Source: Deltaproteobacteria bacterium (GTDB lineage Bacteria; Desulfobacterota; DSM-4660; Desulfatiglandales; Desulfatiglandaceae). From it: a DNA stretch of 64,000 nt. The position numbers and the translations under genes were made by a program. Below, in pieces: positions 1 through 64,000 of this stretch. The DNA is taken from the NCBI GenBank assembly GCA_029933075.1, contig JAOZOW010000003.1, positions 1 through 64,000 on the forward strand, written 5' to 3'. The notes below the pieces were generated by a model. The model had not been told where the DNA came from. It worked only from the letters and a program-made list of their open reading frames with translations, and did not search any database. Position 1 is the stretch's first letter. Each line of letters opens with the position of its first letter.

Positions 1-95
1 GAGCATTTATAGATGAGGACCCATCCGAGGGCCACCAATGCATAAATCCCCCCTACCAGTATCCCGGTGATCAATGTCATCAAAAAAAGCTCCAT
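1..95 (-). CDS. LivH-like ABC transporter permease, N-terminal part (runs off the window edge)
   Basis: The ATG lies at 93-95 on the minus strand, 24 bases after the stop of the acyl-CoA synthetase. The 31 visible residues begin MELFLMTLITGILVGGIYAL and form a hydrophobic first membrane helix with the GGIYALVALG pattern typical of branched-chain amino-acid type (LivH) permeases. It follows a livG-like ATPase and an acyl-CoA synthetase in the same direction, so it is probably the inner-membrane channel of that transporter. Substrate is unknown. Only the start is visible, so the family call rests on this short motif and the context. Confidence 0.72.
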   Translation of the reverse strand, partial: MELFLMTLITGILVGGIYALVALGWVLIYKC

Positions 96-119
96 CCAAT
101 CCCCCTATCTCCAAAAAAG

Positions 120-2042
120 CTAATGTTTGACCCTCTGGATGCGGAGATCCGTCTTTATCCGCTGCTCCCTGCCATCTTCATAAGTGATGGTCGTATCCAT
201 GTGGACTACATCCCCTTCTCCGTACAGGGCATCCACAATTTCTTTGTACCTGTTTTCTACAAAGGCCCGCCTTAACTTGGAAGTCCGGGTCAGCTCCTCG
301 TCATCCGCGTCAAAGACTTTATAGAGATTAACAAACTTGTGAATCTTGGCCGGATCCGGCAGGTCTCTATTAGCCTCTTCAATCTGCCTCTGTATCAAAT
401 CATAGACCTCCGGCTTCTGGCTCAACTCGGGGTAGCTGGTATAATTGATCTTTCGGTCGTCCGCCCACTTTCCCACCACCGAATAATCGATGCACATGAC
501 CGCCGTCACATATGGCCTTTCATGTCCGATTACCCATGCCTCCTGCACAAAAGGGCTGAATTTCAGTCTCGTTTCAAGATACTGAGGGGCAAAGGGCCGT
601 CCGTCGCTCAGGGTCATCACATCCTTTGACCTATCAAAGACCACCAGATGCCCGTCCTCATCAATGAAGCCCCTATCTCCCGAATACAGCCAGCCATCCA
701 CCAAAGTCTTTCTGGTGGCCTCTTCGTTCTTATAATATCCCTGAAACACGGAAGGGCTCCTGGAGATAATCTCGCCTTCTTCGGTGATCCTGACCTCGGT
801 ATTCGGAATGGGTGTGCCCACGGTGTCGAACTTTACGTCTCCATCCCTGTGAACGATTGAGATTCCAGCTATCTCCGTTTGACCATAGATCTGCTTCAGG
901 TTGACCCCCAAAGCGTGAAAAAAGCGAAAATGGTCCGGACCCATAGCCGCGCCTCCGGTGTAACAGTGCCGTAAGCGCGACATGCCAAGGTGGTCCTTCA
1001 ATTTCTTCTGCATCGTGATGTAGGCCACCCAGCTCATCACCTTGAGGTACCAGGGAATCGGCTTCTTTTCGAACTTGAGATCCGCCACCCTGTAACCCAC
1101 ATAGGTAGCGAACTGATAAACCTTCCTCTTGATCCATGTGGAATCAATATGTTTTACCTGGACCTGACGCGTCATCCCCTCATAAAGTCTTGGAGGGGCG
1201 AACATGACGTGGGGGCCGATTTCCCGGATATTTTGCTGGGCCGTTTCGGGCTCCTCAGGGAAATTCAAGGTGTATCCCACCTGAAGCCCGCAGGAGATGG
1301 ACATCATCTGCTCTCCAATCCAGGCGAAGGGCAAGTAGGAGACAAAATCGTCCGTGTCATAACAGGGATCAACGGCCATGAGGTTCCGCCCCATGGTGAG
1401 CATGTTGTAATGACTCAAAAGGGCCCCTTTAGGCAGGGCTGTGGTGCCAGAGGTATAAAAGAGGAGGCATATATCATCGCCGTGCCCCTCATTGATCATC
1501 TTCTCAAAGAGCTCTGGCTCTTTCTTATCAAGTTCCTTTCCCAGTTCCTGTACTTTTTTGATGCTGATCAGAAAGTCCTGATGGTAGCTTCTCATTCCTT
1601 TTGGATCATCCCAGATGACCCACTCCAACTTAGGGCATTCGTCCTTGATGAAAAGGGCCTTATCCACCTCCTCCTGGGTTTCTCCCATAAAGAACCTTGT
1701 ATCGGAATGATCGATGATGTATTTGACCTCATCCATCATGCAGTCCTGGAATAACCATACACCGATTGCCCCGGCGCAAAGGGCGGCTATTTCAGCCCAA
1801 AGCCCCTCAGGCCGATTATCCCCTATCATGGCCACCTTATCTCCCCGTTTCAACCCGAGGCTCACCATGCCTAATGAGAGATACTTCACGTTCTCGTAAT
1901 AATCCTGCCAAGTGAAAGGGATCCAGATGCCGAACTCCTTTTCTCTCATGGCCACCTTATTCTTACCGAACCTTTTGCATTGCTGCAAAAACAGCTTGGG
2001 GATAGTGAGATCTTTGGTAATCTCTATCTCGGATCCTCTCAT
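120..2042 (-). CDS. AMP-forming long-chain/aromatic acyl-CoA synthetase (AMP-binding enzyme)
   Basis: Activates a carboxylic acid to its CoA thioester through an acyl-adenylate. The 640-residue product has the phosphate-binding loop YTSGTTALPKG at about 196-206, a YGQTE motif in the middle, the hinge motif SGDRGFIDEDG, and a late TRTSKLRR stretch carrying the conserved lysine. Length fits the FadD/long-chain ligase group. It sits between a livG-like ATPase (8-base gap) and a livH-like permease, so import and activation are probably coupled. The acid is not readable from sequence; context with benzoyl-CoA genes elsewhere in the window makes aromatic or fatty acids plausible. A paralogue lies at 60604-62412. 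Confidence 0.9.
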   Translation of the reverse strand: MRGSEIEITKDLTIPKLFLQQCKRFGKNKVAMREKEFGIWIPFTWQDYYENVKYLSLGMVSLGLKRGDKVAMIGDNRPEGLWAEIAALCAGAIGVWLFQDCMMDEVKYIIDHSDTRFFMGETQEEVDKALFIKDECPKLEWVIWDDPKGMRSYHQDFLISIKKVQELGKELDKKEPELFEKMINEGHGDDICLLFYTSGTTALPKGALLSHYNMLTMGRNLMAVDPCYDTDDFVSYLPFAWIGEQMMSISCGLQVGYTLNFPEEPETAQQNIREIGPHVMFAPPRLYEGMTRQVQVKHIDSTWIKRKVYQFATYVGYRVADLKFEKKPIPWYLKVMSWVAYITMQKKLKDHLGMSRLRHCYTGGAAMGPDHFRFFHALGVNLKQIYGQTEIAGISIVHRDGDVKFDTVGTPIPNTEVRITEEGEIISRSPSVFQGYYKNEEATRKTLVDGWLYSGDRGFIDEDGHLVVFDRSKDVMTLSDGRPFAPQYLETRLKFSPFVQEAWVIGHERPYVTAVMCIDYSVVGKWADDRKINYTSYPELSQKPEVYDLIQRQIEEANRDLPDPAKIHKFVNLYKVFDADDEELTRTSKLRRAFVENRYKEIVDALYGEGDVVHMDTTITYEDGREQRIKTDLRIQRVKH

Positions 2043-2050
2043 CTGATCCC

Positions 2051-2872
2051 TTACCTCCTTGTGGCGTATAGGTCTTCTTCGCCCAGATAGGCCTTGATCA
2101 CCTCAGGATTGTTCTGGACCTCCTCCGGGGTACCATCAGTAATCTTATATCCGAAATTCAGGACAAACACTCGATGGGAAATATCCATCACCACCCCCAT
2201 ATCATGCTCCACCAAGATACAGGTGACCTTCCATCGCTCCTCCTCATTGATATCGAGGATGAAGCGGGCCATGTCCTCCACCTCTTCCAGGTTTAACCCT
2301 GCCAGGGGTTCGTCCAGGAGGAGAAGTTCGGGGTTCAGGGCGAGTGCCCTCCCCAGCTCCACCCGCTTCTGGAGGCCATAGGGGAGCATGTGCACGGTTT
2401 TGTCACGGATGCTCTCGATCTCCAGGAGGTCAATGATCTCCTCTTCAATGAACTTCCGGGACTCCAGCTCCTCCTGCTTTGTCTTGCCCACATAGATGGA
2501 GCCGCTAAAGATCCCCGATTTGAGGTGGATATGTCGGCCCAGGCGGATATTATCCAATACCGTCATCCCTCCAAACAACTCTATTTTTTGAAATGTCCTG
2601 GAAATGCCCAGCTCCGCCCGTTTATAAGGCTTGAGGTCGTTTATCCTCTTCCCCTTATAGTAAATGTTCCCCTTCTGAGGTTTGTAAAGGCCATTGATGC
2701 AGTTCATCATGACCGTCTTACCAGCTCCGTTAGGTCCTATAATGGAATGAATCTCGCCCTTCTTAACTTCCAGATCCACGCCGGCCAGAGCCGCCACCTT
2801 ACCGAAATACATGTGGATATCTTCGAGCTTTAAGAGGGTGTCCCCTTCCTTGAACTCCCCACCCTGAACCAT
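2051..2872 (-). CDS. livG: LivG-like ABC transporter ATP-binding protein
   Basis: Cytoplasmic ATPase of a branched-chain amino-acid type importer. In 273 residues it shows Walker A GPNGAGKT (46-53), the LivG-style signature LPYGLQKRVELG (163-174) in place of LSGGQ, Walker B LLLLDEP (183-189) and the H-loop EHD (222-224). The ATG is preceded by GGAGG at good spacing. It is the first gene of a minus-strand unit continuing into an acyl-CoA synthetase and a LivH-like permease. The family transports amino acids, but many anaerobes carry such modules beside CoA ligases, so an organic acid substrate is equally possible. A paralogue is at 63180-63980. Confidence 0.9.
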   Translation of the reverse strand: MVQGGEFKEGDTLLKLEDIHMYFGKVAALAGVDLEVKKGEIHSIIGPNGAGKTVMMNCINGLYKPQKGNIYYKGKRINDLKPYKRAELGISRTFQKIELFGGMTVLDNIRLGRHIHLKSGIFSGSIYVGKTKQEELESRKFIEEEIIDLLEIESIRDKTVHMLPYGLQKRVELGRALALNPELLLLDEPLAGLNLEEVEDMARFILDINEEERWKVTCILVEHDMGVVMDISHRVFVLNFGYKITDGTPEEVQNNPEVIKAYLGEEDLYATRR

Positions 2873-2970
2873 GTTGAAGGCCTCCGATCCGATAGATCTT
2901 ACTTTCTTGCGGATTGAAAAAGAATTGACAGGCTGAAACCTGACTCCCCAGCCGCTTTTGGGCGCTTATA

Positions 2971-2999
2971 CCCATACTCAGTCCACCCGATTTTGTCAA
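2971..2999 (-). promoter_or_regulatory. Possible sigma70-type promoter for the left Liv module
   Basis: On the minus strand a perfect TTGACA (+ coordinates 2994-2999) is followed after 17 bases by TATGGG (2971-2976), with a second TATAAG six bases further. It lies about 100 bases upstream of the livG start. The -35 is strong and the -10 is poor, so this is tentative. Confidence 0.35.
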
Positions 3000-3081
3000 C
3001 CAGTTTCGGCAAAAAATATCAGCTCAGGAAATACTCATAATCCCCGGGCGGTCCGGGGGACGATCCCCTACCCCCTCCCCT

Positions 3082-4251
3082 TCAGAGTAGGCCGGTTTTT
3101 ATTTGCGGGACAAGATTTTTCTGACACTGACCCAAGAAATATTCATCCGTCATGCCCGCGATGAAATCCCGCACAATGGCTGCATCAGGGCTCTTTTCCC
3201 TATATTCCGGCGACATGCCCTCCAAGAACTCCCTGAAGATATCAGAATCTTCATTCCCTGTCTCAAGGTCCTTAACGTATTTCTCAAAGAGGAGTTCAAA
3301 CATCAATTTAATCTTATGGGTCTGTTCCTTGACCCTCCGGTTGCTGTAGATATGGGCATGATTGAATTCCTTGAGTATCCCCAAGGCCTCTCCGACCTCA
3401 TGGCTGAAACTGAGATAGGGTTTGTCCAGGCTATTGGCCACGAGGTCTTCCACGAGCGTATAAACGATGGTCCCATTGGTATCGCCCAGCACCTCTTTGC
3501 ATACTCCGGGCAGATCATCCCGCTGTATGAGGCCGAGCCTGATGGCGTCTTCAATGTCACGGCCGATATAGCTGATGGTATCGGCCATCCGGACCACACA
3601 TCCTTCCAAAGTCATAGGCTGGATGCCTGCCGATGGATCCTCTCCTTTTTTCCTCATCTCATTGTCCAGCACTTGAAAATCTTTCTCCTTTTTAGGCTTC
3701 AGAATCTGGGAATGAATCTCACCGTCATGGGCAAGAATTCCGTCCAGGACTTGCAGGGTCAAATTCCAGCCCCTGCCCTTTCGCTCGATCTCCTGCAGGA
3801 ACCTCACGCTCTGGATATTGTGGAGAAAGGGCCCTATCCCATGAGTTTGACAAATATCCGAGAGGATCTTCTCCCCGTCGTGCCCGAAAGGCGTATGTCC
3901 GATATCATGGCCCAGGGCTACCGCCTCAATCAGGTCCTCATTAAATCTGAGGAGCCGACCGATGGTCCTTGCGATCTTGGAAACCAACTGGACATGCAGG
4001 ACCCTATGAGTAATATGGTCATTTTTGATGAGATAGAAGACCTGGGTCTTGTCGATATAACGAGAGTATGCCAAGGAGTGAAGAATACGGTCCGCATCCA
4101 CAGAGAAATTCTGCCTATGTCCTCTGTTGATTTCAGGCTCCTCCCTCCTTCTCACCGCTTCCCGGCTCAAACAGGCCCATGGGGAAAGCCTTGATTCCTC
4201 GGCATCGTCCAGGCGATTCCTGATATTAAAAAGGACTTCACGGTCCTTCAC
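3082..4251 (-). CDS. dGTPase-like HD-domain nucleotide triphosphohydrolase
   Basis: Probably hydrolyses dNTPs to deoxynucleoside and triphosphate. The 389-residue protein has the metal-binding HD arrangement: His82/His86 region, then GHDIGHTPFGHDGE at 114-127 containing the HD pair (115-116) and the HxxxHxxxxH pattern. The N-terminal segment with INRGHRQNFSVDADRILHS is characteristic of the dGTPase-like family that trims excess dNTPs. The start ATG overlaps the stop of the small upstream gene by 4 bases, so the two are translationally coupled. Substrate preference (dGTP alone or several dNTPs) cannot be read from sequence. Confidence 0.86.
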   Translation of the reverse strand: MKDREVLFNIRNRLDDAEESRLSPWACLSREAVRRREEPEINRGHRQNFSVDADRILHSLAYSRYIDKTQVFYLIKNDHITHRVLHVQLVSKIARTIGRLLRFNEDLIEAVALGHDIGHTPFGHDGEKILSDICQTHGIGPFLHNIQSVRFLQEIERKGRGWNLTLQVLDGILAHDGEIHSQILKPKKEKDFQVLDNEMRKKGEDPSAGIQPMTLEGCVVRMADTISYIGRDIEDAIRLGLIQRDDLPGVCKEVLGDTNGTIVYTLVEDLVANSLDKPYLSFSHEVGEALGILKEFNHAHIYSNRRVKEQTHKIKLMFELLFEKYVKDLETGNEDSDIFREFLEGMSPEYREKSPDAAIVRDFIAGMTDEYFLGQCQKNLVPQIKTGLL

Positions 4252-4508
4252 TTATCGGCACCTCCGCCGGTATCCGAATTCTTCTCATAAACCTTCTTGA
4301 TCTCCTTCCAGACCCTCTTGCCCCTCTCCGCGATGACTTCATGGGCCCTGTCGGCTATTTCCCTTGATTGCTCCCCCAGCTCCCGATCCATGGGCATCGG
4401 TCTGCCTTCTCTGCGATATTTCCAGCGTAACAGGGAGCGCGCCAGATGGCCTTCCACAGACCGGGTAAGTCTATTCAGCTTCCTTTTTGTATCGTCATCC
4501 ATTTTCAT
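4248..4508 (-). CDS. Small unknown protein coupled to the dGTPase-like gene
   Basis: An 86-residue, highly charged, probably helical soluble protein with no signal peptide, membrane segment or cysteine pairs. I do not recognise its family. The evidence that it is real is its position: its stop overlaps the start codon of the HD hydrolase by 4 bases in the same direction, and the reading frame is open with normal composition. The clustering of Arg/Lys (KYRREGRP near 30-36, RGKRVWKEIKK near 61-71) might suit nucleic-acid contact, but that is speculation. It may act with the hydrolase. Confidence 0.6.
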   Translation of the reverse strand: MKMDDDTKRKLNRLTRSVEGHLARSLLRWKYRREGRPMPMDRELGEQSREIADRAHEVIAERGKRVWKEIKKVYEKNSDTGGGADK

Positions 4509-4932
4509 TCATGATTCCAGGGTGTCAGCACAGGTTCGATTTCGGAATTGCCCCCAACGGTTCATCAGATAAGGCCACGGCAGGGCCACGGAAAAGTTAG
4601 CGCTTTTTTTCTTGCAAAAAGAGATCAATGATGTTAGTGATCTACGATTCTGATTCTTGAGGTATTAGTGGGCAAAAAGCCCAAGTTCTGGGGCCTGCGG
4701 CTACCTTTTCTGTTTTGCAGGGGTAGCCGCAGGCATTAGAAACCCCGGCAAAGATCCATATATTTTTACATATAGCAAGCCGGGGGGAGAAGCTCAAGCC
4801 TCTATTTGACTTGGCAAAAACACACCCAGGCATTGCCCGGTGCCCCCGCCATCCCGGGGTCCATGAAAGCCTGGGCCGAGGAAAAACCGTGGCAGGAGGT
4901 CCCTGGCGGGATCTCTATTAAGGGAGGACTGA
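4509..4932 (+). promoter_or_regulatory. 424-base gene-free leader upstream of rpsB with three hairpins
   Basis: No credible gene lies here. Three inverted repeats follow one another. The first is a perfect 13-bp stem, GCCTGCGGCTACC (4693-4705) with its complement at 4722-4734. The second is CCCCGGC (4743-4749) with 4779-4785. The third is CCCAGGC (4825-4831) with GCCTGGG at 4869-4875. A TTGACT at 4806-4811 could be a -35 box without a convincing -10. In many bacteria S2 represses its own mRNA through the leader, so the third hairpin close to the start codon is a candidate site. The first could instead be an unrelated palindromic repeat. Confidence 0.45.
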
Positions 4933-5787
4933 ATGGCGATCGTGACGATGAAAGAGCTTTTGGAAGCGGGCGTCCACTTCGGACACCAGACAAGACGCTG
5001 GAATCCTAAGATGAAGCCTTACCTATTTGGGGCTCGGAATGGAATCCACATCATCGACCTTCAAAAGACGGTGAGGCTTTTCAAGACGACGTATGACTTC
5101 ATCGTAAAGACCGTGGCCGACGGGTATTCCGTGCTCTTTGTGGGGACAAAGAAGCAGGCCCATGACTCTATTGTGGAGGAAGCCGAACGCTGCGGCATGT
5201 TTTATGTGGTTAACCGCTGGTTGGGGGGGACATTAACCAACTTTCAGACCATCCGTAGGAGCGTCGCCCGACTAAAAGAGCTGGAGTCCATGAAAACGGA
5301 CGGGTCCATCAACAGGTATACCAAAAAAGAGATCCTGAAGATGGAAAAAGAGATGTACAAGCTGGAAAAGAATCTTGGTGGCATCAAGGATATGGATGAA
5401 CTGCCCGGTGCGGTCTTTGTGGTGGACTCCAAGAGGGAGAAGATCGCCGTGGCAGAGGCCAGAAAACTTGGGATACCGGTGGTGGCAATTGCTGATTCAA
5501 ATTGCGATCCCGATGAGATTGATTTCATCATTCCCGGCAATGACGACGCAATCCGCGCAATCCGCCTTATTTGCTCCAAAATAGCCGATGCATGCATTGA
5601 AGGCCATAATCTTGCCGAAGAACGGCTGAAAGCTGAGGCTGAGCTCCGCAGAGAACAGGAAGCTATGGAGGGTCAGGTGGCGCCAGCGGAGGAAGCCGCA
5701 GGAGAAGGTCCCGAAATCATTGTCCTCCCGAAAGATGAATCAGAACCCACAAAAGAAACAGTATCCCAGGAAGGAATCGAGGAATAG
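4933..5787 (+). CDS. rpsB: 30S ribosomal protein S2
   Basis: Structural protein of the small ribosomal subunit, needed to recruit S1. The product has the canonical opening [20 protein letters not shown], the LFVGTKKQA and [12 protein letters not shown] segments, and the [20 protein letters not shown] block. At 284 residues it is about 40 longer than typical S2 because of an acidic Glu/Pro-rich C-terminal tail, a feature seen in some lineages. A GGGAGG ribosome site precedes the ATG. It begins the plus-strand run rpsB-tsf-pyrH-frr-uppS-cdsA-dxr-rseP. Confidence 0.98.
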
Positions 5788-5843
5788 CGGCCCCCGCGGG
5801 ACGCTATTGAACAATACCAAACAGGGGAGGAGGTAAATCCAAA

Positions 5844-6446
5844 TTGGCAGTCACCACCGAACTGATCAAAGAGTTGAGAGAGAAAACCGGAGTCGGCATC
5901 ATGGATTGCAAGGCCGCCTTGAACGAAACGGATGGCAATATCGACAAGGCCGTGGAATACCTGAGGAAGAAAGGCATTGCCACAGCAAAGAAACGCGGAG
6001 GCCGCACCACGTCCGAGGGTCAGGTGCAGTCATACATCCATGCCGGCGGAAAGATAGGCGTGCTGGTGGAAGTCAATTGTGAAACCGATTTTTCGGCCAA
6101 GACAGAGGACTTCACCCGATTTGTAAAAGACCTGGCCATGCAGATTGCGGCCACCAGTCCAATTTCCATTGACAGGGAGACAGTCCCGGCCCACATACTC
6201 GAAAAAGAGAAAGAGATCTATGCCACTCAGGCAAGGGAGTCAGGTAAACCGGAAAAAATCATCGATAAGATCGTAGAAGGAAAGTTAAGAAAATTCTACT
6301 CAGAGTCCTGCTTGCTCGAGCAACCATTTGTAAAAAACCCCGACATAACGGTCAATGATCTCCTCAATGAGCTGATGGCTAAGACGGGGGAAAATATAGT
6401 CATCCGGAGATTTGTGCGGTACCAGCTTGGAGAACCCGATGCCTGA
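5844..6446 (+). CDS. tsf: Elongation factor Ts (short form, TTG start)
   Basis: Guanine nucleotide exchange factor that recycles EF-Tu from GDP to GTP. The N-terminal UBA-like segment and [15 protein letters not shown] motif are typical, as are the EVNCETDF and [14 protein letters not shown] stretches. The product is only 200 residues against about 280 in E. coli; it resembles the compact Thermus-type form, which works as a dimer. The start is TTG at 5844, about 10 bases after an AGGAGGT ribosome site; no ATG is available nearby. Its end overlaps the pyrH start by 8 bases. Confidence 0.97.
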
Positions 6447-7170
6447 GATCCCTTTGCATTTCAAGCGGGTATTGCTGAAGCTGAGCGGTGAAGCCCTGAT
6501 GGGCAGCCAGTCTTACGGGATCGAGCCAGCCGTACTGAAAGAAGTGGCATCCGAAATTGCCTCCATACATAGGCTCGGGGTAAGAATCGGGGTTGTTGTC
6601 GGCGGGGGAAACATATTCCGCGGGCTTCATGCCTCCTCCTACGGCGTCGGTCGGATTGCAGGGGACTTCATGGGCATGCTGGCTACCATCATCAACTCCC
6701 TTGCCCTGGCAGAGGCCCTCAAGCTCGCAGAAGCGGAAGTAAGAACCATGACCGCCATTGACATGATCAAGATCGCAGAGCCCTATGTGAGGGATCGAGC
6801 CCTAAATCACCTTTCGAAGAACCGCATAGTCATCTTCGGCGCAGGTACTGGAAATCCTTATTTCACAACTGACACTGCGGCGGCCCTCAGGGCTATGGAG
6901 ATAGACGCTCAAGTCCTGCTGAAAGCAACAAAAGTGGATGGTGTTTATGATGCCGATCCCGAGAAAGAGCCTTCGGCAAGGCCTTTCTCAAGCCTGAGCT
7001 ACAACGAGGTGCTCAAAAGGAACCTAAAGATTATGGATCTGACTGCCGTTTCACTGGCCATGAGCCAAAACCTGCCGATCATGGTATTCAACTTGAGGAA
7101 AAAAGGCAGCTTGGAAAAAATCATTGCTGGCGAACGCGTGGGAACCTTAATTGCAGGAGAGACATCATGA
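6439..7170 (+). CDS. pyrH: UMP kinase
   Basis: Phosphorylates UMP to UDP in pyrimidine nucleotide synthesis; hexameric bacterial enzyme of the amino-acid kinase fold. Visible marks are [15 protein letters not shown] near the N-terminus, the [10 protein letters not shown] loop, [15 protein letters not shown], and [20 protein letters not shown]. The ATG at 6439 is chosen because homology begins there and it overlaps the end of tsf by 8 bases; an upstream in-frame ATG at 6412 would add nine residues that match nothing. About 243 residues, the usual size. It overlaps frr by 4 bases. Confidence 0.97.
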
Positions 7171-7724
7171 AAGAAGAGATCCTTTCTGAACTGCGCGACA
7201 AAATGGCCAGAACCGTTGAAGCCCTTAAAAAGGAGTTCAACAGAATCAGGACCGGCCGTGCCACCACGGCCCTCCTGGACGGCATAAAGGTTGAGTGTTA
7301 TGAAACCCGTATGCCACTCGACCAAGTTGCCACGATATCCGTGCCCGACAGTCGTCTCATCACTATCCAGCCGTGGGACCAGTCCATTATAGGCAATATA
7401 GAGAAATGCATACTGAAATCAGAACTTGGTCTCACCCCCATGAATGACGGGAAGATCATCAGGATCTCCATTCCTCCCCTTACCGAGGAAAGGAGAAAGG
7501 AGCTGGCCAAATTGGCAAAAAAAATGGCTGAGGAGAGCAGGATCTCCATTCGTAATCACAGGAGGGAGGCCAACGAGATATTCAAGGAGCTGAAAAACGA
7601 GAAAGAGATCTCAGAAGATGAGTTTCACCGGTGTCAAGACGATGTGCAAAAGATCACCGATGAGTTCATCAAGAAGATTGATGAAGTGACCGCCCAAAAA
7701 CAGAAAGAGATTATGGAATTTTAG
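7167..7724 (+). CDS. frr: Ribosome recycling factor
   Basis: Works with EF-G to split post-termination ribosomes. The 185-residue length and the motifs FNRIRTGRATTALLDGI, the PWDQSIIGNIEKCI stretch, LTPMNDGKIIRISIPPLTEE and the helical ERRKELAKLAKKMAEESRIS region are all standard for this family. It starts inside the pyrH stop (ATGA overlap), so it is translationally coupled and shares the tsf-pyrH transcript. Confidence 0.98.
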   Translation: MKEEILSELRDKMARTVEALKKEFNRIRTGRATTALLDGIKVECYETRMPLDQVATISVPDSRLITIQPWDQSIIGNIEKCILKSELGLTPMNDGKIIRISIPPLTEERRKELAKLAKKMAEESRISIRNHRREANEIFKELKNEKEISEDEFHRCQDDVQKITDEFIKKIDEVTAQKQKEIMEF

Positions 7725-7788
7725 CTTTCCCTCCTCCACCCAATGGAGTTGAAAATTCCCTCCCCCCCGCCCCTGAGGAGCCGATCTC

Positions 7789-8511
7789 GTGAATACCCTT
7801 GACCCCAAAAAACTACCAAAACATGTAGCTGTCATCATGGACGGCAACGGCCGATGGGCCAAGAAACGGGGCCTGTCACGGGTCAAAGGCCATGAAAAGG
7901 GCGCGGAAGCGGTGAGAGAAATTGTCAGGGCGAGCCGGGAGATCGGGATTTCATGGCTCACTCTCTATTCATTTTCCGAGGAAAACTGGAAAAGATCCAA
8001 AATGGAAATACGCGCCCTGATGAATCTTCTCAAGCGTTTCCTGAGGAGCGAGCTTAAGGAGATGCAGGACAACGGGATAAGGCTCAGGAGTATCGGCAGA
8101 CTCGAAAAGCTCCCTCAAGACACTCGCAAGGTGCTTTTGCAGACCATGGAAAAGACCGCTGCCAACAGGGCAATGACCCTCACCCTTGCCCTCAGTTACG
8201 GCGGAAGGCAGGAGATCGTTGATGCCATCCGGAGGATGGTATCGGCCATTGAAAAGGGGAACCTTTCCGCAAAAGATATTTCTGAGGACATGGTCCAAGA
8301 ATTTCTCTATGCGGTGGACATGCCTGATCCCGACCTCCTAATCAGGACCAGCGGAGAATACCGAATCAGTAATTTCCTGCTCTGGCAGATCGCCTATACA
8401 GAGATCTATATTACCCCCACCCTGTGGCCCGATTTCGGCAAAGAGGAGTTCATTGCGGCCATCTTAGACTTCCAAAAACGGGACAGGAGGTTCGGAGATG
8501 CAAGGGAATAA
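7789..8511 (+). CDS. uppS: Isoprenyl transferase (undecaprenyl diphosphate synthase)
   Basis: Builds the C55 undecaprenyl diphosphate lipid carrier for peptidoglycan and O-antigen by cis-condensation of isopentenyl diphosphate on farnesyl diphosphate. The catalytic segment IMDGNGRWAKKRG has Asp18, and the C-terminal RTSGEYRISNFLLWQ and YTEIYITPTLWPDF motifs are intact. The start is GTG at 7789. The product has 240 residues, normal for the family. It is placed before cdsA and dxr as in many proteobacteria, linking isoprenoid and lipid synthesis. Confidence 0.97.
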   Translation: MNTLDPKKLPKHVAVIMDGNGRWAKKRGLSRVKGHEKGAEAVREIVRASREIGISWLTLYSFSEENWKRSKMEIRALMNLLKRFLRSELKEMQDNGIRLRSIGRLEKLPQDTRKVLLQTMEKTAANRAMTLTLALSYGGRQEIVDAIRRMVSAIEKGNLSAKDISEDMVQEFLYAVDMPDPDLLIRTSGEYRISNFLLWQIAYTEIYITPTLWPDFGKEEFIAAILDFQKRDRRFGDARE

Positions 8512-8554
8512 GAGGGGTAACAAACAGGGACCCCGCTCCCGGGAGTAACCCCTC

Positions 8555-9361
8555 ATGCATTTAAAACGGTGGTTAACCGGTATCATTGCAATACCCCTGC
8601 TTATTTATGTGATCGGCCCGGGGCCCAGGTGGCTTTTCTATGTTATTCTCTATCTGGTATCGATCGCGGGCCTTGTCGAGTTTTACAGAATCACCTCCAG
8701 CAACCTCCCACGTTTTGTCCGCTGGTCAACATACTTTCTGACCCTTGCCCTTTACATGCTCATATATCGCAGACAGGTCCTTTTTGCACCGGTCCTGACC
8801 TTGCTCTGGGCACTGACCCCCATGGCGTACTTCATGTTCACCCAACCCTCCCCGGAAAAACCCTGGGCAACTGAGATAGGCAAAGCGGTCCTGGGACCCG
8901 TTTATATCTGTATTCCGATTTCCATGGTGCTTCACATGGATCGGTTTATCCCCGGGGGCAACCTCTGGATATTTCTCCTGCTTACCAGCATCTTCGCCAA
9001 TGACACCGGGGCCTTCTATTTCGGGAAGCTTTTCGGCCGGCATAAGCTTTATGAGAGGGTAAGTCCCAATAAAACCTGGGAGGGGGCTATAGGCGGGCTG
9101 GCCCTCAGTGTTGTTGCTTCTTTTTGGTTCATGAAAATATTCCACATCCACGCCGTGAATCTCAAGGGCTTTATCCTCGTCCTATCAATGGCGGTGAGTG
9201 GACAGATCGGGGACTTGGCTGAGTCCATGCTGAAAAGAAACCAAGGCATTAAAGACTCTGGAGGAATCCTGCCGGGACATGGAGGGATGCTGGACAGGAT
9301 CGATGCCTTACTGTTCGCCATTCCTATTCTTTATGTATATCTTTCCATATCTATAGTGTAA
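8555..9361 (+). CDS. cdsA: Phosphatidate cytidylyltransferase
   Basis: Inner-membrane enzyme that makes CDP-diacylglycerol from phosphatidic acid and CTP, the precursor for all phospholipids here, including those made by pssA and psd at 12.8-14.3 kb. It is a multi-span 268-residue protein with the family signature near the C-terminus: SMLKRNQGIKDSGGILPGHG followed by GMLDRIDAL. It lies 43 bases after uppS on the same strand. Confidence 0.96.
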   Translation: MHLKRWLTGIIAIPLLIYVIGPGPRWLFYVILYLVSIAGLVEFYRITSSNLPRFVRWSTYFLTLALYMLIYRRQVLFAPVLTLLWALTPMAYFMFTQPSPEKPWATEIGKAVLGPVYICIPISMVLHMDRFIPGGNLWIFLLLTSIFANDTGAFYFGKLFGRHKLYERVSPNKTWEGAIGGLALSVVASFWFMKIFHIHAVNLKGFILVLSMAVSGQIGDLAESMLKRNQGIKDSGGILPGHGGMLDRIDALLFAIPILYVYLSISIV

Positions 9362-9560
9362 AATAGGCTACTGTTGATAGAAAAATCACCCCTGTCCAAA
9401 ATCGGCTTTTGTGCTTTGACCTAAGGACACGGTGACCTTCTCCCGGGCGGCGTTGTGAGGGGGGAAGGCCAAAGACAAAAACAAGGGCAACATCATATTT
9501 GAGAGAATCATCAGTGGATAAGCCGGGCCAAATTCGGCCTTTGATAAATACCAGCGTCTA

Positions 9561-10721
9561 ATGGATGCAAAGAGGATAGCAATACTGGGCTCCACCGGCT
9601 CCATAGGAGTCAAGGCCCTGGAAGTAGTCCGGGCCCACCCGAATCGCTATAGAGTGCTGGGGCTGGCTGCAGGAAGAAACACCGGACTGCTCAGAAAACA
9701 GATCCGGGATTTCAAGCCCATAGCCGTTGCAGTACAGGACCAAGACCTGGTGCTGGAGCTGAAGAGAGAACTCGGGGGGGATGATTCACCCCTGCTCTTA
9801 TATGGAAATGAGGGTTATATCAAAATAGCTACTCTGGAGGAGGTTGATACGGTCATCTCGGCCATAACCGGTGCAGCCGGGTTGCTGCCCACATATGAAG
9901 CAATCAAGGCAGGGAAACACATTGCATTGGCCAACAAAGAAACCATGGTAATGGCAGGGCCCCTTGTCATGTCAGAAGCTGAAAATCGCGGGGTTCCGAT
10001 CCTGCCCATCGACAGTGAACACAGTGCAATTTTTCAGGCCTTGCAGGGGCACCCACGGGCTGATCTGAATCGAGTGATACTGACGGCATCCGGAGGCCCA
10101 TTCGTGGACATGAGTCTTGATGAGATGAAATCGGTGTCCCCGGCCCAAGCCCTTGATCACCCCAACTGGAGCATGGGGGCCAAGATCAGTATTGACTCGG
10201 CTACCCTCATGAACAAAGGTCTTGAGGCGATCGAGGCAAAGTGGCTCTTCAAATTAGAAATGCATCAGATCGGTATTCTTATTCATCCTCAAAGCATCGT
10301 GCATTCCATGGTGGAGTACAAGGATGGATCCATTCTGGCCCAGTTGGCAGTGCCGGACATGACGATTCCCATCTCCTATGCCCTCTCTTTTCCTCGCCAC
10401 CTGGAAACCAGTCTTCCACCGCTAAAGCTCGAAGAGGTGGGGACACTCACCTTCAGAGAGCCTGAGATGGACAAATTCAGGTGTCTTGAACTGGCCCTGA
10501 AAGCGGCAGATACGGGGGATAGTATGCCCGCAGTTCTCAATGGAGCTAACGAAGTCGCCGTAGCAGCCTTTATGGAGGGCCGTATAGGATTCCTTGATAT
10601 ACCTAAGCTCATTGAAAAAACAATGGGAGCCCATGACCCTCATCCGATTAACAGCATTGAGGCTGTAATAGAAGCTGACAGGTGGGCGAGGAAAAAGGCG
10701 GAAAAGGTGCTGACTCGATAG
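9561..10721 (+). CDS. dxr: 1-deoxy-D-xylulose 5-phosphate reductoisomerase
   Basis: Second step of the MEP pathway, converting DXP to MEP with NADPH; ispG at 50.8 kb serves the same pathway. The 386-residue protein opens with the nucleotide-binding AILGSTGSIG and has ALANKETMVMAG, the substrate-binding LPIDSEHSAIFQ and ILTASGGPF segments, and HPNWSMGAKISIDSATLMNK. The ATG at 9561 has only a weak ribosome site. A 199-base gap after cdsA holds no gene but contains one copy of a short dispersed sequence (9395-9419). Confidence 0.97.
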   Translation: MDAKRIAILGSTGSIGVKALEVVRAHPNRYRVLGLAAGRNTGLLRKQIRDFKPIAVAVQDQDLVLELKRELGGDDSPLLLYGNEGYIKIATLEEVDTVISAITGAAGLLPTYEAIKAGKHIALANKETMVMAGPLVMSEAENRGVPILPIDSEHSAIFQALQGHPRADLNRVILTASGGPFVDMSLDEMKSVSPAQALDHPNWSMGAKISIDSATLMNKGLEAIEAKWLFKLEMHQIGILIHPQSIVHSMVEYKDGSILAQLAVPDMTIPISYALSFPRHLETSLPPLKLEEVGTLTFREPEMDKFRCLELALKAADTGDSMPAVLNGANEVAVAAFMEGRIGFLDIPKLIEKTMGAHDPHPINSIEAVIEADRWARKKAEKVLTR

Positions 10722-10754
10722 CCGGTCATTGCACCGGGAGGACCTGATTAATCC

Positions 10755-11885
10755 ATGGACATTATTATCGATATTTTAGCCAACTTATTTGATTTCATAT
10801 TGTACTATCTGCTTCCTTTTGTGGTGGTACTGGGGATAATGATCTTTTTCCATGAACTGGGGCACTTTCTCGTTGCCAAATCTTTCAAAGTGAAAGTCCT
10901 TAAATTTGCCCTTGGCTTTGGCCCCAAACTGGTAGGGAAAACCGTTGGGGAAACCGAATATTCGATCCGTTATTTCCCTTTGGGCGGCTTTGTGAAAATG
11001 CTGGGAGAGGAGATAGAGGAAGAAGAAGAGATTGACCTTTCACCCGAGGACCAGGAAAGGGCCTTCAGTAATCAGCATGTGCTCAAAAGGATCGCCATCG
11101 TCTCAGCCGGACCGATGTTCAATCTGCTTCTGGCGTTATTCCTGTTTTGCGGTCTGTTTTTCTTCGCGGGCATGCAGGTGATGACCCCTGAAATCGGCCA
11201 GGTCAGTGCAGGTTCTCCTGCGCAGCGGGCCGGGCTGCTAAAAGGCGACCTTATTATGACCATGCAAGGGCAGAGGATCGAGAGGTGGTCCGACATTAAA
11301 AGACTGGTAAGGGAGGGGGCGGGGCAACCTTTGCACGTGACAGTGCGCAGGGATGGAAAACTTTTCAGTACAACCGTTGTCCCGGAGCAAGGAGTGGTAA
11401 AAAACGAGTTCGGGGAAGAGATCAAAACTCCTTTAATAGGTATCGTGGCAGCTGGCAAGATCAAAAAGATCGAACTCGGGGCAGGGCGGGCCTTTACAGA
11501 AGGGATCCGGGAAACCTGGAAATGGATCAAACTGACACTCCTGGTTATCTATAAGCTGCTACAGGGGGTCGTATCCATCAAAACCATCGGCGGGCCCATC
11601 CTGATCGGACAAATGGCCGGACAGATTGCCCAGGAGAGCTTCAGTTACCTTATCCCCTTCATGGGCATTATCACGGTGAACCTGGGTATCCTGAATCTAT
11701 TTCCCATCCCGATCCTCGACGGCGGGTTGATCCTCTTTCTGTTGATCGAGCTTCTGATGGGAAAACCCCTGAGCTTGAAGGCCAGAGAATGGGCGCAAAA
11801 AGTGGGTCTGGGCTTGCTGGTGCTTCTGATGCTCATTGTCACATATAATGACCTGGCAAGGTTGTCCAGGAAACTGCTCGGGTAA
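10755..11885 (+). CDS. rseP: Site-2 intramembrane zinc metalloprotease
   Basis: Cleaves membrane-embedded substrates such as anti-sigma factors or signal-peptide remnants. The zinc motif FHELGH (32-37) sits in the first membrane segment, a PDZ domain occupies roughly 125-215 (EIGQVSAGSPAQRAGL...), and the second metal motif NLFPIPILDGG is near the C-terminus, followed by the last membrane helices. It has 376 residues and one PDZ domain, compared with two PDZ domains and about 450 residues in E. coli RseP. It follows dxr by 33 bases. Confidence 0.95.
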   Translation: MDIIIDILANLFDFILYYLLPFVVVLGIMIFFHELGHFLVAKSFKVKVLKFALGFGPKLVGKTVGETEYSIRYFPLGGFVKMLGEEIEEEEEIDLSPEDQERAFSNQHVLKRIAIVSAGPMFNLLLALFLFCGLFFFAGMQVMTPEIGQVSAGSPAQRAGLLKGDLIMTMQGQRIERWSDIKRLVREGAGQPLHVTVRRDGKLFSTTVVPEQGVVKNEFGEEIKTPLIGIVAAGKIKKIELGAGRAFTEGIRETWKWIKLTLLVIYKLLQGVVSIKTIGGPILIGQMAGQIAQESFSYLIPFMGIITVNLGILNLFPIPILDGGLILFLLIELLMGKPLSLKAREWAQKVGLGLLVLLMLIVTYNDLARLSRKLLG

Positions 11886-11895
11886 AGAGAAAACC

Positions 11896-12600
11896 ATGAT
11901 ACTGGCCATAAATACTTCCACGCTTCAATTCGGGCTCGCATTGCTGAAGGATGACGGCTCCATCATGGCCGAGCATCTCACCGCGGGACAGAAAGGCCAT
12001 TTCGGTCATCTCATGCCGGCACTTGAATTCTTGCTCTCAGGCTTGAGCGCGAGCATACAGGACACCAAAGCCCTTGTGGTAGCAAAGGGGCCGGGCAGCT
12101 TTACCGGCCTGAGGGTCGGGCTCTCTTTTGCCAAGGGACTCTGTTATGCCCTTGGAGTGCCCCTTATCGGCGTTTCCAGCCTTGAAGCCTTAGCCCACCA
12201 AGTACCCTCTGCGGGTCTTCCCATTACGCCCGTTCTCGATTCCAGGAAAGGCGAGCTTTTTACCGCCCAGTACATATGGTCGGAAGCCCAAACCCTGACC
12301 AAAACAATGGAAGATGCATCCACGAGGCTTGATCAGTTCCCATCCATGTTTAAGGTGCAGACCGTTTTTGTGGGCAACAACTTCCCGGTCCAGGCCCCTC
12401 TGATCACTCAGGTGATGGGGCCCGGGGCCAATCTTGCTCCTCCTGTCTGCTGGAACCTCAGGGCCTCTTCGGTCGGTTCGCTGGGTATAGTTCGTTACCA
12501 TGCCAGGGACTTTGACGACCCTAAAGGCCTGACACCCATTTATCTAAGGCCGCCCGAAATAAGGCCCAATCCCGCGGGTCTCATGGATCCTACTGCCTGA
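11896..12600 (+). CDS. tsaB: tRNA threonylcarbamoyladenosine biosynthesis protein TsaB
   Basis: Scaffold partner of TsaD and TsaE in forming the t6A37 modification on ANN-decoding tRNAs (the window also encodes a tRNA-Thr, a substrate type). The opening MILAINTSTLQFGLALL and the segment VVAKGPGSFTGLRVGLSFAKG are typical of the ASKHA-fold TsaB group. The ATG at 11896 is preferred over an upstream in-frame ATG at 11836 that would overlap rseP by 50 bases. About 234 residues. It follows rseP by 10 bases. Confidence 0.93.
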   Translation: MILAINTSTLQFGLALLKDDGSIMAEHLTAGQKGHFGHLMPALEFLLSGLSASIQDTKALVVAKGPGSFTGLRVGLSFAKGLCYALGVPLIGVSSLEALAHQVPSAGLPITPVLDSRKGELFTAQYIWSEAQTLTKTMEDASTRLDQFPSMFKVQTVFVGNNFPVQAPLITQVMGPGANLAPPVCWNLRASSVGSLGIVRYHARDFDDPKGLTPIYLRPPEIRPNPAGLMDPTA

Positions 12601-12796
12601 AAGCAGAAAGGGAGATTGCATACCTGATATGCCGCCACTGGTGACAGAAACATTGACAAGGGAGTTTAAAGCATAATAAAAAATCATACCCGACTCTTCC
12701 TTGGATTATCAACGGCGTGCGGTCGGGTGCGCAGTCCCGGAAGGGGCTGGAAAGAGGCCGATTCAGATCTAGAAAAACTTTACCCGATATAATCAT

Positions 12797-13456
12797 TTGG
12801 ACACCTCACGGATCTATAACAAGTGGCCGCTGGCCAGGGAAGGTTTTCCCTTTATAGGGATGGGCTGTGCCCTGACCCTGTTATTTTCTTACCTCGGTTG
12901 TCTGTCACTCTCGGTTCCGGCAGGGTTGCTCAGCCTTTTCATTACCTTTTTTTTTAGAGATCCCGATCGTAAGAACGGCGCCCAACACAAGGCGGTACTC
13001 TCCCCTGCCGACGGAAAAGTATTGAGAATACAAAGGCTCGAGGGAACCGAAAACGCCCTTGGAGAGCCCGCCATCAAGATCAGCATATTTATGTCCGTGT
13101 TCAATGTGCATGTGAACCGAATTCCCGTCAGAGGGGTGATTGAGATGGTCTCTTACCGGCCGGGGAGGTTTTTTCCCGCCAATCTTGACAAAGCATCCGA
13201 ATATAATGAGAGAAACAAGATCATCCTTCGGACCGACAACTCACAGAAGATTGTCTTCATCCAAATTGCGGGGCTCATTGCCCGCCGGATCGCATGCTGG
13301 GTCGGGGAAGGGGATCTGGTGGAGGCGGGCCAGCGGTTCGGACTCATCAGGTTTGGCTCCAGGCTGGAGGTGTATCTTCCCGCGATCTGCCACGTCACAG
13401 CAACTCAGGGCCAGAAAGTAAGAGCAGGGGAAACCGTGCTGGGGTATCTGCCATGA
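12797..13456 (+). CDS. psd: Phosphatidylserine decarboxylase proenzyme
   Basis: Makes phosphatidylethanolamine from phosphatidylserine. The 219-residue protein is the short Psd form: REGFPFI, two N-terminal membrane helices, LSPADGKV, the VFNVHVNRIP segment, and the autocleavage site RFGS with Gly187-Ser188, where Ser becomes the pyruvoyl group. Start choice is awkward: the only in-frame candidate before the conserved region is TTG at 12797, with no clear ribosome site and a stop at 12770-12772. It overlaps pssA by 4 bases, so both steps of PE synthesis are coupled. Confidence 0.94.
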   Translation: MDTSRIYNKWPLAREGFPFIGMGCALTLLFSYLGCLSLSVPAGLLSLFITFFFRDPDRKNGAQHKAVLSPADGKVLRIQRLEGTENALGEPAIKISIFMSVFNVHVNRIPVRGVIEMVSYRPGRFFPANLDKASEYNERNKIILRTDNSQKIVFIQIAGLIARRIACWVGEGDLVEAGQRFGLIRFGSRLEVYLPAICHVTATQGQKVRAGETVLGYLP

Positions 13457-14280
13457 AACCAAGAAGAAAAAAAAGACCAAAAAGAAAAGGAAAAAGGGGA
13501 ATCTATCTCCTCCCCAACCTCTTTACCACTGCCAGTTTGTTCGGAGGATTTTTCGCTATCATAGCGGCCATACAGGGCAGATATGAATCGGCCGCCATTG
13601 CGATTCTCGTATCTTGCTGCTTTGATGCCCTTGACGGCAAGATAGCGCGCTTTACTCAGACAACCAGCCATTTTGGCACCGAATACGACTCTCTGTCCGA
13701 CTTGGTGGCATTTGGAGTGGCCCCCGGCGTGCTGGCTTTTCAGTGGGCCTTAAAGCCGTTCGGCAGGCTCGGATGGCTTGCATGCTTCATGTATGTCACC
13801 TGCGGAGCACTCAGACTCGCACGATTCAATGTCCAGAAGAACAATATTCAGGCAGGCCACTTCAAGGGCCTCCCAATCCCTGCAGCAGCCACCTTCATTG
13901 CCTCCATGATCCTTTTTACCAGTGCCCTGGGGGGGCTAAAGGAGTCCAGACATATTGTGATCATTATACTGATATATGCTCTGTCCTTCCTGATGGTGAG
14001 CACCATCAATTACTTCAGTTTTAAGGAACTTGATCTGAGAAGGCAAAAGCCTTTCAATGTGTTGGTAGGTATCATACTCGCTCTCATGGTTATCGCCTAC
14101 AGACCGAAAATAATGCTTTTTTTCATCCTCGGCGCATATATCGTGTCCGGGCCGGCGATCTTCATCAGACAGTATTACAGGAGGAAGCTCTCAGGGGGTC
14201 ATTCTACCGAGGTCGCCTCAGAGTCCCCAGGTGATATGAAGAATCCTCCCGAGAGAACCCCTTATATTAGTCCCAAATGA
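13453..14280 (+). CDS. pssA: CDP-diacylglycerol-serine O-phosphatidyltransferase
   Basis: Integral membrane enzyme producing phosphatidylserine, the substrate of the neighbouring Psd. It contains the CDP-alcohol phosphotransferase motif DGKIAR, eight residues, Gly, three residues, Asp, three residues, Asp (within DALDGKIARF to YDSLSD), and several hydrophobic helices. The ATG at 13453 overlaps the psd stop as ATGA; a longer in-frame opening from 13294 lies inside psd and is rejected. A lysine/arginine-rich N-terminus precedes the first helix. About 275 residues. Confidence 0.95.
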   Translation: MKPRRKKRPKRKGKRGIYLLPNLFTTASLFGGFFAIIAAIQGRYESAAIAILVSCCFDALDGKIARFTQTTSHFGTEYDSLSDLVAFGVAPGVLAFQWALKPFGRLGWLACFMYVTCGALRLARFNVQKNNIQAGHFKGLPIPAAATFIASMILFTSALGGLKESRHIVIIILIYALSFLMVSTINYFSFKELDLRRQKPFNVLVGIILALMVIAYRPKIMLFFILGAYIVSGPAIFIRQYYRRKLSGGHSTEVASESPGDMKNPPERTPYISPK

Positions 14281-14840
14281 GAATTACAGGCGGGCAAGCC
14301 AAAGGCCGGCTCCTATTTTCCCCGAGAGGCCTCCGCATCCGCCCTACTACGGACCAGGTCCGGGAGTCGATTTTCAGCATCATCGGTCAGGACCTCTCCG
14401 GCCTAAAGGTGTTAGATCTCTTTGCTGGTACAGGTGCGCTGGGGCTGGAGGCCCTGAGCAGGGGCGCAGACTGTGCGCTTTTTATCGATAATTCGCCCCA
14501 ATCCATGCGCCTTATAAAAAGAAACTTGGAGCTGTGCGGATACTACGAGAGAGGGATTGTGTTCAAACGGGACCTCAAAAGAGGCATCCCTTGGTCGCAC
14601 CCCTTTTTCGATCAGGAAATCGATCTTGTGTTTATGGATCCCCCATACGGAAAGGATTTTCTTCCCCCATTGCTTGAAGAACTCTCCACCGGAAAGGGCC
14701 TTTCATCAAGGGCGCAGATAGTGACGGAGTCGTTCAAAAAATTTGACCCTCCCGCATTGGGCGGTGCCCTCGGTTTGCAGGACAGCCGCTCATACGGGGA
14801 TACGCGGATTAGCATCTATGGATATGGAGTAAAACAATGA
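14277..14840 (+). CDS. rsmD: 16S rRNA (guanine966-N2)-methyltransferase
   Basis: SAM-dependent methyltransferase that modifies G966 of 16S rRNA. The opening MRITGGQAKGRLL, the RPTTDQVRESIFSII region, the SAM-binding motif VLDLFAGTGALGLEALSRGA and the catalytic DPPYG all match. It has 187 residues. It overlaps pssA and coaD by 4 bases each; the rsmD-coaD pairing is common in bacteria and supports the call. Confidence 0.96.
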   Translation: MRITGGQAKGRLLFSPRGLRIRPTTDQVRESIFSIIGQDLSGLKVLDLFAGTGALGLEALSRGADCALFIDNSPQSMRLIKRNLELCGYYERGIVFKRDLKRGIPWSHPFFDQEIDLVFMDPPYGKDFLPPLLEELSTGKGLSSRAQIVTESFKKFDPPALGGALGLQDSRSYGDTRISIYGYGVKQ

Positions 14841-15334
14841 GTGAAAAAACAGCCATTTACCCGGGATTTTTCGATCCGATCACCAACGGGCACCTGAGTA
14901 TAGTTAACCGCGCATTGAAAATCTTTGATAAGCTGATCATCGCAATTCTCAAGAACCCTCAAAAAGCCCCCCTGTTCAGCATAGAAGAGAGGATTTACAT
15001 GATCCGGGAAGCCCTCAAGGGGGTCGAAAACATAGAGGTGGACACTTTTGATGGGTTACTGGTGGATTATGCGGTAGAAAAGAATTCCAACGTAGTGGTT
15101 AGGGGGCTGCGAGCCCTTTCCGATTTTGAATATGAATTCCAGATGGCGCTCATGAACCGAAAGCTGAACAGAAACGTCCAGTCCATATTCCTGATGACAG
15201 ACTATAAGTGGTTTTATACAAGCTCCACCATTATCAAAGAGGCAGCCAGCTTCGGGGGAGATATCAGCGGCCTCGTCCCGGACGTGGTTAACCGCAAGTT
15301 GAAGGAAAAGTTCTCCCCCACAAAAAATACTTGA
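14837..15334 (+). CDS. coaD: Pantetheine-phosphate adenylyltransferase
   Basis: Transfers AMP from ATP to 4'-phosphopantetheine, the penultimate step of CoA synthesis. The 165-residue protein has the nucleotidyltransferase motif PGFFDPITNGH (the TxGH form), VVVRGLRALSDFEYE and the C-terminal TSSTIIKE motif corresponding to ISSTxxRE. It is the last gene of the tightly overlapping psd-pssA-rsmD-coaD unit; a promoter for the next gene overlaps its stop codon. Confidence 0.97.
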   Translation: MSEKTAIYPGFFDPITNGHLSIVNRALKIFDKLIIAILKNPQKAPLFSIEERIYMIREALKGVENIEVDTFDGLLVDYAVEKNSNVVVRGLRALSDFEYEFQMALMNRKLNRNVQSIFLMTDYKWFYTSSTIIKEAASFGGDISGLVPDVVNRKLKEKFSPTKNT

Positions 15335-15359
15335 CACCATTTTTTGCTTAAGCCATATT
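15331..15359 (+). promoter_or_regulatory. Sigma70-type promoter for the IHF/HU gene
   Basis: A perfect TTGACA at 15331-15336, a 17-base spacer and CATATT at 15354-15359 (4 of 6 matches to TATAAT), in AT-rich DNA 73 bases before the GTG start of the nucleoid-protein gene. It overlaps the coaD stop, giving the IHF gene its own transcription start. Confidence 0.5.
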
Positions 15360-15431
15360 CATTACTCAAAAAATTGAAATAGGCAGGGTTGTTTTTTCTG
15401 AAGTCTTCAATTTTGCGGGGGAGGATTCAAG

Positions 15432-15719
15432 GTGGCCTTGACCAAAGAGAAGATTATCAACAGCATCTACTATCAGGTAGGACTCAGCAAGAGTCAGTCG
15501 CGGGCGGTCGTTGAGAGTCTCCTCGAGATAATGAAGAGAACCCTGGAAAACGGTGAGAATATCCTCATCAGTGGCTTCGGCAAATTTGAAGTCAAAAAAA
15601 AATCGGCCCGGAGGGGGAGGAATCCTCAAACCACTGAAGACCTCCAGTTAAGGGCGAGACGTGTGGTGGTGTTCAAGACTTCCGGTGTGCTCCGAAACAA
15701 GATTAATCAGTCTCTTTAA
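15432..15719 (+). CDS. ihfA: Integration host factor alpha/HU-family DNA-binding protein
   Basis: A 95-residue nucleoid-associated protein that bends DNA as a dimer. The helical N-terminal half and the beta-arm region with ILISGFGKFEVKKKSARRGR and NPQT are typical; the arm sequence resembles IHF alpha more than HU. Start is GTG at 15432 behind GGGGGAGG. Its stop overlaps the stop of the convergent rlpA-like gene by two bases, so the two transcripts meet end to end. IHF commonly helps sigma54-dependent promoters, but no such target is visible here. Confidence 0.9.
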   Translation: MALTKEKIINSIYYQVGLSKSQSRAVVESLLEIMKRTLENGENILISGFGKFEVKKKSARRGRNPQTTEDLQLRARRVVVFKTSGVLRNKINQSL

Positions 15720-16588
15720 AGGCTTACGATAAAGGCCTCCTCAAATCCCATTGCCTCCAGCCTCTTCTCGACTTCCCCTGCTTGCCTAAGGGTCTTGGAC
15801 TTGGAAACCCTGAGCCGGTAGAGCTTCCCTTTCCTTCTATCCTCGTAAACCGAGATATCCACATAATCGAAAATGACCCTGAGGCGGTCGGCGAGCCTCA
15901 AGGCATTGTTCCTGTCCTTGAACGCTCCCACCTGAACGGCGAATTCTCCCACCTTGAAATCCTTTATCTCCACAACATGCTTCACGCCTACGGAAGACCT
16001 GAACTTCCCCACCTCTCTGCCGAGGGCGACCACTTTAACCCTGCCCACCCCCGGACCAATTAGCCCGATCTCCTTTGCGGCCGCATAAGACAGGTCGATG
16101 ATCCTACCCTTTACAAAAGGTCCCCTGTCATTGATCTTGAGAATCACCGACCTGTTATTGGACAGGTTCTGGACTTTAACGTAGGTGCCCATGGGGAGAA
16201 TTTTGTGGGCGGCGCTCTTCTTGTACATATCAAATATTTCACCGCTGGCCGTGCGACGGCCCTGAAATTCCTTCCCATACCAGGAGGCAAGGCCCACCTC
16301 CACAAAGCCCTCCGAATCGGGCAGGGGATAATAGCGCTCGCCATTAACCACATACGGCCTCAGGGTAGGGGCTTTTTTCTTCTCAGGCAGGATAATGAGC
16401 TTTTTGGGAGGGGGGACAGGTCTTTTAGGATAACGTATCTCCCGGGCACAACCCAGAAGCCATATGGAAATCGCTGCAAGTAACAGGAAACATGGCCTTA
16501 TTGCCCGAACTTTCCTGGCTATTCCCGTAAAGCGACCGAGGGTGATAGCGCTAAAAACTTCCAGCTCCCTAAGTTTCATGTGATTCAT
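15716..16588 (-). CDS. rlpA: RlpA-like septal lipoprotein with SPOR domain
   Basis: Outer-membrane lipoprotein of the rare-lipoprotein-A family, which in some bacteria cleaves denuded peptidoglycan at the division site. A lipobox LLGC follows a hydrophobic stretch. The double-psi beta-barrel domain runs from GLASWYGKEFQGRRTASGE to IIDLSYAAAKEIG. A C-terminal SPOR domain begins at FAVQVGAFKDRNNA. The start is uncertain: in-frame ATGs lie at 16588 and 16579 and a TTG at 16606, none with a good ribosome site. The N-terminal region before the lipobox is unusually long, so a further downstream start is possible. Confidence 0.88.
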   Translation of the reverse strand: MNHMKLRELEVFSAITLGRFTGIARKVRAIRPCFLLLAAISIWLLGCAREIRYPKRPVPPPKKLIILPEKKKAPTLRPYVVNGERYYPLPDSEGFVEVGLASWYGKEFQGRRTASGEIFDMYKKSAAHKILPMGTYVKVQNLSNNRSVILKINDRGPFVKGRIIDLSYAAAKEIGLIGPGVGRVKVVALGREVGKFRSSVGVKHVVEIKDFKVGEFAVQVGAFKDRNNALRLADRLRVIFDYVDISVYEDRRKGKLYRLRVSKSKTLRQAGEVEKRLEAMGFEEAFIVSL

Positions 16589-16755
16589 GGGCACGATCCA
16601 GGGCAAAATTTCATCTATGGAATCAATGGCTGAACTTTGTAGTTAGAGGAGAATCTCTCCTGAAACCATCCTCTCCCGTTGAAGCCTGGCTGTTTTATTA
16701 ATACTTGAATGTCCGCATCAATTCAACCCTGCCTTTTCTCTCTTTCCGATTTTGC

Positions 16756-16784
16756 TTGACATAAAAATGAAATTTGATTAAATT
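16756..16784 (+). promoter_or_regulatory. Sigma70-type promoter of the SDR-had-oah cluster
   Basis: TTGACA (16756-16761), a 17-base spacer and TAAATT (16779-16784), or TTAAAT one base earlier. The surrounding DNA is much more AT-rich than the neighbouring genes. Transcription would begin near 16791, about 95 bases upstream of the SDR gene and just at the edge of the palindrome at 16793-16820. Confidence 0.5.
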
Positions 16785-16792
16785 CCACATTT

Positions 16793-16820
16793 TAATTACA
16801 TTGTGACTACAATGTAATTA
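16793..16820 (+). promoter_or_regulatory. Perfect 28-bp palindromic operator candidate
   Basis: TAATTACATTGT (16793-16804), spacer GACT, then ACAATGTAATTA (16809-16820): twelve perfectly paired bases on each side. It starts where transcription from the promoter at 16756-16784 should begin, the classical position for a repressor of the TetR, MarR or GntR kind. The regulator is not encoded nearby. A related half is found at 21185-21197 ahead of the decarboxylase beta gene. Confidence 0.6.
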
Positions 16821-16885
16821 TATCCCTGCCCCGGTAGAAATCTGACAGACCCGGGCATTTTATCCACACTGAAAGGCATAACTCC

Positions 16886-17638
16886 ATGAGATTAAAGAAT
16901 AAAATCGCATTAGTTACAGGGAGCAGCCGTGGGGTGGGCAGGGCCATAGTCCTCGCCTATGCCAGGGAGGGGGCCAATGTAGTGGTCAATTATACCTCCA
17001 ACGAGGCCGCGGCAAACGAGGTAGTCGAAGCCATTGGTGGCATGGGGTCCCGTGCCATCGCGGTCAGGGCTGACGTGGCGGTCAAGTCTGATGTCGAGCG
17101 CCTGGTTCAAAGCACCGTGGAAACCTTTGGGAGGATAGATATCCTGGTCAACAACGCAGGATTTACGCGGCCCGCCCTGATGCTCAAAATGACAGAAGAT
17201 CAGTGGGACCAGGTGGTAGACATCCACCTGAAAGGGGCCTTCCTCTGCTCCCAAGCGGCAGCGCGGCATATGAAAGAGCAAAACAGCGGGAAGATCATTA
17301 ACGTCACATCTGTGGCAGGCCTGGTCGGCACGGTGGGACAAATAAATTACAGTGCAGCAAAAGGCGGGGTCATCAGTATGACCAAATCCCTCGCCCGAGA
17401 ACTGGCACGTTATAATATCTGCGCCAATGTCATATCCCTGGGTATTGTTGCCACGGATATGACTGAAAAGATCCGAACGGACGAAAAGCTCAAAGAAATC
17501 TATATGAACAGGATCCTTCTCAAGCGTTTTGCGGAACCGGATGACATTTCTCCGGCTTTCGTATTTCTGGCATCCGATGAGAGTAATTACATCACGGGAC
17601 AGCTCCTGTGCGTAGACGGTGGTTACGGCATGATTTAG
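16886..17638 (+). CDS. Short-chain dehydrogenase/reductase (FabG-like), probable 3-hydroxyacyl-CoA dehydrogenase
   Basis: NAD(P)-dependent Rossmann-fold oxidoreductase of 250 residues. It has the cofactor loop TGSSRGVG (11-18), the NNAG motif, the catalytic serine in NVTSVAG and the YSAAK Tyr-Lys pair, plus a C-terminal LLCVDGGYGM. Sequence alone says FabG/SDR. Its place as the first gene after a regulated promoter, directly before had and oah, suggests it oxidises a CoA thioester of the benzoyl-CoA pathway, for example 3-hydroxypimeloyl-CoA. A housekeeping 3-oxoacyl-ACP reductase is the alternative; no other fatty-acid synthesis gene adjoins it. Confidence 0.85.
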   Translation: MRLKNKIALVTGSSRGVGRAIVLAYAREGANVVVNYTSNEAAANEVVEAIGGMGSRAIAVRADVAVKSDVERLVQSTVETFGRIDILVNNAGFTRPALMLKMTEDQWDQVVDIHLKGAFLCSQAAARHMKEQNSGKIINVTSVAGLVGTVGQINYSAAKGGVISMTKSLARELARYNICANVISLGIVATDMTEKIRTDEKLKEIYMNRILLKRFAEPDDISPAFVFLASDESNYITGQLLCVDGGYGMI

Positions 17639-17698
17639 AACCTTCATATTTCCATGATTTAAACAGGAACAATTACTTGATTTTTAAGGAGGATCAAA

Positions 17699-18808
17699 AT
17701 GGCGGGAATACCGGATAAAATTCAAACGTGGCAAATGGTACAACCCACTTCCAAGGACAAGGAATCGGGAGAGGTCATCCCTGGAAAAATCGAGAAAACC
17801 GAAATCCCTGTCCCCGAACTCAAACCGGGGGAGGTCCTTGTGGAGATCGCCGGCTGCGGGGTGTGCCATACAGACCTGGGATATTTCTACGATGGAGTGC
17901 CCACGGTCTCTAAACCTCCACTTACTCTTGGCCACGAAATATCAGGAACAGTAGTGGCCGGGGATGAAGCATGGATCGGCAAAGAGGTGATCGTGCCTGC
18001 GGTCATGCCATGCAGGCAGTGTCTGCTGTGCAAGACCGGCAGAGGCAATAGATGCCTCAACCAGAAAATGCCGGGCAACAGCCTGGGGATTTACGGCGGT
18101 TTTTCAAGCCATATCCCGGTGCCGAGCATTGATCTTTGCGAGGTGAAGGACAGGGGGGACACTCCTCTCGCCCATCTGGCCGTGGTGGCAGACGCCGGCA
18201 CTACTCCGTACCAGGCTGCCAAGAGAGCGGATCTACAACCCGGTGACAACGTGGTTGTCATAGGAATCACAGGGGGCGTGGGCCAGTATATGGGCCAGGT
18301 GGCCAAAGCCCTTGGCGCCCGGACAGTGGTAGGCATTGCTCGAAATCAGGAAAAGCTGGAAAGGGCTCTGAATTACGGCGCCGATTTCGTGATCAACTCC
18401 ACGGATAAGGACGCAAAAACGGTGTCAAAGGAATTCAGAGGCCTGTGCAAAGAAAAGGGCCTGCCCAATTTCGGGTGGAAGATCTTCGAAGTGACAGGGG
18501 CCAAGGCCGGACAGGAAATCGGTCTCGCCCTTCTGGGCTTTGTGGGGAAGATGATTGTTGTGGGCTTCAGCCTTGCCAAAACCGAATACGCCATTGGCCG
18601 ACTGATGGCGTTTGACGCGGAGATTATCGGTACCTGGGGGTGTCTCCCTGAATACTACCCCGCGGTTCTGGACATGGTGCTCACCGGGAAAATACAGATA
18701 GCCCCCTTTGTGGAAACCCGGCCCATGAGCAGCATTGTAGAAACCTTTGAAGAGGTGCACAAGGCTGGGTCCCCGGCCAAGAGAATAGTTCTTACGCCGG
18801 ACTTCTGA
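17699..18808 (+). CDS. had: 6-hydroxycyclohex-1-ene-1-carbonyl-CoA dehydrogenase
   Basis: Zinc-type medium-chain alcohol dehydrogenase that oxidises 6-hydroxycyclohex-1-ene-1-carbonyl-CoA to the 6-oxo compound in anaerobic benzoate breakdown. In 369 residues: catalytic zinc segment GCGVCHTD (52-59), GHE (78-80), structural zinc cysteines 105, 108, 111 and 119, and the cofactor fold GITGGVGQYMGQVAKALGA. Overall sequence matches the Had/BamQ group rather than generic alcohol dehydrogenases. AGGAGG precedes the ATG. It lies 60 bases after the SDR and 104 bases before oah. Confidence 0.93.
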   Translation: MAGIPDKIQTWQMVQPTSKDKESGEVIPGKIEKTEIPVPELKPGEVLVEIAGCGVCHTDLGYFYDGVPTVSKPPLTLGHEISGTVVAGDEAWIGKEVIVPAVMPCRQCLLCKTGRGNRCLNQKMPGNSLGIYGGFSSHIPVPSIDLCEVKDRGDTPLAHLAVVADAGTTPYQAAKRADLQPGDNVVVIGITGGVGQYMGQVAKALGARTVVGIARNQEKLERALNYGADFVINSTDKDAKTVSKEFRGLCKEKGLPNFGWKIFEVTGAKAGQEIGLALLGFVGKMIVVGFSLAKTEYAIGRLMAFDAEIIGTWGCLPEYYPAVLDMVLTGKIQIAPFVETRPMSSIVETFEEVHKAGSPAKRIVLTPDF

Positions 18809-18912
18809 GACCAACGCTTTTTTAGGGGCCATATTAACGGCCTTGCTTTCAAGACAGCTGATTTTTGAAATCAGAGTAAAAAAATTAAATACCATATAAA
18901 AGGAGGGAAACT

Positions 18913-20055
18913 ATGTCTTTAGAATGGATACCAAGGGACAATGAAATAAAGGACCATTCACTCCATACCGATGTTCATTGGGGTACCGATGCGGATGCGC
19001 CCTGCGTGGTCTTCGAAAAACGGCCCCTCAAAGATCCCGCGGGTAACACTGTGGAGGGGTTGTATGTCTCATGGATTCGTCTCAACAATCCAAGACAGTA
19101 CAACTCATATACCACAGAGATGGTGAAAGGCGTGATTGCCGCCTTCCAGAACTCTTCATTAGACAGGAGCGTAGTTGCTGTGGTGTTCACGGGCACGGGC
19201 CCTTTTGCCTTCTGCACAGGCGGCAACACCAAGGAATACAGCGAATTCTACAGCCTGAGATGTGACGAGTACGGGCAGTATATGGAGCTGTTCAATGGTA
19301 TGGTGGACTCCATTCTCATGTGCAAAAAACCTACCATATGCAGGGTCAATGGCATGAGGGTGGCAGGGGGCCAGGAGATTGGAATGGCCTGTGATCTTGC
19401 TATCGCATCGGACCTGGCTATCTTTGGACAGGCAGGTCCCAGGCATGGTTCTGCCCCTGACGGTGGCTCTTCCGATTTTCTCCCTTGGTACCTCAGCATT
19501 GAGGACGCCATGTGGAATTGCGTGTCCTGCGAAATGTGGTCGGCTTACAAGATGAAGGCCAAGTGCCTAATCAGCAAGGTAGTGCCTGTCCTGAAGGTAG
19601 ATGGCAAATGGGTCCGCAACCCCATGGTTATTACTGACAGGTATGTGGAGGACGGCGAAATAGTGTATGGCGAGTACAAGACCGGAGACGAACTCAAAGA
19701 AGCTCGGGCGTTCGTCAAAGAACATCAACCCAATGCCGATTTTGAATTGCTTGACAAGGAAGTGGACAAAATCGTGTGGACCTTTGCCAACCTGTTTCCC
19801 GGTTGCCTAATAAAATCCATAGATGGTATTCGGCAGAAAAAGAAGTTTTTCTGGGACGTCATGAAAAACGCCAACAGGCACTGGCTTGCGGCCAATATGT
19901 CTGGCGAGGCCTTCCTCGGCTTCGGCGCATTTAACACCAAAAAGATTACAGGCCAGGATGTCATAGACTTCATCAAGTTCCGCCAGAACATCGCCCAGTG
20001 CCGGACCTGGGATATGGATATGTTTGCGGAAGTCCTCGGAAAGCCAAAAGAGTAG
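18913..20055 (+). CDS. oah: 6-oxocyclohex-1-ene-1-carbonyl-CoA hydrolase (BamA)
   Basis: Ring-opening hydrolase of the crotonase superfamily that adds two waters and cleaves 6-oxocyclohex-1-ene-1-carbonyl-CoA to 3-hydroxypimeloyl-CoA; bamA is the standard marker gene of anaerobic aromatic degraders. The 380 residues include the crotonase oxyanion segment FCTGGNTKEYSEFYS, the GGQEIGMACDLAIASD motif and FGQAGPRHGSAPDGGSSDF, all typical of Oah. AGGAGGG precedes the ATG. A perfect terminator-like hairpin follows at 20083-20121. Confidence 0.95.
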   Translation: MSLEWIPRDNEIKDHSLHTDVHWGTDADAPCVVFEKRPLKDPAGNTVEGLYVSWIRLNNPRQYNSYTTEMVKGVIAAFQNSSLDRSVVAVVFTGTGPFAFCTGGNTKEYSEFYSLRCDEYGQYMELFNGMVDSILMCKKPTICRVNGMRVAGGQEIGMACDLAIASDLAIFGQAGPRHGSAPDGGSSDFLPWYLSIEDAMWNCVSCEMWSAYKMKAKCLISKVVPVLKVDGKWVRNPMVITDRYVEDGEIVYGEYKTGDELKEARAFVKEHQPNADFELLDKEVDKIVWTFANLFPGCLIKSIDGIRQKKKFFWDVMKNANRHWLAANMSGEAFLGFGAFNTKKITGQDVIDFIKFRQNIAQCRTWDMDMFAEVLGKPKE

Positions 20056-20082
20056 GGATGCACTCATAGGCTTCGAAGATGG

Positions 20083-20125
20083 AACGGCAGGCGGGGAGCG
20101 AGGATGATACCGCCTGCCGTTTTTG
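20083..20125 (+). terminator. Rho-independent terminator between oah and dch
   Basis: AACGGCAGGCGG (20083-20094) pairs perfectly with CCGCCTGCCGTT (20110-20121), loop 15 bases, followed by TTTGTTTTG. The stem is GC-rich with a T-run, so it should end or attenuate most transcripts from the SDR-had-oah unit before dch. Confidence 0.75.
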
Positions 20126-20228
20126 TTTTGCCTTCCCAAAAAAGCGGCATCGCAAGCCCTGAAAAACCGGGCCCCCAAAGAGCGATCGGTGACCACAGCG
20201 GGGCTCTGAAAGAAAGGAGGTTAGAATC

Positions 20229-20996
20229 ATGAATTACCAGCATATCGAGACCAAGTTTGAAGATGGACTGGGTACCATTACCCTCAACAGGCCGCCTGTG
20301 AATATCTTGAACATAGCTATGATGGAAGAAATCATTCGCGCTCTCAAGGCATGGCAAGAGAGTCGCGAGCTGAAGGTGGTGCTTTTCGACGCAAAAGGCA
20401 AGTGCTTTTCAGCAGGGGTGGACGTGGGGGAACATATGGGCGACCTCGCCCCGAAGATGATCCAGGTCTTTCATGGAATCTTCCGGCAGATGGATAAACT
20501 GGACGTTCCGACAGCCGCCTCTGTCTACGGCTCCTGCCTGGGCGGGGGATGCGAGCTGGCCGTCTTTTGCGATCTCGTGATTGCTTCTGACACAGCCAAG
20601 TTTGGGCAGCCCGAGATACAGGTTGGAGTCTTCCCACCCATCGCCGCTCAGATCATGCCCCGCATCATCGGTCGAAAAGCAGCCATGGAGCTGATATTGT
20701 CCGGGAAGATTATTTCCGCGAAAGAGGCGTACCAGATTGGTCTAATAAACAAAGTGGTCCCCCAGGAGGGATTGGATTCTGCTACTTATGAGTTTGTGAG
20801 ACCCTATCTTGGGCTGAGTGCCGAGGTCCTGAGGAAGACAAAAAAGGCGATCAATGCAGGGCTTCGCGACGAGCTGGAGCCCTCTCTTAAAATCATTGAG
20901 GATATCTACCTCGGTGAGCTCATGAAAACCCATGATGCCAACGAAGGATTGAATGCCTTTCTGGAGAAAAGAAAGCCGCAGTGGAAAAATGAATAG
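20229..20996 (+). CDS. dch: Cyclohexa-1,5-diene-1-carbonyl-CoA hydratase
   Basis: Crotonase-family hydratase that adds water to cyclohexa-1,5-diene-1-carbonyl-CoA, the product of dearomatising benzoyl-CoA reductase, to give the substrate of Had. In 255 residues: the SAGVDVGEHMGD segment, SVYGSCLGGGCELAVFCDLV and the FGQPEIQVGVFPP region, which match Dch/BamR better than ordinary enoyl-CoA hydratases. A GGAGG site precedes the ATG. A generic enoyl-CoA hydratase is the alternative, but the had-oah neighbours make Dch likely. The dearomatising reductase itself is not in this window. Confidence 0.92.
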   Translation: MNYQHIETKFEDGLGTITLNRPPVNILNIAMMEEIIRALKAWQESRELKVVLFDAKGKCFSAGVDVGEHMGDLAPKMIQVFHGIFRQMDKLDVPTAASVYGSCLGGGCELAVFCDLVIASDTAKFGQPEIQVGVFPPIAAQIMPRIIGRKAAMELILSGKIISAKEAYQIGLINKVVPQEGLDSATYEFVRPYLGLSAEVLRKTKKAINAGLRDELEPSLKIIEDIYLGELMKTHDANEGLNAFLEKRKPQWKNE

Positions 20997-21156
20997 CAAA
21001 AAGGCGTCCATGCGCCTGTAAAACCCTCTATCAGAAAGGACAAAGGGGAGAGCAATAGTTTAGATATTTGAAAAGAGCTTTGGTGAGGCGCCGGGGTCAG
21101 CAAGGGATCTCGGCGTTTCAGGAGGCCAAATTGTTACAGGGGAGAAATATTTGATC

Positions 21157-21185
21157 TTGACAATGGTAAATAGCTATTTTATAGC
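21157..21185 (+). promoter_or_regulatory. Sigma70-type promoter of the decarboxylase beta gene
   Basis: TTGACA (21157-21162), a 17-base spacer and TATAGC at 21180-21185. A perfect short inverted repeat AGCTAT-TTT-ATAGCT covers the -10 region (21172-21186). The motif at 21185-21197 abuts its downstream edge. Confidence 0.45.
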
Positions 21186-21197
21186 TGCAATGTAGTT
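21185..21197 (+). promoter_or_regulatory. Second copy of the CTRCAATGTARTT operator-like motif
   Basis: CTGCAATGTAGTT here matches CTACAATGTAATT at 16807-16819 in 11 of 13 positions, the two differences being A/G changes. It overlaps the TGCAA-TGTAG-TTGCA inverted repeat (21186-21200). Both copies sit just downstream of TTGACA promoters of genes that belong to one pathway, which suggests a shared regulator. Confidence 0.4.
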
Positions 21198-21279
21198 GCA
21201 TATACACTTGAGGCGCCGTTTTCCTAAGGAGCGGTAAGGCAATATTTATGCCGAACTCCACCAGGCAGAGGTCAAGCTT

Positions 21280-22422
21280 ATGACAGCAAATGAGATACTG
21301 GACATGCTGCTTGCAACCCTTAAGACCACTGGATTGTATAACTTCCAGTGGAACATTGTGATCATGTGGGGTGTAGGCGCCTTTTTTATATATTTAGCCA
21401 TTGCAAAAAAATATGAACCCCTCCTGCTCCTGCCCATCGGTTTCGGAATCTTCATCGTAAACTTTCCCCTGGTACCCCTGATGGGTCATTCCCACGGTCA
21501 TGCCCAACTTCTTCGGGTATTCTACCACTACGGCCTGGAATGGGAGGTCATTCCCTGCATCATATTCCTTGGCCTGGGCGCCATGACCGACTTCGGACCC
21601 CTTATTGCAAATCCAAAAACCCTGCTCATCGGGGCCGGAGCCCAGTTAGGCGTCTTCATTACTTTTACGGGTACGGTCCTTGCCGGCTTTACACTCAAAG
21701 AGGCGGCTTCTGTGGGCATTATCGGCGGGGCCGACGGGCCCACCACCATTTACCTGACGCAGCACCTGGCGCCCCAGCTCCTCGGGGCAAACGCCCTTGC
21801 CGCCTATTCCTATATGGCAATGGTCCCGCTTATTCAGCCACCCATCATGAAACTCATGACCACAGAGGCTGAAAGAAAGATCCGCATGCGCCAGCTGAGA
21901 CCGGTATCCAGGCATGAAAAGATCTTGTTTCCCTTGGTCACGGCTGGCATTATCGCCCTTCTGGTGCCTTCTGTGATTCCTCTGATGGGCATGTTTATGC
22001 TTGGAAATTTGATGAAGGAAAGCGGTGTAGTGGGCAGGCTGACGGAAAGCGCTCAAGGATCCCTTATGAACATCGTTACAATTTTTCTCGGCATATCGGT
22101 GGGAGCCACCATGCATGCCGATAAGTTCCTCAGCTGGAAGCCGCTTTTTATCTTCGGTCTCGGACTCATCGACTTCGCGGTCTGCACCGTGGGCGGCATT
22201 CTCACCGTTAAAATCATGAACCTTTTTCTCAAAGAAAAAATCAACCCTTTGATCGGATCGGCAGGCGTCTCGGCGGTGCCTATGGCCGCCCGCGTGTCTC
22301 AGGTGGAGGGGATGAAATATGACAGGAGCAATTACCTCTTAATGCACGCCATGGGGCCGAACCTTGCGGGTGTGATCGGCTCGGCAGCAGCAGCAGGGAT
22401 GTTCATTGCTATGTTCGATTAA
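21280..22422 (+). CDS. Sodium ion-translocating decarboxylase, beta subunit
   Basis: Membrane subunit (GcdB/MmdB/OadB family) that decarboxylates carboxybiotin and pumps Na+ across the inner membrane. The 380-residue, roughly nine- to ten-helix protein contains GGADGPT (149-155), with Asp152 corresponding to the essential aspartate of the Klebsiella OadB, the [17 protein letters not shown] segment and the C-terminal [14 protein letters not shown] motif. It follows the benzoyl-CoA lower-pathway genes and precedes a small-subunit-like fusion protein; the alpha and biotin subunits face it on the minus strand. The physiological substrate (glutaconyl-CoA, methylmalonyl-CoA) is set by alpha, not by this gene. 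Confidence 0.94.
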
Positions 22423-22528
22423 CCTTGACTTGAACTTGAAGTCCAGGGCCCTTGCTGAACAAAATGCCAAACTTTCTCAAATAACATAGAGGTCTTTGAA
22501 ACTCCTTTTCCAGGAAGAGGATGACGAT

Positions 22529-23008
22529 ATGAAAAAACATATGCGGGGAGGGCTTTTTTGTTTGTTACTGTGGTTATTGCTCTCCGGCCCCTCCGGAGCG
22601 GAGGATTTCCTTGGCGCGCCCGTTATCCCCGGGGCCATGCCCCTTATAAAAACCGATGCCCGGCTCGAGCTGCAGACCAATCTGAGGCATGACGAAGTGG
22701 TGCGTTTCTACAAGGAAGCACTGAAAGGCCTTCCAGACATCCGGTATCGTGAATGGAAAGAGGCCACCTACATCGAGGACGACGGTAAAAAGCCCTGGCA
22801 TTCCATTACCATTTCAAAAGGAGCTGGATCGCAGACAACGGTCATTATCGTAAAGGATAATTGGACTTGGATCATCGGGACCCTGCTGCTCAGATTCGTG
22901 GGGGTATTCGTGGTCTTGATGGTCCTGTTCATTGGTCTTGCAGTATCCGGAAAGATCATCTCCCGCGTGGTAAAAAGGATGGCTGCGGATGAACCACCCG
23001 GCAGTTAG
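22529..23008 (+). CDS. Unknown periplasmic domain fused to an OadG/GcdD-like membrane anchor; probable small decarboxylase subunit
   Basis: The 159-residue product has a clear signal peptide (about 1-24, ending SGPSGAED), a periplasmic alpha/beta-looking domain (about 27-110, with VVRFYKEALKGLPDIRY and a strand-rich ITISKGAGSQTTVIIVKD), then one membrane helix (about 113-140) and a short basic tail GKIISRVVKR. The helix-tail pattern resembles OadG/MmdD/GcdD small subunits of Na+ decarboxylases, and the gene directly follows the beta subunit. Canonical small subunits have no signal peptide or periplasmic domain, so this would be a new architecture. ATG 22529 has a good AGGAAGAGG site; an upstream start at 22496 is less likely. 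Assignment is inference. Confidence 0.6.
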   Translation: MKKHMRGGLFCLLLWLLLSGPSGAEDFLGAPVIPGAMPLIKTDARLELQTNLRHDEVVRFYKEALKGLPDIRYREWKEATYIEDDGKKPWHSITISKGAGSQTTVIIVKDNWTWIIGTLLLRFVGVFVVLMVLFIGLAVSGKIISRVVKRMAADEPPGS

Positions 23009-23029
23009 CCCGGAGGGGGTTTTGAATAC

Positions 23030-23070
23030 AAAAAGCCTTGTTGTTTTGTGTGGAAACAACAAGGCTTTTT
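23030..23070. terminator. Bidirectional terminator between convergent decarboxylase units
   Basis: AAAAAGCCTTGTTGTTT (23030-23046) and its perfect complement at 23054-23070 form a 17-bp stem with a 7-base loop. A-runs on one side and T-runs on the other make it an efficient terminator in both directions, separating the plus-strand beta/fusion genes from the minus-strand carboxyltransferase. Confidence 0.85.
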
Positions 23071-23111
23071 CATTCGCGATTCCGCCCCAGCCTGCCCGTC
23101 CGAGAGGGACT

Positions 23112-24662
23112 TTAAAGAGGGATATTCCCGTGTCTCCTTTCAGGGATCGACGTCCTTTTCCCCTGAAGCATCATAAGTGCACTAATCAGTCTGGGTCGCG
23201 TCTCCTGGGGAAATATTACATGGTCAATGTAACCGAATTCCGCAGCTCGGAAAGGGCTGGCGAAGTTCTTCCTGTACTCCTCGACAAGCCCTGCCCGGGT
23301 GGTCTCAGGATCGTCCGATTCTGCGATCTCCTTTTTGAAGATGATATTGGCCGCACCCTCGGGCCCCATGACCGCAATTTCCGCAGTGGGGTAGGCATAA
23401 TTGATATCCGCAGCAAGATGCTTCCCGCTCATGGCGATATAGGCACCGCCATATGCCTTCCTGGTGATCACGGTGATTTTCGGAACCGTAGCCTCTGAAT
23501 AGGAATAGATAATCTTGGCCCCATGCTTGATGATCCCGCCATACTCCTGATTGACGCCTGGCAGGTATCCGGGCACGTCTACGAATGTGACCAGAGGGAT
23601 ATTAAAGGAGTCACACATTCTGACGAATCTCGCGCATTTCATTGAGGCGTCGATATCGAGGCAACCCGCAAGCATCCTCGGCTGATTGGCCACAATGCCA
23701 ACGGCATATCCATTCAAACGTCCAAGACCGACCACCATGTTCTTCGCGTAATGCTGGTGTACTTCCAGAAATTTATTATTATCCAGCACTGTGCGGATAA
23801 TGTCTTTCATGTCGTAGGGCAGTCTCGGATTGTCGGGCACTGCTTTGTTCAGAGACATGTCCTGCCGATCGGGGTCGTCAGTGCATTCAACCACAGGGGG
23901 GCGCTCCCGATAATTCTGAGGGAAGTAGCTCAGGATCTCTTTTACTCTGTCAAGAGCTGCCTTATCAGATTCCTCTGCAAAATGGGCGACTCCGCTTTTG
24001 GTATTATGGGTCATGGCGCCTCCCAGCTCTTCAGGGGTCACCTCTTCCGAGGTGACCGCCTTAATGACCTGAGGGCCTGTTATGAACATGTTACTGCTCT
24101 TCTTAACCATGATGGTAAGATCCGTGAGAGCGGGCGAATAAACAGCCCCGCCCGCACAAGGGCCCATAATAACCGAAATCTGCGGGACCACCCCGGAGCT
24201 CCAGACATTTCTCTTGAAGATCTCACCGTAGGCTGCCAGACTCCCAACACCCTCCTGTATCCGTGCCCCTCCCGAGTCGTTGAGGCCTACTACAGGGGCA
24301 CCGTTTTGAAGGGCCAGATCCATTATCTTGCAAACCTTTTCCCCGAAAGCGTGACTCAATGACCCGCCAAAAACCGTGAAGTCCTGAGAAAATAAAAATA
24401 CGAGCCTCCCGTTGATGGTGCCATAACCCGTGACCACACCATCTCCGGGAATCCTTTTCTTTTCCATGCCAAAATCATGACAGCGATGGAGTACAAATTT
24501 ATCAATCTCCTGGAAGCTGTCTTTGTCAAGGAGGTAGTCGATCCGCTCCCTTGCCGTCATCTTTCCCTTGGCGTGCTGCTGATCTATCCTCTTGGGGCCG
24601 CCCCCCAGTTCCGCCTCACGGTTTCGCTTCTCCACCTCCTTGAATCTATCATCCATTTCCAT
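23112..24662 (-). CDS. Acyl-CoA carboxyltransferase subunit (MmdA/PccB type), alpha subunit of the Na+ decarboxylase
   Basis: Transfers the carboxyl group between an acyl-CoA and biotin. In 516 residues it has both crotonase-like halves, with [14 protein letters not shown] and [14 protein letters not shown] in the first and [22 protein letters not shown] and [11 protein letters not shown] in the second. Length and motifs are those of methylmalonyl-CoA decarboxylase alpha or propionyl-CoA carboxylase beta. Typical glutaconyl-CoA carboxyltransferases (GcdA) are longer. With the adjacent 70-residue biotin carrier and the facing beta subunit it probably forms a membrane decarboxylase; no biotin carboxylase gene is nearby, which argues against a carboxylase. 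Confidence 0.9.
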
Positions 24663-24713
24663 ATAGGAACCTCCAACGGTTTTCCTAAGCCGCCTCCTTA
24701 GCCCGAATCCTCC

Positions 24714-24926
24714 TCAGTCGAGTACCACCAGCACAGCGTCCGCTTCCACCGCATCTCCCTGGCTGCATTTCACCTCCTTTACGGTCCCGGATACTTCCGA
24801 AACCACCGGCAGCTCCATCTTCATGGCCTCAAGAATAACGACCTCATCGCCTTCATTCACAGTATCACCCACTTTGACCTTAACATCCAGTATCTTCCCC
24901 CCCATGGGAGCCTTGATCTCACTCAC
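24714..24926 (-). CDS. Biotin carrier (biotinyl domain) protein of the decarboxylase
   Basis: A 70-residue stand-alone biotinyl/lipoyl-fold protein with the biotinylation motif EAMKM; Lys36 would carry biotin that shuttles the carboxyl group from the carboxyltransferase to the membrane beta subunit. It lacks the alanine/proline-rich linker commonly found in front of this domain in decarboxylase gamma subunits. GGAGGG precedes the ATG. It is transcribed with the carboxyltransferase, 51 bases upstream of it, from a promoter at 25080-25107. Confidence 0.93.
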   Translation of the reverse strand: MSEIKAPMGGKILDVKVKVGDTVNEGDEVVILEAMKMELPVVSEVSGTVKEVKCSQGDAVEADAVLVVLD

Positions 24927-25079
24927 TTTCTTTCCCTCCTACAAGATTGTTCCATGTTCTCGGTTTCAGAGCGCTCGGAAAAGCTCTCCCAGATTTAATC
25001 AAGGCCTCAAAACCGCTTAGGCGGCCCCGTAAAAACCACCTAAGGAATCAAATTTTCACGGCTTTTTAAAGGCTCCCCT

Positions 25080-25107
25080 ATAATATTGAACGAATACCCT
25101 TTGTCAA
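25080..25107 (-). promoter_or_regulatory. Sigma70-type promoter for the biotin carrier-carboxyltransferase unit
   Basis: Reading the minus strand: TTGACA (complement of 25102-25107), 16-base spacer, TATTAT (complement of 25080-25085), which is 6 of 6 and 5 of 6 to consensus. It directs transcription toward the biotin carrier gene. The CTRCAATGTARTT motif is not present here. Confidence 0.55.
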
Positions 25108-25291
25108 GAACATTATCTGTACAAGTCGCGTCCTATTTGTACCTAAAAAACGGTATTACTTCAGCGTTCCAAAAAAATTACCACCGGGAGTATCCCGCCA
25201 TGGGAGCAATTTTGACATTTAAAGGTCATTCAGCCCCTTCGAGACAATTAAAAAGATAAAGGCCTTTTACTATTTTCAATGGACAGTACCC

Positions 25292-25320
25292 TTGACACAA
25301 CCTGCTAAATTATCTTATCC
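25292..25320 (+). promoter_or_regulatory. Weak promoter candidate for pilC
   Basis: TTGACA at 25292-25297 is perfect, but the best hexamer at 17 bases is TTATCC (25315-25320). The site lies about 95 bases upstream of pilC in AT-rich DNA. Low certainty. Confidence 0.3.
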
Positions 25321-25415
25321 TTTATAAACTCACTTAACCTTAGAAAAATGATGTAAAATTTTTTTCGCGGCAGGCGAACCCTCGTTCATCACTCACGGAC
25401 CAAGGAGGAGCAGGA

Positions 25416-26627
25416 ATGCCAGTCTATCTATGGGTCGCGACCACCAAAAAAGGGAAAAAACTCAAGGGGGAAATTGAGGCTGCAAATGAGAAGATCGCCC
25501 TGTCTCAATTGAAACGCCGAAACCTTACGGTCCAGAAACTGAAGCCAAAGCCGAAGGACCTTTTCGAAAATGTGTCCTTCATGCAACCTAAAGTCACAAA
25601 TAAGGATATCGTGATCTTCACCCGCCAGTTCTCCACCATGATTGATGCAGGACTTCCTCTTGTCCAAGGACTTACCATCCTGGCCGAGCAATCCGAAAAC
25701 AAGACTTTCAGGGGTATTCTGAAACAGATCACAAAGGACGTGGAAGGGGGAAGCACTCTGGCGGAAGCCTTGAAGAAGCACCCCAAGCAATTTGACGACC
25801 TGTTCGTGAATCTGGTGGCTGCTGGCGAAGTAGGCGGTATCCTGGACACCATCCTGCAGCGACTTGCGGCTTATATAGAAAAAGCGGAAAAACTAAAGGG
25901 CCAGATAAAAGGAGCCTTAACCTATCCAATCGTGGTCGTTGCCATCGCCATACTGGTAATCGCGGTAATCCTCATCTTCGTGATCCCCGTTTTTGAAGAC
26001 ATGTTCGCCAGTTTCGGCTCTGCCCTGCCGGTGCCGACTCAGATAGTGGTGAACATGAGCAATTTCTTGAAAGGTAACATACATTGGTGCATACTGGGCT
26101 TGGTAGCACTCATCTTCGCATTCAAGCGCTACAGGGGGTCGACCTCCGGCAGGCGACAGACCGATGCGCTCATGTTGAAGCTCCCTATTTTCGGGGATCT
26201 TCTCAGGAAAAGCGCTGTTGCCAGATTCACAAGAACCCTCGGTACCATGATCCAAAGTGGCGTACCGATCCTGGACGGCCTGGAAATAGTGGCAAAGACA
26301 TCCGGAAACGTCATACTCGAAGAGGTCATCTATGAGGTACGCTCAAGCATTGCCGAAGGACAGACAATCGCCGAGCCACTGTCGGAGTCAGGTATATTCC
26401 CCAGCATGGTCGTCCAGATGATCTCAGTAGGCGAGGCCACAGGAGCGCTGGATACCATGCTCGAGAAAATTGCTGATTTTTATGATGAGGAGGTTGACGC
26501 GGCCGTGGATGCGCTCACCTCCATGCTGGAACCTCTGCTTATGGTGTTTCTGGGTGGCTCCATCGGAGGGCTGGTGGTAGCCATGTACCTCCCGATTTTC
26601 TCCATGGCCTCAGCAATGGGTGGTTAG
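25416..26627 (+). CDS. pilC: Type IV pilus inner-membrane assembly protein PilC
   Basis: Polytopic platform protein of the type IV pilus (type II secretion F family) that couples the PilB/PilT motors to pilin. The 403-residue length, the FTRQFSTMIDAGLPLVQGL opening of the first T2SSF domain and the repeat of that domain after about residue 270 (ARFTRTLGTMIQSGVPILDG) are canonical, as is the closing GLVVAMYLPIFSMAS. AAGGAGGAG precedes the ATG. It is followed immediately by a PilS-like kinase; pilB, pilT and pilin genes are not in the window. Confidence 0.95.
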   Translation: MPVYLWVATTKKGKKLKGEIEAANEKIALSQLKRRNLTVQKLKPKPKDLFENVSFMQPKVTNKDIVIFTRQFSTMIDAGLPLVQGLTILAEQSENKTFRGILKQITKDVEGGSTLAEALKKHPKQFDDLFVNLVAAGEVGGILDTILQRLAAYIEKAEKLKGQIKGALTYPIVVVAIAILVIAVILIFVIPVFEDMFASFGSALPVPTQIVVNMSNFLKGNIHWCILGLVALIFAFKRYRGSTSGRRQTDALMLKLPIFGDLLRKSAVARFTRTLGTMIQSGVPILDGLEIVAKTSGNVILEEVIYEVRSSIAEGQTIAEPLSESGIFPSMVVQMISVGEATGALDTMLEKIADFYDEEVDAAVDALTSMLEPLLMVFLGGSIGGLVVAMYLPIFSMASAMGG

Positions 26628-26637
26628 ATGCCAGGAC

Positions 26638-28359
26638 ATGGTCAAGCCTGACCCGAAAACCCTTGACTCACAACTTTCCGGTCGTCTCCAAACCCTCATG
26701 CTCCTGAGGGTCATTTTTCTCTCCCTTTTCTTTGGCGCCTCCATATTCATTCAGTTCAGAGAGACCAGAGCCTACTTCGGGCACATCCAGACATTCCACT
26801 ACCTGCTGGCCGCTGTTGTATATTTTGTGACATTTATCTATGTCATCCTTCTCAAGTTTTCTAAAAAATTTACCCTCCAGGCCTATCTTCAACTCCTGTT
26901 CGACACACTGTTTATCACGGCAGTCATCTACTCCACAGGCGGCATAGAGAGCCTCTTCTCCTCGTTCTACTTTCTGGCCATTATTTACGGCAGCATCATG
27001 CTCTACCGCAGGGGAGGCATGATCGTCGCATCAACCAGCAGTATCCTATACGGGACGCTCTTGGACCTCCACTATTATGGAGTCATACACCCCTTGGGAA
27101 GCCGACTGAGCTACCCGGAGCAATACCGCAGCGGCTACTTGCTCTATATCATCCTCGTTAACATCATCGCTTTTTATGTGGTGGCCTTTCTAAGCAGTTA
27201 TGTCTCTGAACAGGCAAGACGGAGCAGCGTTGAACTAAAAGCAAAGCAGATTGACTTTGACAAACTGGAAATCCTCAATGAAAGCATCATCAACAGTATC
27301 ACTTCAGGGCTTATTGCCCTGGATGACCAGGATAGGATAGCGCTGTTCAATCCGGCGGCAGAGGAGATGTTAGGCAGGAGTGGACATGATGTTTCAGGCA
27401 TGAAGATTGAGGAGGCCTTGCCTTTTATTCGGCCTTATCTTAGCCAGGGGTGCGAGCCCCGGGAGCCGGGGCCATGGAAGCCTCCGCCACTGATAGATCT
27501 ACCCTACTCAAGACCAGATGGGAATCGGATGTACCTCCGGCTTTCAATCTCTCCTCTCATGTCTTCCCTGGGACAACAGCGCGGTCGCATCCTCATATTT
27601 CAGGATATGACCGAGATGAAACGGATTGAAGAAGAGATGAAAAAGGTGGAGGGCTTGGCCATGATGGGCAAGCTGGCAGCAGGTATCGCCCATGAAATCC
27701 GCAATCCTATGGCTTCCATCAGCGGATCGATTCAATTGCTAAAGAACGGGCTTGGAGAAGATGATGATGTGAACAGGCGCCTCATGGACATCATATCGAG
27801 GGAGATAAACAGGTTGAATCACCTTGTCAATGACTTCCTGATATTTGCCAGACCGAGCAAGCCCTGTTTGCAGGAATTCGATCTCAATCAGCTAATCGTG
27901 GAGTCTCTGGAGCTTTTTAAAAACAGCCAGCATTTAAGCGACAAAATCCATATAGTCACTGAGTTTCAGAAACCCTTGAGGCTAACTTCCGACCCCGAAC
28001 AGCTCAAACAGATACTGTGGAACCTGTTCCTGAACGCCAGCGAGGCCATGCCGGACGGGGGATCCCTTCATATCAAGACAGAAGTTATAGGGGACGCTTC
28101 CCAAATAGATCGGAAAAAGGTTATATTAACGGTGCGGGACACGGGGAAAGGATTCGACCAGAGGGCCCTGGAAAACCTATTCACCCCCTTTTTTACCACC
28201 AAAGAGGGAGGATCAGGGTTGGGACTTGCCATTGTCAAGGGACTCGTCGAAGGGCTGGAAGGCGAAGCCTCAGGGAGTAATCACCCCCAAGGCGGGGCAC
28301 AGATCTCCATATCCCTCCCCCTTGACCCATCCGTCACTTTGCAGGCGGAATCAGCATAG
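26638..28359 (+). CDS. pilS: PilS-like membrane sensor histidine kinase
   Basis: Inner-membrane kinase of the PilS group, which usually pairs with PilR to control pilin. Six hydrophobic segments occupy about the first 190 residues. A PAS domain follows (SGLIALDDQDRIALFNPAAE), then the phospho-acceptor box AAGIAHEIRNPMASISGS and an ATPase domain with NLFLNASEAM, DTGKGF and GGSGLGLAI. The call to PilS rests on the N-terminal domain and on pilC upstream. ATG 26638 is used; a GTG at 26620 overlapping pilC is possible. No PilR-like response regulator follows, which is unusual. Confidence 0.85.
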   Translation: MVKPDPKTLDSQLSGRLQTLMLLRVIFLSLFFGASIFIQFRETRAYFGHIQTFHYLLAAVVYFVTFIYVILLKFSKKFTLQAYLQLLFDTLFITAVIYSTGGIESLFSSFYFLAIIYGSIMLYRRGGMIVASTSSILYGTLLDLHYYGVIHPLGSRLSYPEQYRSGYLLYIILVNIIAFYVVAFLSSYVSEQARRSSVELKAKQIDFDKLEILNESIINSITSGLIALDDQDRIALFNPAAEEMLGRSGHDVSGMKIEEALPFIRPYLSQGCEPREPGPWKPPPLIDLPYSRPDGNRMYLRLSISPLMSSLGQQRGRILIFQDMTEMKRIEEEMKKVEGLAMMGKLAAGIAHEIRNPMASISGSIQLLKNGLGEDDDVNRRLMDIISREINRLNHLVNDFLIFARPSKPCLQEFDLNQLIVESLELFKNSQHLSDKIHIVTEFQKPLRLTSDPEQLKQILWNLFLNASEAMPDGGSLHIKTEVIGDASQIDRKKVILTVRDTGKGFDQRALENLFTPFFTTKEGGSGLGLAIVKGLVEGLEGEASGSNHPQGGAQISISLPLDPSVTLQAESA

Positions 28360-28409
28360 ATTCCTGTTACAAAACCGCAGAAAGGCCTGGCTCACTCTAA
28401 TAGCCAGAT

Positions 28410-30941
28410 ATGATCTGCATGTTCGACGAAACGTGGTTCGCCCATATCATCCGCCCGAGCCGTTATATCGGGGGTGAGATCAATCTCATAAAGAAAAAGC
28501 CCGGATCCACTGAGGTCTCTGTGGTACTGGCCTTTCCAGATGTGTACGAGGTGGGGATGTCGCACCTCGGTCTCAAGCTTCTTTATCACATCCTCAACGC
28601 CCGGTCCTGGATAGCCGCTGAAAGGGCCTTTGCTCCATGGGTCGACCTGGAAAATGAACTCAAAAACCGGTCGATTCCCCTTGCCACTCTGGAATCGGGG
28701 CGCCCGCTGCGCACCTTTGACATTGTGGGATTCAGTATCCAGCACGAACTCTGTTATACCACCATCCTGAACATGCTGGCGCTTTCCCGCATACCCCTAC
28801 TGGCCAGCCAAAGGACTCAAAAGGACCCGCTGGTTATCGCAGGTGGGCCTGCGTGCTTCAATCCGGAACCCATGGCGGAATTCTTCGATGCCATGGTGAT
28901 CGGTGACGGAGAAGAGGCCACGCTTGAAATATGCCGAAGCGTCAAGGAGGAAAAGAAACGAAAAAGGAGCCATAGAAAGGGACTTATCTCCCGTTTGAGG
29001 CATATAAAAGGGGTCTATGTGCCTTCGCTCTTTTCAGTGCACTATGCATCCGATGGGAGCATCGAGGCTATTGAACCTACCAAGCCCGATTATAAGAAGG
29101 TGGAAAAGGCGATCGTTTCCCGCATTGATGACTACCCTTTCCCTGAATCACAGGTGGTTCCCTTTACCGGACTCGTCCATGACCGCCTCTCCATTGAGAT
29201 ATCTCGCGGGTGTACCCGCGGATGCCGATTCTGCCAAGCGGGCATGATCTACCGTCCGGTGCGTGAACGCAGCCCGGATTCCATAATTGAAAAGGCAGAA
29301 AAGGCCCTAAGGCTCACCGGTTATGATGATCTTTCCCTGCTCTCCCTGAGCAGTGGCGATTATAGTTGCATCGAGCCTCTCCTGAAAATACTAATGGACA
29401 CCCAAGCCAGGAAGAATGTCGCAGTCAGCCTCCCCTCATTGAGGGTGGACAGCCTTCGCCCTGCGCTTATTGACCAAATCAAGAGAGTTCGAAAGACAGG
29501 TTTCACCCTGGCACCTGAGGCGGGCAATGATCGCATGCGTCGGGTTATCAACAAAGGATTGACTCAGGAAGATATTCTGCAGATGGCGACGGCTGTATAC
29601 GGGGCTGGCTGGAACCTTATAAAACTATACTTTATGATAGGTCTTCCTATGGAAGAGGAGGATGACCTCCAGGACATAGTGAACCTTGCCAGAGAAGTGA
29701 TCCGCTGTGGGGGCAAGGGGGAAAGGAAACACAGGCTGAATGTCAGCGTAGCTACTTTCGTACCCAAGGCCCATACACCCTTCATGTGGTCTCCTCAAAT
29801 CAGTCTCACGGAGAGCAAGAAACGCTTGAGGTTCATCCGGGACGCTCTTAGAGGAAGCCGGGTGCGGGTTAAATGGAATCACCCCGAAATGAGCTGGTTA
29901 GAAGGAATATTTGCCAGGGGCGACAGGCGGCTGAGCAAGACAGTAATTCGGGCCTGGAAACAGGGCGCCCGGTTCGACGCATGGAGCGAGCACTTCAAAC
30001 TGGAACTCTGGGAAGAGGCATTGCAGGCAACAGGCATAGATCCCGGGTTTTACCTACACAGAGAGAGATCAATGAGAGAGACCATGCCCTGGGATCACAT
30101 TAATTCAGGGGTCTCTACGTCCTTTTTAATCAAGGAATGGCATAGGGCGGAGAAAGGCCAAGTCACCCCCGATTGCCGCCACGGGTGCCTGGAGTGCGGC
30201 GTGTGTGACCATAAAGCGATCGATCCTGTGATCTTTAATGGCTGGAACGGTACTTCCCGCAACGTTGCCGATGAGCCTCTTCCGCCACACCCCTCCAAGG
30301 CCAGGAGATATCGTCTCTCTTTCACGAAACTGGATCGTGCCAGATATCTCAGCCACCTGGAACTGGTTCGCGTATTTATCAGGGCATTTAACAGGTCCGG
30401 GATTAATCTTGTGTATTCCAAAGGTTTTCATCCCATGCCAAAGCTCTCATTTGCCTATGCGTTGCCCGTGGGCACTGAAAGCATGGAAGAGACAGTGGAT
30501 ATTGAATTCACAAACGACAAAAGTCCATCCCGGTTGATGGAAGAGCTCAATTGCCAGTTGCCCAAAGGTATCGCTGTGACATCGGTAAAAGAGCTGCCTC
30601 CTGGACAAAAAAGGGCTAAATTGGAAGAGAGCCATTTCCTCATCACCTTGAACGGCATCCGATTGGAGCGGCAGCTTGCTGAAAAATTCGTCAAATCCAA
30701 ATACTTTCCCATAAAAAAAATTACCCGGAAGGGCGAACGTGTTATCAACGCACGTGCACTTGTGAAGACCTTGGATCTTGTTTCCCCCAACAGCATAAGA
30801 CTGGTGCTAAAGCATGGAGAAGGTCCTGAACTAAAACCCATGGATATTGTTAGAGGTGTCTTTTCCCTTAGTGAAAACCAGTGGCACAGAATGAAAATCA
30901 TTAAGACCGCCCAGGTCCTCTCACATCCTTCATGTGATTAG
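28410..30941 (+). CDS. Radical SAM protein fused to a DUF2344 domain (TIGR03960-type plus TIGR03936-type)
   Basis: The 843-residue protein joins two modules found as neighbours or fusions in many bacteria. The first has an N-terminal cobalamin-binding-like region and the radical SAM cluster RGCTRGCRFC (CxxxCxxC, near 268-275). The second, from about 630, is the DUF2344 domain with RYLSHLELVRVFIRAFNRSG and SKGFHPMPKLSFAYALP. Between them is a GCLECGVC cysteine cluster. The family lies next to RNase E/G in many genomes, as here, and is thought to act on RNA or ribosomal components, but its reaction is not established. Start could be the ATG at 28410 or one three codons later. Confidence 0.88.
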   Translation: MICMFDETWFAHIIRPSRYIGGEINLIKKKPGSTEVSVVLAFPDVYEVGMSHLGLKLLYHILNARSWIAAERAFAPWVDLENELKNRSIPLATLESGRPLRTFDIVGFSIQHELCYTTILNMLALSRIPLLASQRTQKDPLVIAGGPACFNPEPMAEFFDAMVIGDGEEATLEICRSVKEEKKRKRSHRKGLISRLRHIKGVYVPSLFSVHYASDGSIEAIEPTKPDYKKVEKAIVSRIDDYPFPESQVVPFTGLVHDRLSIEISRGCTRGCRFCQAGMIYRPVRERSPDSIIEKAEKALRLTGYDDLSLLSLSSGDYSCIEPLLKILMDTQARKNVAVSLPSLRVDSLRPALIDQIKRVRKTGFTLAPEAGNDRMRRVINKGLTQEDILQMATAVYGAGWNLIKLYFMIGLPMEEEDDLQDIVNLAREVIRCGGKGERKHRLNVSVATFVPKAHTPFMWSPQISLTESKKRLRFIRDALRGSRVRVKWNHPEMSWLEGIFARGDRRLSKTVIRAWKQGARFDAWSEHFKLELWEEALQATGIDPGFYLHRERSMRETMPWDHINSGVSTSFLIKEWHRAEKGQVTPDCRHGCLECGVCDHKAIDPVIFNGWNGTSRNVADEPLPPHPSKARRYRLSFTKLDRARYLSHLELVRVFIRAFNRSGINLVYSKGFHPMPKLSFAYALPVGTESMEETVDIEFTNDKSPSRLMEELNCQLPKGIAVTSVKELPPGQKRAKLEESHFLITLNGIRLERQLAEKFVKSKYFPIKKITRKGERVINARALVKTLDLVSPNSIRLVLKHGEGPELKPMDIVRGVFSLSENQWHRMKIIKTAQVLSHPSCD

Positions 30942-31007
30942 GAGACGATGGGCCGCAGGAGGAGTTTTCTCCGAGCGGCTAAACCAGATATAAAGCAGGG
31001 TTGAGCC

Positions 31008-32534
31008 ATGACAAGTGAACTTATCATAAACGCAAGGCCCCATGAAACCAGAGTGGCTCTTGTTGAAAACGGAGTCGTTGTGGAGCTCCATATCGAGAGA
31101 AAGACGGGGCGGGAGCTGATGGGAAACATCTACCGGGGTAGAATAGCAAGAGTACTGCCCGGTATGCAGGCTGCTTTCGTTGATATAGGCCTTGAAAGAA
31201 CCGCCTTTCTGTATGTAGCGGATGTGTATAGCGACTACCTGGGACTCGAACAGATGATGCTTGAAAATAGCATCGACAATAGTGACCGGACAGAGCCAGC
31301 GGAGACTTCCACGAAACAATTACGAGATATCTCCTTTCAAATTGAAGACTTGCTCCACGAGGGGCAGGACATCATGGTACAGGTGGCCAAGGAGCCCATC
31401 GGGCACAAGGGCGCCAGAGTGACCACCCATATCTCACTGCCAGGCCGACACCTCGTGCTTATGCCCACAGTCAACCACATTGGGATCTCGAGACGGATTG
31501 AGGACAGGGAAGAAAGAGATCGCCTCAGGGGTCTGATCCAGGAGCTCCGTAGCAGCGATTTTGGATTTATTGTCAGGACAGTGAGTGAAGGGGCATCCAG
31601 GGAAAAGCTTAAATCGGAGATGGATTTCCTCCTAAAGCTCTGGGACACGATCCAGAAAAAAATGGAGAAAAGGGCAACCCCGGGGCTATTGCACAAAGAC
31701 CTCTCCGTTCCCTTGAGGGCTGTTCGGGATCTCTTTACCAAGGAAGTAGATCGCCTGGTGATTGACTCTCCGGAGGAATATGAAAATATCATGCGATTTA
31801 TCAAGGCCTTTGCCCCCAGGCTGAAATATTCCGTGGAACTATATGAAGGGAAAGATCCTGTGTTCGACTCCTTCGGCATTGAAATGGAGATCTCCCGTGC
31901 CCTGGAAAACAAAATCTGGCTCAAATCAGGGGGCTATATTGTGATTGAAACGACCGAAGCCCTTACCCCTATAGATGTCAATACCGGCAGCTATGTAGGA
32001 AAGAGGAACCTTGAAGAGACCATTCTGAAGACAAACTTAGAGGCCGTTAAAGAGATCGCCTATCAGCTTCGGTTCAGAAATATTGGAGGCCTCATCGTAA
32101 TCGATTTTATCGACATGGCAAAGAGATCGGACAGGGAAAGGGTCTTTATGGCCCTCAAAGAGGCCCTGAGCAAAGACAAGGCCAAAACCAATGTACTTCC
32201 CATGTCAGATTTGGGTCTTATTGAGATGACACGGAAAAGGACCAGGGCCAGCCTGAATATGTTGCTCACCGAACCCTGTTCCTATTGTGAGGGCAAGGGC
32301 GTTCTCAAATCCAGACAGACTGTTTGCTACGAGATTTTCAGGGAGCTCGAAAGGGAATGTGCGTTGCCGGATAGTGAGGGACATGTGTATGTCATGGTAA
32401 ACCCTGAGATTGAAACCATGTTGCGGGAAGAAGAGCAGGATTCGATCATTGATCTTGAAAAACGGATAAACAAAAGGATTGTTATAATTGGGAAATCAAA
32501 TTTTCACCTTGAACAATACGAAATAACCGGCTAA
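31008..32534 (+). CDS. rng: Ribonuclease G (RNase E/G family)
   Basis: Endoribonuclease of rRNA maturation and mRNA decay. In 508 residues: an S1 domain at about 38-110 (GNIYRGRIARVLPGMQAAFV), the DNase I-like catalytic part with TPIDVNTGSYVG supplying the metal-binding aspartates, and the zinc-link CSYCEGKG. There is no long C-terminal scaffold, so it is RNase G-like rather than RNase E. It starts 66 bases after the radical SAM gene. The ribosomal genes rplU-rpmA that often follow are absent. Confidence 0.95.
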   Translation: MTSELIINARPHETRVALVENGVVVELHIERKTGRELMGNIYRGRIARVLPGMQAAFVDIGLERTAFLYVADVYSDYLGLEQMMLENSIDNSDRTEPAETSTKQLRDISFQIEDLLHEGQDIMVQVAKEPIGHKGARVTTHISLPGRHLVLMPTVNHIGISRRIEDREERDRLRGLIQELRSSDFGFIVRTVSEGASREKLKSEMDFLLKLWDTIQKKMEKRATPGLLHKDLSVPLRAVRDLFTKEVDRLVIDSPEEYENIMRFIKAFAPRLKYSVELYEGKDPVFDSFGIEMEISRALENKIWLKSGGYIVIETTEALTPIDVNTGSYVGKRNLEETILKTNLEAVKEIAYQLRFRNIGGLIVIDFIDMAKRSDRERVFMALKEALSKDKAKTNVLPMSDLGLIEMTRKRTRASLNMLLTEPCSYCEGKGVLKSRQTVCYEIFRELERECALPDSEGHVYVMVNPEIETMLREEEQDSIIDLEKRINKRIVIIGKSNFHLEQYEITG

Positions 32535-32556
32535 TATGAGTATTTAAATTAAAGAA

Positions 32557-32620
32557 AGGTGTCAGTTTAGCGTTTTGAAACAATCATTAGTCCGATATGT
32601 TTTCAAATAGCTAAACACCT
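32557..32620 (+). other. Long interrupted inverted repeat between rng and the PP2C gene
   Basis: Three nested paired blocks: AGGT (32557-32560) with ACCT (32617-32620), GTTTAGC (32565-32571) with GCTAAAC (32610-32616), and TTTGAAA (32574-32580) with TTTCAAA (32601-32607). A 20-base apical loop remains. There is no T-run, so it is a poor terminator; it could be a structured leader of the phosphatase mRNA or a protein-binding site. Confidence 0.4.
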
Positions 32621-32644
32621 ATAAGTAAGTTATTTGGGGTGATC

Positions 32645-33517
32645 ATGAAGCCTCCTCAGGTCAGGACCGCGGGGCTTACCGATGTTGGGCTTAAAAGAGA
32701 AGGCAATGAAGATTCCTTCTCGACAGATGATGCATTGCGACTTTACATTGTTGCGGACGGCATGGGAGGACACCTAGCCGGTGAAGTAGCAAGCCGAATT
32801 GCGGTAAACCTCATTAACCGGAGCTTTAAAAGGTGGACCGAATCGCAGGCACCGGTGGAAGCGCTTTTTGGTGAGCCCGACTCATCGCTTTCAAGGACCG
32901 GCAATTATGTGTTGAGCAGCATTCGGCTGGCCAATCGTGTTATCCACGAGATGGCCAACGAGTATGATCAATACCACGGGATGGGGACCACTGTGGCCGT
33001 CCTTGCCGTGATGCCCGACCTGATTATCTCGGCCAACGCTGGAGATAGCCCGATCTTCATGGTAAGAAATGGACAGATTGAGAAGATTTCCAGAGATCAC
33101 ACCCTGGTGGCAGAGCAGGTTGAAATGGGAGCCATGACCCCTGAGGAAGCGGAAGCCTCCCCCATGAAACACATGCTGACCAGAAATCTGGGCTCAGCCG
33201 AGGATGTGGAGCCCGATGTCTTTGAGATAATACCCGACAATAATGACCGATTCGTGCTTGCCAGTGATGGCCTGACAGACTTGGTTTCCGAGGAAGAGAT
33301 CCGAGCCATGGTGGAAGTACAAAACAACCCGAATGCCCTTTGTAAGGATTTCATAGAGCTGGCCCTTGAAAGGGGCGGGCATGACAACACCACGGTTGTG
33401 ACCGTTTTCCTTGAAGAAGTGGAAAAACCCGCATCGGGGTCTTTCAGTAAGATCGGTGGCTTAGTAGCGGATATTTTCTCAACTTCACAGAAGCTGGTAA
33501 GAATTTTTAGGCCCTGA
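32645..33517 (+). CDS. PP2C-family serine/threonine phosphatase
   Basis: Cytosolic metal-dependent protein phosphatase (PppL/Stp type) of about 290 residues. The metal motifs are complete: GNEDSF, ADGMGGH, GMGTTV, SANAGDS, LASDGLTDLV and GGHDNTTVV. The last 35 residues extend beyond the catalytic core. ATG 32645 is chosen for its spacing from GGGG; a GTG lies two codons upstream. It is followed by a tandem FHA-domain protein, which normally binds phosphothreonine, so the pair may form a phospho-signalling switch, but no Ser/Thr kinase gene lies in the window. Confidence 0.93.
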   Translation: MKPPQVRTAGLTDVGLKREGNEDSFSTDDALRLYIVADGMGGHLAGEVASRIAVNLINRSFKRWTESQAPVEALFGEPDSSLSRTGNYVLSSIRLANRVIHEMANEYDQYHGMGTTVAVLAVMPDLIISANAGDSPIFMVRNGQIEKISRDHTLVAEQVEMGAMTPEEAEASPMKHMLTRNLGSAEDVEPDVFEIIPDNNDRFVLASDGLTDLVSEEEIRAMVEVQNNPNALCKDFIELALERGGHDNTTVVTVFLEEVEKPASGSFSKIGGLVADIFSTSQKLVRIFRP

Positions 33518-33527
33518 AATTATTTTA

Positions 33528-33555
33528 TTGCTATTTTATAATCTAATGGTATAAT
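33528..33555 (+). promoter_or_regulatory. Promoter of the FHA-domain gene
   Basis: A perfect TATAAT (33550-33555) is preceded by TTGCTA (33528-33533, 4 of 6) at 16 bases, within a very AT-rich 60-base stretch. This gives the FHA gene a transcript independent of the phosphatase. Confidence 0.5.
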
Positions 33556-33592
33556 ATATGTATAATTGAGTATAAAATAGAGGGGGATGATC

Positions 33593-34312
33593 ATGGCCAG
33601 ACTTATTTTGACCTTTAATAAGCAAGTCATAAAGGAATATCCTTTTGACAAGGACTGGATGACCATTGGCCGTAAGCCCGAAAACGATATCCAGATCGAT
33701 AACCTTGCCGTGTCTAGCCACCATGCAAGAATCGACAAGACCGGGCCCGATTATATCCTCACCGACTTGCAGAGTACCAACGGCACCTTCATCAAGGACA
33801 AAAGGATTGTTACCCACAAGCTAAAACATGGTGATAATATTGTAATCGGTAAACACGTCCTCCTCTTCCTTGCCTCTGATAAGGGTGTGTCACCCGAGCC
33901 CGAACCGTCAGAGCCCATGGACATGGACAAGACCATGATGCTGGATACTGCCAAACAGCGTGAATTGCTGGCCAAGGCGAAGGGTGCTGCAGCTCAAAAG
34001 AAAGCGGAAAAAATTGGTGTGTTAACGTTCTTGGAAGGTGCAAAGCAGCAGGGTGAAGTCGAATTGACCAAGAAGCTGACCAGACTGGGCAAAGCCGATA
34101 CCTGCGAAGTCAAGCTTTCCGGGATGATGATGGGAGCCACTGCAGCAACCATCAGCAAGCGCCCATCCGGGTATACCATCAGCTTTACCGGTGGAATGAC
34201 AAAGTTAAAGGTGAATGGAAAAGTGGTGAAGGAAAGCGTGGCGTTAAAAGATTTCGACACGATCGAACTGGGTTCTTATAAAATGCAATTTTACCAGAAA
34301 GACAGCAAATAG
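33593..34312 (+). CDS. Tandem FHA-domain protein
   Basis: About 239 residues. The N-terminal forkhead-associated domain (about 5-95) keeps the phosphopeptide-binding marks: Gly-Arg at 26-27 (TIGRKPENDIQI), SSHHARI near 41-47 and STNGTFI near 61-67. A linker rich in Ala/Lys follows. A second, degenerate FHA-like fold begins near 140 (TRLGKADTCEVKL, then LKVNGKVV, DFDTIELGSYKMQF) without the Ser-x-x-His motif. It probably binds a phosphothreonine protein regulated by the adjacent PP2C phosphatase. ATG 33593 fits the AGGGGG site better than 33587. It ends two bases from the convergent zinc-ribbon gene. Confidence 0.85.
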   Translation: MARLILTFNKQVIKEYPFDKDWMTIGRKPENDIQIDNLAVSSHHARIDKTGPDYILTDLQSTNGTFIKDKRIVTHKLKHGDNIVIGKHVLLFLASDKGVSPEPEPSEPMDMDKTMMLDTAKQRELLAKAKGAAAQKKAEKIGVLTFLEGAKQQGEVELTKKLTRLGKADTCEVKLSGMMMGATAATISKRPSGYTISFTGGMTKLKVNGKVVKESVALKDFDTIELGSYKMQFYQKDSK

Positions 34313-34314
34313 GA

Positions 34315-34542
34315 TCAACGCTTTTTTCGCCTCCGTTTCAGCTCGCTCAACCCTTCTTCTATCTCTTTCTTGGTGAAAGTCTTCTTGCATTTGGTGCACT
34401 GATATCTTTCGTCAATCAATTTGTCGTAAATGAGGTCATCGGAAAAATTCACCGTGTGGAACCTCAAGGAAAAATTGTAGACCAGATTGAAGTCCTTGTT
34501 ATTACAAGCATCGCACAAGAAAAAGTCCTGGATTTCTCCCAT
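34315..34542 (-). CDS. Small zinc-ribbon protein of unknown function
   Basis: A 75-residue protein with two cysteine pairs, CDAC (10-13) and CTKC (49-52), the layout of a zinc ribbon, and a strongly basic C-terminal tail (LKRRRKKR). I do not recognise a named family. The start at 34542 is supported by an excellent GGAGGA site; a TTG five codons upstream is less likely. It is the only protein gene on the minus strand in this stretch and may share the tRNA-Thr direction of transcription. Zinc ribbons with basic tails often bind nucleic acid or ribosomes, but this is inference. Confidence 0.65.
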   Translation of the reverse strand: MGEIQDFFLCDACNNKDFNLVYNFSLRFHTVNFSDDLIYDKLIDERYQCTKCKKTFTKKEIEEGLSELKRRRKKR

Positions 34543-34557
34543 CCTCTCTCCTCCCAA

Positions 34558-34780
34558 ACGAGCATTCGCTCCTTATTAAACAGCGCAGGATTTCACCCCC
34601 TGAGATACCAAGCAAACGCATGCTGATATTCAGAAACCGGTTTCTGTTCTTTCGAATCCATTCCCAATTACCAGTCCCGTGGCCTTTTAATTGACCCGGC
34701 GGTTCCTGGAGCATATAGTACCCCTGTCCTAATGATTCTCTGGAAATTTTAAGACAAGAAAGTGACGCAATCAGCAGCAG
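34558..34780. other. Gene-free stretch with a perfect 16-bp palindrome
   Basis: Lies between the zinc-ribbon gene and the tRNA. No credible ORF. The only structure seen is CAGAAACCGGTTTCTG at 34631-34646, a perfect palindrome without spacer. No clear terminator for the tRNA was found. Confidence 0.5.
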
Positions 34781-34856
34781 TGGAGCCACCGTGCGGAGTC
34801 GAACCGCAGACATCCTCATTACGAGTGAGGTGCTCTACCAGCTGAGCTACGGTGGC
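34781..34856 (-). tRNA. tRNA-Thr (anticodon CGU)
   Basis: On the minus strand the 76-base sequence folds as a full cloverleaf: acceptor GCCACCG with CGGTGGC, D-arm GCTC with GAGC, anticodon stem CCTCA with TGAGG around loop CTCGTAA (anticodon CGT, codon ACG), T-stem TGCGG with CCGCA around TTCGACT. The discriminator is T and the CCA end is encoded (34781-34783). A good promoter lies just upstream. No mobile element or attachment-site duplication borders it. Confidence 0.97.
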
Positions 34857-34870
34857 TCAACAGGTCCAAA

Positions 34871-34899
34871 AATATAGATCCTTTTTTTTTGTGTGTCCA
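34871..34899 (-). promoter_or_regulatory. Promoter of tRNA-Thr
   Basis: Minus strand: TGGACA (complement of 34894-34899), 17-base spacer with an A-run, TATATT (complement of 34871-34876); 5 of 6 matches in each box. Transcription would begin about 8 bases before the mature tRNA 5' end. Confidence 0.55.
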
Positions 34900-34993
34900 T
34901 ATTTTTTTGGGATGCTGTTGCCACGCAAAAAATTTTCCCCATCTTTTCTCACACGCTGGATTTTCCCAGTGCTTAAAGCAGGGAGGACAAACC

Positions 34994-35713
34994 ATGAAAG
35001 AACCAAAAGACTACATTATTTTCCCGTTGGATCTCCCAAGCTACGACAAGGCAATGCCTTACGTGGAAGTGTTAAAAGATGATGTAGGGCTTTTCAAGGT
35101 CGGCCTCGAACTCTTCATAAGCGAAGGGCCCCACATCCTTCGATCCATCAGGGAAGAGGGCGGAGCTGGCATCTTTTTGGACCTGAAGCTTCACGATATT
35201 CCGGTCACCATGAGCCGTGCTTTTATGGCCGCAAGCCGCCACGGGCCGCAATTCGTGTCAGTGCATTGCGATCAAGGAGAAGATATGCTGCGCAATGTCG
35301 CAGAAAACAATCCCGGGAAAACCAAAATCCTGGGTATTACCCTCCTCACGAGTCTCAATCGGGACAATCTCCTGCGGCTCGGGTACAAAGACGTTTATGT
35401 GGAGGACCCGGGTGCAATGGTCCTTCTCAGGGCAAGGATGGCGATGGAGGCAGGATGTCATGGAGTGGTCTGCTCCGGCCTTGAGGTGGCCAGGATCCGC
35501 AGGGAACTTGGAGAGCACCTGATTGTTGTTACACCTGGGATCCGTCCTGCCTGGTCTGTAGTCAGCCAAGACGACCAAAAACGAATAGTCACCCCCAAGG
35601 CTGCGGTCCAGAATGGGGCAGACTTCGTGGTGATCGGCAGACCCATTCGAGATGCCCAAGACCCGGCGGTGGCCGCGAAGAGGGTGGCCGAGGAGATCGC
35701 CTCGGCCTTGTGA
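34994..35713 (+). CDS. pyrF: Orotidine 5'-phosphate decarboxylase
   Basis: Final step of UMP synthesis. The 239-residue TIM-barrel has the catalytic DxKxxD set in FLDLKLHDIP (Asp63, Lys65, Asp68), the opening IIFPLDLPSYDKA and the phosphate-binding VTPGIRP and IGRPI segments. ATG 34994 follows GGGAGG at good spacing; the in-frame extension to 34889 reads low-complexity AT-rich DNA and is rejected. Its stop overlaps the possible GTG start of the next gene. Confidence 0.96.
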   Translation: MKEPKDYIIFPLDLPSYDKAMPYVEVLKDDVGLFKVGLELFISEGPHILRSIREEGGAGIFLDLKLHDIPVTMSRAFMAASRHGPQFVSVHCDQGEDMLRNVAENNPGKTKILGITLLTSLNRDNLLRLGYKDVYVEDPGAMVLLRARMAMEAGCHGVVCSGLEVARIRRELGEHLIVVTPGIRPAWSVVSQDDQKRIVTPKAAVQNGADFVVIGRPIRDAQDPAVAAKRVAEEIASAL

Positions 35714-36774
35714 AACCTCCCCCTCTCGGGATGGCCCTGCCTGTCTCCAAAAAGCCCGTTATACCTGGCGGAAACATAGAAATCGCTATGGATGCCACAG
35801 AGGAATCCCTTTTAAGCTCGCTGGTAAGGACCTTCCAAGAGGCACTTAAGCTAAGCCTTGAGCTTTTTAAGGTGATGGTGCCTGTGCTCATTGCAGTGGA
35901 AATCCTTCAGCATCTCGATCTCATAAGATATCTTGCCATGCCTTTAGTACCCGTTATGGAGATGGTAGGCCTTCCTCCTGAAATGGGACTTGTGTGGGCC
36001 ACTGCAATGTTCAACAACCTCTATGGAGCCATGGTTGTCTTCCTTAGCCTCATCAAACAAAGTCCCATGACCCAAGCCCAGGCAACGGTCATCTGCACTA
36101 TGATGCTGGTGGCCCACAGCCTTCCCGTAGAACTGAGAATTGCACAGGCCTCAGGCCCCCGACTCCTGTTCCAGACTATTATGCGCACCGGATCAGCCTT
36201 CTTGCTCGGGTGGTTGCTACATATATTCTATTCCGGCTTCGACCTTCTCCAGGCACCTGTGAACATCCTGCTCTCCCAGGGCCCGCAAGCATTGCCGGGT
36301 CCCCGGTCACCTTCCTTGTGGGCCTGGCGTGAACTCCAGAGTCTCTTTTCAATATTTCTCATCATACAGGGACTCTTCCTGCTTATGCGCCTACTGGAGA
36401 GGATAAGGGCCATTGACCTCATGAATCGACTTTTGCGGCCCTTACTGAAATTGATAGGGATCGGACCTAAGGCTTCTGCCATCGCTGTGATAGGGCTAAC
36501 CATGGGCATTTCCTACGGGGGCGGTATTATCATACATGAATCAAGATCGGGCCGCATCCATAGAAAAGATGTCTTTTATGCCCTCACTTTTATGGGCTTG
36601 TCCCACGCCCTTATTGAAGATACCCTACTCATGGTCGCGTTGGGGGGAGATCTATCGGGCGTACTGATTGCCCGGCTCATCTTTTCCCTCGTAGCGGTGT
36701 CTCTCATGGTAAAGATTATTGATCATTTCCCTGAAGACCTCTGCGACAGATTTTTCTGGGGAAACGCTATGTAA
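35710..36774 (+). CDS. Nucleoside-recognition (Gate) domain membrane protein
   Basis: A polytopic inner-membrane protein of up to 354 residues with two Gate-type repeats, one in each half. The conserved FNNLYGAMVVFLSLIKQSPM segment lies in the first, and GISYGGGIIIHESRSGRI in the second. Gate domains occur in nucleoside transporters and in spore-maturation proteins SpmA/SpmB; stand-alone bacterial members have no proven substrate. The start is uncertain: GTG 35710 overlaps the pyrF stop, and ATG 35788 (MDATEESL) is a plausible shorter start. Proximity to pyrF is suggestive of nucleoside or nucleobase handling but not proof. Confidence 0.8.
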   Translation: MKPPPLGMALPVSKKPVIPGGNIEIAMDATEESLLSSLVRTFQEALKLSLELFKVMVPVLIAVEILQHLDLIRYLAMPLVPVMEMVGLPPEMGLVWATAMFNNLYGAMVVFLSLIKQSPMTQAQATVICTMMLVAHSLPVELRIAQASGPRLLFQTIMRTGSAFLLGWLLHIFYSGFDLLQAPVNILLSQGPQALPGPRSPSLWAWRELQSLFSIFLIIQGLFLLMRLLERIRAIDLMNRLLRPLLKLIGIGPKASAIAVIGLTMGISYGGGIIIHESRSGRIHRKDVFYALTFMGLSHALIEDTLLMVALGGDLSGVLIARLIFSLVAVSLMVKIIDHFPEDLCDRFFWGNAM

Positions 36775-36777
36775 AAC

Positions 36778-37755
36778 ATGGGAAGCGTCTTGGGCATATT
36801 TGACCAAAATCCTAATAACCAAAACTCCTGGGTGGGAGAGGACAGTTATACAAGACAGCAGGGGGGAACATTGAAAAGACAAGGAGAATTCAGGACTCCA
36901 GAGGGTGTTTTCCACTACCTTGACTGGGGCGGCCGAGGCCCACTCACCCACCTGTCTCATGCCACCGGGTTTTGCGCAGGCCTTTACACGCCCTTTGCCC
37001 AAAGACTCCGGACGCGTCTTCATGTCCTGGGAATGGATGACCGTGGACATGGAAAGACGCGGGTCCCCGCAGACCCTCACAGGCTCAAAGACTGGGACAT
37101 TTTTGTGACTGACCTGGAGCGTTTTTTCGAACACCTTGGTGAGCCGGTAGTGGCCATGGGGCACTCCCGCGGCGCAGTGGCCAGTATGCTGCTTACAATC
37201 AAACGGCCAGAACTCGTGAAAGCTCTGATCCTCATAGACCCAACCATACTGCCCTTCTCATGGATGTGGTGGTGGTATCTCGCCAAGAAACTGGGACTGT
37301 CCAGGTATGTCCCAATCGCTCACCGGGCAGCCAAGAGGCAAAGCACCTGGCCGAACCGTGAAACCATTTTGTCAGTTTATCGCACGAAAGCCTCATTTTC
37401 AGCGTGGCAAGAGGGTTTCCTGGAGAGCTATATTTCCTGGGGCACAGAGGAAACAGCAGATGGTGCCGTCAAATTGTGCTGTGAGCCCACTTGGGAGTCC
37501 CGCTGTTTTGCCGTATGCCCCCATAACGTGTGGCGCCATATTCCCCGGCTCAATAAGCCCACGCTGGTCCTCTACGGGTTAAAATCGGATACATTCCTCA
37601 AGCCTGCTGCGAAGCGCTTCAAGGCCAATGTGCCCGAAGCCGCCATGGTCGGTTTTGAAGATACCGGCCACTTTGTGCCGATGGAGCGTCCAGACGAATG
37701 TGCTCAGGCCATTTTCGAGTTCTTGCGGACCCAAGGAGTCATCCGACCCGCCTGA
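36778..37755 (+). CDS. Alpha/beta hydrolase
   Basis: Soluble alpha/beta-hydrolase fold protein of 325 residues. The nucleophile elbow is GHSRG with Ser130, the oxyanion region follows SHATGFCAG, the acid is probably the Asp in LKSDTF (near 275) and the histidine is in DTGHFVP (near 302). A conspicuous Trp-rich cap (MWWWYLAKK) suggests a hydrophobic substrate. The first 35 residues look non-conserved, so the true start may be later. It lies between a Gate membrane protein and an NDP-forming acyl-CoA synthetase; esters or thioesters are possible substrates, but none can be named. Confidence 0.85.
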   Translation: MGSVLGIFDQNPNNQNSWVGEDSYTRQQGGTLKRQGEFRTPEGVFHYLDWGGRGPLTHLSHATGFCAGLYTPFAQRLRTRLHVLGMDDRGHGKTRVPADPHRLKDWDIFVTDLERFFEHLGEPVVAMGHSRGAVASMLLTIKRPELVKALILIDPTILPFSWMWWWYLAKKLGLSRYVPIAHRAAKRQSTWPNRETILSVYRTKASFSAWQEGFLESYISWGTEETADGAVKLCCEPTWESRCFAVCPHNVWRHIPRLNKPTLVLYGLKSDTFLKPAAKRFKANVPEAAMVGFEDTGHFVPMERPDECAQAIFEFLRTQGVIRPA

Positions 37756-37903
37756 GCCTAAAAGCGGCCCTGGCCCCGGCTGCGAACCCGCGGCAAAACG
37801 CTTGACCCCGCAAATGGATCTATTGTATTTTTTAAGAAAGCTCCTACACTTAGATAATTCGGCCCATGACCATAGCGCTTTATGTGTTCTGTTTTTGGCC
37901 GAT

Positions 37904-37943
37904 CCCAAAATATTTTGGGGAATCTGCCTGCCGCCGCAGGCAG
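37904..37943 (+). repeat. Two adjacent palindromes in the leader of the NDP-forming acyl-CoA synthetase
   Basis: CCCAAAATATTTTGGG (37904-37919) is a perfect 16-bp palindrome. CTGCCTGC-CGCC-GCAGGCAG (37924-37943) is a perfect 8-bp stem with a tetraloop, ending directly at the ribosome site of the next gene. The second resembles GC-rich REP-like palindromes seen in many genomes. Either could control translation of the following gene. Confidence 0.45.
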
Positions 37944-37959
37944 GGGAAAAGGTGAATCC

Positions 37960-40116
37960 ATGTTCAAGGACATCCAGACCATAATGAGCCCTGCCTCCAT
38001 TGCGGTAGTGGGGGCCACGAACCGGCCCGGCAGCGTGGGGCTGGCTGTATTTCGCAACATACTTGAGGCAGGATTCCGCGGGGTCCTCTACCCGGTGAAT
38101 CCAAGAGCAAGGTCTGTTAGGAGCGTAAAGGCCTACCCCTCACTCCAAGAGATCCCTGATGAGGTGGACCTCGCTGTTATTATTGTCCCGGCAGAGATAG
38201 TGGACGAAATCCTCGAACAGGCCGCCCTTAAAGGAGTGAGGGGAGCCATTGTCATCACTGCCGGGTTCAAGGAGGTCGGCGGCCGTGGTGTGGAACTGGA
38301 AGAGCGCCTGAAGGAGGTGGTGAACAAGTATGGGATCCGGCTTGTGGGTCCCAACTGCCTTGGAATTATTAACAACAGCGAAGAAGTCCGTATGAACGCC
38401 AGTTTCGCCCCCAAGATGCCGAAGGCCGGAAACATCGCCTTTATTTCCCAGTCAGGGGCACTGTGCACCGCGGTCCTGGACTATGCCGAGGGGAGAAACA
38501 TTGGATTTTCCAAATTTATCAGTTTCGGCAACAAGGCCGATGTCAATGAGATAGACCTACTCCATTACCTGAAAGAGGATCCTGACACGGATGTCATCCT
38601 CATGTATCTTGAGGACATCAGCAATGGGAGGGAATTTCTTGAAACCGCCAGGGAAATTACGTGGGAAGCGCGGAAGCCCATGCTTGCCATCAAATCAGGC
38701 CGCTCACCTGAAGGCGCCCGGGCAGCCGCCTCCCATACCGGCTCCCTTGCTGGTTCAGACACCGCTTACGACGCCATTTTTCATCAAAGCGGGATCCAGA
38801 GAGTGGAAGGCGTGAACGAGCTTTTTCATTACGCCCTCGCTTTTGCCAGGCAGCCTGTCCCCAGGGGGAACCGCATTGCTATTGTGACCAACGCCGGAGG
38901 ACCGGGCATCATGGCAACGGATGCCGCCATTCGCCACAACCTTGAGATAGCCCCGCTGGAACAAGAGACAAAGGAGAAATTGAAGGAGGCGCTTCCCCCC
39001 ACGGCAAGCATCCAGAATCCGGTGGACGTGATCGGAGACGCCACATACGAACGTTATGAGGCGGCCATCCGTCATATCCTTCAGGATCAGAACGTGGATG
39101 GGGCCATCGTGATCCTCAGTCCTCAGGCCATGACCTCTCCCCTTGAGACCGCCCGGATCGTACCCCGAGTGGTGGAGGGTATAGACAAGCCCGTGCTCTG
39201 TTCTTTCATGGGAATCGTGGATGTCTCGGAGGGCATACGATATCTGGAAGAACATGGAATCCCCAATTACGCCTTCCCCGAGGCTGCTGTCAGGGCCATG
39301 GCCTCAATGGTCCGGTACGGGAATCTCCTGAGGCTGGACAAGAGACAGGTACGCAGGGTGGCGGCGGACAGGGAAACAGCAGCGCATATAATTCAGGAGA
39401 GACTCTCGGGGGAAGATCGGTATTTCATGTCCGAAAACGAGGCAAATGAGATCCTTCAGTGTTACGGATTCCCCGTGTTGAAAGGTATTCTGGTGCGAGA
39501 CCCATCGGAAGTGGGAAAAGCGTTTCAGGAGATCGGTCCTCCCGTGGCCATGAAGATTTCATCTCCCGACATTGTTCACAAACTTGATGCCGGAGGGGTC
39601 CTCCTGAAAATAAGCACCGAGGAAGAGGCCCGGCAAGCCTTTGCAGAAATCCTGGAAAATGCCGCGGATTTTAACCCGTCGGCACGAATAGAGGGAGTCC
39701 TGATGGAACGGATGGCCAGGGACGGGGTGGAAGTGATACTTGGAGCAAGCCGCGATCCGGTCTTTGGCCCCATCTGCATGTTCGGCCTGGGGGGCACCTT
39801 TGTGGAGGCCTTCAAGGATGTCACTTTCCGCTTGGCGCCCATGTGGGAAATCAGCGCGGAAATAATGATCCGCAGCATCAAGGCCTTTAATGTCCTAAAA
39901 GGCGTTCGCGGGACCCCTCCTTCTGATATCGATGCCATCAAAGACTGCATACTGAGACTTTCCCAAATGGTCAGCGACCATCCCGAAATTGCCGAGATGG
40001 ATATTAACCCTCTGATCGTCTACCCGGAGGGCGAAGGATGTGTCGTGGCAGACAGCAGGATTCTGGTGGTGCGGGAAAACACCCCCGCTACCCTTTCCCC
40101 AGGGACAAATTCTTAG
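37960..40116 (+). CDS. NDP-forming acyl-CoA synthetase (acetate-CoA ligase family, fused alpha-beta)
   Basis: Interconverts acyl-CoA plus ADP and phosphate with acid, CoA and ATP, so it can make ATP at the end of fermentation-type pathways. In 718 residues: an N-terminal CoA-binding Rossmann domain (SIAVVGATNRPGSVGLAVFR), succinyl-CoA ligase-like domains with the SHTGSLAGSD segment holding the phosphorylated histidine, and a C-terminal ATP-grasp half from about 480 (SENEANEILQCYGFP). ATG 37960 is chosen because homology starts there. It could conserve energy from acetyl-CoA or aryl-CoA in this organism. Its 3' end overlaps the convergent MFS gene by 29 bases. Confidence 0.92.
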   Translation: MFKDIQTIMSPASIAVVGATNRPGSVGLAVFRNILEAGFRGVLYPVNPRARSVRSVKAYPSLQEIPDEVDLAVIIVPAEIVDEILEQAALKGVRGAIVITAGFKEVGGRGVELEERLKEVVNKYGIRLVGPNCLGIINNSEEVRMNASFAPKMPKAGNIAFISQSGALCTAVLDYAEGRNIGFSKFISFGNKADVNEIDLLHYLKEDPDTDVILMYLEDISNGREFLETAREITWEARKPMLAIKSGRSPEGARAAASHTGSLAGSDTAYDAIFHQSGIQRVEGVNELFHYALAFARQPVPRGNRIAIVTNAGGPGIMATDAAIRHNLEIAPLEQETKEKLKEALPPTASIQNPVDVIGDATYERYEAAIRHILQDQNVDGAIVILSPQAMTSPLETARIVPRVVEGIDKPVLCSFMGIVDVSEGIRYLEEHGIPNYAFPEAAVRAMASMVRYGNLLRLDKRQVRRVAADRETAAHIIQERLSGEDRYFMSENEANEILQCYGFPVLKGILVRDPSEVGKAFQEIGPPVAMKISSPDIVHKLDAGGVLLKISTEEEARQAFAEILENAADFNPSARIEGVLMERMARDGVEVILGASRDPVFGPICMFGLGGTFVEAFKDVTFRLAPMWEISAEIMIRSIKAFNVLKGVRGTPPSDIDAIKDCILRLSQMVSDHPEIAEMDINPLIVYPEGEGCVVADSRILVVRENTPATLSPGTNS

Positions 40117-41293
40117 TCACAGCGTTCAAGAGCAAAATAAACAGGACGATCCCAAAGGATACCCCGGCCAATACCACGAACACGGCCGACAGGGACCACA
40201 GGCCCTTGATCCATCCAACCAGGTGGACCGAAAGGGCACCCACCCCAAATGTGAGAATGAACTTGGTTCCATAAGCGCTGTGCCTGAGTTTGTCGGGTGT
40301 CAGATAAGCTACCAAGGTATTCTCCACGGGCTGCATGCCCAGGAAAAAGAACAAATAGCCCATAGCCACGAAAAACAACGGAATATCCGTGGTGTAGGCC
40401 ATGAGCAAGGCCAAAGGCATGGCCAGAGAGTGAAACAGGAGATAGGACTTTCGCGCATCCAACCTCTCTGCGGCCATCCCTCCCATATACTGGCCTACCA
40501 TCCCGACCAGCAAGGCAATCGATGTCAGGGCAGTGGCAGCCACATTCTTGGATGGAAGCAACCACTGCAATCGGTTCAATGCCTCAAAAAGCCCCTGACT
40601 TTTCAGCTCGAAGTATGAAGGGAGAATCACTGTCGTCCCCCGGTACGCTACCCCGCCTAACATCATGCAAACGCATAGGATCACAAAACCCGTAAGAAGA
40701 TAACCCGACCCGTGCGACTCGGCTTTGCTGTTCCTCTCCGGCTCCCTCGACCTCAGGAGGATCATCAGGAGGGCACCCATGAGATTAATACCACCCAAAA
40801 AGAGGTATACAGCGCGGATGCCAAAGAAATAGTTGATCACCCCGGTAAGAATGGGGGCAGTGGCAAGGCCCGCGTTTCCCGCCATCCCATTGTACCCTAA
40901 AGCCATGCTCATTCTTGAAATCCCTCTGGATATCAGTCCCAGACCCGCCGGATGATAAATGCCAGAGAAAAGCCCGACCCCGGCGAGGAACAGAGATAAT
41001 ATGTTCGGCCTATGTATAAAGGCAGCGGCACCGAGACCGCAAAGGCCGGCACCTCCATAAAATACAAACAACAAAGGCCTTGCTCCCATTCTGTCGCTTA
41101 ACAGACCCCAAGGCAGGGCAGTGATGCCGAACAGCAGATACATCCAAAAAGAGAGGGCCAGAACCTGAGCCAAATCCATGCCAAAGCTTTCCGCAAGGGG
41201 CAGGACAATAGCCGGAAAGGTGAGCATGTTGAAATGGCTCATGAAGTGGCCAAAGCATGTTATAGCCAGGATATTTCGCTCGTTTGAGTTCAC
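40088..41293 (-). CDS. Major facilitator superfamily transporter
   Basis: A 401-residue inner-membrane protein with about twelve hydrophobic helices and the MFS loop motif GLLSDRMGARP between helices two and three. Substrate is not predictable. It is divergently transcribed from an ornithine cyclodeaminase-family gene, with near-consensus promoters for both in the 237-base gap, so the two may serve one compound such as an amino acid. Its C-terminal end overlaps the end of the acyl-CoA synthetase gene. Confidence 0.9.
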   Translation of the reverse strand: MNSNERNILAITCFGHFMSHFNMLTFPAIVLPLAESFGMDLAQVLALSFWMYLLFGITALPWGLLSDRMGARPLLFVFYGGAGLCGLGAAAFIHRPNILSLFLAGVGLFSGIYHPAGLGLISRGISRMSMALGYNGMAGNAGLATAPILTGVINYFFGIRAVYLFLGGINLMGALLMILLRSREPERNSKAESHGSGYLLTGFVILCVCMMLGGVAYRGTTVILPSYFELKSQGLFEALNRLQWLLPSKNVAATALTSIALLVGMVGQYMGGMAAERLDARKSYLLFHSLAMPLALLMAYTTDIPLFFVAMGYLFFFLGMQPVENTLVAYLTPDKLRHSAYGTKFILTFGVGALSVHLVGWIKGLWSLSAVFVVLAGVSFGIVLFILLLNAVTKNLSLGKG

Positions 41294-41344
41294 AAAAAAC
41301 CGGATACCGGGTCTTCGGCAGTGCCGTATCTGGCAGGATGAGCG

Positions 41345-41374
41345 ACTATAGGTTCAGAGGATCCGATGTGTCAA
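41345..41374 (-). promoter_or_regulatory. Promoter of the MFS transporter
   Basis: Minus strand: TTGACA (complement of 41369-41374), 18-base spacer, TATAGT (complement of 41345-41350). It is back to back with the plus-strand promoter at 41400-41429, with 25 bases between the two -35 boxes. Confidence 0.5.
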
Positions 41375-41399
41375 GGAAAACGTTTCACCCATTTGTGGA

Positions 41400-41429
41400 T
41401 TGACACAGACTGTTTTTTCCCCATATACT
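41400..41429 (+). promoter_or_regulatory. Promoter of the ornithine cyclodeaminase-family gene
   Basis: TTGACA (41400-41405), 18-base spacer, TATACT (41424-41429): 6 of 6 and 5 of 6 matches. It leaves a leader of about 95 bases before the ATG at 41531. Confidence 0.55.
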
Positions 41430-41530
41430 CCGTGCATCCCTCGCAAAATCCGTTTGAGAGGGACTGCCTTTCCTCCTTTCAGCATCCAGGACTCAACCAC
41501 TTTCCCAACAACAGCCCTGGAGTCGAACGC

Positions 41531-42514
41531 ATGGAGACATTGATCATCACCAAAAAGGACATTGAAGCTGTTCTGACCCCCTCTGTTGCTATCAAAGCAG
41601 TCCAAAAAGCGTTCAGGGCTCAGGGCTCAGGTCAGGTGGACATGCCCGCAAAGAGTTATCTTTATTTCAAGAAAGGGGACTTACGAAGCATGCCAGCCTA
41701 TGTCCATGGGCAGGGCGTTAATATGGCAGGCATCAAGAGCGTCAATGTGCATCCCGATAACCGGAGACAGGGTCTCCCCTCTGTAATGGCTGTCATAACG
41801 TTGACAGATCCCAAAAACGGGTTTCCTTTAGCCATCATGGATGGCACCTACCTGACCAGCATCCGGACGGGGGCTGCTGGTGGATTGGCGGCCAAGCTGT
41901 TGAGCAGAAAAAACGCCCAAGTTGCAGGGTTCGTTGGATGCGGTGTCCAGGCACGTACACAGCTATCATGCCTAATGGAAGTCCGAAACCTCAAGTACAT
42001 AAAGGTCTGGCAGCGCTCACGCAAATCATCTTCAGCGCGCCATTTCTGTGAATGGGCGCGGGAAACCTACCATCTGGAAACGCTGATATCACCTGAGATC
42101 GATGAAGTCACGACAGATGTGGGCATTCTGGTTACCGCAACGCCTTCCTGCAAGCCGCTGGTCAATCATGTTTCGCCCGGCACACACATCAATGCATTCG
42201 GTGCGGATGCCAAGGGCAAGCAGGAGATCAGCCCAAGGATCTTGAAACAGGGGAAGATCATAGTTGATGACTGGACACAGGCATCCCATAGCGGAGAGAT
42301 AAACGTCCCCCTAAGCAAAAGGCAGATCTTCAAGAAACATATCTACGGTGAACTGGGAGAAATAGCGGCCGGGAAAAAACGGGGGAGGACTTCGGAAGAG
42401 GAGATCACCCTTTTCGACTCAACCGGTCTTGCCATTCAGGATGTGGCCTGTGCATTCTACGTTTACAAAGAGCTTAAAGGCGGGGCCGGCGTCAAACGAG
42501 TTACGCTTTTTTAG
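41531..42514 (+). CDS. Ornithine cyclodeaminase/mu-crystallin family NAD(P)-dependent enzyme
   Basis: A 327-residue member of the OCD/alanine dehydrogenase family. Substrate-side residues lie in MPAKSYLYF and GIKSVNVHPDN, the catalytic Asp region in LAIMDGTYLTSIRTGAAGG, and the dinucleotide fold in GFVGCGVQARTQ. Family members deaminate ornithine to proline, oxidise alanine or reduce cyclic imines, and sequence alone does not separate these. ATG 41531 is chosen because the family homology begins at METLIITKKDIEAVL; the 55-residue in-frame extension upstream contains the promoter. Divergent from an MFS transporter. Confidence 0.88.
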   Translation: METLIITKKDIEAVLTPSVAIKAVQKAFRAQGSGQVDMPAKSYLYFKKGDLRSMPAYVHGQGVNMAGIKSVNVHPDNRRQGLPSVMAVITLTDPKNGFPLAIMDGTYLTSIRTGAAGGLAAKLLSRKNAQVAGFVGCGVQARTQLSCLMEVRNLKYIKVWQRSRKSSSARHFCEWARETYHLETLISPEIDEVTTDVGILVTATPSCKPLVNHVSPGTHINAFGADAKGKQEISPRILKQGKIIVDDWTQASHSGEINVPLSKRQIFKKHIYGELGEIAAGKKRGRTSEEEITLFDSTGLAIQDVACAFYVYKELKGGAGVKRVTLF

Positions 42515-42580
42515 GCTCCCCCAACGGCCTTATGTTACGCTCATCGCGTCCGGGGAGAGGCAGCCTCCTATTTTTTTGGC

Positions 42581-43330
42581 ATGGGGAAGCGCAGTCAACA
42601 GTTCAAAAGGGATGACCTTGCGCGGTTTTTAATCTATATCCTTGCCCATAGACCCGATGAATTCGGTCTTGTTCCTGATGAAGAGGGCTTTGTGCCTTTC
42701 AAAGAATTACTACAGGCAATTCATGAAGAGCCGGGGTGGGGATATGTCCGCCAATCCCACATCAATGAAGTCCTGATGGGGAGACACAGGGACACTTTTG
42801 AATCCGAGGGAAAACGTCTAAGGGCTGTTACAAGGAAATGGCGCCATGCCACTGAATCGGCTGGAACCCTCCCCCCCAAGGTTCTCTTTTCCCCCATAAG
42901 GAGAAAGGCCCACAGAGTGGTGATGGAAAAGGGTCTACGATCTGCTGGCGACAGGCCTGTCATTCTCAGCTCGCAAAAGGAAATGGCCAGAAGGATCGGG
43001 GTAAGGCGAGATCAAGAGCCGGTGTTGTTAGAAATCTTGGCCGCCGCTGCCGCTGATAAAGGCATACATCTGATACCGTTTGGCGACCTGTTTCTAACCT
43101 CCGAGATCCCCCCGCAGTTCATTGCGGGTCCGCCGGTTTCAGACGAGGGAATGGAATCGGGCAGGGACAAAGTAATGAAAAAGGATACCCCTTTACCCAT
43201 TGAGGTAGCGACAAGGGGCTTACTCCTGGACCCTGACAGGGACCCCCACCTTCGCAGGACAGCCAAAGGCAAGAAACGGAGAGGCTGGAAGGAAGAGGCC
43301 CGCAAGTTGAGAAGGAACAAACGAGGTTAG
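42581..43330 (+). CDS. Divergent RNA 2'-phosphotransferase (KptA/Tpt1-like)
   Basis: Canonical KptA removes a 2'-phosphate from RNA using NAD+. The 249-residue product keeps the family frame: LARFLIYILAHRPDEFGL, DEEGFVPFKELL, LRAV near 80-83, the R125-x-VILS block and a C-terminal IPPQFI. But the first arginine of the RHxP motif is Ala22 (His23 kept), the QGHS element after Arg81 is missing and the HGT motif is replaced by FSP near 103. A Lys/Arg-rich tail of about 50 residues is extra. It may have altered or no transferase activity. It lies directly before pncB, another NAD-linked gene. Confidence 0.75.
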   Translation: MGKRSQQFKRDDLARFLIYILAHRPDEFGLVPDEEGFVPFKELLQAIHEEPGWGYVRQSHINEVLMGRHRDTFESEGKRLRAVTRKWRHATESAGTLPPKVLFSPIRRKAHRVVMEKGLRSAGDRPVILSSQKEMARRIGVRRDQEPVLLEILAAAAADKGIHLIPFGDLFLTSEIPPQFIAGPPVSDEGMESGRDKVMKKDTPLPIEVATRGLLLDPDRDPHLRRTAKGKKRRGWKEEARKLRRNKRG

Positions 43331-43347
43331 CGGGAGAATGGATAAAA

Positions 43348-44814
43348 ATGTGGTCTGAATGGAGCCTGCTTACAGATCTATACCAGCTCACCATGGTAGG
43401 GGGGTATGTTCAGGAAGGAAAGACAGACCAGTGGGCCAACTTTGACTATTTCTTTCGTGCTATTCCCGACAGCGGCGGCTACTGCGTGCTCGCCGGGCTG
43501 GAACAGGTGATCCACTATATCGAAACCCTTCGCTTCAGCCAGGAAGATCTCTCATATCTTGAAGGTCTGGGCATCTTCCCAACAAAATTTTTAGCCTATC
43601 TTGAAAACTTCAGATTCACAGGAGACCTGTGGGCGATGCCCGAAGGGACTCTCGTGTTTCCCCATGAACCTCTGATCAGAGTCACGGCCCCGCTGCCCCA
43701 GGCCCAGCTTATCGAGACCACCCTGCTCAATGTGATGAACTATCAGACGCTGATTGCCACAAAGAGTGCGAGAGTATGCTGGGCCGCCCAGGGAGATACT
43801 GTAGTGGATTTCGGCCTTAGAAGGGCACACGGCCCCTCCGGCGCCTTGATGGCTTCCCGTGCCGCATACATCGGGGGAGTGGATGCCACCTCTAATGTAC
43901 TTGCAGGCCGCATCTACGGCATTCCCGTACGGGGCACTCACGCCCATTCATGGGTAGAAAGCTTTTCGAACGAACTGGAAGCGTTCCGGGCCTATGCCAG
44001 GGTATATCCCGACTCCTGCCTGCTGCTCGCTGACACCTACGATACGCTAAAGAGCGGTGTACCAAATGCTATCAGGGTGGGTCAGGAACTAAGAGAAAGA
44101 GGTCATGAGCTCCGGGGCATCCGTTTGGACAGCGGCGATCTGGCCTATCTCAGCAGGCAGGCCCGCCGTATGCTGGACAAGGCGGGCTTTTCCAGGGCCG
44201 CCATTGTCGCGTCCAGCGATCTTGACGAATGGATTATGGAGAGCCTCAAGAGACAAGGGGCGAACATTGATATCTGGGGGGTGGGTACCCGGCTGGTGAC
44301 ATCCTTCTCATGCCCCGCCTTAGGCGGAGTCTACAAACTTACGGCCCTGGATGAAGGAAAAGAAAAAATGGTCCCTAAAATCAAGCGTTCGGACAACCCG
44401 GAAAAGGTGACCAACCCCGGACGCAAGAAGGTCGTGAGGATGTATGACCGAAACGATCAGATGAGAGGCGATATCCTTTTTCTTGAAGAGGAGGAACTGC
44501 CGGAAGGTCGCCCATTTAGGGCCTATCATCCTATGTTCTCCCACGTATACAAGGAGTACACGGAGGAGTTCAAAATGAAAGAGCTCCTCGTCCCGATATT
44601 TCAAAAGGGCCGGTTAGTCTATGCGCTCCCTGAGCTTAACACCATAAGGGCCAATACCCTCAAAAATCTGGATCAGCTTGATGCGGCATACAAGCGGTTC
44701 CATAATCCCCATGCCTATCACGTGAGCCTGAGTTCCTATCTTTTCGGTATCAAACGACGTCTGCTGCGTCAGGCCGGAAAAGCGGAAAATCCGCTTCATA
44801 TACCTCACCCCTGA
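43348..44814 (+). CDS. pncB: Nicotinate phosphoribosyltransferase
   Basis: Preiss-Handler salvage enzyme that joins nicotinate and PRPP to give nicotinate mononucleotide for NAD. In 488 residues: LLTDLYQLTMVGGY at the N-terminus, the FGLRRAHGPSGALMASRAAY segment, the GTHAHSWV motif containing the phosphorylatable histidine, RLDSGDLAYLS and WGVGTRLVTS. The long form with a C-terminal extension fits the bacterial PncB-type of about 480-490 residues. It starts 17 bases after the KptA-like gene and its last 65 bases overlap the 3' end of mtaB on the other strand. Confidence 0.94.
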   Translation: MWSEWSLLTDLYQLTMVGGYVQEGKTDQWANFDYFFRAIPDSGGYCVLAGLEQVIHYIETLRFSQEDLSYLEGLGIFPTKFLAYLENFRFTGDLWAMPEGTLVFPHEPLIRVTAPLPQAQLIETTLLNVMNYQTLIATKSARVCWAAQGDTVVDFGLRRAHGPSGALMASRAAYIGGVDATSNVLAGRIYGIPVRGTHAHSWVESFSNELEAFRAYARVYPDSCLLLADTYDTLKSGVPNAIRVGQELRERGHELRGIRLDSGDLAYLSRQARRMLDKAGFSRAAIVASSDLDEWIMESLKRQGANIDIWGVGTRLVTSFSCPALGGVYKLTALDEGKEKMVPKIKRSDNPEKVTNPGRKKVVRMYDRNDQMRGDILFLEEEELPEGRPFRAYHPMFSHVYKEYTEEFKMKELLVPIFQKGRLVYALPELNTIRANTLKNLDQLDAAYKRFHNPHAYHVSLSSYLFGIKRRLLRQAGKAENPLHIPHP

Positions 44815-46102
44815 GGTGGGATGCTTCATTCAGTTCAACTCGCACAGGCACAAAACGGCCAGTGCCGCCACCCGGGAAGGGAAACCGCACAGGCAGGTAG
44901 TTGTCGCTCCTTCCTTCCATAATCTCCTCCTGACCGAGATGCCACCTTTCCGAGAGAACCTCAAACACCTCTCCCACGCAGCCATCATAAAAGAGACCTC
45001 TTTTTTTGGCTCCCAGTTCCCTCAGCTCCGCACTCCTTTTCTTGATGATGGCCGGGGCGACCTGCCCATCCATTTTTGCGGCGGCCGTACCCTTTCGGGG
45101 TGAAAACGGGAATACATGGAGATAGGCCACCGGAAGGTCATTGAGCAAGGTACAGGTGTTATTATGAGCCGTCATGTCTTCTCCCGGGAACCCCGCCATC
45201 ACATCGACCCCAATGGCAACAAGGGGAATGCTATCATGAATACTCCCAACAAGCCTCTCAAATGCTGCTGCGGTATATCTCCGGTTCATCCTCCTGAGGA
45301 TCCGATCATCACCGCTCTGAAGGGGGATATGGAAATGGCGGCATAGCCAACCCTCAGAGGCCACCATCTCTATGAGTTCGGAATCGATCTCATTGGGCTC
45401 AAGGGAGCTCATCCTGATCCTCAGAGGAAATTTCTCTTTGCCGATTTGTCTGAGAAGATCTTTCAGGTCCATCTTTGGTGTCAAGTCGACGCCATACATC
45501 CCCAGATGAATGCCGGTGAGTACGATCTCCTTGTGGCCGTTTTCGGCCAGGGATTCTAACATATGCAGGACTTCGGCCGGGGGGAGGCTTCTATAAGGCC
45601 CTCTGGCAGAGGGGACGATACAATAACTGCAAAATGCTTCGCATCCATCCTGGATTTTCAGGAAAGCCCTGGTACGACCTGAAAACCTGCTCACTTCCAA
45701 GCAGTCGAAAGCCATACCTTCCTCAAATTCCCCAAGGAAAACCGCCCTCCCCTCTGAGCGCAACGCCATGGGGACCAGCCGCGCGAATTCCTGCTTCCTC
45801 CTGTTGTCAACGATCAGCCTTACCCCCCCTATCCTGGACAGTTCCTCCGGAAAGACCTGAGCATAACAGCCGACGGCAGCAACGAGGCTGCCGGGGTTGC
45901 GCCGCAAGGCCTTCCTGATCTCCTGCCTCGACTGATGAGACGCCCTTTGAGTAACTATACAGGTATTCACAATCACCAGATCAGACCTCTGGCCTTCCCG
46001 CACAAGGCTCCACCCTGCCCGGGTCAACACCTCCTCCAGAAAAGCGGACTCATACTGATTGACCTTGCATCCGAGGGTTATGACTCTGAATCTTCCACCC
46101 AT
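44750..46102 (-). CDS. mtaB: tRNA t6A37 methylthiotransferase MtaB
   Basis: Radical SAM enzyme that converts t6A37 to ms2t6A37 in tRNAs reading ANN codons. In 450 residues: the N-terminal MTTase domain with cluster cysteines 12, 48 and 79, the radical SAM CEAFCSYC with cysteines 154, 158 and 161, and a C-terminal TRAM-like region. The opening RVITLGCKVNQYESA places it with MtaB rather than MiaB or RimO. TsaB, encoded at 11.9 kb, belongs to the pathway that makes its t6A substrate. Its end overlaps pncB by 65 bases in antisense. mnmA lies 42 bases downstream of... the divergent side is the reverse: mnmA is upstream on the same strand. Confidence 0.93.
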   Translation of the reverse strand: MGGRFRVITLGCKVNQYESAFLEEVLTRAGWSLVREGQRSDLVIVNTCIVTQRASHQSRQEIRKALRRNPGSLVAAVGCYAQVFPEELSRIGGVRLIVDNRRKQEFARLVPMALRSEGRAVFLGEFEEGMAFDCLEVSRFSGRTRAFLKIQDGCEAFCSYCIVPSARGPYRSLPPAEVLHMLESLAENGHKEIVLTGIHLGMYGVDLTPKMDLKDLLRQIGKEKFPLRIRMSSLEPNEIDSELIEMVASEGWLCRHFHIPLQSGDDRILRRMNRRYTAAAFERLVGSIHDSIPLVAIGVDVMAGFPGEDMTAHNNTCTLLNDLPVAYLHVFPFSPRKGTAAAKMDGQVAPAIIKKRSAELRELGAKKRGLFYDGCVGEVFEVLSERWHLGQEEIMEGRSDNYLPVRFPFPGGGTGRFVPVRVELNEASHLRGEVYEADFPLFRPDAADVV

Positions 46103-46144
46103 AGTCCATTTGCCCTACCGATTCACAATCTCAGAACTTCCACA

Positions 46145-47242
46145 TCAGAACTCAATGCCTTCCTTCGGCCTTGCCCTTTCTCCCTTCACTATCCATCCCC
46201 CGCCCATAACACGATCCCCTTCATAACATACCAAGGCCTGTCCCGGGGTTACCGCCCACTGGGGCCTGTTGAATACGAACCGTACCCTGTCCGGCGACAA
46301 CACTTTAAGCCGTCCTGAGGATGCCCTGTGCCGGTACCGCACCTGGGCCAAGGCCTCCATCTCCTTTTCGGGAGGCACCCCTGAGATCCAATTAAATTGA
46401 TCTGCTTCCACCGCACCAGCATAGAGATCCTCTCGCCTTGCCACCACTACCTCCCTGCTCATCGGGCGAATCTCTTTTACGTAGTAAGGCCTTGAAGAGG
46501 AAACACCGAGACCCTGTCTCTGCCCGATCGTGTAACGGTAGACCCCTTTGTGGGTGCCCAGGAGATGCCCCTGTTCGTCCACAATATTTCCTTTCTGGGC
46601 CTCCCCCACCTCTTTTCTGTGTTCAATAAAAGGGCGATAATCATTGCCCGGAATAAAGCAGATCTCCCGGCTCTCCGGGATGCTGTGAGCAATAATTTCC
46701 CTTTCCTTGGCCTGGGACTTCACCCCTTCTTTGGTCATCTCCCCCAAAGGGAATATTATCCTCGAAAGATGGGAGCAGTTGAGCCGGTGGAGAAAATAGG
46801 ACTGTTCTTTGCCCCTGTCCCTGCCTCTCCAGAGCTCCGCTTGGGATTCGCCTTTTCCCCTTTTTATCCTTGCATAGTGGCCTGTGGCGATCCAGGGTAT
46901 GCCCCTGTCATCCGCGTATTGCATCAGGTATTCGAACTTGACCAGCTCATTGCACCTGACGCAGGGGTTTGGTGTGAGTCCTTCGAGATATTCCCGCACA
47001 AAGGGTTCGATCACTTTTTCCTGAAAGGCCTCGGTGAGGTCTATCATTTCCAGTGAGATATTCAAATGGGCAGCAATCCGCCTGGCCGCATTCGCCCTTT
47101 GTTTTCTGCTCTGGGGGGAGGCAGGAAGCAAAAAATGAAGGGCATGCACCTTCCACCCAGCCTCCTTAAGTAAGGCCAGCGCAAGGGCGCTGTCCATTCC
47201 GCCGCTTGCGGCAACCACCACGCTTGAAGACCCTTCCAGCAT
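46145..47242 (-). CDS. mnmA: tRNA-specific 2-thiouridylase
   Basis: Thiolates U34 of Lys, Glu and Gln tRNAs with ATP and a sulfur relay. The 365-residue protein has the PP-loop ASGGMDSALAL (12-22), the NPCVRCN motif with Cys97 in the catalytic position, and the partner cysteine 195 in SREICFIPG. In E. coli the residue at the Cys94 position is Asp99; a cysteine there occurs in other lineages. KEQSYFLHRL and TIGQRQGLG are also standard. It lies 42 bases upstream of mtaB on the same strand, giving a two-gene tRNA sulfur-modification unit. Confidence 0.95.
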   Translation of the reverse strand: MLEGSSSVVVAASGGMDSALALALLKEAGWKVHALHFLLPASPQSRKQRANAARRIAAHLNISLEMIDLTEAFQEKVIEPFVREYLEGLTPNPCVRCNELVKFEYLMQYADDRGIPWIATGHYARIKRGKGESQAELWRGRDRGKEQSYFLHRLNCSHLSRIIFPLGEMTKEGVKSQAKEREIIAHSIPESREICFIPGNDYRPFIEHRKEVGEAQKGNIVDEQGHLLGTHKGVYRYTIGQRQGLGVSSSRPYYVKEIRPMSREVVVARREDLYAGAVEADQFNWISGVPPEKEMEALAQVRYRHRASSGRLKVLSPDRVRFVFNRPQWAVTPGQALVCYEGDRVMGGGWIVKGERARPKEGIEF

Positions 47243-47392
47243 GACCAGATCCTTTTGGGGTGAGGATATGAATTCAGCGGGCTACCGGCACTTGCCGGAC
47301 CCGAGAGGTGGGAGCGCAGCAGCTGGCGAATGGGAAAATGGATGGGAGAACGTTGGGTTGTCGATATGCTGAAACCTCTGTTCTCGATTCCA

Positions 47393-47818
47393 TTACGCGA
47401 GAAGAGTTCTGTCGAACCTCACCTCCATAGCCCGGGCGGGACAGACAATCACGCATAGCTCACAGGCGCTACAGCTTTCCCTGTCGAAAATAACCTCCAT
47501 TTCCGGTCTTTTGATATAAAGAGCGCCTGTGGGACAGACCGCGGTGCAGGCGCCGCACTGGAAACATAGTTCCTCGTCCCGCTTGATGTCCTGTCCAATG
47601 CTCTCCACCTTTATCCCAAGGCTCTTAAGGTAACGGAGGCCCCTTTGATAGTCCTTGCGATGCCCGCGCAGTTCCAGCACCATAAAGCCTTCCTTCCTGG
47701 GATAAATGGTCGCCTTCAGGATATTGAAAGTGAGATCGAATTTCTTGACCAGATTAACCACGATCGGTTCATTCACGATATCACTCGGGAACCGCAATGA
47801 AAGAATCTTAGAGTACAT
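47393..47818 (-). CDS. NIL-domain protein with two 4Fe-4S clusters
   Basis: A 141-residue cytosolic protein. The N-terminal part (about 1-76) is a NIL domain, the small ACT-like fold first known from methionine transporters (LRFPSDIVNEPIVVNLVKKF). The C-terminal part is a bacterial ferredoxin with cysteines 85, 88, 91, 95 and 116, 119, 122, 126. This combination is found in strict anaerobes, often near methionine or homocysteine synthesis genes; here the neighbours are mnmA and an aminotransferase. A role in sulfur transfer or homocysteine formation is possible. ATG 47818 follows GGGGGAGAG; a GTG five codons upstream is rejected. Confidence 0.88.
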   Translation of the reverse strand: MYSKILSLRFPSDIVNEPIVVNLVKKFDLTFNILKATIYPRKEGFMVLELRGHRKDYQRGLRYLKSLGIKVESIGQDIKRDEELCFQCGACTAVCPTGALYIKRPEMEVIFDRESCSACELCVIVCPARAMEVRFDRTLLA

Positions 47819-47882
47819 TGCTCTCTCCCCCACGACCCCGGCGGGTCATTTGATTTCCGTAAAAAGGGATTTTCCCCCTGAT

Positions 47883-49064
47883 CTACCCAAATTTCTTTAT
47901 CGCCCTTTCAAACCCCGGCAGGGCCTTTTCGATGACCTGATCAGATACGCAGTATGCAATTCTGAAATGGCCAGGCCCCCCAAAACCTGAACCAGGGACG
48001 GTTAGGATATTTTCCTCCTGAAGCGCCGCCACAAAGGCCACATCATCCTCAATGGGCGTCCTCGGAAAAAGATAGAAAGCACCCTGGGGTTTTATAAATT
48101 CATACCCAAAAGAGGCAAGGCCCTCACAGAGCATATCTCTTTTTTTCTGATACTCGGCCACATCAACGCTCTCTTCAAGCAGGTGACAAATCGCCCTTTG
48201 CATGAGCGCAGGCGCATTCACATAACCGAGGATCCGGTTGCTGAGCACCATCCCCCCCATGACGGTCTGCCTGTCACTGATTTGGGGATGAGCCACGGCA
48301 TAGCCTATCCTTTCGCCGGGAATAGACAGATCCTTGGAAAAGGAGGTTACCACGAAGCTCTCACGGTAATTATCAAAAATGCTGGGGACCGTAATGCCGT
48401 CATAGGCGATCTTCCTGTAAGGTTCATCGGAGATAAGATATATCGGATCCCCTCGTTTTTCGCCATGGTGGATCAGCAGGTCTGCCAGTTCCTTCAACTC
48501 CCCTTCCCCGTACACTTTGCCGGTAGGGTTATTGGGAGAATCGATAAGCACAGCCCTGGTCTTTTCCGTAATGGCACTTGAAATGGCATCAAGGTCAAAG
48601 GAAAAGTCCGACTTTGTGGGGACCAGCCTGGGCACCCCCTGATGATTCTCCAAGTAATTGTCGTACTCCACAAAGTAAGGCTTCGGGATAATGACTTCCT
48701 CGCCCGGGTTGAGAATCGTCTTCAGTACCACGTTCAGTGCACCGCCGGCCCCCACGGTCATCACAACATCATCTGCTCCGAACTTGACCCTGTTGTGCCT
48801 ATTGAGATAATCGGCGACGGCCTGCCTTGTCTCCACATAGCCTGCATTGGGCATGTAACTATGCTGGCCCGGCGAGGTGTCATTTACAAGCTCGGCCAAA
48901 ACCTCCTTGAACCTAACGGGTGGTTCAAGGTTGGGATTTCCGAGGCTGAAATCAAAAACATTTTCCGCACCATATTTTTCCCTCCGCCGCGCCCCCTCTT
49001 CGAACATTTTCCTGATAAAACTCTGCCTTTCTATGGACGCCCGTATTTTCCTTGAAGCAGGCAT
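47883..49064 (-). CDS. Class I/II pyridoxal-phosphate aminotransferase
   Basis: A fold-type I aminotransferase of 393 residues. Visible marks are FDFSLGNPNLEPP, the DSPNNPTGKVY segment, ISDEPYRKIAYDG holding the cofactor Asp and Tyr, and the Schiff-base lysine in SFSKDLSIPGERIGY. It resembles aspartate or alanine aminotransferases of the I-gamma group; the substrate is not certain. ATG 49064 follows AAGGAGGGG; the 21-residue extension upstream is rejected. A good promoter lies at 49097-49124. Confidence 0.9.
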   Translation of the reverse strand: MPASRKIRASIERQSFIRKMFEEGARRREKYGAENVFDFSLGNPNLEPPVRFKEVLAELVNDTSPGQHSYMPNAGYVETRQAVADYLNRHNRVKFGADDVVMTVGAGGALNVVLKTILNPGEEVIIPKPYFVEYDNYLENHQGVPRLVPTKSDFSFDLDAISSAITEKTRAVLIDSPNNPTGKVYGEGELKELADLLIHHGEKRGDPIYLISDEPYRKIAYDGITVPSIFDNYRESFVVTSFSKDLSIPGERIGYAVAHPQISDRQTVMGGMVLSNRILGYVNAPALMQRAICHLLEESVDVAEYQKKRDMLCEGLASFGYEFIKPQGAFYLFPRTPIEDDVAFVAALQEENILTVPGSGFGGPGHFRIAYCVSDQVIEKALPGFERAIKKFG

Positions 49065-49096
49065 GATTCCCCTCCTTGCAATTGTATAGAGTTCTA

Positions 49097-49124
49097 ACCA
49101 TAGTTTTTTGAGATGAGTTGTCAA
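49097..49124 (-). promoter_or_regulatory. Promoter of the aminotransferase gene
   Basis: Minus strand: TTGACA (complement of 49119-49124), 16-base spacer, TATGGT (complement of 49097-49102, 4 of 6). It lies about 33 bases upstream of the ATG at 49064. Confidence 0.45.
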
Positions 49125-49201
49125 CAAAATTCCTGGTCCATCAGCAAGGTCATATCAGGGCCTTTCGCTGCCTCCGGCCAAGGTATCAGACTCAATTCAT
49201 C

Positions 49202-49230
49202 TTGACAGGGTCAGGTCGTTTCTCTAACTT
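49202..49230 (+). promoter_or_regulatory. Promoter candidate for the phosphofructokinase gene
   Basis: TTGACA (49202-49207), 17-base spacer, TAACTT (49225-49230, 3 of 6), about 100 bases upstream of the ATG at 49330. Confidence 0.33.
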
Positions 49231-49329
49231 AGCCCTGTCGGGCCCCAAGAGGCCTGCTCGCTCTCAGCTCCACCAGCCATGCCAAGCCTTCTTGTGCCAA
49301 AAAGGTGGGTGCACTAACGGAGAATACTA

Positions 49330-50505
49330 ATGGCAGCGCGAACAAAGAGAAAAAAAACCATAGCCATCCTGACAGGGGGTGGTGATGTACCCGGGCTGAA
49401 CCCATGCATCAAGACCCTGGTTTACAGGGGATATGACGAAGGCATCAGGGTCCTGGGGATTCGAAGGGGCTGGGCCGGACTATTGGAATACAACCCCAGC
49501 GATCCAGGAACTGCTCCGAGGTCGCATCAGGTGCTCGAGCCAGCCGAGGTGAGGACCATAGATCGGTACGGCGGGACCTATCTCCATACATCGCGAACCA
49601 ACCCGAGCGCCACACGAAAAAAAGAGGCCCCGGATTTTCTGAAAAAGAGATTCAAAAAAGACCAAGAAACCAGGGATTTCACTGCCCATGTGCTCAAAAA
49701 TCTGGAACTGATGAAGGTCGATGCGATAATACCCATTGGCGGGGACGACACCCTGAGTTTCGCAGAGAGGTTGCACCGGGAAGGATTCCCGGTGATCGCG
49801 ATCCCCAAGACCATGGACAACGATGTCTTCGGCACCGATTACTGTATCGGATTTTCCACTGCCATTACAAGGTCGGTCAATTTCATTCATGCACTCAGGA
49901 CATCCACCGGTTCCCATGAACGGATCGCCGTTATAGAGCTTTTCGGAAGGTACTGCGGTGAAACCTCGCTCATATCGGCCTACCTCTCAGGGGTGGATAG
50001 AGCCATCATATCTGAGGTGCCTTTTGATCCCCAAAAGCTGGCAAGGCTAATTATGAAGGACAAAAAGGCAAACCCAAAAAACTACGCAATGATTACCATC
50101 AGCGAAGGGGCCAGGCTGATCGGAGGAGACATGTTCATGGCCGGAGAGACTGACGCTTACGGGCATAGAAAGCTCGGGGGCATAGGGGAAGAGACAGGAG
50201 CCATATTGAAAGAATTGACGGGCGAGAACGTTCTCAACCAGAGGCTGTCATACCTGATGAGGAGCGGGGCTCCGGACTCCCTGGACCTCATGGTTGCGGT
50301 GAACTTCGCCAACATGGCAATAGATCTCTTTCTAAAAAGGACTTTTGGGCGAATGGTGGCTCTGACACGTGGCACCTATACGGATATCCCATTGAGTACC
50401 ATTACCACGGGTCAAAAGAGGGTGGACGTGAGGGAGCTCTATGATGTTGAAGAATACCGGCCCAAAGTCATGCACGTCGGTGGAAAGCCCATGTTCCTTT
50501 ACTGA
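49330..50505 (+). CDS. 6-phosphofructokinase, probably pyrophosphate-dependent
   Basis: Phosphorylates fructose 6-phosphate. The 391-residue protein has the PFK N-terminal loop [13 protein letters not shown]. Two positions that separate phosphoryl donors point to pyrophosphate: GGDD at 137-140 where ATP enzymes have GGDG, and PKTMDND at 159-165 where ATP enzymes have PGTIDND. A reversible PPi-PFK would save ATP and also serve gluconeogenesis, suiting an anaerobe living on acids. Donor choice is inference from these residues. It stands alone, followed by a 254-base gap before ispG. Confidence 0.9.
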
Positions 50506-50759
50506 GCACATAGATTCTCCGCTCTGCCCGCGGAGCGGCACCACGCGACCGCCACTCCCTGTGCGTCACGCTACCAGGCGACAGGAACTTGGAAAACGCC
50601 TCAGGGTGTCAGAGGATCTCGTTTATTGACTCCACGACCTCGTCCACTGTGAGGGTCTTTTTGCATTCCTGTCTTAAGCCACAAGAAGGGATTAGGGCAT
50701 AAGGAGGCCCCTTTAAAGCGCCTCATATTCGACACCCGCCAGGTTTTCCCCAAAACGCT

Positions 50760-51833
50760 ATGGCCTTGGACACAACGAGGAAAAAAACGCGGCAAATATT
50801 TGTAGGGAAGGTTCCTGTGGGAGGAGGAGCCCCGGTGGTGGTGCAGTCCATGACCAACACTGATACCAGGGATGTCTCCTCCACGATGAGGCAAATTGAG
50901 CAACTAACCGATGCAGGGTGCGAGATTGTCAGGCTGGCTGTCCCTGACATGGATGCCGCCAAGTGCCTGGAGAAAATCAAGGCAAAGGCGAGAATCCCCC
51001 TTATCGGGGATATCCATTTCGACCATCGTCTGGCCCTTGCGGCCTTGGATGCAGGGGTGGACGGGCTGAGAATCAATCCGGGCAATATCGGAGGGCAAAA
51101 GGCGATTGAGAGAGTGGTGGAGGCAGCCTCCAGGTGCAGAGCACCTATCAGAATAGGAGTCAATGCCGGATCCCTGGAAAAGCGGCTGCTTAAAAAATAT
51201 GGCCGGGCCACGCCCCAGGCCATGGTGGAAAGCGCCCTGGGCCATATTCGCCTCCTGGAAGGGTTGGGGTTTAATGAGATCAAGGTGTCGTTGAAATCCT
51301 CCAGTGTACTGGATACCATTGAAGCGTATCGAGCTGTCAGCAAAAAGATCGACTATCCCCTTCATCTGGGGGTGACCGAGGCCGGAACTCTTATATCGGG
51401 CACTGTCAAGAGCGCATTGGGGATAGGCTTCTTGTTGGCCGAAGGAATCGGAGATACCTTACGCGTGTCTCTTACAAGGGATCCGGTGGAGGAGGTACGA
51501 GTCGCATACGAGATCCTGCGGGGACTGGATCTGAGACACCGTGGGCCTGAGATTATCTCGTGCCCCACGTGCGGCAGGTGTGAAATTGACCTATTCACCC
51601 TGGTGGAAAGAGTGGAGAAGGACTTGGCCTCTATTGAGGCAACAATTAAGGTGGCGGTAATGGGCTGTGTGGTCAACGGACCGGGAGAGGCCAGGGAGGC
51701 CGACATCGGGATTGCTGGCGGCAGAGGACATGGCATCCTATTCAAGAAAGGAAAGCTTGTCAAAAAGATCCCGGAAAACCAGCTTGCACATGTGCTGATT
51801 GCCGAGGTCAAGAAACTGGTAGAAGAGTCGTGA
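50760..51833 (+). CDS. ispG: 4-hydroxy-3-methylbut-2-en-1-yl diphosphate synthase
   Basis: 4Fe-4S enzyme of the MEP isoprenoid pathway (also gcpE). In 357 residues: VVVQSMTNTDTRDV at the N-terminal barrel, PLIGDIHFDHRLAL, LRINPGNIG, and the cluster cysteines 268 and 271 in CPTCGRC plus Cys303 in GCVVNGPGEA. It completes the set with dxr and uppS in the other half of the window. It lies 94 bases before proS on the same strand. Confidence 0.97.
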   Translation: MALDTTRKKTRQIFVGKVPVGGGAPVVVQSMTNTDTRDVSSTMRQIEQLTDAGCEIVRLAVPDMDAAKCLEKIKAKARIPLIGDIHFDHRLALAALDAGVDGLRINPGNIGGQKAIERVVEAASRCRAPIRIGVNAGSLEKRLLKKYGRATPQAMVESALGHIRLLEGLGFNEIKVSLKSSSVLDTIEAYRAVSKKIDYPLHLGVTEAGTLISGTVKSALGIGFLLAEGIGDTLRVSLTRDPVEEVRVAYEILRGLDLRHRGPEIISCPTCGRCEIDLFTLVERVEKDLASIEATIKVAVMGCVVNGPGEAREADIGIAGGRGHGILFKKGKLVKKIPENQLAHVLIAEVKKLVEES

Positions 51834-51927
51834 GATAACCAAGGATCCCATCCCGTTTTTTACTGGGGCTGTGCACTCCTGGGGGGTGTGCCCTGAAGCG
51901 GGAGGCAAAAGGAGATGGATTTGAGTC

Positions 51928-53655
51928 ATGAGATACTCCAATTACTTCATTCCCACGTACAAGGAGATTCCGGCTGACGCGGAGGTTATCAGCCATCAGT
52001 TGATGCTCAGGGCGGGCATGATCAGGAAGCTGACATCAGGCATCTATACTTATCTCCCACTTGGCCTGCGCAGTATCAGAAAAGTAGAAAATATTGTCAG
52101 GGAGGAGATGAATCGGGCAGGGGCCATAGAACTCCTGATGCCCGCTGTTCAGCCCGCCGAGCTGTGGCAGGAAAGCGGCAGGTGGGATTATTACGGGCGC
52201 GAACTGTTGAGATTCAAGGATCGCCATGACCACGAGGCATGTATCGGGCCTACCCACGAAGAGGTCATTACGGATCTGGTGAGAAATGAAATACATTCGT
52301 ACAAGCAGATGCCAATCAACTTCTATCAGATACAGACCAAGTTCAGAGATGAGATAAGGCCCAGGTTCGGCGTGATGAGGGCCAGGGAATTTATCATGAA
52401 GGATGCTTACAGCTTCGATACGGACGAACAGGGGGTCAATCGAAGTTACGAGCTTATGTATCATGCGTATACGAGGATTTTCGAACGCTGCGGCCTCAAA
52501 TTCAGGGCGGTGGAGGCAGACACTGGTGCAATCGGTGGCAGTTATTCCCACGAATTCATGGTCCTGGCCGAGACAGGTGAAGACCAGATTGTAAGCTGCA
52601 GCTCGTGCGACTACGCGGCAAACATGGAGAGGGCCGAAGTGCCGCCCCCCTCTGATCCCATTGCCGCGGTGGAGGATGACCTCAGACCGATCGAGGAGGT
52701 GGACACACCGGATATCAAGAGCGTGGAAGAGGTGACCTCCTTCCTCTCCATAACAGCGGACAGGCTCATAAAGACCCTTGTCTTTATGGCGGACGAAGCG
52801 GTAGTGGCAGCACTTGTCAGAGGCGACCACGAGATAAACGAGGCCAAACTGAAAAACTTCCTTGGGGCCCAAAACATAGAACTGGCAGATCCAAGGCAGG
52901 TGGAAGAAACTACCGGGGCGCCCATGGGCTTTGCTGGCCCGTTAGGACTAAAGGTAAAGATCGTGGCCGACCATGCAATAAAGAAGATGAGGAATTTTGT
53001 CGTCGGAGGAAACAGAAGAGACCTTCATCTGAAAAATGTCAACCTGGATAGAGACTTCAAGGTGGATGCCTACGGAGACCTGCGCATGATAGCCCCTGGG
53101 GATCCCTGCCCCAGGTGCGGTGGGGAGATAAAATTCGCCAGGGGCATCGAAGTAGGCCATATTTTTAAACTGGGGACAAAATACAGTGAAGCGCTCGGGG
53201 CTGTTTTTCTCGATGAAAACGGCAAAGAGAGACCGATCGTTATGGGGTGTTACGGGATCGGAATCGGGAGAACCGTGGCCGCAGCAATTGAGCAGAATCA
53301 TGATGAGCATGGTATTATCTTCCCCGTCCCTATAGCCCCGTTTGAGGTCACCATTTTGCCCCTCCAGATGCACGAGACCCGCGTGGTGGATACCGCGGAG
53401 AAGATTTACAGGCAGCTGCTCGACCATGGAATTGAGGCAATAATTGACGACAGGGATGAACGCGCAGGAGTCAAATTCAATGATGCCGATCTCATAGGGA
53501 TTCCGTTGCGTGTCACCGTAGGTCTTAGAGGGCTCAATGCCGGTAAGGTAGAGGTCAAACTGAGGTCCAGCTCAGAAAGCATGGATGTGCCCCCGGACAA
53601 GGCCCCGGCCTTTATCATCAAGAATGTGAAGAAACTTTATGATTCGGCTCAATGA
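51928..53655 (+). CDS. proS: Prolyl-tRNA synthetase
   Basis: Class II aminoacyl-tRNA synthetase charging tRNA-Pro. The 575-residue length and an inserted editing domain at about 225-390 (YbaK-like, removing misacylated Ala) mark the bacterial type. Motif 2 contains the [21 protein letters not shown] region (shown in part) and motif 3 [17 protein letters not shown]. The C-terminal anticodon-binding domain follows. Its last 17 bases overlap the start of rel, so the two are translationally coupled. Confidence 0.96.
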
Positions 53656-55780
53656 CATAACTTCAGAGCTTCTCCGGTACCATCCCGGTGCAAACATAGA
53701 GCTGGTGGAAAAGGCATACGTATATTCGGCCAAGGTCCACCAAGGCCAGATTCGCCTTTCTGGGGAGCCATACCTGTCCCATCCCCTGGAAGTCGCTCAC
53801 ATCCTTACGCACATGAAAATGGATGTGATCTGCATCGTAGCCGGACTGCTCCACGACACCCTCGAGGACACCGACGCGGAGTTGGAGGAAATCAGGCGGC
53901 TTTTCGGGGAGGAGACGGCCAACATCGTCAATGGAGTAACCAAGATCAGCAAGATGCATTTTGCCAGCAGCAGGCAGCGCCAGGCAGAGAATATTCGAAA
54001 GATGATCCTGGCCATGTCCACGGATATAAGGGTCATTCTGGTCAAACTGGCGGACCGATTGCACAATATGAGAACGCTGGGCTACCAGCCCCTTGACAAA
54101 CAACGCCTTATCGCCCGGGAAACCCTTGACATTTACGCGCCCCTTGCAGGCCGGATGGGCATATTCTGGATAAAATCGAACCTGGAGGACCTGTGCCTGT
54201 ACTATCTTGAACCCGAAATCTACAAGCAGATCAAAGATCAGATTACCCAGAGGCAGGACGAAATCGAGAAATTCATCGAAGAGGTCAAGAGCCTCCTCAT
54301 GAATAAGCTCTCAGAGTATAATATCCATGCGGATGTCCAGGGGAGGCACAAACACTTCTACAGTATTTACAAGAAGATGCTGGACCAGAGTCTCACCGTA
54401 AACCAAGTATACGACATCCTTGCATTTCGGGTCATTGTCAACACCATAAAAGACTGCTATGCATCTCTGGGGCATATCCATTCCATGTGGACCCCTGTGC
54501 CGGGTCGCTTCAAGGATTATATATCGGTCCCTAAGGCCAACATGTACCAGTCGCTTCATACAACGGTCATCGGCCCACTGGGCCAAAGGATGGAAGTCCA
54601 GATTCGTACATGGGAAATGCACCGTGTTGCTGAAGAGGGAATAGCAGCTCATTGGAAATACAAAGAGGGAAGCATTGCCACCAAAACCGACGAAAAACAG
54701 TTTGCCTGGCTCCGGCAGCTTCTGGAGTGGCAACAAAACCTCAAAGACCCGCTGGAGTTCCTGGAAACGGTCCGGATGGATCTCTTTCCCAACGAAGTTT
54801 ATGTTTTTACCCCCAAGGGTGAGGTCAAGGCGTTTCCAAAAGGAGCCACACCGGTTGATTTTGCTTACAGTATTCACTCGGAAGTTGGGGAGAAATGCGC
54901 CGGCGCCAAAGTCAATGGGAAAATGGTGCCCCTCAGGTACCAGCTGAAAAATGGTGATATGGTGGAGATCATCACTTCCCCAAAGCAGCATCCCAGCAAG
55001 GACTGGCTCAAATTCGTCAAGACCCCCAAGGCAAAAACCAAGATACGACAATGGATCAACAGCCAGGAAAGGGAGCAGAGCATCACCTTAGGAAAGAATC
55101 TCCTTGAAAAGGCCCTTTCCTACGAGCACATGAATATGCCCAATCTCCTGAAAAGCGAGCAAATCTCTGCCATTGCCAGGGAGATGTCTTTTCACTCTGT
55201 GGAGGACTTGCTGGCCCAGGTGGGATTCGGCAAGATATCACCAAAGCAGATAATTGGACGCCTCAAACCCAAGTTGGGCATTCGGGAAGAAAAAGCCCCT
55301 GGTATCGTAGGGAAGGTAGTGGGGCGGATGAGGAGGCGCAAAGGCACCCATGGAATTAAAGTCAAGGGCATCAGCGATATGCTTATCCGGTTCGCCAACT
55401 GCTGTCACCCCGTGCCCGGTGAGAAAGTAATCGGCTTCATCACCCGGGGACGCGGGATTACGATCCATCACCAGGGCTGTAGGCATGTGCTCAATGCCGA
55501 TCCTGAACGACTGGTGGACATCGCCTGGGAACCTTCCGTAGAGGAGACATATCTCGCAAGGCTCAAAGTAACAAGCCTGGATAAAAAAGGCGTGCTGGCC
55601 GACATTAGCTCCGTCATAACCCAAAAAGATGCCAATATCATCGAGGCCGAAGTAAAAACGACCATGGACAACAAGGGTATCTCGCTGTTTACCATCGAGG
55701 TGGAAAATTACAAGCAACTTCAGGATATCATGGGGGCCATCAAAAAAGTCAAGAACGTGCTGATTGTGGAGAGATTGTGA
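53639..55780 (+). CDS. rel: Bifunctional (p)ppGpp synthetase/hydrolase
   Basis: Stringent-response enzyme that makes and degrades (p)ppGpp. In 713 residues: an N-terminal HD hydrolase with HDTLEDT (72-78), a synthetase domain with the RxKD motif RFKD (290-293), which is the Mg-type bifunctional signature, a TGS domain near 390-450 ([20 protein letters not shown]), and a C-terminal zinc-finger/ACT region from about 640. Both active sites look intact, so one gene may carry both activities. It starts within proS, linking synthesis to an amino-acid charging gene. Confidence 0.95.
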
Positions 55781-55789
55781 GGGGGCTGG

Positions 55790-55981
55790 TCAGGATGGCT
55801 TTACCACTCGGCCTGTCCGGATGCAGGTCGTACACACTCTCATCCTCTTGGTCCGACCATTTTGCACGCACTTTACCCTCTGAAGGTTGGGGTACCATCT
55901 CGTTTTGGTCTTATTGTGCGCATGGCTCACATTATAACCGACCACCGGCCTCTTGCCGCATATTTCACAGACCTTTGACAT
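55790..55981 (-). CDS. rpmB: 50S ribosomal protein L28
   Basis: A 63-residue large-subunit protein with the zinc-binding CEICGKRP at the N-terminus and CTTC near the C-terminus, and the [19 protein letters not shown] core. This is the cysteine-containing (C+) form. It is convergent with rel, nine bases apart, and stands alone rather than beside rpmG. An AGGGAG-CTCCCT hairpin lies upstream at 56049-56066. Confidence 0.96.
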
Positions 55982-56140
55982 GTCTGGCTCTCCTCCAAAT
56001 CTCAGATTTTAACCCCAACCCCGCACAGCCTGCTGAGTTCGGGCCTGAAGGGAGGTAAATCTCCCTGCACTGCACTTCAAGGATTTAAAGGTGGATTTAA
56101 TACAGCATCAGGGAACAAATAGCAAGATTTTTTTGGCATT

Positions 56141-57631
56141 ATGCCTCCATCCAGGGGGGTAGGAGCTTCGATCTTGGACCACAAAGGGACCCAGGTGTCT
56201 GAAACATCTCTCACGCCCGACCTCAACCGGGTGCCGGGACAGTTTAGACATATCCATTTGATGGGCATATGCGGTACAGGCATGGCCTCCCTTGCGGGCA
56301 TGCTCCAGGAGCAGGGATTCCACGTCACAGGCTCGGACCAGGATGTCTACCCGCCCATGAGCCTTTTCCTGGAAAACCTCTCCATACCGGTCAATGAAGG
56401 ATACCGTCCGGAGAACCTCCGCCCCCGCCCTGACCTGGTGATTGTCGGAAACGTGGTGACCAGGGACAATCCCGAGGCCCTGGAGCTTTCGCGGTCGAAA
56501 ATTCCTTATCTATCCTTTCCCCAGGCCCTTCGCCGCTTCGCCCTGAAGGGAAAACGCAGCATCGTTGTAAGCGGCACTCATGGAAAGACCACGACCACAG
56601 CCCTGGTGGCATGGATCCTGGAGAGCGCCGGCAAGAAGCCTGGATTTATGGTGGGAGGAATCCCCAAAAACTTTAAAAAAAACTTCAGGCTGGGGAAAGG
56701 GAGCGACTTTGTGGTTGAGGGTGATGAGTATGACTCCGCCTTTTTTGACAAGGGCCCCAAGTTCCTGCACTACGGGGCCCGGATGGCAATCCTGACCGGT
56801 ATAGAATTTGACCATGCAGACATCTATAGAGACCTGACGCATCTAACCAGGAGTTTTCGAAAATTCATCGATCTCATCCCCGATCAGGGGCTCTTGGTGG
56901 CAAACGTGGACAATCCCGTGGTGGCTGAAGAAATCAAAAGAGCGGGGTGCCGGGTGGCCACCTATAGCCTCTCCGGCCACAGCCAGTGGTCAGCCGTTGA
57001 TCTGGGATTCCATGAAGGGCTTAGTCGATTCAGGATCCTAAAGGAAGGTCGAAAGTACCTTGAACTCTCTACCCCTCTTTACGGGACCCACAACATGTCC
57101 AATCTGCTCTCCGCGGTTGTCTTGGCCCACCATATGGAAATCGCCTCTCCTATCCTTGCAAAAGCGGCCAGGAGCTTTCAGGGTGTTGTGCGCAGACAGG
57201 AGCTGGTGGGAGAAAAGCGGGGGATCACTATTCTGGATGACTTTGCCCATCATCCCACAGCAGTTAAAGCCACCATTGGGGCTGTCCGCCGCAGATACGG
57301 CAATCGACGGTTAGTGGCGGTCTTTGAACCCCGCTCCAACTCGAGCAGGCGAAATGTCTTTCAGAAGAGGTACGCCTTGTCTTTTGACGACGCGGATCTG
57401 GTGATGGTACCCGAGCCCTCCCGGGTGGAGAAAATCCCGCCCGGGGATCGCTTCTCATCCAGAGAGCTTGCGGACGATCTCGGGGCAAGAGGGATAAAAG
57501 CCCTCTGTTTCAAGCACACCGAAAATTTACTCCGGGCTCTCGTGCAGGAGGTGAAGCGAGGTGATGTCGTGCTGATGATGTCAAACGGGGCTTTCGATAA
57601 CCTCCCCCGCCGGCTTCTCAAAAGTCTGTAG
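56141..57631 (+). CDS. mpl: UDP-N-acetylmuramate:L-alanyl-gamma-D-glutamyl-meso-diaminopimelate ligase
   Basis: Recycles murein tripeptide by ligating it to UDP-MurNAc. It is a Mur ligase of 496 residues with the ATP loop SGTHGKTTT (144-152), a DFVVEGDEYDSAFFD segment and the FAHHPTAVKAT motif followed by EPRSNSSRRN, which separates Mpl from MurC (which has GHHPTE). The N-terminal 30 residues before HIHLMGICGTGMASLAG look non-conserved, so the start may be later. It is flanked by rpmB (divergent) and a GAF-ANTAR gene. Confidence 0.92.
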   Translation: MPPSRGVGASILDHKGTQVSETSLTPDLNRVPGQFRHIHLMGICGTGMASLAGMLQEQGFHVTGSDQDVYPPMSLFLENLSIPVNEGYRPENLRPRPDLVIVGNVVTRDNPEALELSRSKIPYLSFPQALRRFALKGKRSIVVSGTHGKTTTTALVAWILESAGKKPGFMVGGIPKNFKKNFRLGKGSDFVVEGDEYDSAFFDKGPKFLHYGARMAILTGIEFDHADIYRDLTHLTRSFRKFIDLIPDQGLLVANVDNPVVAEEIKRAGCRVATYSLSGHSQWSAVDLGFHEGLSRFRILKEGRKYLELSTPLYGTHNMSNLLSAVVLAHHMEIASPILAKAARSFQGVVRRQELVGEKRGITILDDFAHHPTAVKATIGAVRRRYGNRRLVAVFEPRSNSSRRNVFQKRYALSFDDADLVMVPEPSRVEKIPPGDRFSSRELADDLGARGIKALCFKHTENLLRALVQEVKRGDVVLMMSNGAFDNLPRRLLKSL

Positions 57632-57959
57632 CGATTCATGCCTATCCAAAATCGGTTTGGCGCTTTGAAAAGAAGGCTAAAGGGTGGGAGGGATCAGGTA
57701 CCAGAAACCGGCAACCAGCAGAGGTATTAACCTCAATATTGGCTGGATGAACGCTCGGGCGTGGACGCGGTTTGCACAGACATATAGTAATTGGTATTGA
57801 AAAGTCTCTCTATTTTGGCTAATTTTAAATATTAGGGTTCAATTGGCCACAAAGGACGTGCAAAATTCTTTGATAGCATAAACACGCCAAAATGCCTCAT
57901 TCATCTCGGGGATGGAAGTTTTGCTGATCTTAGGGTAAAGAGCCAAAGGCGAGCCTAAA
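57632..57959. other. 328-base gene-free gap between mpl and the GAF-ANTAR gene
   Basis: No ORF of note. It contains one copy of a 24-base sequence also found at 9395-9419 (here 57645-57668) and a weak promoter-like TTGAAA (57797-57802) with TAATTT 17 bases later. No terminator-like hairpin for mpl was recognised. Confidence 0.5.
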
Positions 57960-58670
57960 ATGGAAACAATAAAGCCAGAGACCTATGACAAATACATAAA
58001 AGCGCTCATGGATATAAGCCGCGCCATCAGCTCCGAGCAGTATCTGGAGGACATCCTCAAGCTCATTGTGATGGTTACTGCAAAGGTAACCGGCGTGGAA
58101 ATCTGCTCCCTGTGGCTAATTGATGAGAATGAAAGCCCCGTCAAAATCCGTCTTAAGGCCACCCAGGCCATCGACCACGAATATGTAAAGGACCGGGCCC
58201 TGAATATGGAGGAGGGGGTGGTGGGGTTTGTTGCCACTCACAATCAGCCCCTCTTTGTGCCGGATGTCCTGAAAGAGCCCCGCTTCAAAGAAAAGGAAAT
58301 GGCAAAGAAACTGGGTCTGGTGTCCATGCTGGGAGTCCCTCTCCAGGTCAAGGATGGGAAGGTGATCGGGGTGCTCAACTGCTTTACCTCGGCGCCTCAC
58401 AAGTTTTCCGAAACCGAGATAAATCTCGTGACCGCGGTTGCCAATCAGGCGGCTGTCGCCATCCGCAATACAGAACTAATGGTGAAAACCAAGGTGATCC
58501 AAGAAGAACTTGAGACACGAAAATTGGTGGAGCGGGCCAAAGAAGTCCTCATGCGGAAACGCGACATCAAAGGCGATGAGGCCTATCGCTGGATCCAGAA
58601 ACGGAGTATGGACACCCGAAAGTCCATGAAGCAGGTAGCCGAGGCGATCCTCCTTTCAGAGGAACTCTGA
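57960..58670 (+). CDS. GAF-ANTAR domain regulator (RNA-binding antiterminator type)
   Basis: A 236-residue cytosolic protein. A GAF sensor domain spans about 20-165 (VTGVEICSLWLIDE, VGFVATHNQPLFVPDV, ANQAAVAIRN). A coiled linker leads to an ANTAR domain at about 180-232 (ERAKEVLMRKRDIKGDEAYR, then WIQKRSMDTRKSMKQVAEAI). ANTAR proteins bind paired hexaloop hairpins in nascent mRNA and prevent termination. The GAF ligand is unknown. It faces the Liv/acyl-CoA synthetase module at the right end of the window, which makes those genes candidates for control, but no tandem hexaloop pair was recognised here. Confidence 0.9.
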   Translation: METIKPETYDKYIKALMDISRAISSEQYLEDILKLIVMVTAKVTGVEICSLWLIDENESPVKIRLKATQAIDHEYVKDRALNMEEGVVGFVATHNQPLFVPDVLKEPRFKEKEMAKKLGLVSMLGVPLQVKDGKVIGVLNCFTSAPHKFSETEINLVTAVANQAAVAIRNTELMVKTKVIQEELETRKLVERAKEVLMRKRDIKGDEAYRWIQKRSMDTRKSMKQVAEAILLSEEL

Positions 58671-58681
58671 GCCCGAAACGA

Positions 58682-58719
58682 GGCTGATGCCCCTCCCGGG
58701 CAAGGGAGGGGCATCAGCC
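58682..58719. terminator. Perfect 16-bp hairpin between convergent genes
   Basis: GGCTGATGCCCCTCCC (58682-58697) and its complement at 58704-58719 enclose a 6-base loop GGGCAA. It lies in the 59-base gap between the GAF-ANTAR gene and the lipoprotein gene, so it probably ends both transcripts, although neither side has a strong T-run. The loop does not carry the A1/G4 pattern described for ANTAR targets. Confidence 0.65.
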
Positions 58720-58729
58720 GAGCGGGTAT

Positions 58730-59299
58730 CTATTTAAAAACAATCTTTCCCTTCTTCTTCCCTACCCAATCTTTAAATCTATCCAGGAGCCCAGGTGGCA
58801 CAAATGTAACTTTGCACACAGCAATCTTGTCGGATTCCATGCTCACCGCCCTGGCCGTGTAGGTGCCGGGAGGTATGGGCGGTCTGGAAACGATGACAAT
58901 GCTTTCCAACTTCTTATTGGAGCCCAGCTTGGCGTTTAACAGTTCCGCCACTTTTACCAGGGTCCCCACCTTGGCTGTGAAATGCCCGTTCTTGTCCACT
59001 TCCCCGTCCGCTATGGGAATATGAACCGTCTTGCCGCCTTTGTTGACATTCACCAAAGTCACAAAAACCGAATCTCCTGGATCGAAACCCTTGCCCCTGA
59101 ACAGGAGCGGGGTACGCAACAGGGAAACCACACCGGTTGATACCGTATCCGGTTCAACAATCATCTGCGGTCCCTTGATGGTAGGATCAAACTCTTTCGG
59201 CGCTGTGGCACACCCGGCAACCAGCATTATTGCCAGGCCTGCCGCGATCACTGCAGCCAACAATACACGCTTGGACGAATATTCTCTCAAAACATTCAT
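58730..59299 (-). CDS. Liv-module lipoprotein with an Ig-like domain, function unknown
   Basis: A 189-residue protein. A signal peptide ends in the lipobox LVAGC, so it is probably anchored in the inner or outer membrane. The mature part reads as a beta-sandwich: FRGKGFDPGDSVFVTLVNV, then strands to KNGHFTAKV, resembling IPT/Ig-like folds, with a basic tail (KKKGKIVFK). It is the last gene of the right-hand Liv module, 49 bases after the binding-protein gene, so it may assist substrate capture or passage through the envelope. ATG 59299 follows GGGGGG; the 11-residue upstream extension is rejected. I do not recognise a named family. Confidence 0.75.
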   Translation of the reverse strand: MNVLREYSSKRVLLAAVIAAGLAIMLVAGCATAPKEFDPTIKGPQMIVEPDTVSTGVVSLLRTPLLFRGKGFDPGDSVFVTLVNVNKGGKTVHIPIADGEVDKNGHFTAKVGTLVKVAELLNAKLGSNKKLESIVIVSRPPIPPGTYTARAVSMESDKIAVCKVTFVPPGLLDRFKDWVGKKKGKIVFK

Positions 59300-59348
59300 T
59301 TTATCCCCCCTGTAGTAGGCTAATCCATGCATATTTTCCGGTGTCGGC

Positions 59349-60557
59349 CTATCTGCCCAACCGTTTCAGGACTTCCTTGAGATCCACGTCAGAGGTCAAC
59401 CAATCCGACAATCGTATAAACGTGCCCTTGTCCCCGCACTTGGCAAGAAACATGGATCGGGCTCCCTGCCTCCTGTTGGGGCCGTAAGTAATCTTGGGGC
59501 CTATCCCTTGGAAGTCTTTAATGGACTCCATGGCCTTGACAAAATTGTCCGCCGTCAAATCCCTGCCGCATCTTCTCAAACCCTCCACCATGGGTTCCAC
59601 AAAGATGAATCCCGCATAGAAGAACACCCCCCACCGGTCCTTAGGCGCAAACCGGTCATGGGCTGCCCTGTATTTCTTCATCAGGGGGTGCTGTGAATTG
59701 GGGCCCTCTCCAAAAGATGCAAATATTACATCCTTGTAAAGCCCCCTGGTTATCTTGTACATGATGGGTGTATCGCTGAGCGTACTGGAGGTCATCCAAA
59801 GGGGCTTGAAACCCATTTTAGCGGCAGTTGTCAGGATGATCGCTCCCTGTTTGGGCAACAGCCACATGAGAACACAGTCCGGCTTGGCCTTTTTCAACTT
59901 CATGCAGTGCGAACTCAGATCGGTATCAAGCACCTCCACCGACACCTTTGCCACTAATTTCATGCCCAGCTTTCCCAGGGCGTACTCGGCTCCGGCCAAC
60001 CCTTCCCTGCCATAGTCATCGTTCTGATAGAAAAAGGCTATTCTCTTCTTTCCCAGGTTCTTCACCGCATAATTGACCAACATGGCCGCTTCATCAATAT
60101 ACAGCGGATACACGGCAAAGAGGTACTTGGTGGGGGGATAGGCCCAGTGGGTTGACCCGGTTGCTGGACCGACCCAAGGGACCTTCTTCTTATGGAGATA
60201 CTTTTTGACCGCCATCCCGGGAGATGTGCCCACACCGGAGGCCATGGCGAATACCTCTTTACTCTCCACAAGCTCTTTACAGATGGCCTTTGTCCGGGGG
60301 GCCATGTAGCCATCGTCCCGCAGAAAATAGGTGATCTTGCGCCCATGAATGCCCCCCTCGGCGTTGATCATGTCAAAATAACATCCCGTCCCCCTGGCCA
60401 CTGCACCCCACAAGGCTGCGGGGCCCGTCTGGGGACCGTACTGCCCGATCCGTATCTCTGTATCTGTAACACCTCTTTCGGCCCATGCCCCGGATGCGAG
60501 AACCAGGGGCAGCAGCACAGCAAAAGCCACCATCAAGACCCATTCCCTCGTTTTCAT
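59349..60557 (-). CDS. livK: Liv-type ABC transporter substrate-binding protein
   Basis: Periplasmic binding protein of the Leu/Ile/Val (type 1 fold) group, 402 residues. A signal peptide ends near ASGAWA. The mature part begins TDTEIRIGQYGPQTGPAALWG and has ARGTGCYFDMINAEGG and the two-lobe pattern of LivK. AGGAGG precedes ATG 60557, and the longer in-frame start at 60599 is rejected. It is co-transcribed with an acyl-CoA synthetase upstream and a lipoprotein downstream. Many family members in aromatic degraders bind aromatic or aliphatic acids rather than amino acids, so the ligand is open. Confidence 0.9.
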   Translation of the reverse strand: MKTREWVLMVAFAVLLPLVLASGAWAERGVTDTEIRIGQYGPQTGPAALWGAVARGTGCYFDMINAEGGIHGRKITYFLRDDGYMAPRTKAICKELVESKEVFAMASGVGTSPGMAVKKYLHKKKVPWVGPATGSTHWAYPPTKYLFAVYPLYIDEAAMLVNYAVKNLGKKRIAFFYQNDDYGREGLAGAEYALGKLGMKLVAKVSVEVLDTDLSSHCMKLKKAKPDCVLMWLLPKQGAIILTTAAKMGFKPLWMTSSTLSDTPIMYKITRGLYKDVIFASFGEGPNSQHPLMKKYRAAHDRFAPKDRWGVFFYAGFIFVEPMVEGLRRCGRDLTADNFVKAMESIKDFQGIGPKITYGPNRRQGARSMFLAKCGDKGTFIRLSDWLTSDVDLKEVLKRLGR

Positions 60558-60603
60558 ATCTTCCTCCTTTTTTACTGTTGACCAACAAAAAATTTCCATG
60601 CGT

Positions 60604-62412
60604 TTAACGCCTTCCTTTATACATGGCCTCGATCAAATCACCGAAGGCCTCACTTACAAACTTCCTTTTGACCTTCATGGTCGGTGTGACCTCTCCATCC
60701 TCTTCATACAGTTTCTTGGGAAGTATGGTAAACTTCTTGACCTGCTCAACCCTCGAAAGGGTCTGATTTACATTGTCTACTTCGCCCTGAATAAGTTCGA
60801 GGATTGCGGGGCTCTGGGTCAAATCCTTGTAAGTAGAGAACTGGACCTTATTGTCCTGGGCATATTTGACCACGTTGTCTTCATCGATCATAATCAAACA
60901 TGTCAGATACTTTCTCCTGTCCCCGATCACAACCGCGTCATTGATGTAAGGACTGGCCTTCAGTTTGTTTTCAATATATTGTGGGGTGATATTTTTACCC
61001 CCCGCCGTGACAATGATATCCTTTTTCCGATCTGTTATTTTCAAATAACCATCCTCATCGATCTCCCCTACGTCCCCGGAGTAAAGCCATCCATCTCTTA
61101 TGGTTTGTTCTGTGGCCTCCGGGTTTCTGTAATAGCCCTTAAACACCCCGGGGGACCTGACCAGAATCTCCCCATCTTCCGCAAGCCTTACCTCAATGCC
61201 TGTAAGGGGGGGACCCACCGTGCCATACTTTACTCTGCCCATCCTGGATACACAGGTAACGCCTGTCCCCTCCGTCTGCCCGTAGCCCTCAATCAGATTG
61301 ACACCGATGGACTGAAAGAAATGGAGCACGTCCGGGGCAATGGGTGCAGCCCCCGAATAGGCCACCCTCATCCGATCAAATCCCAGCCTTTCCTTCAGCT
61401 TCCGGAATACGGCCAAGGATGCCAACCAATACAGCATCTCCAGGTAGAAAGGGACCGGTTTGAAGTTCATCCTCAGGGTGGCGCGACTCTTGCCGATTTT
61501 GAACGCAGCCCCGAAAACCATCCGTTTGAACCAGGTGGCATCGGACATCCTGATATAAACGGCCGAAAGATACTTCTCCCATATGCGGGGGACCGCATAA
61601 CCCACCGTGGGGGAGATCTCCCTCATGTTGTCAGTAACAGTATCAAGGCTTTCAATGAAATTAACGGTATATCCGTGGGTGATATGCCCGAAAACAGAAA
61701 AAAGCCGCTCGAATATGTGGCAGAGGGGTAGAAACGACATGACTTCGTCGGTATCGTAAACGGGATTGTCCCGGGTGATGGCCCGTCCCATCCACATCAC
61801 ATTTTTGTGCGTCAGCATTGCCCCTTTAGGGGGGCCGGTTGTACCAGATGTATAGATGAGAACAGAGATATCCTCCGGGCCGATCTGGGACATGCGGCTT
61901 TCGAACAGATCGGGCTCTTTTTCCACAGCCTCCTTACCCACTTCAAGTAGCTTGTCAAAGCTCATCACCATGGGATCTCTGAAATGCCGGAGGCCTTCAA
62001 GGTCCCAAACAATCACCTTTCTAAGAAATGGCACCTTCTCCCTGAAATGGAGCCATTTATCCAGCTGCTCCTCATTTTCCACGAAAAAGAATCTGGACTC
62101 CGAGTTCTCAATCACATACTCCACCTGGGGCCAGGCATTGGTGGAATAGACGCCCACGGCCACGCCTCCGGCACACTGGATGCCCATGTCTATGATAACC
62201 CACTCAGGGCAGTTATCCCCGATAATGGAGACACACTCGCCTTTCTGAAGGCCCATGGATATAAGGGCCGATCCCACATACTTTGCCCTCAAGTAATATT
62301 CTTGCCACGAAATATCGTGCCAGAGACCGAACTCCTTTTTCCGGAGGGCCACTCGGTCTCCGTAGCGCTCTACGGTCTGTTTGAAAGCCAGGGGTACAAC
62401 ATAGTGGTCCAT
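60604..62412 (-). CDS. AMP-forming acyl-CoA synthetase of the right-hand Liv module
   Basis: CoA ligase of 602 residues, paralogous to the enzyme at 120-2042. It has the P-loop YTSGTTGPPKG (187-197), YGQTEGTGVTC, GWLYSGDVGEIDEDGYLKIT with DRKKDIIVTAGGKNI after it, and a C-terminal TMKVKRKF region carrying the conserved lysine. It begins 7 bases after livF and ends 46 bases before livK. The acid activated is probably the one imported by this module. Shared openings such as KEFGLW and SWQEYY with the left paralogue suggest duplication. Confidence 0.92.
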   Translation of the reverse strand: MDHYVVPLAFKQTVERYGDRVALRKKEFGLWHDISWQEYYLRAKYVGSALISMGLQKGECVSIIGDNCPEWVIIDMGIQCAGGVAVGVYSTNAWPQVEYVIENSESRFFFVENEEQLDKWLHFREKVPFLRKVIVWDLEGLRHFRDPMVMSFDKLLEVGKEAVEKEPDLFESRMSQIGPEDISVLIYTSGTTGPPKGAMLTHKNVMWMGRAITRDNPVYDTDEVMSFLPLCHIFERLFSVFGHITHGYTVNFIESLDTVTDNMREISPTVGYAVPRIWEKYLSAVYIRMSDATWFKRMVFGAAFKIGKSRATLRMNFKPVPFYLEMLYWLASLAVFRKLKERLGFDRMRVAYSGAAPIAPDVLHFFQSIGVNLIEGYGQTEGTGVTCVSRMGRVKYGTVGPPLTGIEVRLAEDGEILVRSPGVFKGYYRNPEATEQTIRDGWLYSGDVGEIDEDGYLKITDRKKDIIVTAGGKNITPQYIENKLKASPYINDAVVIGDRRKYLTCLIMIDEDNVVKYAQDNKVQFSTYKDLTQSPAILELIQGEVDNVNQTLSRVEQVKKFTILPKKLYEEDGEVTPTMKVKRKFVSEAFGDLIEAMYKGRR

Positions 62413-62419
62413 GACCTGT

Positions 62420-63196
62420 CTATCTCCACCTCTTTTTTCTTTTCCAGCGCTGATATCCCTTGGCGGACTCCTCGGATCTCACACCCATATAAAACTCCTG
62501 GACATCCCTGTCCCTCATCAGGTCCTCTGATTTGCCCTTCATGACAAACCGCCCATTTTCCAGGATAAGGCCCACATGGGAAATATTAAGGGCCATGCGG
62601 GCGTTTTGCTCCACCAGGAGAATTGTTACGCCTTCTTCATTAATCTTGCTGATAATATTGAAAATTGCTTTAACCAGCAGGGGTGAAAGCCCGAGAGAGG
62701 GCTCATCAAGAAACAAGAGCTTGGGACGATTCATCAGTGCGCGGCCAATGGCCAACATCTGTTGTTCCCCCCCCGAAAGGGTTCCCGCCCACTGATCGGA
62801 CCTCTCTTTGAGAACGGGGAAGTAGCTGTAGATCTTTTCGAAGTCTTTCCTGATCCCATCCCGGTCTCTGCGGATATAGGCCCCCATGAGAAGATTTTCC
62901 CTTACGCTCAGCTCTTCAAACACCTCTCGACCCTCCGGCACATATGAGATCCCCATTCTCACGATCACCTCAGGGTCTTTGCCATCGATTCTCTTTCCCA
63001 TGAATTCGATGGTCCCTTTGTCTGGCTGATCGTCCAAAAGACCCATAACTGTCTTCAGGATGGTGGACTTCCCGGCGCCATTGTTGCCGAGGATGGCCGT
63101 GATGGTCCCCTCTTCCACAGTAAGGGAAACACCCCTCAAGGCATATATCAGCCGGTAGAACGTCTCGATATTCTTTATCTCAAGCAGCGCTGTCAA
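62420..63196 (-). CDS. livF: LivF-like ABC transporter ATP-binding protein
   Basis: ATPase of a Liv-type importer with 258 residues: Walker A GNNGAGKST (37-45), signature LSGGEQQ (140-146), Walker B LLFLDEP (160-166). The start is a TTG at 63196 that overlaps the end of livG by 17 bases, with GGACGAG as a possible ribosome site. The complete signature motif separates it from LivG-type partners. Together with livG it drives the transporter whose permeases lie outside the window. Confidence 0.93.
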   Translation of the reverse strand: MTALLEIKNIETFYRLIYALRGVSLTVEEGTITAILGNNGAGKSTILKTVMGLLDDQPDKGTIEFMGKRIDGKDPEVIVRMGISYVPEGREVFEELSVRENLLMGAYIRRDRDGIRKDFEKIYSYFPVLKERSDQWAGTLSGGEQQMLAIGRALMNRPKLLFLDEPSLGLSPLLVKAIFNIISKINEEGVTILLVEQNARMALNISHVGLILENGRFVMKGKSEDLMRDRDVQEFYMGVRSEESAKGYQRWKRKKRWR

Positions 63197-63980
63197 AAGA
63201 CTCGTCCTCTCCCAGGTAGGCCTTGAGCACCTCAGGGTGCTTCTGCACTTCTTCCGGAAGCCCCTCTACAATGGGTTTTCCGAAATTGATAGCCAGGATG
63301 CGGTCAGAGATATCCATGACCATTTTCATGTCATGCTCTATCAGGAGGATGCTCATACCGAGTTCATCCTGTATGTCTTTTATCCAGAAGATCAGGTCCT
63401 GTTTCTCTTCCGAATTCATGCCAGCAGAAGGTTCATCAAGGAGAAGCAGCTCGGGCTCCAGGGCAAGGGCTCTTCCAAGCTCCACCAATTTTTGCGTTCC
63501 ATAGGGCAGAGCGCCCACGAACTGGTTCCTTGCCGCCTGGAGGTCCAGCAGGTCGATAATACGCTCCACCCGCTCCCGATGTCTGATTTCATCCTGGGCG
63601 GCCCTGGATCCCCGCCGAAAAAATGTGGCCCCGGTCCAGATCCCGGTTTTCATATGGATGTGGCGGCCTAACATCAGATTCTCCATGGTGGTCATATTGG
63701 CAAACAGCTCGATGTTCTGAAACGTCCTCGCAATCCCCTTGCGGGCTATCCGGTGGGGAGCGAGCCCGGTGATCTCCTCTCCCTTGAAAGTAATGACGCC
63801 CGAATCTGGCTTGTAAAGGCCGTTGATACAGTTGAAAATAGTGGTTTTACCGGCCCCGTTCGGGCCGATGATGGAAAAAATGGCGCCCTTTTCAAGGTTG
63901 AAGGACACCCTGTCGACGGCTACCAGGCCTCCAAAACTAATACTGAGCTCATCTACTGAAAATAAAATGTCTCCGGCCAT
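63180..63980 (-). CDS. livG: LivG-like ABC transporter ATP-binding protein (right-hand module)
   Basis: ATPase with 266 residues: Walker A GPNGAGKTT (39-47), LivG-style signature LPYGTQK (158-164), Walker B LLLLDEP (178-184). It is closely similar in layout to the left-hand copy at 2051-2872, including a shared RHIHMKTGIW/RHIHLKSGIF region. It is the first visible gene of the minus-strand module livG-livF-acyl-CoA synthetase-livK-lipoprotein; upstream genes and the promoter lie beyond the window. Confidence 0.93.
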   Translation of the reverse strand: MAGDILFSVDELSISFGGLVAVDRVSFNLEKGAIFSIIGPNGAGKTTIFNCINGLYKPDSGVITFKGEEITGLAPHRIARKGIARTFQNIELFANMTTMENLMLGRHIHMKTGIWTGATFFRRGSRAAQDEIRHRERVERIIDLLDLQAARNQFVGALPYGTQKLVELGRALALEPELLLLDEPSAGMNSEEKQDLIFWIKDIQDELGMSILLIEHDMKMVMDISDRILAINFGKPIVEGLPEEVQKHPEVLKAYLGEDESFDSAA

Positions 63981-64000
63981 TGCTGCCTTTCAGTTTCCCT

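Follow-up and report, generated by a model that had tools for sequence, protein, structure and literature searches.

The 64,000-nucleotide stretch of DNA analysed here (the window) contains the genes of a decarboxylase Na+ pump; its contig measures 85.6 kb and belongs to a draft genome of 2.99 Mb that is 94% complete. It raises the question of what is the protein, hereafter X, that is encoded directly downstream of the beta subunit and carries an exported domain. The best explanation of the data as a whole, with a probability of roughly 0.85, is that X is the OadG gamma/GcdD delta-type small subunit of this Na+-translocating biotin decarboxylase.

The alpha, biotin carrier and beta genes expected of a Na+-translocating glutaconyl-CoA decarboxylase are all present at the locus. 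The beta subunit (GcdB/OadB type; 21280-22422, + strand), the carboxybiotin decarboxylase and Na+ transporter, matches PF03977 at 1e-151 and scores above the TIGR01109 cut-off. The alpha subunit, a carboxyltransferase of the GcdA/MmdA type (23112-24662, - strand), matches PF01039 at 7e-200 and TIGR01117 with 836 bits, short of the cut-off of 998.8. The biotin carrier (24714-24926, - strand), which matches biotin carrier families, is 70 amino acids long and consists of the biotin domain alone; it has neither the N-terminal region nor the Ala/Pro linker of Clostridium symbiosum GcdC (PMC7145394), and no anchor region. Where this short carrier adjoins X, it is conserved at ~70-84% identity in most of the loci. 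The alpha and biotin carrier genes converge on X (+ strand), and an inverted repeat of 17 bp, perfect and A/T-rich at its ends (23030-23070), located between X and alpha, is probably a bidirectional terminator. Upstream of beta lie benzoyl-CoA pathway genes (17699-20996, + strand): had (17699-18808) and oah (18913-20055), above the cut-offs of TIGR03201 and TIGR03200, respectively, and a dienoyl-CoA hydratase-like gene (20229-20996), for which TIGR03189 is the best match, below its cut-off. Given these genes, glutaconyl-CoA is the likely substrate, and the gene context makes the pump most likely the glutaconyl-CoA decarboxylase of the benzoyl-CoA pathway.

The X gene (22529-23008, + strand) encodes 159 amino acids, from an ATG at 22529 to a stop at 23006-23008. 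It starts 106 nt after the beta stop and is preceded by a Shine-Dalgarno-like AGGAAGAGG at 22512-22520. The preliminary description of this DNA had proposed a signal peptide and a periplasmic domain of ~85 residues, followed by one C-terminal helix that bears a short basic tail, and this layout is borne out by the sequence, the AlphaFold2 model and the homologues. The latter retain it in full at 40-68% identity, which indicates that X is a real gene. The signal peptide covers residues 1-24, according to both sequence and model, with cleavage probably after SGA (22-24). It is followed by a periplasmic alpha/beta domain (residues 25-109; 22601-22855) and by an OadG-like segment (residues 110-145; 22856-22963; DNWTW...RFVGVFVVL...SGKI), assigned by hhalign and reciprocal HMM ranking, with a transmembrane helix at ~112-145. 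The AlphaFold2 model, calculated with an alignment of 44 homologues, has a mean pLDDT of 89.8 and comprises an N-terminal helix (5-18), strands and a helix arranged as bb-a-bbbb (37-109), and a single continuous helix (112-153), hydrophobic at ~114-137 and followed by a few polar residues. The C-terminal region is hence one helix, as had been described, but a longer one than a plain membrane anchor. The signal peptide and the basic C-terminus predict, in sequence and model alike, that the N-terminus is outside and the C-terminus inside, in agreement with the OadG-like orientation proposed earlier.

Conservation is unevenly distributed along X. Averaged over pairs of homologues, identity reaches 0.76 in the membrane core and 0.57 in the periplasmic domain, compared to 0.31 in the tail and 0.29 in the signal peptide. 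The periplasmic motifs YIEDD (81-85) and WHS (90-92) are near-invariant and a KDNWTW motif is kept at the membrane, from which it follows that the domain is under constraint. A fold search with this domain returned no match at E<=0.001; the top matches, Flpp3 and KA1 domains (E ~0.03), are too weak to be retained as its fold. A sequence search of the PDB with the X profile gave no match.

Several pieces of evidence support homology between the membrane helix of X and that of OadG. Of all Pfam families, PF04277 (OAD_gamma) matches the largest number of X homologues (27/44 at E<=1, best 1.2e-4), and in P0001 and the relatives displayed it is the C-terminal helix that gives this match. X alone reaches 13.4 bits, below the curated cut-off of 27. 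In six-frame searches, the X C-terminus is the best PF04277 match of the genome in 30 of the 38 X genomes, a count made by eye on related genomes that are not independent cases; it comes second to the short OadG of a second beta gene in G007, G034, G059 and probably G040. Aligned by hhalign with 32 OadGs, X residues 105-159 score 34.1 with no gap, as compared to 15-17 for reversed profiles and at most 29.2 for 200 block-shuffled profiles. The W-x13-VF pattern occurs in 44/44 X proteins, and a nearly equal spacing is found in ~12 of the 32 OadGs. Conversely, when an HMM of the last 55 residues of X is run against 11,409 ORFs of beta-centred loci, X-type proteins rank first and are followed, down to E ~0.2, almost only by OadGs adjoining beta genes. 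The closest relatives of the X helix by HMM are short OadG-like subunits encoded upstream of beta. These reciprocal profiles, together with the intermediates and the mutual exclusion described below, uphold the resemblance to OadG noted previously. The absence of a feature had been overlooked in the preliminary description: X ends a few residues past the helix and lacks the long amphipathic tail with which the C-terminus of OadG/GcdD binds alpha, a tail that is also missing from many short OadGs. Single-helix PF04277 scores can mislead, as L105 (genome G145) illustrates: this 5'-nucleotidase-like protein, whose C-terminus forms a helix, reaches 37 bits in a genome for which no OAD_beta is listed; the PF04277 cut-off may let unrelated single helices through.

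The expected linkage of X to beta genes is found in the searched genome contigs: in all 44 loci where the beta sequence is in view, beta immediately precedes X on the same strand, at distances of 13-291 nt. No canonical OadG was found besides X in the 94%-complete draft, which answers the earlier concern that such a subunit might be encoded elsewhere; in relatives possessing X, an OadG above the Pfam cut-off occurs only where a second beta gene exists, and adjoins it. Among 133 distinct Desulfobacterota betas, a short OadG lies directly upstream of 78 and downstream of one; 47, that of the window included, are followed by a signal-peptide subunit, and seven have no small subunit by HMM. None has both an upstream OadG and a downstream X-type subunit. 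The set was partly collected by X searches, so that 78 and 47 are not to be read as frequencies, while the exclusion is independent of this sampling. The rule of one small-subunit gene per beta, adjoining it, thus holds for X.

A few loci depart from the simple arrangement. In G021, an X paralogue (L124:5795-6322) sits after a CitMHS-family permease with no beta, while the matching locus of G016 (L125:4793-8006) has CitMHS, then beta, then a second X; TatC-like and Na/Ca exchanger-type genes are found near the second X in both, and beta may have been lost from the G021 locus. In L039 (6400-12429), X and alpha are separated by an operon that encodes a carboxyltransferase and a biotin carboxylase; the 3' ends of X and alpha are duplicated at its flanks, as would result from an insertion with flank duplication. 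The second short X of this locus, considered as a canonical subunit, is a 3' remnant at the inserted operon. A natural beta-X fusion in G005 was discarded because the upstream portion of its 344-aa open frame is not in the beta reading frame, and G011, a candidate for a beta devoid of X, belongs to a contig that stops 145 bases past the beta match.

The origin of X can be followed in a beta tree built by a quick method, with SH-aLRT support and a midpoint root. The 47 betas with a downstream signal-peptide subunit form, with two betas scored as having none, a single clade (SH-aLRT 100) nested among betas with an upstream OadG. On inspection, these two (G061 and G135) have a downstream OadG without signal peptide, which the HMM survey had overlooked in L188. 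In the complete sister-lineage subunit (L188:3727-4233), 169 amino acids long, the helix is X-like (LAVRFFGVFIVL), the linker rich in Pro and the tail of the OadG type; this subunit is an intermediate between upstream OadG and X. In other relatives (G216, in L093/L126; G284, in L092), the small subunit combines a signal peptide and an unrelated periplasmic domain with a helix resembling that of X and a tail of the OadG type. The protein of G216 exceeds the PF04277 cut-off (32 bits), and its periplasmic domain of ~160 residues has a weak choice-of-anchor U match, below cut-off. In G095 (L094/L127), the periplasmic portion amounts to just ~35 residues. In the simplest story, the small-subunit gene would have moved once, in one beta lineage of anaerobic bacteria, from upstream to downstream of beta; an exported N-terminus (signal peptide and periplasmic domain) would then have been gained, except in the earliest branch, before the periplasmic domain was exchanged and, presumably last, the OadG tail was lost in the X branch. 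Altogether, the data support X as an OadG/GcdD small subunit in a form specific to this lineage.

Other readings of X have to be weighed against this one. X might be an unrelated membrane-anchored periplasmic protein, co-transcribed with beta and serving another process, whose likeness to OadG would come down to a single helix with basic ends. The sub-threshold Pfam score of X, the false positive L105 and the G021 paralogue without beta are all compatible with such a protein. It is nonetheless highly improbable, as the HMM of the X C-terminus picks OadGs among thousands of ORFs, the X-OadG register is ungapped, bridging proteins combine features of both, and X and upstream OadG exclude each other. 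Nearly as improbable is a role as chaperone or assembly factor, acting in insertion or trimerisation of beta without being a stoichiometric subunit. The position of X next to beta in nearly every locus and its lack of an alpha-binding tail would fit such a factor, but X replaces gamma, which in Salmonella is a stoichiometric part of the beta3-gamma3 complex (PMC7274780).

A more serious competitor, still unlikely, accepts X as an OadG homologue but makes it mainly a periplasmic adaptor, for a Na+-linked transporter or an envelope partner, or an ion sensor regulating the pump. The strong conservation of YIEDD, WHS and the juxtamembrane KDNWTW, the unrelated periplasmic modules that occupy the same slot in relatives, and the presence, in two genomes, of CitMHS and Na/Ca exchanger-type genes close to the second X speak for it. 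Conversely, no constant partner gene emerges besides beta and, often, biotin carrier and alpha, in a comparison that sought relatives of the window genes, and the differing domains in one slot argue against a single specific ligand. It is in the same way a tentative idea, with the odds against it, that in this pump lineage the small subunit has changed from a tether of alpha in the cytoplasm into a module on the periplasmic side, with exchange of unrelated domains, and that this module acts as a gate or sensor at the Na+ outlet or links the pump to partners in the envelope.

The preferred reading, X as the small subunit, can be placed on the structure of Salmonella oxaloacetate decarboxylase, in which the gamma helix lies against T4, T6 and T10 of beta and touches both its core and scaffold domains, while the gamma C-terminal tail binds alpha (PMC7274780). 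The X helix would occupy the same place and keep the core and scaffold domains together, with the periplasmic domain covering beta on its outer face, next to the Na+ exit, and most likely stabilising the beta-X assembly there. Since X keeps the helix and the orientation but has a short tail, and since the carrier is a biotin domain alone, X most likely holds beta together. With alpha-tethering lost from X, docking on beta is probably direct and transient, with no tether, for both alpha and the free 70-aa biotin carrier. AlphaFold2 was run on beta and X through a read-through fusion of the window DNA, in which TAAC was read as one step and TAG as Ser and the X alignment rows fell on X; with this shallow alignment beta was of low confidence and no contact was obtained.

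X combines familiar and novel features with respect to known small subunits. Like OadG (PF04277, TIGR01195), it has one membrane helix with the N-terminus outside and the C-terminus inside, next to beta, and a homologous VFxxL-type core. It differs from OadG by its signal peptide and periplasmic domain, by the position of its gene downstream of beta, by the absence of both the linker and the alpha-binding tail, and by scores under the family cut-offs. GcdD, the delta subunit of the glutaconyl-CoA decarboxylases of C. symbiosum and A. fermentans, likely belongs to the same enzyme and to the same slot of the complex; it is ~95 amino acids long, with an N-terminal helix, an Ala/Pro-rich region and a C-terminal region inside (PMC7145394), whereas the extra domain of X is outside. 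The short upstream OadG-like subunits of Desulfobacterota (~45-60 aa) share with X a membrane helix, a short basic tail and the lack of an alpha-binding tail, but have no signal peptide or periplasmic domain. Canonical small subunits of this phylum range from ~45 to 190 amino acids, a wider span than the 80-110 residues initially assumed. The G216 subunit resembles X in its position downstream of beta, its signal peptide and its helix, and differs by its larger, unrelated periplasmic domain and its OadG-type tail.

No description of a periplasmic domain on a decarboxylase small subunit was found in the open-access literature, most subscription journals lying outside this search. Lamin-tail fusions of OadG occur in Bacteroidota; a literature search for them returned nothing. 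The genome paper on the anaerobic aromatic degrader BzS1 names alpha, beta and biotin carrier genes and no small subunit (PMC13416013). A small subunit missing from such genome papers may be present but fall under the family cut-offs. The role known so far for the small subunit of decarboxylase Na+ pumps is to tether the cytoplasmic enzyme; if in one clade the tether has indeed been lost and a conserved periplasmic domain acquired, the outer face of the pump would have a function that seemingly nobody has sought.
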